Source: a virus. Taken from it: 21,320 bases of DNA. The stretch spans positions 1 to 21,320 of the IMG/VR virus record IMGVR_UViG_3300027849_000577; one strand, 5' to 3'. The position numbers were made by a program, and so were the translations under genes. Of the stretch, positions 1 to 21,320 are shown piece after piece; the first letter of the stretch is position 1, and each line of letters opens with the position of its first letter. Below the pieces are notes generated by a model. It worked only from the letters and a program-made list of their open reading frames with translations, was not told where the DNA came from and did no database searches.

Positions 1-1
1 A

Positions 2-418
2 ACATTCGGCAACGAAATAAGTTACGAGAAAAGACGAGACAAGGTTGTACAGTTCTTAGAGAATAGTACGATTGCTTTTCCATTGCCTGAGGCAAGTGTA
101 GATATATTAACTACAATGCTAGAAGGCCAGAACCCAAACGGTATGGACGCAACTAAAATACAAATGGTTGAAGGTCGTTTAGAAGATATCGGATTTAACA
201 AGCCTACAGCAACAACACTTGCACAGGCATTAATTAAGGTTGCACATCAGCAAGGTGTACACCCTATATCATACTTCGAACTAAATGAAAGTAGTATAAA
301 GTTAGCAGAAAACACATATAAAGCATTGAACACAATCAGACCAAAAGGCAATCTTGTTGGTTTAACAGTTGAGAAACAAAACAAATTCAGTAAAATTGCT
401 AATTTAATCAGGCCGTAA
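2..418 (+). CDS. 3' end of a probable virion structural protein (5' partial)
   Basis: The reading frame is open from the window edge, so the start lies upstream and at least 138 C-terminal residues are visible. A TTG at 83 lies inside the open frame and is not a convincing start. I do not recognise a named domain. The visible part is mostly helical and polar and ends in a basic tail (KIANLIRP). It sits 9 nt upstream of the head-completion gene gp4 on the same strand, so a neck, tail or head structural role is plausible from context only. The frame ends with TAA at 416-418. Confidence 0.75.
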   Translation, partial: TFGNEISYEKRRDKVVQFLENSTIAFPLPEASVDILTTMLEGQNPNGMDATKIQMVEGRLEDIGFNKPTATTLAQALIKVAHQQGVHPISYFELNESSIKLAENTYKALNTIRPKGNLVGLTVEKQNKFSKIANLIRP

Positions 419-427
419 GGACTTAGC

Positions 428-889
428 ATGGCGTCTAAATATTCCCAAGGAAAATACATTGTCGAGAATCCTAGTAAGTATATAGGATCAAAGGCACCCT
501 TTGCTCGTAGCAGTTGGGAAACGGCGTTTATGAGGTTCTGTGATAGCCATCCAAACATAATCAAGTGGGCAAGTGAGAACGTTAAGATACCTTATATGCA
601 TCCTTTCACAGGAAAGATAACTAACTATGTACCCGACTTTATGGTTCAATATGAAGATAAGAACGGTAAAACACGAGTAGAGTTAATCGAAGTTAAGCCT
701 AAAAGCCAAACTGTAATTGAAAATGCTAGAGGCAGGGGCGACAAGTTAGCAACACAAATTAATGCTGTAAAATGGGAAGCCGCCGCGGCATGGGCAAAAA
801 GTAAAGGTATACATTTTAAAGTTATTACTGAAGATCAGATATTTAACAAGCCTAAACGAACTACCAAACCAAGACGCAAAATGCGTTAA
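428..889 (+). CDS. 4: Head completion nuclease gp4 (TnsA-like endonuclease fold)
   Basis: The 153-residue product matches the size of T4 gp4 (about 150 residues), a head-completion protein acting on filled capsids before tail attachment. It shows a PD-(D/E)XK/TnsA-N-type nuclease core: Glu31 in the first helix, Asp70 in VPDFMV, and Glu88/Lys90 in IEVKPKS. The N-terminal GKYIVENPSKYIG is typical of the gp4 family. The C-terminus is strongly basic (KPKRTTKPRRKMR), consistent with DNA contact. The start is ATG at 428 with a purine-rich TAAGGA about 8 nt upstream. It lies between a probable structural gene and the small terminase, a normal place in marine T4-like genomes. Identification rests on the motifs and on length; nuclease activity is inferred. 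Confidence 0.85.
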   Translation: MASKYSQGKYIVENPSKYIGSKAPFARSSWETAFMRFCDSHPNIIKWASENVKIPYMHPFTGKITNYVPDFMVQYEDKNGKTRVELIEVKPKSQTVIENARGRGDKLATQINAVKWEAAAAWAKSKGIHFKVITEDQIFNKPKRTTKPRRKMR

Positions 890-894
890 CAACA

Positions 895-902
895 ACTAAA
901 TA
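895..902 (+). promoter_or_regulatory. Possible late promoter element before gp16
   Basis: ACTAAATA matches the T4 late -10 octamer TATAAATA at six of eight positions. Its last base lies 5 nt before the ATG at 908. With the usual T4 geometry (octamer at about -13 to -6) transcription would start on the A of the ATG, as also predicted for gp17. Two mismatches make this weak on its own. Confidence 0.3.
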
Positions 903-907
903 CTGTT

Positions 908-1396
908 ATGACAAAGAAACTTGAAGAAGAATTTAATTTACCATCTATAGAAGACGCATTAGCAACTGACGAAGTTGAAAAGTTTGATGTGCAACCTAAA
1001 CCTGAAATGTTTGAAATAGCTGAAGTTGAGAAAGCACTTAGTAATGCAGAAAAGATAGACCATGCACTACGAAATGTTGAAGGCTTGGACGACCATAACA
1101 TTGACATGGATAGTATTGCCCAACAAGCAACAGACAGTTTTCAGCAGTTAATGAATTTAGGCATGAATGTTAGTGATAGAGATGCAGGTAGTATATTTGA
1201 CAGTGCGTCTAAAATGTTAAACACAGCATTAACGGCAAAAGACAGTAAAATTAATTCAAAGTTAAAGCAAATTGATATGATGATTAAGAAAGCAAGATTG
1301 GATAACAATGCTGGAACAGGTTCTAGTAGTGATTCAAGCCCAGAACAAACGTTTGATAGAAACGAGTTGTTAAAGATTATCAATAATAAAGATTAA
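908..1396 (+). CDS. 16: Small terminase subunit gp16
   Basis: A 162-residue acidic, helix-rich protein, close to T4 gp16 (164 residues), the ring-forming small terminase that recognises DNA and regulates the gp17 packaging motor. The order matches gp16 proteins of marine T4-like phages: an acidic N-terminal segment, a central pair of long helices (about residues 40-130, including SIFDSASKMLNTALTAKD), then a Ser/Gly/Asp-rich linker and a short charged tail. There is no purine-rich ribosome-binding site before ATG 908 (context CTGTTATG). Its TAA overlaps the stop of a convergent minus-strand gene by 4 nt. Unlike T4, where genes 16 and 17 are adjacent, gp17 lies about 1.8 kb away. Other acidic helical phage proteins could look similar, so the call leans on length and context. 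Confidence 0.65.
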   Translation: MTKKLEEEFNLPSIEDALATDEVEKFDVQPKPEMFEIAEVEKALSNAEKIDHALRNVEGLDDHNIDMDSIAQQATDSFQQLMNLGMNVSDRDAGSIFDSASKMLNTALTAKDSKINSKLKQIDMMIKKARLDNNAGTGSSSDSSPEQTFDRNELLKIINNKD

Positions 1397-2007
1397 ATTC
1401 TCCAAGGTACTAGTTTAAACCTTTCTTTAGGCAATCCCAAAAACGTAGTAGTCCATGCACTTTGCCCAACAAAGTCTAAGTGAGCCCATTCATCCTTTCT
1501 AAGCAGTTTAGTTTTTGCAACATCGTTCCAGTCGTGTTCTTCGATTGCTAGTTCTATGGTCTCTTTCATTTCTAATACATTGCTTAAATTATGACAGTCC
1601 CATTCAAAGTGAAACAATTCCATACAGTTACTTTTTGAGTCAACATAATCTATACTAATGTCTATCCCCCACTTGGGTTTTAGGTTAATCATTTTATATA
1701 GTAGTGGCATACCTGGTGCCCAATGACTTAGTTGTTCCAATGCATACCCGTGATAACCTTTACGTTCATATAAGTCTGCATGATTAATATGAGCACCTGT
1801 TTTTATCTTATCGTTGATATACCAGTCTTGTTTTATATTGGCATTATATGTATTTGCGTCAGCATATTCTTGCTCAAGCAAACATAAGTCATATCCGCTT
1901 TGGTCGAACCGCTGTAGGGCATCTGCGTTGGGACAAACCATGTTTTCAATAGCCGCACCCCATGTGCCTTGTTGGTTAAATTTATTTTGAGTTAGTTTAA
2001 ACTGCAT
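1393..2007 (-). CDS. Conserved hypothetical protein of marine myoviruses, minus strand
   Basis: This 204-residue gene is the only convincing minus-strand gene in the window. The product is rich in Trp, Tyr and Asp, with blocks such as RFDQSGYDLCLLEQEYADA and LPKERFKLVPW that look like those in uncharacterised proteins of marine T4-like phages (memory-based, not searched). No signal peptide, membrane segment or catalytic motif is evident. The start is ATG at 2007-2005. There is no Shine-Dalgarno sequence, and a late-promoter octamer ends 8 nt upstream, so a nearly leaderless mRNA is predicted. The stop overlaps the gp16 stop by 4 nt. It separates the two terminase subunit genes. Function is unknown. 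Confidence 0.85.
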   Translation of the reverse strand: MQFKLTQNKFNQQGTWGAAIENMVCPNADALQRFDQSGYDLCLLEQEYADANTYNANIKQDWYINDKIKTGAHINHADLYERKGYHGYALEQLSHWAPGMPLLYKMINLKPKWGIDISIDYVDSKSNCMELFHFEWDCHNLSNVLEMKETIELAIEEHDWNDVAKTKLLRKDEWAHLDFVGQSAWTTTFLGLPKERFKLVPWRI

Positions 2008-2015
2008 ACTTTTAG

Positions 2016-2023
2016 TATTTATG
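2016..2023 (-). promoter_or_regulatory. Late promoter octamer CATAAATA for the minus-strand gene
   Basis: On the minus strand the sequence reads CATAAATA, one mismatch from the T4 late consensus TATAAATA. It abuts, and shares base 2023 with, a plus-strand GATAAATA, making a back-to-back divergent pair. By T4 geometry the start site would fall near 2010, only about 3 nt before the ATG at 2007. Confidence 0.55.
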
Positions 2024-2030
2024 ATAAATA
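2023..2030 (+). promoter_or_regulatory. Late promoter octamer GATAAATA
   Basis: GATAAATA is one mismatch from TATAAATA. It lies 22 nt upstream of ATG 2053, giving a predicted leader of about 17 nt that still contains the ribosome-binding site AACAGGAG (2036-2043). This is the ordinary late-gene arrangement, unlike its divergent partner. Confidence 0.6.
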
Positions 2031-2052
2031 AGTGTAACAGGAGTTTTAGACT

Positions 2053-2757
2053 ATGAGAGAACTAAAAGACATCATTTCTGAATCATTCAATAAAGAGTAC
2101 GGCTACAAAATTAAAGTTGCCAAAGATTGCTCTAGTGAAGATTTAGCAAAATTAGAAGCAATATTGTCAAAGTACAATGTTGTAAGTGCTACTCCTTGGA
2201 AGAGAGCACCTATTCAAGAGAACCCAATTGAGTTTTCAAGATTGAAAGGCGCACACTTTACAAGTGAAGTAAGTAGTACAGACGTTATATTGAAGTACCC
2301 AGTCAATGATAGAGTACTAGAAGTATACGTTGCGGTAAACTTAGGCGTAGACCATGAACGTGTGTTATGTTATGCTGTTAAAGATCCGCGTAAAGCAGAA
2401 TCGGAAATAGCCGCAGAAGTAGCGACTAGCGATGTAGACAGGCACGTCAACGAAGACGATGCAGAGTTAACAAAAGAAGAACAAGCACATTATGAAGCAG
2501 AAAACGTTGATGTCGATTTCAGTGAAGCATTGTTCGGTGAAGAGTACAATACAAAATTCCTAAAAGAGCTACAAAGAATTAAAGACGAGAAAGGTGCAGA
2601 TTACTTCCGTAACTATCCTACTAAGGATAACTTAATGGGTGAGAAGCATGCCGCAACAATGGACACATTGATGAACACTCCAAACATGGGTAAAGGCGCT
2701 GAATCAACAAAGCATGTACATGACGTAAGTCAAACTAGAGGCGCAAGAAGCTCGTGA
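2053..2757 (+). CDS. Hypothetical acidic protein, probable virion or head-associated
   Basis: A 234-residue protein of unknown function. The N-terminal 115 residues look like a compact alpha/beta domain (KIKVAKDCSSEDLAKLEAIL, then DVILKYPVND). The central part is very acidic (about 140-170), and the C-terminal 50 residues are polar, Asn/Thr/Lys-rich and probably disordered. No signal peptide or membrane segment. A clear AGGAG ribosome-binding site and late promoter precede it. Its stop TGA overlaps the GTG start of the next gene (GTGA), so the two are probably translationally coupled. Position between small and large terminase genes and the late promoter suggest a packaging or virion role, by context only. 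Confidence 0.8.
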   Translation: MRELKDIISESFNKEYGYKIKVAKDCSSEDLAKLEAILSKYNVVSATPWKRAPIQENPIEFSRLKGAHFTSEVSSTDVILKYPVNDRVLEVYVAVNLGVDHERVLCYAVKDPRKAESEIAAEVATSDVDRHVNEDDAELTKEEQAHYEAENVDVDFSEALFGEEYNTKFLKELQRIKDEKGADYFRNYPTKDNLMGEKHAATMDTLMNTPNMGKGAESTKHVHDVSQTRGARSS

Positions 2758-3152
2758 ACGACATAGATCTTAATAAGAAGCTATTGGAAGCATGTGAAGC
2801 AGGTGTTCCAAACGACACTGCTGAAAGTCACTCTTACAAAAAGAACTTCAGTACACGAACAGGCTCGGTAACTATTGATGCACATTCTGATTCAGTTGAC
2901 GAACTTAAAATGTTATTACAAAAAGTTGGTATTACATTACCCGGTGGTGAACCAGCGGCGACTCAAATGCATTACGCAGATCCAATTGAGCATGACCATG
3001 CTGAAGAGCCAATGCAAGTTGTTAGTGTTGATGTAGACGATGAACAAGAAGAACCTGTAAATCCATACAACAGCGGCACACCAGATAAGCAAGTTTTAAC
3101 CAACATCATTAGAGATAAACTTAAAGCATATCTCATGAACGGTTCTAAATAA
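2754..3152 (+). CDS. Hypothetical acidic protein, GTG start
   Basis: A 132-residue protein starting with GTG at 2754, overlapping the preceding TGA by 3 nt. The centre is markedly acidic and His/Asp/Glu-rich (about residues 75-105). The stretch DAHSDSVDELKMLLQKVGI at about 43-61 looks like a helix following a short strand. The C-terminus ends in a predicted helix (VLTNIIRDKLKAYLMNG). No recognisable domain. It is probably co-expressed with the upstream 234-residue gene and placed just before gp17, so it may belong to the head or packaging set. The alternative ATG-initiated forms would truncate the protein heavily and break the coupling. Confidence 0.75.
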   Translation: MNDIDLNKKLLEACEAGVPNDTAESHSYKKNFSTRTGSVTIDAHSDSVDELKMLLQKVGITLPGGEPAATQMHYADPIEHDHAEEPMQVVSVDVDDEQEEPVNPYNSGTPDKQVLTNIIRDKLKAYLMNGSK

Positions 3153-3175
3153 CAACAATCCCCCACATAAATCTA

Positions 3176-3183
3176 CATAAATA
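3176..3183 (+). promoter_or_regulatory. Late promoter octamer CATAAATA before gp17
   Basis: CATAAATA at 3176-3183 is one mismatch from TATAAATA. A partial copy (CATAAATC) lies 10 nt upstream at 3166-3173. The octamer ends 5 nt before ATG 3189, so with T4 geometry the transcript would start at the A of the start codon. No Shine-Dalgarno sequence precedes the ATG. Confidence 0.6.
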
Positions 3184-3188
3184 ACTGT

Positions 3189-4802
3189 ATGCCAAAAGGA
3201 ACAGTAGGTACAGAGCTTGTAAAAGGCGCATACGATAGAGTTAGTTATGACGCAACAATGCTGAAAGAATTTCAGGAATGTTGTGACCATGATACTGGCC
3301 CATCATTCTTTATGAATAACTTTGTAAAGATTCAACATCCTACAAAGGGCGGTATATCATTTACCCCGTTTGATTATCAAGACGACCTTATTGAAAACTA
3401 CAATACATATAGATACAGTATTAACATGCTGGGCAGACAGATGGGTAAGACCACTGTTGCCGCAGGCTATCTTTTGTGGTTTGCTATGTTCAGACCAGAC
3501 AGTACAATACTAGTTGCGGCCCACAAGGCGGCAGGCGCAATGGAAATTATGCAACGTATACGATATGCATACGAAAGTGTACCTGATCATATTAGGGCTG
3601 GTGTAACTGAATATAACAAAATGAGCATAACGTTTGATAACGGAAGTAGAATTGTAGCAAGTACTACAACTGAGAATACTGGACGTGGTATGTCGTTAAC
3701 ATTAGTTTACTTAGATGAGTTTGCATTTGTACCTCCACGTATTGCCGCAGAATTTTGGACAGCACTATCTCCGACACTTAGTACAGGCGGTAAGTGTATT
3801 GTAACTAGCACACCTAACAGTGACGAAGACACGTTTGCTAGTATTTGGCACCAGTCACAGAAAACAATTGATGAGTATGGCAATGAACTAGAATTAGGTA
3901 TTAATGGTTTTAAAGGCTACATGGCTACTTGGGACCAACATCCTGATAGAGACCAAGAATGGGCAGACGCAGAAACTAGCAGAATTGGTGAAGAACGATT
4001 TAGGCGTGAGCATGAATGTGAATTTATTATATATAATGAAACACTCATTAATCCACTTTGCTTGGCTGACATGACTCACGTAGATACTCTGTATAGAACA
4101 GGACAAGTTCGTTGGTATGCTAGGCCCAAGAAAGGCAGTATGTATATTGTTACACTTGACCCTAGTGCAGGCACAGGTGGTGACAATGCCGCGATACAAG
4201 TTTTAGAGTTACCTGCAATGGCGCAAGTTGCCGAATGGTGTCATAACAAAACACCTGTTGAAGATCAAGTTAGAACTATGCGACAAGTACTACAAGAGAT
4301 TGATACATACGAGCCTAGTGATATTTACTGGACTGTAGAGAATAATACAATCGGTGAAGCGGCACTTGTGGTTATTAGAGACACTGGAGAAGAGAACTTC
4401 CCAGGACAAATGCTACACGATCCTGTTAAGGCACAAGGTAAACGTGGACGCAAAGGTTTCCATACTAGTGCTAAAACAAAAATTGAAGGGTGTATTACAC
4501 TTAAACGTTTTATAGAACAAGATAAACTAAAAGTCTACAGTAAGGCATTTTTGCGAGAACTTAAATGTTTCGTTGCTAAAGGTTCAAGTTTCGGCGCACA
4601 GTCAGGTGAAACAGATGACTTGGTAATGAGTATGCTTATTGCTGTACGCATGATTACATATATTGCATCATTCGAAGATGCAGTTTATGAGGCAGTGAAT
4701 CAAAACATCAAAGGGATAGAAGAGAAAGGCTATGCTGACGATGACGATGAAACACATCCATACGATGAGTATGACGAGCCCATGCCAATTGGGCTACTTT
4801 GA
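3189..4802 (+). CDS. 17: Terminase large subunit gp17 (packaging ATPase-nuclease)
   Basis: A 537-residue motor protein that translocates DNA into the prohead and cuts concatemers. The N-terminal ATPase shows an adenine-binding Q-type motif near FDYQDDL (61-67), a Walker A LGRQMGKTT (81-89), Walker B TLVYLDE (171-177, with catalytic Glu177) and coupling motif TSTPN (206-210). The C-terminal RNase H-like nuclease has the acidic triad Asp324 (TLDPS), Glu384 (TVENN) and Asp476/477 (ETDDLVMS), matching the T4 gp17 arrangement. T4 gp17 is about 610 residues, so this is a shorter marine version. The C-terminus is very acidic. No ribosome-binding site precedes ATG 3189, and a late promoter lies immediately upstream. 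Confidence 0.97.
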   Translation: MPKGTVGTELVKGAYDRVSYDATMLKEFQECCDHDTGPSFFMNNFVKIQHPTKGGISFTPFDYQDDLIENYNTYRYSINMLGRQMGKTTVAAGYLLWFAMFRPDSTILVAAHKAAGAMEIMQRIRYAYESVPDHIRAGVTEYNKMSITFDNGSRIVASTTTENTGRGMSLTLVYLDEFAFVPPRIAAEFWTALSPTLSTGGKCIVTSTPNSDEDTFASIWHQSQKTIDEYGNELELGINGFKGYMATWDQHPDRDQEWADAETSRIGEERFRREHECEFIIYNETLINPLCLADMTHVDTLYRTGQVRWYARPKKGSMYIVTLDPSAGTGGDNAAIQVLELPAMAQVAEWCHNKTPVEDQVRTMRQVLQEIDTYEPSDIYWTVENNTIGEAALVVIRDTGEENFPGQMLHDPVKAQGKRGRKGFHTSAKTKIEGCITLKRFIEQDKLKVYSKAFLRELKCFVAKGSSFGAQSGETDDLVMSMLIAVRMITYIASFEDAVYEAVNQNIKGIEEKGYADDDDETHPYDEYDEPMPIGLL

Positions 4803-4825
4803 TAAATACAAGTAGGAGATAAATA
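4801..4825 (+). promoter_or_regulatory. Two GATAAATA octamers around a ribosome-binding site
   Basis: GATAAATA occurs at 4801-4808, overlapping the gp17 stop codon, and again at 4818-4825. Between them lies the ribosome-binding site TAGGAG. From the first octamer the predicted start (about 4814) leaves a 14-nt leader with a Shine-Dalgarno. The second would start inside the coding region, so the first is the likelier promoter. Confidence 0.55.
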
Positions 4826-4827
4826 AT

Positions 4828-6096
4828 ATGGCAATAAGTGTAAAAACAGTTGCAGACAGAGTCTTTAACTTACTCAAAGGATATGGCTACGAAGTAGATA
4901 CTTTTGATAAGGACGGTGAGACAGTCGGTGACCCAGCAGACGCAATTAGGTTCTTTGTAGAGACACCTAACTTACTTGTAACATTAAATGTAGCAAGTGA
5001 AGAGATACGTTTTAGTGCTTCAGAGAATACTGATGAAACAGATACTCTAAGAAAGCAGTTAGGCGGCATTGCAAGAAAACACTTAATGACAATGGATTAT
5101 AGATTATTTGGAAAATCATTAAAACCAGCCAGTGAAACAATAAACATTAAAAAAGAGAAAGATATGGAAAGCGTACAAGAAGCAAGTTTAGGTTCATCAT
5201 ATGGATCAGCAAAAACAAGTTACCAACCTTTGGACACAGTTAAGTTAGTAGTAAAACATACTAAAGCTGTAAACGAAGAATCACGTGGCGCTAGAAGTAG
5301 GAATATTAGTAAGATATTCATTCAAGCAAACGAAGAACGTTTCCTTTTCCCTAGTAAGAACTTGCAGGGTGCAAGAGCAATGGCAAGACACATTTACAAT
5401 GGCGGCACAATGCATGACTCAGTTGGCGAAAGCATTGTAAGTATGTGCGGTGATTTAAAAACATTAAAAGAATTTGTTAACTATGTATCTAAGCAAGGAC
5501 TCATTAACGAATCAAACGAAGAATACGTTAGTGTTGCTAGAGAACATATTGAAGGTATCAAGAATACATTCAAGAAAATAGCAGGACCTTCCTCATACAG
5601 TAAGACAGTTGAGAGTTTAAGCGAATACGAAAACATTGAAATGGTTAACGAAGTAAACTTAGAAGATCACTTCACTGAAACACACTTTGACAACAAAGTG
5701 GGTAATGCACATGAAACACTTTCTAAGTTAGTAAACAAAAAGACAGCATTTGAAAGTTACATTATGAATGCAATTGAAAGCACAGACTTTAGTGGCGCAA
5801 AAGAACTTATATCAGAAGATCCGATGGAGTTCTCAAATCCACATGCTAAGTTAGGATATCAAGTTAGCCAGTTAAGCAACTCAGTTGGTGATAGTAAACT
5901 TGCTAATTACTTAGGTGGGATTGGTAACAAATTAACAGGCGGCGGCAATTTAGATGCAATGGAGTACAGAGCAGTTAAGGCTTCGTTACTTTCAGCACAA
6001 CAGCCACAGCAAGCGACAATGTCACAAGGCATCGTTGAAAGCGAAAACAAGAAATACCAAAAATTTATTGAGAGTTTCGAAATATTCAATAAATAG
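4828..6096 (+). CDS. Probable virion protein downstream of gp17
   Basis: A 422-residue protein of unknown function. The first 100 residues (VADRVFNLLKGYGYEV, DPADAIRFFVETPNLLV, LTVNV-type strands, RKHLMTMDYRLFGKSLKP) resemble an N-terminal domain I recall in many large myovirus structural proteins of unassigned role (not searched). The remainder is long, mostly helical, Ser/Asn/Glu-rich, without membrane segments. The C-terminus ends KYQKFIESFEIFNK. It has a late promoter and AGGAG site, is the last gene of the packaging block, and ends at an early promoter region. A head or portal-vertex-associated role is inferred from context only. Confidence 0.8.
   Translation: MAISVKTVADRVFNLLKGYGYEVDTFDKDGETVGDPADAIRFFVETPNLLVTLNVASEEIRFSASENTDETDTLRKQLGGIARKHLMTMDYRLFGKSLKPASETINIKKEKDMESVQEASLGSSYGSAKTSYQPLDTVKLVVKHTKAVNEESRGARSRNISKIFIQANEERFLFPSKNLQGARAMARHIYNGGTMHDSVGESIVSMCGDLKTLKEFVNYVSKQGLINESNEEYVSVAREHIEGIKNTFKKIAGPSSYSKTVESLSEYENIEMVNEVNLEDHFTETHFDNKVGNAHETLSKLVNKKTAFESYIMNAIESTDFSGAKELISEDPMEFSNPHAKLGYQVSQLSNSVGDSKLANYLGGIGNKLTGGGNLDAMEYRAVKASLLSAQQPQQATMSQGIVESENKKYQKFIESFEIFNK
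6088..6095 (+). promoter_or_regulatory. AATAAATA octamer at the end of the 422-residue gene
   Basis: AATAAATA overlaps the last codons and stop of the upstream gene. It could give late transcription of gp32 in addition to the sigma-70-type promoter 50 nt downstream. It lies in AT-rich sequence and could be chance. Confidence 0.3.
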
Positions 6097-6140
6097 TAGT
6101 ACAGGAAAGAAAACTATTTGTCAGCAATAGTATAAAAAGG

Positions 6141-6169
6141 TTGACAACATGGCAGATATACATTATAAT
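6141..6169 (+). promoter_or_regulatory. Consensus early/middle promoter for gp32
   Basis: TTGACA (6141-6146), a 17-nt spacer and TATAAT (6164-6169): a perfect sigma-70 consensus, preceded by AAAAAGG as in other promoters of the window. Expected start is near 6176, leaving a leader of about 60 nt that holds a hairpin and the ribosome-binding site. Confidence 0.9.
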
Positions 6170-6179
6170 AAGCAACAGT

Positions 6180-6203
6180 TAGTACACAAACCCCAAAGTA
6201 CTA
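6180..6203 (+). promoter_or_regulatory. Hairpin near the 5' end of the gp32 leader
   Basis: TAGTAC (6180-6185) pairs with GTACTA (6198-6203) around a 12-nt loop containing CCCC. T4 gene 32 mRNA carries a leader pseudoknot used in autogenous repression. This hairpin lies in the comparable part of the leader, but I cannot show a pseudoknot partner. Confidence 0.4.
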
Positions 6204-6236
6204 GCGAACATGGCACATATAAGGAGAAAAATTATC

Positions 6237-7214
6237 ATGGCAAATTTAGCAGAAATTAGAGCAAAACTATCCGCAATGGAATCGAAAGGTTCTGGCAACA
6301 AGCAACAATCGGGCGGCGACAACGCCATTTATCCACACTGGAATATCGACGAAGGAACATCAGCTGTTCTCAGGTTTCTACCTGACGCAGATGTAGACAA
6401 TACGTTCTTTTGGCAAGAAAGACAAATGATTCGTTTGACTTTCCCAGGTGTAAAAGGTGGAGAGATGAAGCCTGTAACAGTACAAGTACCTTGTGCAGAA
6501 ATGTATGGAGACACTTGTCCAGTATTAACTGAGGTACGTCCTTGGTTTAAAGATCCAAGTCTAGAAGACATGGGCAGAAAGTATTGGAAAAAGCGTTCAT
6601 ATATCTTCCAAGGATATGTAACTGAAAACCCACTAAGCGAAACGGCACCTGAGAATCCAATCAGACGTTTTGTTATATCACCTCAAATCTTTAACATTAT
6701 TAAGTCGGCACTTATGGATCCAGATATGGAAAACATGCCTACTGACTATATGAATGGTACAGATTTCAGAGTAATGAAAACAACTAAAGGTCAATATGCA
6801 GACTACAGTACATCAAAATGGTCTCGTAAAGAACGTGCATTAGATGAAACTGAACTTGCATCTATTGATACAAATGGTCTTCACAACCTTGCAGACTTCT
6901 TACCTAAGCGTCCAGGTGCAGATGAAATTAACGCAATTAGCGAAATGTTTCAAGCATCAGTTGACGGTGAATTGTATGATGTCGAAAGATGGGGTAACTT
7001 CTACAAGCCTTATGGCGTAGATGTTCCTGCAACTGCAACACAGTCTACTACAGCACCAGTGCAAACTGCGGCTCCAGTAGCGGCTCCAGTAGCGGCTCCA
7101 GTAGCGGCTCCAGTAGCAGAAGCGGCTCCAGTTGCTCCGGCTCCAGTAGCGGCAGAAGGCGATGCGAAACCTAGTGCAGATGACATTCTGAACATGATTA
7201 GAAACCGTTCTTAA
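6237..7214 (+). CDS. 32: Single-stranded DNA-binding protein gp32
   Basis: A 325-residue gp32 that coats single-stranded DNA and organises replication and recombination with UvsX/UvsY. The start at ATG 6237 is chosen because AAGGAG lies 10 nt upstream; the in-frame ATG at 6210 has no such site. Marine gp32 features are seen: N-terminal cooperative region (1-25), then the aromatic OB core (SAVLRFLPD, FFWQERQMIRL, GRKYWKKRSYIFQGYV). The Cys region VPCAEMYGDTCPVL keeps only Cys86 and Cys94; the fourth T4-type zinc ligand is Leu97 and no equivalent His is apparent. A hinge of AAPV repeats (about 278-305) separates the core from the tail SADDILNMIRNRS. It is followed 10 nt later by uvsX. Confidence 0.95.
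   Translation: MANLAEIRAKLSAMESKGSGNKQQSGGDNAIYPHWNIDEGTSAVLRFLPDADVDNTFFWQERQMIRLTFPGVKGGEMKPVTVQVPCAEMYGDTCPVLTEVRPWFKDPSLEDMGRKYWKKRSYIFQGYVTENPLSETAPENPIRRFVISPQIFNIIKSALMDPDMENMPTDYMNGTDFRVMKTTKGQYADYSTSKWSRKERALDETELASIDTNGLHNLADFLPKRPGADEINAISEMFQASVDGELYDVERWGNFYKPYGVDVPATATQSTTAPVQTAAPVAAPVAAPVAAPVAEAAPVAPAPVAAEGDAKPSADDILNMIRNRS
7068..7115 (+). repeat. Four perfect tandem copies of a 12-bp repeat in gp32
   Basis: GCGGCTCCAGTA is repeated four times without mismatch, in frame, encoding AAPV units. After a 6-bp interruption a fifth copy follows with one change (7122-7133), then a partial copy near 7140-7151. The unit length keeps the frame, so copy-number change would only alter the length of the gp32 hinge. 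Confidence 0.95.
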
Positions 7215-7224
7215 GGAGACTACC

Positions 7225-8340
7225 ATGCAGAAACCATTTGACTTAACAAAGTTCAGAACAGGAATCACGAAAAGTATCGCTGGCATCAGTGCTGGCTTCC
7301 ATGATCCGCAAGACTGGATATCAACTGGTAACTACACTCTTAACTACCTAATTAGTGGGGACTTCCAAAAGGGAGTTCCTTTGGGTAAAGTAAGTGTATT
7401 TGCAGGTGAGTCTGGCTCGGGTAAATCGTTTATCTGTTCAGGTAACTTAGTGCGTAATGCACAACAACAAGGCTGTCAAGTAGTATTGTTTGACAGTGAG
7501 AATGCACTAGATGAAGACTGGCTACAAGCATTGGGCGTTGATACAACTCCTGAGAAATTGTTGAAGATTGGCGTTTCGATGATTGACGATGTAGCAAAGA
7601 CAATTAGTGACTTTGTAAAAGACTATAAGTCTAACTATGGTGACCTACCATATGCAGAGCAACCTAAATTACTATTCGTAGTGGATAGTTTAGGAATGTT
7701 GCTTACACCTACCGATGTTGCACAGTTTGAAAAAGGCGACATGAAAGGTGATATGGGTAGAAAGCCTAAGGCATTAACAGCCCTAGTTAGAAATACAGTT
7801 AACCAACTAGCACCACATCCAATTGGACTTGTTGCAACTAACCATACATACGCATCGCAAGATATGTTTGACCCTGATGATAAGATATCAGGTGGACAAG
7901 GATTTGTATATGCTTCAAGTATTGTGGTAGCAATGAAGAAGTTGAAACTGAAAGAAGACGAGGATGGGAATAAAGTTAGTACTGTACAAGGTATTAGAGC
8001 GGCATGTAAAGTAGTGAAAACTCGTTACAGCAAACCGTTTGAAAGTGTACAGATTAAAATCCCATACGAATCAGGAATGAATCCTTACTCAGGCATTTTA
8101 GAATTACTTGAGCAGAAAGGAATTGTTACTAAAGTCGGAAATAAACTACAATACATCTCACCTGTTACAGGCGAAGAGATTAAAGAGTTTAGAAAGCAGT
8201 GGACTGAAGAACGCCTACAAGTAGTAATGGATGAGTGGAATCACATTCCAGACGTTGTTGAAACTGACGACATCTCGGATTTAGTTGATGACGAAACCTT
8301 AGTAGATGATCCTACACAACACGAAGAAGGAGTAGCATAA
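7225..8340 (+). CDS. uvsX: RecA-like recombinase UvsX
   Basis: A 371-residue strand-exchange ATPase, the phage RecA/Rad51 equivalent, which forms filaments on gp32-coated single-stranded DNA with help from UvsY. Walker A is GESGSGKS (61-68); Walker B is LLFVVDSLGML (about 149-159); the DSENALD segment near 90 and ATNHTYASQD near 205-215 match the core of phage recombinases. The C-terminus is acidic (DDISDLVDDETLVDD), as usual in UvsX. AAGGAG precedes ATG 7225. The gene follows gp32 by 10 nt and its TAA shares a base with the next ATG (TAATG), so gp32-uvsX-ORF76-uvsY form one recombination operon. Confidence 0.97.
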   Translation: MQKPFDLTKFRTGITKSIAGISAGFHDPQDWISTGNYTLNYLISGDFQKGVPLGKVSVFAGESGSGKSFICSGNLVRNAQQQGCQVVLFDSENALDEDWLQALGVDTTPEKLLKIGVSMIDDVAKTISDFVKDYKSNYGDLPYAEQPKLLFVVDSLGMLLTPTDVAQFEKGDMKGDMGRKPKALTALVRNTVNQLAPHPIGLVATNHTYASQDMFDPDDKISGGQGFVYASSIVVAMKKLKLKEDEDGNKVSTVQGIRAACKVVKTRYSKPFESVQIKIPYESGMNPYSGILELLEQKGIVTKVGNKLQYISPVTGEEIKEFRKQWTEERLQVVMDEWNHIPDVVETDDISDLVDDETLVDDPTQHEEGVA

Positions 8341-8570
8341 TGAATCCTGATATTTTACTTTTAGTAAGTGTCTGGGACACTGTTAAGCACTATGTTCCTA
8401 AGAAAGATCGTGTTGAAGCGGCAGAACACCTAGTTAGAGTTTTCGATGAGGAAGCAGACCTAGGAAATATTGAAGATGAAGTGGGTACTTTTGATGCTGT
8501 ATTAAAAACAGCAGTAACAGGACACTTTGCATTCGATGAAGAAGAAACCGAAGATGGCGAGTGGGATTAG
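8340..8570 (+). CDS. Small acidic protein between uvsX and uvsY
   Basis: A 76-residue acidic protein, translationally coupled to uvsX by TAATG overlap. It has an amphipathic helical N-terminal part (LLVSVWDTVKHYVPKKDRVEAAEHLVRVF) and a strongly acidic tail (DEEETEDGEWD). It looks like the small unnamed proteins commonly found at this place in marine T4-like phages. A role in recombination regulation is possible from position only. Three nucleotides separate its stop from uvsY. Confidence 0.8.
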   Translation: MNPDILLLVSVWDTVKHYVPKKDRVEAAEHLVRVFDEEADLGNIEDEVGTFDAVLKTAVTGHFAFDEEETEDGEWD

Positions 8571-8573
8571 ATA

Positions 8574-9035
8574 ATGGCGGGATGGTTCAATTCAGTAATA
8601 GCTGACTTAGGCAAAATAGTTGATTCGATTGACTATTTTGAGAATGAGTTAGACGAAGCCAAGTACGAATGTCATATCAAGGGGAGTCTGGAGAAAGCCA
8701 GCTCTTCCCTTCCTGGCATCACTGAACACCGTTTCAATCAGCTACAAGAGATTGAAGCAATCCTGGAACACTTGAACATTGAGCTTCGTAAAGAACGTTC
8801 AATAGTGTTTAGAAAATATCTAGAACATTATAATAGAACACTTAGCAGTAGAGATGCTGAAAAGTTTGTTGATAGTGAGGACAGTGTTATCAACCTAACG
8901 CACCTCACTAATCAATACGGTCTATTGCGTAACAGGTATCTTGGCATAATGAAAGGCTTAGATACTAAACAGTGGCAAATAGGTCACATCACAAGACTGC
9001 GAACAGCAGGCATGGAAGATATAGTTATATCGTAA
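8574..9035 (+). CDS. uvsY: Recombination mediator UvsY
   Basis: A 153-residue helical protein in the size range of T4 UvsY (137 residues), which loads UvsX onto gp32-covered DNA. The C-terminal block WQIGHITRLRTAGMEDIVIS is the most characteristic part: marine UvsY proteins end in a similar RxAGMEDI segment. The middle consists of long charged helices (HRFNQLQEIEAILEHLNIELRKERS). It directly follows uvsX and the 76-residue gene. No strong ribosome-binding site is seen, suggesting translational coupling. Its last base overlaps the ATG of the next gene (TAATG). Confidence 0.88.
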   Translation: MAGWFNSVIADLGKIVDSIDYFENELDEAKYECHIKGSLEKASSSLPGITEHRFNQLQEIEAILEHLNIELRKERSIVFRKYLEHYNRTLSSRDAEKFVDSEDSVINLTHLTNQYGLLRNRYLGIMKGLDTKQWQIGHITRLRTAGMEDIVIS

Positions 9036-10027
9036 TGAAAGATATTATTGATCTGGCGCAAGTATACAACACAAATACCGTCAGTAGACAATATCTTATA
9101 CCGTGGATATCTGAGAAGTTAGGCATCCACGATAATTACGTTATAGTTCACTGTGATATAATTCACAAACCACTAAGTGTAATTAATCGCTTTGACACAA
9201 TAATATTAGACGCGAGTCATAACCCAATGGATGATATCAAAGCGTTTCGAGGTCGAGTCCAAACATTTATTGATAAGCATAAAAACAAGAAGGTGATAGT
9301 ACTTAGCGATGACGCTAACGAACAGTATTATACTTCTTACTTCCATTTGCCATACAGTCAGTTAGTATACCCGATTGAAGAAAAGCCTATAAAATATAAA
9401 TTTTCTTGTTTGAACTCTGTTCCTAAAATACACAGACTAATTACACTGAATAAAATTTATCAGCATAACTTACAAGATTCTGTGTTTCATAGTTTTCTTT
9501 GGGATAAGCAACAGCATTCTAGAAATCACTTGCAGTCAGATTATTGGAAACAGGATATCATAGACTTCATTGATGAGTACGAATACTTTATGCAGACGAT
9601 ACAGCATAAATGTCCTATTATTATAGACGATATTAAAATACCATATCTTAATGACCACACTGTAAGTAGCCCAGCATATAATGAAACAGCATTGAATGTT
9701 ATAACTGAGAGTTCGTGTGTACGTCTGTTCTTTTCAGAGAAAACATGGAAGCCTATATATTCAGGGCAGTTGTTTTTATCAATAAATGCTCCAGGCTCTA
9801 TTAAAAAACTAGAGCAGTTTGGGTTTGATGTTTTTAGGGACTTAATAGACCATTCTTATGATGAAGAAACTGACTTGGTAAAACGTGTTAATTCTTGTGT
9901 TAACGAAATGGGTCGATTAAATGATGATATAGTAGATATATACCATCGTACAGCACTCAGGCGTAAGAATAACTTTTTGCATCTGCAAAGCAATGAATTT
10001 AAGCAACTTGTTGAGATAAGCGTGTGA
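9035..10027 (+). CDS. Conserved phage protein with a SEKTWKP motif, possibly glycosyltransferase-like
   Basis: A 330-residue protein. ATG 9035 is chosen because it overlaps the uvsY stop (TAATG); the longer frame from 8972 would lie inside uvsY. The N-terminal half has alternating strands and helices (VIVHCDII, DTIILDAS, KVIVLSDD) like a Rossmann-type domain. The C-terminal half carries FFSEKTWKPIYSGQLFLS, then a GF-containing segment and LIDHSYDEE. The (S/T)EKxxxP pattern resembles the nucleotide-sugar-binding region of some fucosyltransferase-like (GT10-type) enzymes and of unnamed phage proteins. I treat the enzymatic assignment as a hypothesis. The gene is coupled to the next by GTGA overlap. 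Confidence 0.8.
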   Translation: MKDIIDLAQVYNTNTVSRQYLIPWISEKLGIHDNYVIVHCDIIHKPLSVINRFDTIILDASHNPMDDIKAFRGRVQTFIDKHKNKKVIVLSDDANEQYYTSYFHLPYSQLVYPIEEKPIKYKFSCLNSVPKIHRLITLNKIYQHNLQDSVFHSFLWDKQQHSRNHLQSDYWKQDIIDFIDEYEYFMQTIQHKCPIIIDDIKIPYLNDHTVSSPAYNETALNVITESSCVRLFFSEKTWKPIYSGQLFLSINAPGSIKKLEQFGFDVFRDLIDHSYDEETDLVKRVNSCVNEMGRLNDDIVDIYHRTALRRKNNFLHLQSNEFKQLVEISV

Positions 10028-10419
10028 TCTATGTATACTTCACAGGTAGAATAAAAGACAAACGAAAAATTATAGAAGCATCTGAACTTATGTTAGCAGA
10101 GTTATGTGTTAACTGTGACTATGATGTTGACATTGACGTTTGTCTTTTACGACACTTAGACCAGCAAATGGCAGGCTATTGTTGGGGCGATGCAGAAATG
10201 ATACATATAGAGATAGCTAGAAACAGTGAAGGTACTAAGTTTATGCGTGATGACATATTATTGCATCTTACCCATGAGCTAGTACATGCTAAACAATTGA
10301 TTGAAAAGCAGTTTGAACCCCGAGCAACTCCAGGTATACCATATATGGAACTACCGTGGGAGCAAGAGGCATTTGGGCTAGAAGAAGAATTGTGTAAAAA
10401 ATACTTCAAAATAGGTTGA
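10024..10419 (+). CDS. Putative zinc metallopeptidase-like protein (HExxH)
   Basis: A 131-residue protein starting with GTG at 10024, overlapping the previous TGA. It contains HLTHELVHAKQ (81-91), an HExxH zinc-binding signature (His84, Glu85, His88). A third ligand could be one of the Glu residues in LPWEQEAFGLEEEL (about 113-126), as in gluzincin-like or SprT-like minimal peptidases. No signal peptide, so it would act in the cytoplasm or virion. The size is much below typical secreted metalloproteases. Hydrolytic activity is inferred from the motif only. Its 3' end overlaps the -35 element of the next promoter. Confidence 0.8.
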   Translation: MIYVYFTGRIKDKRKIIEASELMLAELCVNCDYDVDIDVCLLRHLDQQMAGYCWGDAEMIHIEIARNSEGTKFMRDDILLHLTHELVHAKQLIEKQFEPRATPGIPYMELPWEQEAFGLEEELCKKYFKIG

Positions 10420-10445
10420 CTTATGCTTACTATCGATGCTATACT
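10416..10445 (+). promoter_or_regulatory. Sigma-70-type promoter for the 61-residue gene and dexA
   Basis: TTGACT (10416-10421), an 18-nt spacer and TATACT (10440-10445), with the upstream ATAGG resembling the AAAGG seen at other promoters here. The -35 begins at the stop codon of the preceding gene. Expected start near 10452. Confidence 0.75.
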
Positions 10446-10460
10446 ATACGGGTAGTATTT

Positions 10461-10468
10461 AATAAATA
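10461..10468 (+). promoter_or_regulatory. AATAAATA octamer before the 61-residue gene
   Basis: AATAAATA directly precedes the ribosome-binding site AAGGAG of the gene at 10482. A late transcript from here would start around 10474 and lose that site, so a promoter role is doubtful. Confidence 0.25.
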
Positions 10469-10481
10469 AGGAGACATTTAC

Positions 10482-10667
10482 ATGACCACAATTAATAATA
10501 CAAGCGATGATTTTCTGTTTACTTACGAATCAGCAAGACCCTACAATGAAAACTTCACTGACTGGCGCCTTAAGAACAGTGCTGAACGTTCAGCATACAG
10601 CGAGAAGCAGTTGACACCAGTCGAAGCTGAAGCAATTTTTGACAAACTATTTGGACAATATAAGTAA
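10482..10667 (+). CDS. Small hypothetical protein
   Basis: A 61-residue, mildly acidic protein with no recognised domain. It has a strong AAGGAG ribosome-binding site 8 nt before ATG 10482 and its own sigma-70-type promoter, which supports real expression. Aromatic residues cluster early (DDFLFTYESARPYNENF) and the C-terminus forms a probable helix (TPVEAEAIFDKLFGQYK). The TAA overlaps the ATG of the dexA-like gene (TAATG), indicating coupled translation. Function unknown. Confidence 0.75.
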   Translation: MTTINNTSDDFLFTYESARPYNENFTDWRLKNSAERSAYSEKQLTPVEAEAIFDKLFGQYK

Positions 10668-11215
10668 TGACAACTCATGCAATGATTGATATCGAGACGT
10701 TAGGCACTAAGCCTGATGCTGTAGTTTTAACTATTGGCGGTGTTAAGTTTGACCCGTATACTAGTGAAGAACCGCACACTCCCTTTAGTGTAAGATTAGA
10801 CATTGATGAGCAAACTGCCCAAGGACGGGTAGTTGACCCTAACACTATTGAGTGGTGGGGCAAACAAGATAAAGCAATACAGGACGAAGCGTTTTCAGAC
10901 GAGAATAGGACTCCTGTGTTGACTTTTATTGCAGACCTTAACAAGTGGTTAGTTGGCACAGAACTTAAATGGGCCCAAGGATCACGATTTGACTACGGTA
11001 TCCTAGAGAACCTAATTGACCAGTTTGGACAGCATAAGAATTGGGCATATTGGCAAGAAGCTGATAGCAGGACACTAGGGCAATTAGTGCCTAGAGACTT
11101 GCGTAAAGACGATTCAGGCACTCAAAAGGACTTGCACTCAGCACTCGCTGATGCATACAACCAAGCAGTAGCAGTACAAAAAGCATATAAGCACCTAAAT
11201 ATCACCCAAGATTAA
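10667..11215 (+). CDS. dexA: DexA-like 3'-5' exonuclease (DEDDh family)
   Basis: A 182-residue RNase H-fold exonuclease. ExoI is Asp8 and Glu10 in MIDIETLG; ExoII is Asp109 in RFDYGIL; ExoIII is His157 and Asp162 in LHSALADAYNQA, giving a full DEDDh set. The pattern TIGGVKFDP and WWGKQDKAI match the T4 DexA / Rv2179c-like exoribonuclease group (family PF16473 by my recollection). T4 DexA is 227 residues, so this is compact. It probably degrades single-stranded DNA or RNA ends during host-genome breakdown or recombination. Translation is coupled to the 61-residue gene. A 177-bp gap with two promoters follows. Confidence 0.85.
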   Translation: MTTHAMIDIETLGTKPDAVVLTIGGVKFDPYTSEEPHTPFSVRLDIDEQTAQGRVVDPNTIEWWGKQDKAIQDEAFSDENRTPVLTFIADLNKWLVGTELKWAQGSRFDYGILENLIDQFGQHKNWAYWQEADSRTLGQLVPRDLRKDDSGTQKDLHSALADAYNQAVAVQKAYKHLNITQD

Positions 11216-11235
11216 CCAGAAAGATTGGTAAAAGG

Positions 11236-11264
11236 TTGACATAGGGTCGTATTGACTGTATAAT
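11236..11264 (+). promoter_or_regulatory. Consensus promoter, first of a tandem pair
   Basis: TTGACA (11236-11241), 17-nt spacer, TATAAT (11259-11264), preceded by GGTAAAAGG. It lies 86 bp upstream of an almost identical promoter. No open frame with a ribosome-binding site fits between the two, so both probably drive the AAA+ gene. Confidence 0.9.
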
Positions 11265-11321
11265 ATATACATATTAAACAATAAAGGACAGGAAAAAAGT
11301 TCAATAAAACTGGTAAAAAGG

Positions 11322-11350
11322 TTGACATGGACCCTAGAATTTAGTATAAT
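11322..11350 (+). promoter_or_regulatory. Consensus promoter, second of a tandem pair
   Basis: TTGACA (11322-11327), 17-nt spacer, TATAAT (11345-11350), preceded by GGTAAAAAGG. Expected start near 11357, just before a perfect hairpin in the leader of the AAA+ gene. Confidence 0.9.
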
Positions 11351-11359
11351 ATACATAAG

Positions 11360-11380
11360 TTAGTAAGAAGGGCTTACTAA
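11360..11380 (+). promoter_or_regulatory. Perfect 8-bp leader hairpin with AAGGG loop
   Basis: TTAGTAAG (11360-11367) pairs exactly with CTTACTAA (11373-11380) around the loop AAGGG. It would be the first structure in the mRNA from the proximal promoter. It could stabilise the 5' end or serve as a protein-binding operator; the purine loop resembles a ribosome-binding site but lies about 20 nt from the first ATG. Confidence 0.6.
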
Positions 11381-11386
11381 TAAATA
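11379..11386 (+). promoter_or_regulatory. AATAAATA octamer before the AAA+ gene
   Basis: One mismatch from TATAAATA, ending 6 nt before ATG 11393, so a late transcript would start within about one base of the ATG. It overlaps the hairpin arm and lies in AT-rich DNA, so chance is possible. Confidence 0.35.
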
Positions 11387-11392
11387 ATCATA

Positions 11393-12460
11393 ATGTCGGG
11401 GATGACTAATATGACAAACTTGAAGAAAAACAAACTAAGCTATGTAAAGATTAAGGCTGGTACTTACCGTAAAAACGATATCGTTGATACAGTATTTCCC
11501 ATCATTAAGCCACTTAACATTGGCAAGAAAGGCGCATTCATTACTGTAAACGGTAGTGAAGTAATGGGAGACCAGTTCGCTAGTATAAGAGTACTAATTG
11601 AAGATCCAACAATGGATTTAGAATATGTAACTCCTAGTGTATATGCAGATCAACCAAAAATTGACCTGGAGCCTAAGAAAGAAGAGAATGACGAAGAAGC
11701 TATTGAGCGTATCAGAGAACGTTTTGATATCCTTGATAGAATGACACATGCTGTAGCAGAAGGTACAGTACGTGGTATGATTGTTAGTGGTCCTCCAGGA
11801 GTTGGTAAATCTTATGGTGTAGAAACTGTACTAGAAGATTACGATATGCTTACTGAGGTTGCTGGCAAGCCTGCAAGAACTGAAGTAGTAAAAGGTTCGG
11901 TAACACCGATTGGTTTGTTCCAAACACTTTATAACAATTCATCTGCTGGTAACATACTAGTATTTGATGATTGTGATAGTGTGTTATTTGATGAAGTATG
12001 TTTGAACATGCTTAAAGCAACTTTGGATTCAGGCAAGAAGCGTTACATTACTTGGAAGTCAGAATCTAACGCATTGCGAAGAGAAGGCATTCCAGACAGA
12101 TTTGAGTTCAAAGGTGGTTGTATCTTTATTACTAACGTTGATTTTGAGAACGTTCGTAGCAAGAAGATTAAGGATCATTTGGCGGCATTGATGTCTAGGT
12201 GTCACTACTTGGATCTTACAATGAACTCTACAAGAGATAAGTTCTTGAGGATTAACCAGATTGTTAAAGATGGTATGCTTGATGAATACAAGTTCGGCGA
12301 AGATGGTGACACGGAAGTCATTAGCTTTATGACCGAGAACCAAGATGCTCTTAGAGAGATTAGTTTGCGAATGGTTTTGAAGATTGCGGATCTTAGAAAA
12401 ATGGATCCTGCTAACTGGACTAAACTTGCAAGAACTACTTGTATGAAAGGTACAATATAA
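11393..12460 (+). CDS. AAA+ family ATPase
   Basis: A 355-residue AAA+ ATPase. An N-terminal non-ATPase part (1-105) includes the beta-rich segment AFITVNGSEVMGDQFASIRV. The ATPase shows Walker A GPPGVGKS (133-140), Walker B NILVFDDCD (187-195), a sensor-1-like Asn in GGCIFITNVDF and a possible arginine finger in LMSRCH. The phage partner is unknown; marine T4-like phages often carry such a gene with replication genes. Three in-frame ATGs (11393, 11402, 11411) are possible; the GGGG at 11398-11401 could serve the third, at 11411. It is driven by two consensus promoters and followed by hairpins and a terminator, so it forms its own transcription unit. Confidence 0.92.
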   Translation: MSGMTNMTNLKKNKLSYVKIKAGTYRKNDIVDTVFPIIKPLNIGKKGAFITVNGSEVMGDQFASIRVLIEDPTMDLEYVTPSVYADQPKIDLEPKKEENDEEAIERIRERFDILDRMTHAVAEGTVRGMIVSGPPGVGKSYGVETVLEDYDMLTEVAGKPARTEVVKGSVTPIGLFQTLYNNSSAGNILVFDDCDSVLFDEVCLNMLKATLDSGKKRYITWKSESNALRREGIPDRFEFKGGCIFITNVDFENVRSKKIKDHLAALMSRCHYLDLTMNSTRDKFLRINQIVKDGMLDEYKFGEDGDTEVISFMTENQDALREISLRMVLKIADLRKMDPANWTKLARTTCMKGTI

Positions 12461-12481
12461 ACAGAAACACTGACAGTTCCC

Positions 12482-12542
12482 TGGTGCTCGATTGTTAGTC
12501 ATCCCCCAAAGAGAGCACCATATTTGGTCTACTTGTAGACCA
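12482..12542 (+). other. Two stable hairpins between the AAA+ gene and its terminator
   Basis: TGGTGCTC (12482-12489) pairs with GAGCACCA (12513-12520) around a 23-nt loop containing CCCCC. Then TGGTCTAC (12525-12532) and GTAGACCA (12535-12542) form a stem closed as a 7-bp helix with a CTTG tetraloop, a known stable loop type. With the terminator stem this gives three consecutive helices within 90 nt. It may be a structured 3' UTR or a small RNA processed from it. No tRNA T-arm signature is present. Confidence 0.6.
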
Positions 12543-12543
12543 C

Positions 12544-12576
12544 GAAGCCCGGATCCCCTCCGGGCTTCACCTTTTT
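12544..12576 (+). terminator. Rho-independent terminator after the AAA+ gene
   Basis: GAAGCCCGG (12544-12552) pairs perfectly with CCGGGCTTC (12560-12568) around a 7-nt loop, followed after ACC by five T residues (12572-12576). It is GC-rich against an AT-rich background. It insulates the receptor gene from upstream transcription. Confidence 0.88.
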
Positions 12577-12599
12577 CCAAATAAAAAACTAATAAACAC

Positions 12600-12627
12600 T
12601 TGACATCTAGTGTGCTGAGTGTATAAT
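12600..12627 (+). promoter_or_regulatory. Consensus promoter for the TonB-dependent receptor gene
   Basis: TTGACA (12600-12605), 16-nt spacer, TATAAT (12622-12627). Expected start near 12634, only about 25 nt before the ATG. It lies directly after the terminator, so the receptor has independent transcription. Confidence 0.9.
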
Positions 12628-12632
12628 TAGTA

Positions 12633-12648
12633 TTGTGTCATAACACAA
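12633..12648 (+). promoter_or_regulatory. 5'-terminal hairpin adjoining the receptor ribosome-binding site
   Basis: TTGTGT (12633-12638) pairs with ACACAA (12643-12648) around CATA. It would be at the very 5' end of the mRNA, and its last two bases are the first of the AAGGAG ribosome-binding site (12647-12652), so it could stabilise the RNA or modulate initiation. Confidence 0.5.
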
Positions 12649-12657
12649 GGAGAAAAT

Positions 12658-14331
12658 ATGAACGAACTAATAAACCTTTGGAACAAACACACATTGAAGA
12701 TTACAGGCGTAATAGTACTGCCTTTAATCCTAGCGTTTGGTATTTCTAAAGTGCAAGCAGAAGAAAGTGAAATAGAAGTAATTACTGTAGTTGCCCAGCA
12801 AGTACAGAAGATTGAAACGGACCCAGTCATAAGCACTAGATTGATAAGTGCAATAATGCCTGCGTTCACATATAGCCCAGGCGGCTATGGCGGCTTTATA
12901 GGTTTCAATGAGCGTGGAGCTCAAACGGTCCACACCACAGTGTACACAAATGGCGTACCAGCAAACGAGCCCGGGTCGGGTTGGTATAACTTTGGACATG
13001 AAATGGTGTCCGGTGAATCCGTGAGAATTATCTCTGGAGCAAACGGAGTACTATATGGTTCAGGCAGTATTGCTGGAACAGTACTAATTGAAGATGTTAT
13101 TGACTCAGGTGTAACTGTTAGGACAGAAGGTACAAAGCCTTCATACCTCAGACTAGCACCAACTAACAATATTGAGTTTGTTAAGTTTAAGTCAAACAAT
13201 AACTTTAGTGCCCGTAATGATAATACAGAATATGATGAGTACGACATGCAACAAGCAAAAGTATCCGTTGATGCAGGCGACTGGACATTCGACGGTAAGA
13301 TTGCACAGTATGAGTACGACTATGATAATTGTTATACAGCAAACTTCAGTACATCAAATGCATGTGTAGAAGACGGCGACCGTTATAACTTTAGTATTAG
13401 AAACGACTATCTTACATTAGGTAGATCATACGTTGACAGTCAGTATTATACTGAAGGGTCAGAGACTTACAGTAATGAAAGTCACAGGAACTTCATTAGG
13501 ATTGCAGAGCATAAGGATTTAAGTAATGCAGTTAACATTGACTTTGGTATAGATGCAGAGCAACTGTACTATGCAACACAATCAGGAACAACAGTTAAAA
13601 CATACGATGACGATAACTATGGAGCATTCCTAAGTATCAATGCGTCAGCAGTATTTGATTATAACTTTGGTTTTAGATTGGGCAACGATGGGCAAAATGC
13701 ATTAAGATTCGGTATAGCATCAGGACAGTTTTATTTAAATGTAGGCAACAGTTTTAGAAAGCCTAACTTATATGAAAAGTTTGGTGACGATTGGGTACTA
13801 GGTAACGCAGACCTGAAACCAGAAGAAGGTATAGGATACGAAGTTGGCTTCGGCGCAATTCAGTTATTCATGTACGATTTCTCTGAGACTATTGAATATC
13901 AGTCAGGCTTTATGTTAGCCGATGTATACGTCAAACCACAGTACTACAACGCAGGAGACTTCACTACACAGGGCTTTAGGTATATGCAAGAGTTTGGTGC
14001 ATTTAATGTTATGTTAAAGTACACAGACACCGAGCAACCAAGAGTAGCAAAGTATGCCGGAGCAGTTAGTTGGAAACAACGTTACGGTAAAAATGAGTTC
14101 CAGATGCAGTATGCAGTTAATGTAGACAGGTCACCAAGTCCGTATGATGTAATTGATGGACCGTACTTGCCGGACATGAACAAGTTAAACTTATATCTTA
14201 CTAGGTATATAAACGAACAAGTAACACTTTCGTTGAAGGTTGAGAATGCCTTAGACGAAGAAGTTGAGATTGTTCCTTTTTATTCTAACCGTGGAAGAGA
14301 AATTAACTTGACATTAGGCTACAACTGGTAG
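12658..14331 (+). CDS. Phage-encoded TonB-dependent outer-membrane receptor
   Basis: A 557-residue receptor of the BtuB-like type. The N-terminus is a signal peptide: Lys/His-containing n-region, hydrophobic GVIVLPLILAFGIS (17-30), cleavage probably after KVQA (34). A TonB-box-like IEVITVVA follows (39-46). The plug (about 60-146) has NERGAQTVHTTVYTNGVP and VRIISGANGVLYGSGSIAG, the typical plug end motif. The rest is beta-barrel, with the SFRKPNLYEKFGD / GNADLKPEEG signature near 360-390 and the C-terminal VENALDEE motif ending in GYNW, a terminal aromatic suited to BAM insertion. Substrate is unknown (cobalamin, siderophore or other). It has its own promoter and AAGGAG site. It could aid nutrient uptake or block other phages; both are inference. 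Confidence 0.93.
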   Translation: MNELINLWNKHTLKITGVIVLPLILAFGISKVQAEESEIEVITVVAQQVQKIETDPVISTRLISAIMPAFTYSPGGYGGFIGFNERGAQTVHTTVYTNGVPANEPGSGWYNFGHEMVSGESVRIISGANGVLYGSGSIAGTVLIEDVIDSGVTVRTEGTKPSYLRLAPTNNIEFVKFKSNNNFSARNDNTEYDEYDMQQAKVSVDAGDWTFDGKIAQYEYDYDNCYTANFSTSNACVEDGDRYNFSIRNDYLTLGRSYVDSQYYTEGSETYSNESHRNFIRIAEHKDLSNAVNIDFGIDAEQLYYATQSGTTVKTYDDDNYGAFLSINASAVFDYNFGFRLGNDGQNALRFGIASGQFYLNVGNSFRKPNLYEKFGDDWVLGNADLKPEEGIGYEVGFGAIQLFMYDFSETIEYQSGFMLADVYVKPQYYNAGDFTTQGFRYMQEFGAFNVMLKYTDTEQPRVAKYAGAVSWKQRYGKNEFQMQYAVNVDRSPSPYDVIDGPYLPDMNKLNLYLTRYINEQVTLSLKVENALDEEVEIVPFYSNRGREINLTLGYNW

Positions 14332-14337
14332 TATAAT
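14308..14337 (+). promoter_or_regulatory. Consensus promoter for uvsW inside the receptor 3' end
   Basis: TTGACA (14308-14313), 18-nt spacer, TATAAT (14332-14337). The -35 is inside the last codons of the receptor gene and the -10 directly follows its stop. Expected start near 14344, leaving an 18-nt leader with GAGG before ATG 14362. Confidence 0.82.
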
Positions 14338-14361
14338 ACATAAAAGCAAATAGAGGTTTCA

Positions 14362-15819
14362 ATGGGAAAATGTGTTCTAGAAATACGTGACGAAGTAAAC
14401 GTTAAGTTCGTTGGACTTGATGTTAAGACTAGGCGTACCGTATCAGACGCTGTAAAGTACTTTTTACCATACGCATTCCATATGCCGGCTTACAAGTTAG
14501 GTCGGTGGGATGGGTGTGTTAGGTATTGTGATGTCGGCGGTAGGACATACATGAACCTACTTGATAAGCTCTTGCCAATCGTACAACAAGCAGGCTACGA
14601 AATTGAGGTTCAAGATAACCGAAGTAAGTGGTCATTTGATTTCCAAGAAATATCACAGACTAGGTTTGAAGACACAGCCTGGCCCAAAGGACATCCTGCA
14701 GAAGGTGAGCCTGTTATACTTAGGGATTACCAAGTAGATGTTATTAATAACTTTTTAAAGCATCCGCAAAGTATCCAAGAAGTAGCTACAGGAGCCGGTA
14801 AGACGCTCATAACAGCCGCCTTAAGCAGTATGTGTGAACCACATGGGCGTACTATAGTTATTGTTCCTAACAAAGACTTGGTAGTACAAACAGAGCGTGA
14901 TTATAAGAACTTAGGACTTGATGTAGGTGTGTTGTTTGGAGATAGAAAGCAGTACGACAAAACGCACACCATTTGTACTTGGCAGAGTCTAAGTATAATG
15001 GAAAAGAAAAGCAAGAAGTATGAAGCAGACTTCCCCATAGATGAATTTCTAGAGGATGTTGTTTGCATTATGGTCGATGAAGTACACAAAGCAAAAGCTG
15101 ATGTGCTTCGTAACTTATTGGGAGGCGCATTTAGAAATGTGCCTGTCCGATGGGGACTTACAGGAACTATCCCCAAAGATGAATTCGAAGCCGTTGGCTG
15201 TGTTACATGTTTGGGACCTGTTCTTGGAAAGTTAAGCAGTAAGGAATTACAAGACAGAGGCGTACTAGCAAAGTTAGATATTAATATACTACAACTACAA
15301 GATGGTGTGTTAGGCTTTAATAACTATGCACAAGAACTCAAGTGGCTTGTAACAGACAAACAAAGAATGACCGAGGTTAGTAAAGTTATTACTAGTCTCA
15401 GCATTACAGGAAATACACTTGTCTTAATTGACAGGATTGCCACAGGGCAATTATTATCTGAGATGTTTCCTGAGTGGGTATTTATTAGCGGTGAGATGAA
15501 AGTGTCTGACAGGCAAAAGGAATACAGGGAAGTAAGTGAGATGGACAATAAAGTTATTGTTGCTACATATGGTGTAGCGGCAGTAGGAATTAACATACCC
15601 AGGATTTTTAACTTAGTTCTTTTAGAGCCAGGAAAAAGTTATGTGCGTGTAATACAATCGATAGGTAGAGGCATTCGTAAAGCCGAGGACAAGGATTATT
15701 TAAATGTTGTTGACATTACGAGTAATTTAAAGTATAGTAAGAAACACTTGACTGCCCGTAAGGCATTTTATAAAGAACAAGGTTTTCCGTTCCAAGTGAC
15801 CAAAGTGGAGTATAAATGA
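14362..15819 (+). CDS. uvsW: UvsW-type superfamily 2 DNA helicase
   Basis: A 485-residue RNA/DNA and recombination-junction helicase. T4 UvsW (503 residues) unwinds R-loops and branched intermediates and drives the switch from origin- to recombination-dependent replication. The N-terminal substrate-binding domain occupies about 1-115. Motif I is ATGAGKT (142-148), motif II DEVH (239-242), motif III LTGT (266-269), and motif VI QSIGRGIRK (432-440). A Q-motif-like RDYQ lies at 121-124. All helicase motifs appear intact. It begins a long operon of overlapping genes: its TGA overlaps the next ATG (ATGA). Confidence 0.96.
   Translation: MGKCVLEIRDEVNVKFVGLDVKTRRTVSDAVKYFLPYAFHMPAYKLGRWDGCVRYCDVGGRTYMNLLDKLLPIVQQAGYEIEVQDNRSKWSFDFQEISQTRFEDTAWPKGHPAEGEPVILRDYQVDVINNFLKHPQSIQEVATGAGKTLITAALSSMCEPHGRTIVIVPNKDLVVQTERDYKNLGLDVGVLFGDRKQYDKTHTICTWQSLSIMEKKSKKYEADFPIDEFLEDVVCIMVDEVHKAKADVLRNLLGGAFRNVPVRWGLTGTIPKDEFEAVGCVTCLGPVLGKLSSKELQDRGVLAKLDINILQLQDGVLGFNNYAQELKWLVTDKQRMTEVSKVITSLSITGNTLVLIDRIATGQLLSEMFPEWVFISGEMKVSDRQKEYREVSEMDNKVIVATYGVAAVGINIPRIFNLVLLEPGKSYVRVIQSIGRGIRKAEDKDYLNVVDITSNLKYSKKHLTARKAFYKEQGFPFQVTKVEYK
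15710..15738 (+). promoter_or_regulatory. Possible internal promoter in the uvsW 3' end
   Basis: TTGACA (15710-15715), 17-nt spacer, TATAGT (15733-15738), about 80 bp before the next gene. It lies in coding sequence, so coincidence cannot be excluded, but the match and position at a gene end are similar to the uvsW promoter itself. Confidence 0.4.
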
Positions 15820-16319
15820 AAATATTAACAGTAGAAAACGATGTATATGAGATTGACCATGTACCTGATGAAATAGATGATATAAGATTTTGTGTTTTTG
15901 ACACAACCGAAACAGACTGGATGGATTATTATTTCCTCCCACTGATCTTCTTGGAGAGTTTTTATGCTCCTGCTATATGTTTACAAATAGGCGAGAACTC
16001 AATTCAAATGCCTATGGACTGGAGTATAGTAATTACAGATGAAGATTTGACTGCTATCGAGGTAATCCCATTAACCAGTTTAAACAATAGGGGATTTTTA
16101 ACAGCAACGCTGAACCCGTTAGGCAGGAAGATGCTTGAAGCTGAACCAATTCAGATTACTAACATCTATCAAGATGTTAAATGGTTCTTCCCCAAGTTGA
16201 AGAATGGACATTTATTAGTAGCACCCTTGGAAAACAAACCAAATCCTAGGTGTGCATTTTTTGTAAAAGAAGCCAACAAGATTCCTAGTGACATCGACAT
16301 TGGCGACTTGTTAGATTAG
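15816..16319 (+). CDS. Conserved hypothetical protein downstream of uvsW
   Basis: A 167-residue acidic protein coupled to uvsW by ATGA overlap. Blocks such as YFLPLIFLESFYAPAICLQIG, PMDWSIVITD and DVKWFFPKLKNGHLLVAPLE look like a well-conserved beta-rich protein that I recall from many marine myoviruses at early gene positions, without assigned function. The hydrophobic stretch is short and part of a globular pattern, not a clear membrane segment. No catalytic motif is obvious. A role in DNA metabolism is possible from the neighbours only. Confidence 0.85.
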   Translation: MKILTVENDVYEIDHVPDEIDDIRFCVFDTTETDWMDYYFLPLIFLESFYAPAICLQIGENSIQMPMDWSIVITDEDLTAIEVIPLTSLNNRGFLTATLNPLGRKMLEAEPIQITNIYQDVKWFFPKLKNGHLLVAPLENKPNPRCAFFVKEANKIPSDIDIGDLLD

Positions 16320-16328
16320 GAGAAATAT

Positions 16329-17081
16329 ATGAGTTTAGATAAAGACATAGAAAAGATGACGCAGAAACTGAAAGGTAAAAAAAGGCGTTTTAGAATTGAA
16401 GCAGGATACCGAGGTGGCGAAGTCGGAATTGGTAAAGTTAATGCAGACTTTGTGGATCATTTTATAAACCCAGAAGATGGTGATGGCGACTTAATAGATT
16501 TCGTTACCAGTTTTGATTGGGATGAAGTAGACGAGTCAATACCAGTACCATACGAAGACTTTGAATCGTGGACAGAAACAACTGAAATTGAACACCTAAA
16601 TGGCGCATACGCTGACGGGCAGTGGAGTTACGAAGAAGTTCCTGCAGATGGTAGCGACGATTATGCGTATGAAACTGTAATTGATTTTGATGCTTATCAT
16701 TTGTATGGCAGAGAAGCATATATGGATGATAAGAAGCCAGAAGACATGACCAATTATAAACCAGTGTTACAATTCCACAGTGGAGAGAAAGGCGGATTTG
16801 GTGCATGGTTTGTTGAAACAGTAGGCGAAGATTTTAACCCTAAGAAAGTAGCATTTAGTTCTGTTGAATCTCAGGTAGCTGAAATAGTTCAAGACATGTG
16901 GTATGATAAAGAATTGATTGACAAAGATTATGATAATTGTGATACTACTGGTAAAGGCTACTATGCAAGTGTAGGTTATATGAATATGAAATGGCATGAC
17001 TCAGAAGAAAAATACACTGAAGAGTTTTTTACAGAAAATGAAATTTGGGAATGTTACGAGGATGAATTATTAGATGAGTAG
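16329..17081 (+). CDS. Hypothetical highly acidic protein
   Basis: A 250-residue protein, very rich in Asp, Glu, Tyr and Trp. The N-terminal 25 residues are basic (MTQKLKGKKRRFRIEAGYRGG), followed by long acidic stretches (FDWDEVDESIPVPYEDFESW; DNCDTTGKGYY; YEDELLDE), so charge is strongly polarised. Such DNA-mimic-like composition is sometimes seen in anti-restriction or nucleic-acid-mimic proteins, but nothing specific supports that here. AGGAG precedes ATG 16329. The end overlaps the apt start by 8 nt. No recognised domain. Confidence 0.82.
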   Translation: MSLDKDIEKMTQKLKGKKRRFRIEAGYRGGEVGIGKVNADFVDHFINPEDGDGDLIDFVTSFDWDEVDESIPVPYEDFESWTETTEIEHLNGAYADGQWSYEEVPADGSDDYAYETVIDFDAYHLYGREAYMDDKKPEDMTNYKPVLQFHSGEKGGFGAWFVETVGEDFNPKKVAFSSVESQVAEIVQDMWYDKELIDKDYDNCDTTGKGYYASVGYMNMKWHDSEEKYTEEFFTENEIWECYEDELLDE

Positions 17082-17628
17082 TTATAATATCGATTTAAAA
17101 GATTGTATTAGAACTGTACCAAACTTCCCGATACCTGGAATACAGTTTAGAGACATAACTAGCCTCATAGAAAATCCATCGGCATTTAATAAATCTCTAC
17201 TAGACTTAACATCGTTAACAATGAGCTTCGGCGCAACTAAAGTGGTTGGCATCGAAAGTAGAGGGTTTGTGTTTGGCACACCAGTTGCCAGAGATTTAGA
17301 CTTGCCTTTTATAATGGCTCGTAAGCCTGGCAAGTTACCTAACCCAACACACAAACGTGATTTTGATTTAGAGTATGGTAGTACAAGTTTAGAGATACAA
17401 AAAGTTACTGACATAAACGAGTATGACAAAGTTGTTATTGTAGATGATTTAATTGCAACAGGTGGTACAGCAATAGCCTGTGCAGACTTAGTACATGAAT
17501 GTTTTGATGTGCCTAAAGAAAATATCTTAATATTGGCTGTAATAGACTTGCCCAGCTTAGAAGGAAGTGCTATAATAGAGAAACACGGTTATAGTGTAAA
17601 TACATTAATTGAATTTGAAGGTGAATAG
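17074..17628 (+). CDS. apt: Adenine phosphoribosyltransferase
   Basis: A 184-residue cytoplasmic enzyme converting adenine and PRPP to AMP and pyrophosphate. Family features are all present: FPIPGIQFRDITSLIENP (18-35), VVGIESRGFVFGTPVA (57-72), the flexible-loop and hood region ARKPGKLPNPTH, YGSTSLEI (101-108), and the PRPP-binding loop VVIVDDLIATGGTA (120-133). Bacterial Apt is typically about 180 residues, so this is full length. It starts with ATG at 17074 inside the end of the acidic gene and overlaps by 8 nt the start of a nucleosidase-like gene that would release adenine, so the two may act in sequence. Confidence 0.95.
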   Translation: MSSYNIDLKDCIRTVPNFPIPGIQFRDITSLIENPSAFNKSLLDLTSLTMSFGATKVVGIESRGFVFGTPVARDLDLPFIMARKPGKLPNPTHKRDFDLEYGSTSLEIQKVTDINEYDKVVIVDDLIATGGTAIACADLVHECFDVPKENILILAVIDLPSLEGSAIIEKHGYSVNTLIEFEGE

Positions 17629-18181
17629 TATTAAAGACATTATTTTAATAGCATTGGAGTCTGAAGCTCCTGAAATGCAGAGTTGGGATAACGTGTTCTT
17701 TACGGGTGTAGGCAAAGTTAATGCCGCCGTAAGAGCATCAGCATTAATAACAGAACACAAGCCAACAAGAGTTTGGAACTTTGGTACAGCAGGCGGAATT
17801 AATCCTACATGTAAAGACCTAGTTGAAGTTAGTAACTTTGTTCAACGTGACATGCGGTGCTGTGAACTAGGATTTGACTTAGGCATGACCCCGTTTGAAG
17901 ACTATATAACAATTAGTTTTGACAACCCAGACGAAGGATTAACATGCAGTACAGGCGACAACTTTGTTGATAATCCTGACTTAGAGTTACCTGCAGATGT
18001 TGTAGATATGGAGGCGTATGCTATCGCTAAGGCTTGCCAGTATCATGGGGTAGACTTTAGATGTTTTAAATATATAAGTGATAGTGCCGATGAAAATGCA
18101 AATGCTGAATGGCATGAGACAGTTTCTAACGGCGAACCTTATTATATACAAGCCTATACGGAGAATGATGATGGACAGTAG
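17621..18181 (+). CDS. MTA/SAH nucleosidase-like (purine nucleosidase family) protein
   Basis: A 186-residue protein of the PNP/MTAN fold, shorter than E. coli MtnN (232 residues). GTG 17621 is chosen over TTG 17609 because the hydrophobic first strand SIKDIILIALESEAPE then begins normally. Family hallmarks: Glu13/Glu15 near the N-terminus, TGVGKVNAA (28-36), WNFGTAGG (52-59), STGDNF (110-115), the catalytic-region VVDMEAYAIAK with Glu131, and YISDSAD with Asp154. MTAN cleaves methylthioadenosine or S-adenosylhomocysteine to adenine. The substrate-loop region between 75 and 105 is shortened, so specificity is uncertain. Overlap with apt by 8 nt supports a joint salvage function. Confidence 0.85.
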   Translation: MNSIKDIILIALESEAPEMQSWDNVFFTGVGKVNAAVRASALITEHKPTRVWNFGTAGGINPTCKDLVEVSNFVQRDMRCCELGFDLGMTPFEDYITISFDNPDEGLTCSTGDNFVDNPDLELPADVVDMEAYAIAKACQYHGVDFRCFKYISDSADENANAEWHETVSNGEPYYIQAYTENDDGQ

Positions 18182-18296
18182 AGAGCACCAGGAACAAAAG
18201 TTAAAGTTCCAAGAGAAACAAATTAAGGATCAGGAGAAACAAATAGCCGAACAGACGAAGCGTATTGCAGAACTTCACAAAGGGAAGAAGAAGTAG
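18171..18296 (+). CDS. 41-residue basic coiled-coil peptide
   Basis: A short frame overlapping the nucleosidase 3' end by 11 nt. ATG 18171 is chosen among three consecutive ATGs because GGAG at 18160-18163 lies 7 nt upstream. The protein is a near-continuous heptad series, with QEKQIKD, QEKQIAE and QTKRIAE in register, ending in a Lys tail (KGKKK). It would form a parallel or antiparallel coiled coil. The next gene starts one base after its stop, so it is placed like a real operon member. Function unknown; it may oligomerise or bind nucleic acid. Confidence 0.6.
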   Translation: MDSREHQEQKLKFQEKQIKDQEKQIAEQTKRIAELHKGKKK

Positions 18297-18297
18297 C

Positions 18298-18762
18298 ATG
18301 GCAAAGAAACCGCAAATACCTTTACAAGAAGTTATGAAAGCCATTGACAAAAAAGACCGTGGCTGGTATAACCGTCTAGATGCTGAAAGAAAAAAAGCAT
18401 TTAGTCCTTGGATGATGATGAGGTATGCAAGTAGTGTACAAGGTAGTACAGCACCTGACTATATATGGATGGTCAATGAACTGGTCAATCACAAGTTTTC
18501 GGATGTTAGTAAGCACCCTGAGTTACAGTGGTTGTTGTTAACAGCGGCAGGCAGTGGTAAAATACAACATCATCCTTATATTAAACCGCCCAACAGCAGA
18601 AAGAAGAAGAACAAACGAAGTGAGTTTGTGCATTCAGTATTGCCACACTTAAAAGGTGACGAAGTGCAACTGTTCTTAACATTGAACGATGACAACGATT
18701 TAAAAGAACTAGCACTAGCACATGGTTGGGACGATAAAGAAGTTAAGGAACTATTAAAATAA
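18298..18762 (+). CDS. 62: Probable clamp-loader small subunit gp62
   Basis: A 154-residue helical protein. ATG 18298 is used because it follows the preceding stop by one base; the upstream in-frame start at 18265 lies inside another gene. The pattern KKDRGWYNRLDAERKKAFSP, WMMMRYASS, SKHPELQWLLLTAAGSGK, and a C-terminal DLKELALAHGWDDKEVKELL resembles marine T4-like gp62 proteins as I recall them. T4 gp62 (187 residues) works with gp44 to load the gp45 clamp. Its partner gp44 is not in the window. The basic KKKNKRS linker may bind DNA. Overlaps the next gene by TAATG. Medium certainty. Confidence 0.6.
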   Translation: MAKKPQIPLQEVMKAIDKKDRGWYNRLDAERKKAFSPWMMMRYASSVQGSTAPDYIWMVNELVNHKFSDVSKHPELQWLLLTAAGSGKIQHHPYIKPPNSRKKKNKRSEFVHSVLPHLKGDEVQLFLTLNDDNDLKELALAHGWDDKEVKELLK

Positions 18763-19430
18763 TGGAATGCAGATGGTGTAAAAAGTCGTTTAAGTCAGAG
18801 ACTACTCTGGCAGTTCATATGTGTGTAAAGAAACGTAGATTTGCAGACAAGGATATGAGCCATATTAGACTGGCACACAGAGCATTTCAGATATTTTATG
18901 AGATAAACACTAGTGCAACAAAGCCTAAAACTATAGAGGACTTTATTGTAAGTCAGTATTACGAAGCGTTTGTAAAGTACGGCAGAGCATGTACTGTTAA
19001 TGAGTGGTTAGATCCTGTAAAGTACACAGAGCATTTAATTAAGACAGGTGTTAAGTTACAAAAGTGGGCATCAGATAGTGAGTATGACAAGTATTTAAAA
19101 CTGTATGTTAGAAAAGAGCCTGGACTAAAAGCACTAGAACGTTCAGTTATATATCTTGCAAGATGGGGCGAAGAAAACAACGAGCCTTGGCAAGATTACT
19201 TTGTTAAAGTATCGCCTAATAGGGCAGTACATGATTTACGGAGTGCAAAAATAAGTCCTTGGGTAGTATACCTAAGTGAATCAGGTGATAAGTTATTAGA
19301 ACGGTTTAACAGCGAACAAGTTAAGATGATACAGGATGTCATTGAACCTCCTTTTTGGATGAAACTGTTTACTGCAAATAAAGAAGAAGTTAATGAAATT
19401 AAACAGGCTTGTAAGGAAGCAAAAATATGA
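18762..19430 (+). CDS. Zinc-finger-containing conserved phage protein
   Basis: A 222-residue protein beginning with CRWCKKSFKSETTLAVHMC (3-21), a C2HC-type zinc-finger-like motif (Cys3, Cys6, His19, Cys21), followed by basic KKRR. The remainder is helical (RLAHRAFQIFYEINTS, EDFIVSQYYEAFVKYGRA, ISPWVVYLSESG). I recall a similar zinc-finger protein in many marine T4-like genomes but no assigned role. DNA or RNA binding is likely from the finger and basic patch. It is coupled both to the gp62-like gene (TAATG) and to thyX (ATGA). Confidence 0.85.
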   Translation: MECRWCKKSFKSETTLAVHMCVKKRRFADKDMSHIRLAHRAFQIFYEINTSATKPKTIEDFIVSQYYEAFVKYGRACTVNEWLDPVKYTEHLIKTGVKLQKWASDSEYDKYLKLYVRKEPGLKALERSVIYLARWGEENNEPWQDYFVKVSPNRAVHDLRSAKISPWVVYLSESGDKLLERFNSEQVKMIQDVIEPPFWMKLFTANKEEVNEIKQACKEAKI

Positions 19431-20092
19431 AAACGAAAATAATTAGTTATAGCCAGACCCCTAAAGCAGAAGTGCCACAGGATCTGTTAGATTTGGTCGC
19501 CTATTGTGCAAGAGTAAGCAACCCAGAGAATCAGAATAACACTGCAACAAACGATAAACTAGTAAAGTATCTTATTAAGCACAAACACTGGAGTCCATTA
19601 GAGATGGTAAGTGTTTGTATGGAAGTAGAAACAACCAGAGACATTGCTAGACAACTGTTGAGACACAGAAGTTTTAGTTTCCAGGAGTTTAGTCAACGTT
19701 ATGCAGACCCTACAAAGGATTTAGAGTTTGAAATTAGACAAGCACGATTACAAGATACTAAGAATCGTCAAAACAGTATTCCTACAGATGACGGATTGCT
19801 TAATCATGCATGGGCAGACCTGCAACAGAAGGTAATTGACACCGCCTTAGAAGCATACAATTACGCTATAAGCAACGGTATTGCTAAAGAGCAGGCAAGA
19901 GTAGTACTACCGGAAGGAAACACACTAAGCAGACTGTACGTTAACGGCACATTGCGTAGTTGGATACATTACATTGAATTACGTGGTGCTAATGGCACAC
20001 AGTTAGAGCATATGGAGTTAGCATGGGCAGTAGCAGACGCTATTACACATATATTCCCAATGGCGGCTGAGTATTCGGGGAAGACCGAATGA
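19427..20092 (+). CDS. thyX: Flavin-dependent thymidylate synthase ThyX
   Basis: A 221-residue FAD-dependent enzyme making dTMP from dUMP with methylenetetrahydrofolate and NADPH. The ThyX signature RHRSFSFQEFSQRY lies at 79-92, matching RHRxxSxxExSxRY; Gln replaces the more common Asn. HWSPLEM (54-60) corresponds to the HxSPxEH-like segment, and LRSWIHYIELRG with LEHMELAW forms the C-terminal substrate-binding part. It supplies dTMP for phage DNA synthesis, suited to the AT-rich genome. The start ATG overlaps the previous TGA; its own stop overlaps the next start. Confidence 0.96.
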   Translation: MKTKIISYSQTPKAEVPQDLLDLVAYCARVSNPENQNNTATNDKLVKYLIKHKHWSPLEMVSVCMEVETTRDIARQLLRHRSFSFQEFSQRYADPTKDLEFEIRQARLQDTKNRQNSIPTDDGLLNHAWADLQQKVIDTALEAYNYAISNGIAKEQARVVLPEGNTLSRLYVNGTLRSWIHYIELRGANGTQLEHMELAWAVADAITHIFPMAAEYSGKTE

Positions 20093-20442
20093 CACAGAGA
20101 AGCAAGATTCATTTAGGCTTGCTAACACTAGCGATAATTCTAGTGTTAGCATTCTTTACTACTGATGCAAAAGCAACAACTTATGTCGCATACGCACATG
20201 AGCTACCATTCAAAGACGCTAAGTCTCAGGCTGAAACACACAGTTTGCGTTTAGGATATATGGCTAACGGCATGTATATTGAAGCAGGTCCTATGACCGG
20301 CGGACATAGTTTGGAGATGGGTTACAAGGTAAAGAAAGGAAATTGGATCTTTAAGACCAAGTACGAAAGTGAAGAAACTAAGTACACCACTCTGTTTAAG
20401 AGTAAAATAGAAACTGAAGTAATTTACAAGTTCGGAGATTAA
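20089..20442 (+). CDS. Small exported, beta-rich envelope protein
   Basis: A 117-residue protein with a clear signal peptide: basic TQRSK, hydrophobic LGLLTLAIILVLAFFTT (9-25) and probable cleavage after DAKA (26-29). The mature part of about 88 residues is a series of alternating strands (TYVAYAHEL, HSLRLGYM, MYIEAGP, HSLEMGYKV, WIFKTKYES, ETEVIYKFGD), like part of a small outer-membrane beta-barrel or a periplasmic beta protein. The final residues are KFGD, not a perfect terminal-aromatic barrel signal. It overlaps thyX (ATGA) and the next gene (TAATG). Its role at the envelope is unknown. Confidence 0.82.
   Translation: MTQRSKIHLGLLTLAIILVLAFFTTDAKATTYVAYAHELPFKDAKSQAETHSLRLGYMANGMYIEAGPMTGGHSLEMGYKVKKGNWIFKTKYESEETKYTTLFKSKIETEVIYKFGD
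20121..20150 (+). repeat. Perfect 11-bp inverted repeat in the signal-peptide region
   Basis: GCTAACACTAG (20121-20131) and CTAGTGTTAGC (20140-20150) are exact reverse complements around CGATAATT. In RNA this is an 11-bp hairpin with an 8-nt loop, located in the codons of the hydrophobic core of the signal peptide. No T-run follows directly, so it is not a standard terminator. Confidence 0.9.
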
Positions 20443-20792
20443 TGTATATGGCTAATCAGTCCCACATCTACACACCGTCTGCATCCACACCGTCTGCATC
20501 AACTGTGACAATTACGGGTAATCCCCCGTTAACTAGCGGTACAAACAGCATATACACCACTAATAACACTGGTGCAATTACTATCAACGGCACGAGTGCA
20601 AACACAATGTCGTACTATGATGGCTTCGATGGGAAAGGCTCAATTCAGGTCGGTGGACAAGAGCTTGATGGGGATAGATTGCGAAAACTAGACGCATTGC
20701 TATCTGCATTAGATTCTTTAGAGGATGACAATGCCCTCAAAGAGTTGTATAATATACAACTAATGTTAAACAAGATAAAAGGTAGAAAATGA
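20442..20792 (+). CDS. Ser/Thr-rich hypothetical protein
   Basis: A 116-residue protein. The first 55 residues are low-complexity, rich in Thr, Ser, Asn and Gly (TPSASTPSAST; TITGNPPLTSGT), resembling exposed segments of phage structural or fibre-like proteins. The C-terminal part is a charged helix (RLRKLDALLSALDSLEDDN; LKELYNIQLMLNKIKGRK). ATG 20442 overlaps the previous stop (TAATG); ATG 20448 is an equally possible start given GGAG near 20434. No signal peptide. A 15-bp tandem duplication encodes the TPSAS repeats. Function unknown; its place in an early operon is unlike that of most fibre genes. Confidence 0.75.
   Translation: MYMANQSHIYTPSASTPSASTVTITGNPPLTSGTNSIYTTNNTGAITINGTSANTMSYYDGFDGKGSIQVGGQELDGDRLRKLDALLSALDSLEDDNALKELYNIQLMLNKIKGRK
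20471..20500 (+). repeat. Perfect 15-bp tandem duplication
   Basis: CACACCGTCTGCATC occurs twice in direct succession (20471-20485 and 20486-20500), in frame, giving two TPSAS units. The identity at all 15 positions suggests a recent duplication. Confidence 0.95.
20725..20760 (+). promoter_or_regulatory. Possible promoter with palindromic -10 region
   Basis: ATGACA (20725-20730), 17-nt spacer and TATAAT (20748-20753). The -10 lies inside a palindrome, GTTGTATA-A-TATACAAC (20744-20760). It would drive the DnaE-like gene starting at 20789. It sits in coding sequence, so the assignment is tentative. Confidence 0.4.
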
Positions 20793-21320
20793 AAATAAAT
20801 TTCGATGTTGATATTGATATGGCTAACAGGGATAAGTTCTTAGAACTTTTTAATCCTGTACCTGCTAGTATCAAACGTGAGCAATCATATGAAAAACACA
20901 ACACCGGAGTTTACTTTCAGCCTATCCCTTGTTTTCCGTTAGAGGGATTTAGTACAATAGACCATAAGGAAGCAGAGGAATTAGGATACTTTAAAGTAGA
21001 CGTATTGAACAATAGTGTTTACAAAGACATTAATGACGAAGCACACTTGGATAAACTATTGGCACAAGAACCTATGTGGGAGTTGTTCCAGCATGAAGAA
21101 ATTGTTAAGCAACTTTTTCACATAGGTAATCATTACGACATTATCAAGCAACACTTACCGCAAACAGTTGAACAACTGGCAATGATACTTGCTATGATTA
21201 GACCTGGTAAAAGGTACCTAGTAGGCAACAGTTGGGAAGTCGTTGAAAACGAAGTATGGGAACAAACTGATGGTTATTTCTTTAAGAAAAGCCATGCGAT
21301 AGGATACGCACTAGTAATTA
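20789..21320 (+). CDS. Compressed DnaE (DNA polymerase III alpha)-like protein, 3' partial
   Basis: At least 177 residues, running off the window. ATG 20789 overlaps the previous TGA (ATGA). It shows, in the order found in bacterial DnaE: an acidic FDVDIDMANRD (5-15) like the catalytic PDFDxDF motif; KHNTGV (36-41) like KHAGGV; GYFKVDVL (66-73) like GLVKFDFL, with Asp71 matching the third catalytic Asp; DIIKQHLPQ ... MILAMIRPGK (117-141) like DLIKRLQP ... ALVALFRPGP; and FFKKSHAIGYALV (164-176) like FNKSHSAAYALV. Spacing is much shorter than in DnaE and the PHP domain is absent. A role as replicase is doubtful; it may be a derived accessory factor. Confidence 0.75.
   Translation, partial: MKINFDVDIDMANRDKFLELFNPVPASIKREQSYEKHNTGVYFQPIPCFPLEGFSTIDHKEAEELGYFKVDVLNNSVYKDINDEAHLDKLLAQEPMWELFQHEEIVKQLFHIGNHYDIIKQHLPQTVEQLAMILAMIRPGKRYLVGNSWEVVENEVWEQTDGYFFKKSHAIGYALVI

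Follow-up and report, generated by a model that had tools for sequence, protein, structure and literature searches.

A BtuB-like TonB-dependent receptor gene next to uvsW in a clade of jumbo phages

We analyzed an IMG/VR record with a length of 21,320 bases (the window). Its genes for a terminase, a gp32-type single-stranded DNA-binding protein (SSB), UvsX, UvsY, UvsW, and ThyX are phage genes. Just upstream of uvsW lies a gene for a TonB-dependent receptor (TBDR) whose relatives form a BtuB-like phage family. The features that we will discuss are:

11393-12460, + strand: AAA ATPase gene (phrog_1250), the upstream neighbour of the receptor gene
12544-12568, + strand: intrinsic terminator with a 10-bp stem and a CCTTTTT tail, which closes the upstream AAA ATPase unit
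12600-12627, + strand: promoter P1 (TTGACA-N16-TATAAT) of the receptor gene
12647-12652, + strand: ribosome-binding site AAGGAG, seen in the sequence
12658-14331, + strand: TBDR of the BtuB-like phage family, 557 amino acids
12658-12759, + strand: signal peptide, amino acids 1-34, ending in KVQA (assigned by eye; AxA-like ends align in the relatives)
12769-12795, + strand: TonB box EIEVITVVA, amino acids 38-46 (the family form is E-I-E-E-V-V-V-V-A)
12805-13092, + strand: plug domain, amino acids 50-145 (PF07715 covers 50-141)
13108-14325, + strand: predicted 22-strand beta barrel, amino acids 151-556, followed by the terminal Trp 557
14308-14337, + strand: promoter P2 (TTGACA-N18-TATAAT) of uvsW, which spans the receptor's stop codon
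14362-15819, + strand: UvsW-type DNA helicase gene, the downstream neighbour of the receptor gene
17074-17628, + strand: adenine phosphoribosyltransferase gene, which overlaps the next gene
17609-18181, + strand: nucleosidase gene (PNP_UDP_1; MTA/SAH nucleosidase-like) with a TTG start

A few other features of the window deserve mention. The SSB gene encodes, at 6957-7195, a C-terminal linker of Ala-Pro-Val repeats (APVAAPVAAP...), with high local GC content. The overlapping genes at 17074-18181 could be an adenine salvage pair. The gene at 20089-20442 encodes 117 amino acids with a signal peptide and is likely to be a second outer-membrane protein. It has a weak match to a cyanophage outer-membrane barrel family (PF24653, E = 0.03) and also matches phrog_417, and it is rich in SNPs relative to the near-identical phage at locus L003 (5 in 354 bases). 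We found no support for identifying the AAA ATPase gene as CobS; it belongs to phrog_1250, whose function is unknown.

We confirmed that the open reading frame at 12658-14331 encodes a complete TBDR. All of the parts that a sequence-only reading of this DNA had listed are present: a signal peptide, a TonB box, a plug with GSGSIAG (amino acids 134-140, inside the plug), LKPEEG, and a C-terminal Trp. By eye, the signal peptide's cleavage site is ..GISKVQA^EESEIEV, and most of the relatives retain a GGAG-type ribosome-binding site. Of the two Pfam families that had been proposed as a check, Plug (PF07715) matches the receptor at 33.9 bits, above the cutoff of 23.9, and was found in 28/28 relatives, but a profile search gave no sequence-level match to the barrel family (PF00593). 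In one subgroup of relatives (L033-L037 and L049), the C-terminal Trp is replaced by Lys. The same reading described the protein as short, perhaps with trimmed loops. This is true of the 557-residue receptor but is a local feature, as the relatives range from 521 to 677 amino acids. The extra length of the longer relatives sits in the predicted extracellular loops L5 and L8.

An AlphaFold2 model of the receptor that was built with 42 relatives (pLDDT 80.8, pTM 0.80) contains a plug and 22 predicted strands, with longer loops alternating with short turns, which is the architecture that had been anticipated. When this model was compared to folds in the PDB, the 11 top matches were B12 transporters (BtuB from E. 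coli and proteins from B. thetaiotaomicron), and BtuB ranked first (E = 1.1e-18, TM-score about 0.7). Receptors for siderophores, haem, zinc, or copper had fold scores nearly equal to BtuB's. At the sequence level, a profile of 28 relatives was compared to all PDB sequences, and BtuB alone matched (E = 2.5e-15); the family profile matches BtuB-type receptors, while FepA, CirA, and FhuA were unmatched. NCBIfam's equivalog model for BtuB (TIGR01779) has weak matches in 17 of the 28 relatives (best E = 8.9e-16), and the receptor itself falls far below its cutoff (25.7 vs. 599.7 bits). Resemblance to BtuB in fold and profile is not enough to assign the substrate.

We also compared individual residues. 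The calcium ligands in the extracellular loops of BtuB include D179, Y229, and D230. The invariant E191 of the phage receptor aligns with D179, and the positions of Y229 and D230 are just partly kept. A pair of cysteines (Cys225-Cys236) and conserved acidic loops are peculiar to the phage receptor, relative to BtuB. Cobalamin riboswitches are common, yet not universal, upstream of btuB. The leaders of five receptor loci had no match to the cobalamin riboswitch in Rfam.

The receptor is encoded by the phage. Besides its phage neighbours, an independent contig shares the junction (L001/L003, 99.4% identity across 9.5 kb), and a homologue of the receptor gene lies directly upstream of uvsW in 36/57 uvsW loci of related phages from IMG/VR, some of which are cut by contig ends. 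This is the slot in other phage genomes that the sequence-only reading had suggested searching for. Because the junction recurs on an independent contig and in these 36 loci, we excluded a chimera with host DNA at the receptor. The base composition of the window has no break and no anomaly there. (In two of the uvsW loci, L054 3074-4987 and L055 268-2181, the match to UvsW is interrupted by about 400 bases near residues 240-249, with a short repeated overlap; this might be an intron, an intein, or a frame problem.)

By their TerL and UvsW proteins, the nearest annotated phages are the PA5oct-type Pseudomonas phages (Wroclawvirus, Arenbergviridae), the Sinorhizobium phage Phosso, and the Agrobacterium phage Atu_ph07, whose genomes are about 285-490 kb. 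The large receptor-bearing contigs reach 250-340 kb. Given these sizes, the receptor-bearing phages are a clade of jumbo phages within the wide T4 superfamily; describing the phage as T4-like was too narrow. The window probably covers just a part of a jumbo-phage genome. Given the TBDR, the host is presumably Gram-negative and has TonB, and the phage relatives suggest that the samples are mostly marine. Neither of the two isolates that we checked, Phosso and the PA5oct-type phage Deifobo, has a TBDR annotated beside uvsW.

An alignment scan identified 199 viral loci with relatives of the receptor, and we kept 80 of these. In a tree with eight bacterial TBDRs for comparison, the 50 non-redundant phage receptors group together as a single clade (support 100/100), whose stem is 2.9 changes per site long; bacterial sampling in this tree is thin and the branches are long. 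A search of genome contigs with the single sequence or the alignment, with a reach limited to short peptide patterns, found no close bacterial relatives. Among annotated phages, the only tblastn matches were to bacterial btuB genes in contaminated records. Each of 24 contigs, including one of 340 kb, contains exactly one TBDR.

On the UvsW tree, a few changes account for the distribution of the receptor slot. (L129 and L133, whose matches are split, were misfiled as outside the slot in this count.) One small group (L030-L032, L047, and L056) lacks the gene and has a terminator and a promoter directly before uvsW. We read this as an early gain and a later loss of the receptor, but the group may instead represent an older empty site. 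Together, the synteny, the family tree, and the UvsW tree contradict the idea of an autonomous foreign cassette. The receptor is instead an old gene of the whole jumbo-phage clade.

Parts of the cassette idea did hold up. The terminator upstream of the receptor is at 12544-12568 and the gene has its own sigma70-type promoter, P1, as had been claimed. In 36/49 non-redundant relatives, P1 is kept no more than 100 bp from the start and with at most one mismatch, as compared to 0 for in-gene controls. Insulation is one-sided, though: there is no terminator after the receptor, and the promoter of uvsW (P2) is embedded in the last 24 bases of the receptor gene and the first bases past the stop codon. 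The TTGACA of P2 encodes a conserved Leu-Thr and the TATAAT comes after the stop codon. P2 is kept in 37/50 relatives and is missing where the receptor is not ahead of uvsW. Since the receptor gene has its own P1 and we found no terminator between it and uvsW, it thus appears to be separately promoted and to read into uvsW.

Five sites in the window match TTGACA-N16-18-TATAAT perfectly, where 0.02 would be expected, and each of them is on the + strand. These precede the SSB gene, the AAA ATPase gene (two sites), the receptor, and uvsW. The receptor shares its type of promoter with the SSB gene and uvsW, which suggests early or middle expression. In ten contigs that we scanned, the motif is confined to one strand per contig, which is the receptor's strand in the contigs where the receptor was located. 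The genes behind P1-type promoters in the 340-kb contig formed no clear functional class.

The most conserved regions of the receptor are the TonB box and the plug. The mean entropy of the TonB box (amino acids 38-45) is 0.76 bits, versus 1.85 for the signal peptide and 1.83 for the linker, and the mean entropy of the plug (amino acids 61-145) is 0.88, versus 1.57 for the strands. In 71 unique relatives, the TonB box is a conserved island with an invariant E40. With the topology taken from the model, conservation extends to two predicted extracellular loops, L2 and L9 (entropy of 0.79 and 0.74), and loops L5 and L8 contain insertions of about 60 columns. For pairs of receptors with enough change, dN/dS is about 0.07-0.15; in most cases, this is higher than the value for uvsW by a factor of two to five. 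The receptor is under purifying selection.

We propose that the receptor is a TonB-dependent importer from the BtuB branch that brings in a scarce cofactor during infection. Judging from sequence and predicted structure, we put the probability of this at roughly 0.55. The receptor would be exported and inserted into the host's outer membrane, where it would couple to the host's TonB-ExbBD. (A search of 12 phage contigs for the C-terminal domain of TonB gave no match, so the host's TonB would be used.) The plug and the conserved loops would bind the scarce ligand; the conservation of L2 and L9 fits what we would expect of a ligand site. The receptor would then bring the ligand into the periplasm, and the host's transporters would complete its uptake. 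In this way, a limiting cofactor, such as a corrinoid or another metal chelate, could keep entering the cell throughout the long infection by a jumbo phage. The sequence-only reading proposed import, superinfection exclusion, or competition for TonB. The conservation of the TonB box and the plug favours import over exclusion, and it leaves competition for TonB standing.

The main rival to import is superinfection exclusion or receptor substitution, in which the phage's receptor would replace or dilute a host TBDR and so bar other phages or bacteriocins. TBDRs such as BtuB, FhuA, and FepA are established as common receptors for phages and colicins, and the receptor gene is a hotspot of diversity, in keeping with exclusion. 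Between the near-identical phages L001 and L003, the receptor holds 25 of the 45 SNPs in 9.5 kb (p about 1e-8), while uvsW and the AAA ATPase gene have 0. The nearest neighbours of the receptors often disagree with the nearest neighbours of the corresponding UvsW proteins: L089 and L066 have 99% identical UvsW but 64% identical receptors. These sequence comparisons suggest that receptor alleles are swapped among phages. Frequent swapping of alleles is more common in surface proteins that are in an arms race than in housekeeping importers, which counts against import, and the changes in length also affect L5 and L8, which are predicted to be extracellular. On the other hand, a passive blocker would not require a TonB box, yet the TonB box is highly conserved, and several of the extracellular loops show conservation as well. 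Also, the proteins that are known to act in exclusion are either small lipoproteins or located in the inner membrane, and they are cheaper than a 557-residue barrel. We consider exclusion to be unlikely, but it is a serious contender.

Another rival involves nucleosidases. In a second arrangement, found at 12 loci (L103 7426-9959 and L080, L095, L098-L102, L123, L131, L132, and L134), the receptor gene is directly downstream of a nucleosidase from the MTA/SAH-nucleosidase superfamily, and the pair is inserted in reverse orientation relative to the baseplate-type genes that flank it. (Judging from their sequences, we take these flanking genes to be of the T4 gp6, gp25, and gp5 types.) Because the contigs with the second arrangement do not include uvsW, these phages may have a second copy of the receptor. 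The nucleosidase in the window is homologous to the one in the second arrangement and lies 3 kb downstream of the receptor, and a nucleosidase is present in 49/90 slot loci, counting redundant loci. The receptor might therefore take up adenosyl or nucleoside-type compounds as part of a salvage pair, with the nucleosidase passing adenine to the phage's phosphoribosyltransferase. The direct adjacency in 12/12 loci and the overlap of the window's nucleosidase with an adenine phosphoribosyltransferase fit with this proposal. However, the 12 loci represent about three receptor lineages and one place of insertion, and the proximity in the main arrangement may be due to chance. Furthermore, nucleosides usually enter cells via porins or Tsx, not via TBDRs. 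We think that nucleoside uptake is improbable. A metabolic partner gene in the second arrangement does count in favour of import in general.

Alternatively, the receptor might tie up the host's TonB and thereby starve the host's TBDRs or block TonB-dependent phages and colicins. The conserved TonB box, a strong consensus-type promoter, and a phage that provides no TonB of its own are all compatible with this kind of competition. But a TonB box and the fold would suffice for that purpose, which leaves the conserved plug and loops and the full barrel unexplained, and we view this as quite improbable. Finally, the receptor might seem to be an assembly artefact or a bacterial gene that is exchanged passively and does nothing lasting for the phage, given that marine bacteria are rich in TBDRs and IMG/VR does include contaminated contigs. 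The synteny and selection data refute this: 50 receptors form one long-stemmed clade and keep to the same slot across dozens of contigs, which come from different metagenomes, with purifying selection and conserved promoters.

If the receptor is an importer of a cofactor, what is its substrate? Corrinoids are the leading candidate, albeit a tentative one. The three largest receptor-bearing contigs that we tested encode a KedN5-like radical-SAM protein with a B12-binding domain; in one of the three, the B12-binding domain is below the domain cutoff, and this link is drawn from few contigs and has no TBDR-free control. Along with the kinship to BtuB, these proteins point to corrinoids. The failure to reach the equivalog cutoff, the lack of a riboswitch, and the class Ia ribonucleotide reductase argue against corrinoids. 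We had considered a B12-dependent ribonucleotide reductase as a reason for import, but this is unsupported: the enzyme that we saw is class Ia and iron-dependent. The radical-SAM loci are L153 (G002:C1:112650), L152 (G003), and L154 (G005), and at L153, the radical-SAM gene adjoins an NAD-synthetase-like gene.

A broader scenario is more speculative still. The phage lineage would have owned an outer-membrane importer of cofactors since its common ancestor, with alleles that are swapped like those of a surface antigen. The importer would supply cofactor-dependent enzymes, such as the B12-type radical-SAM proteins, would be part of a two-gene module with the nucleosidase in some lineages, and would make energised uptake across the outer membrane, under the phage's direction, a core rather than an accessory function of infection.

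Phages are known to enter cells by way of TBDRs, and the auxiliary metabolic genes of phages act mostly in the cytosol. A conserved TBDR that is owned by phages and equipped with a promoter would imply that infecting phages remodel uptake across the host's outer membrane, and such a lineage would tie phage biology to how B12 and iron are supplied in the ocean. Whether it serves nutrient import or superinfection exclusion is a distinction that can be tested directly.

A phage-encoded TBDR is no novelty in itself, as the Mar_Mega_1 and Skadi proteins and phrog_5687 precede our family. In the literature that we searched, which did not extend to subscription papers or preprints, we found no description of a phage family from the BtuB branch or of its slot, promoters, selection, or second arrangement. 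phrog_5687 (PHROGs v4, function unknown) has a weak match to the receptor (E = 5e-7), at 13726-13854 and 12901-13092 of the window, and it matches 18 of the 28 family members that we checked. Because its profile and that of the Plug family have matches in the same three control genomes, phrog_5687 is probably a family of TBDRs that lacks this annotation. It differs from our family in that it has 760 positions, short stretches of which are all that match, and no functional name.

A putative TBDR of the SusC type is encoded by the megaphages Mar_Mega_1 and LR745206 and was proposed to raise the uptake of carbohydrates (PMC9723777). As in our proposal, this is nutrient uptake during infection by a very large marine phage, but the SusC-type TBDR was reported in two genomes from a different phage lineage, and we found no analysis of its family, promoters, or selection in that report (PMC9723777). 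In BFVD, the only clear TBDR match to our model was an 805-residue "SusC" from an uncultured marine phage (UniProt:A0A8D9FQQ5; 10% identity in the structure alignment), which is probably the Mar_Mega_1 protein. Its kinship to our receptor is at the level of the fold alone. Our tblastn search gave no match to it among annotated phages.

Pelagiphage Skadi is another marine phage with a TBDR-related annotation, but its authors group the gene with those of the virion and take it to suggest that TonB is the adsorption receptor (PMC10504331); our tblastn search of annotated phages gave no such relative. The Llp lipoprotein of phage T5 jams the host's FhuA and is, like our receptor, a phage-encoded outer-membrane factor that involves a TBDR, but Llp is a small periplasmic lipoprotein and not itself a receptor (PMC9586334). 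Another close known system is BtuB itself. The phage receptor shares with BtuB the plug and 22-strand barrel and the TonB box, and BtuB is its top match by both profile and fold. The phage receptor differs in being about 18-20% identical to BtuB, in having a mature protein that is about 70 residues shorter, and in being carried and promoted by a phage, without a riboswitch.
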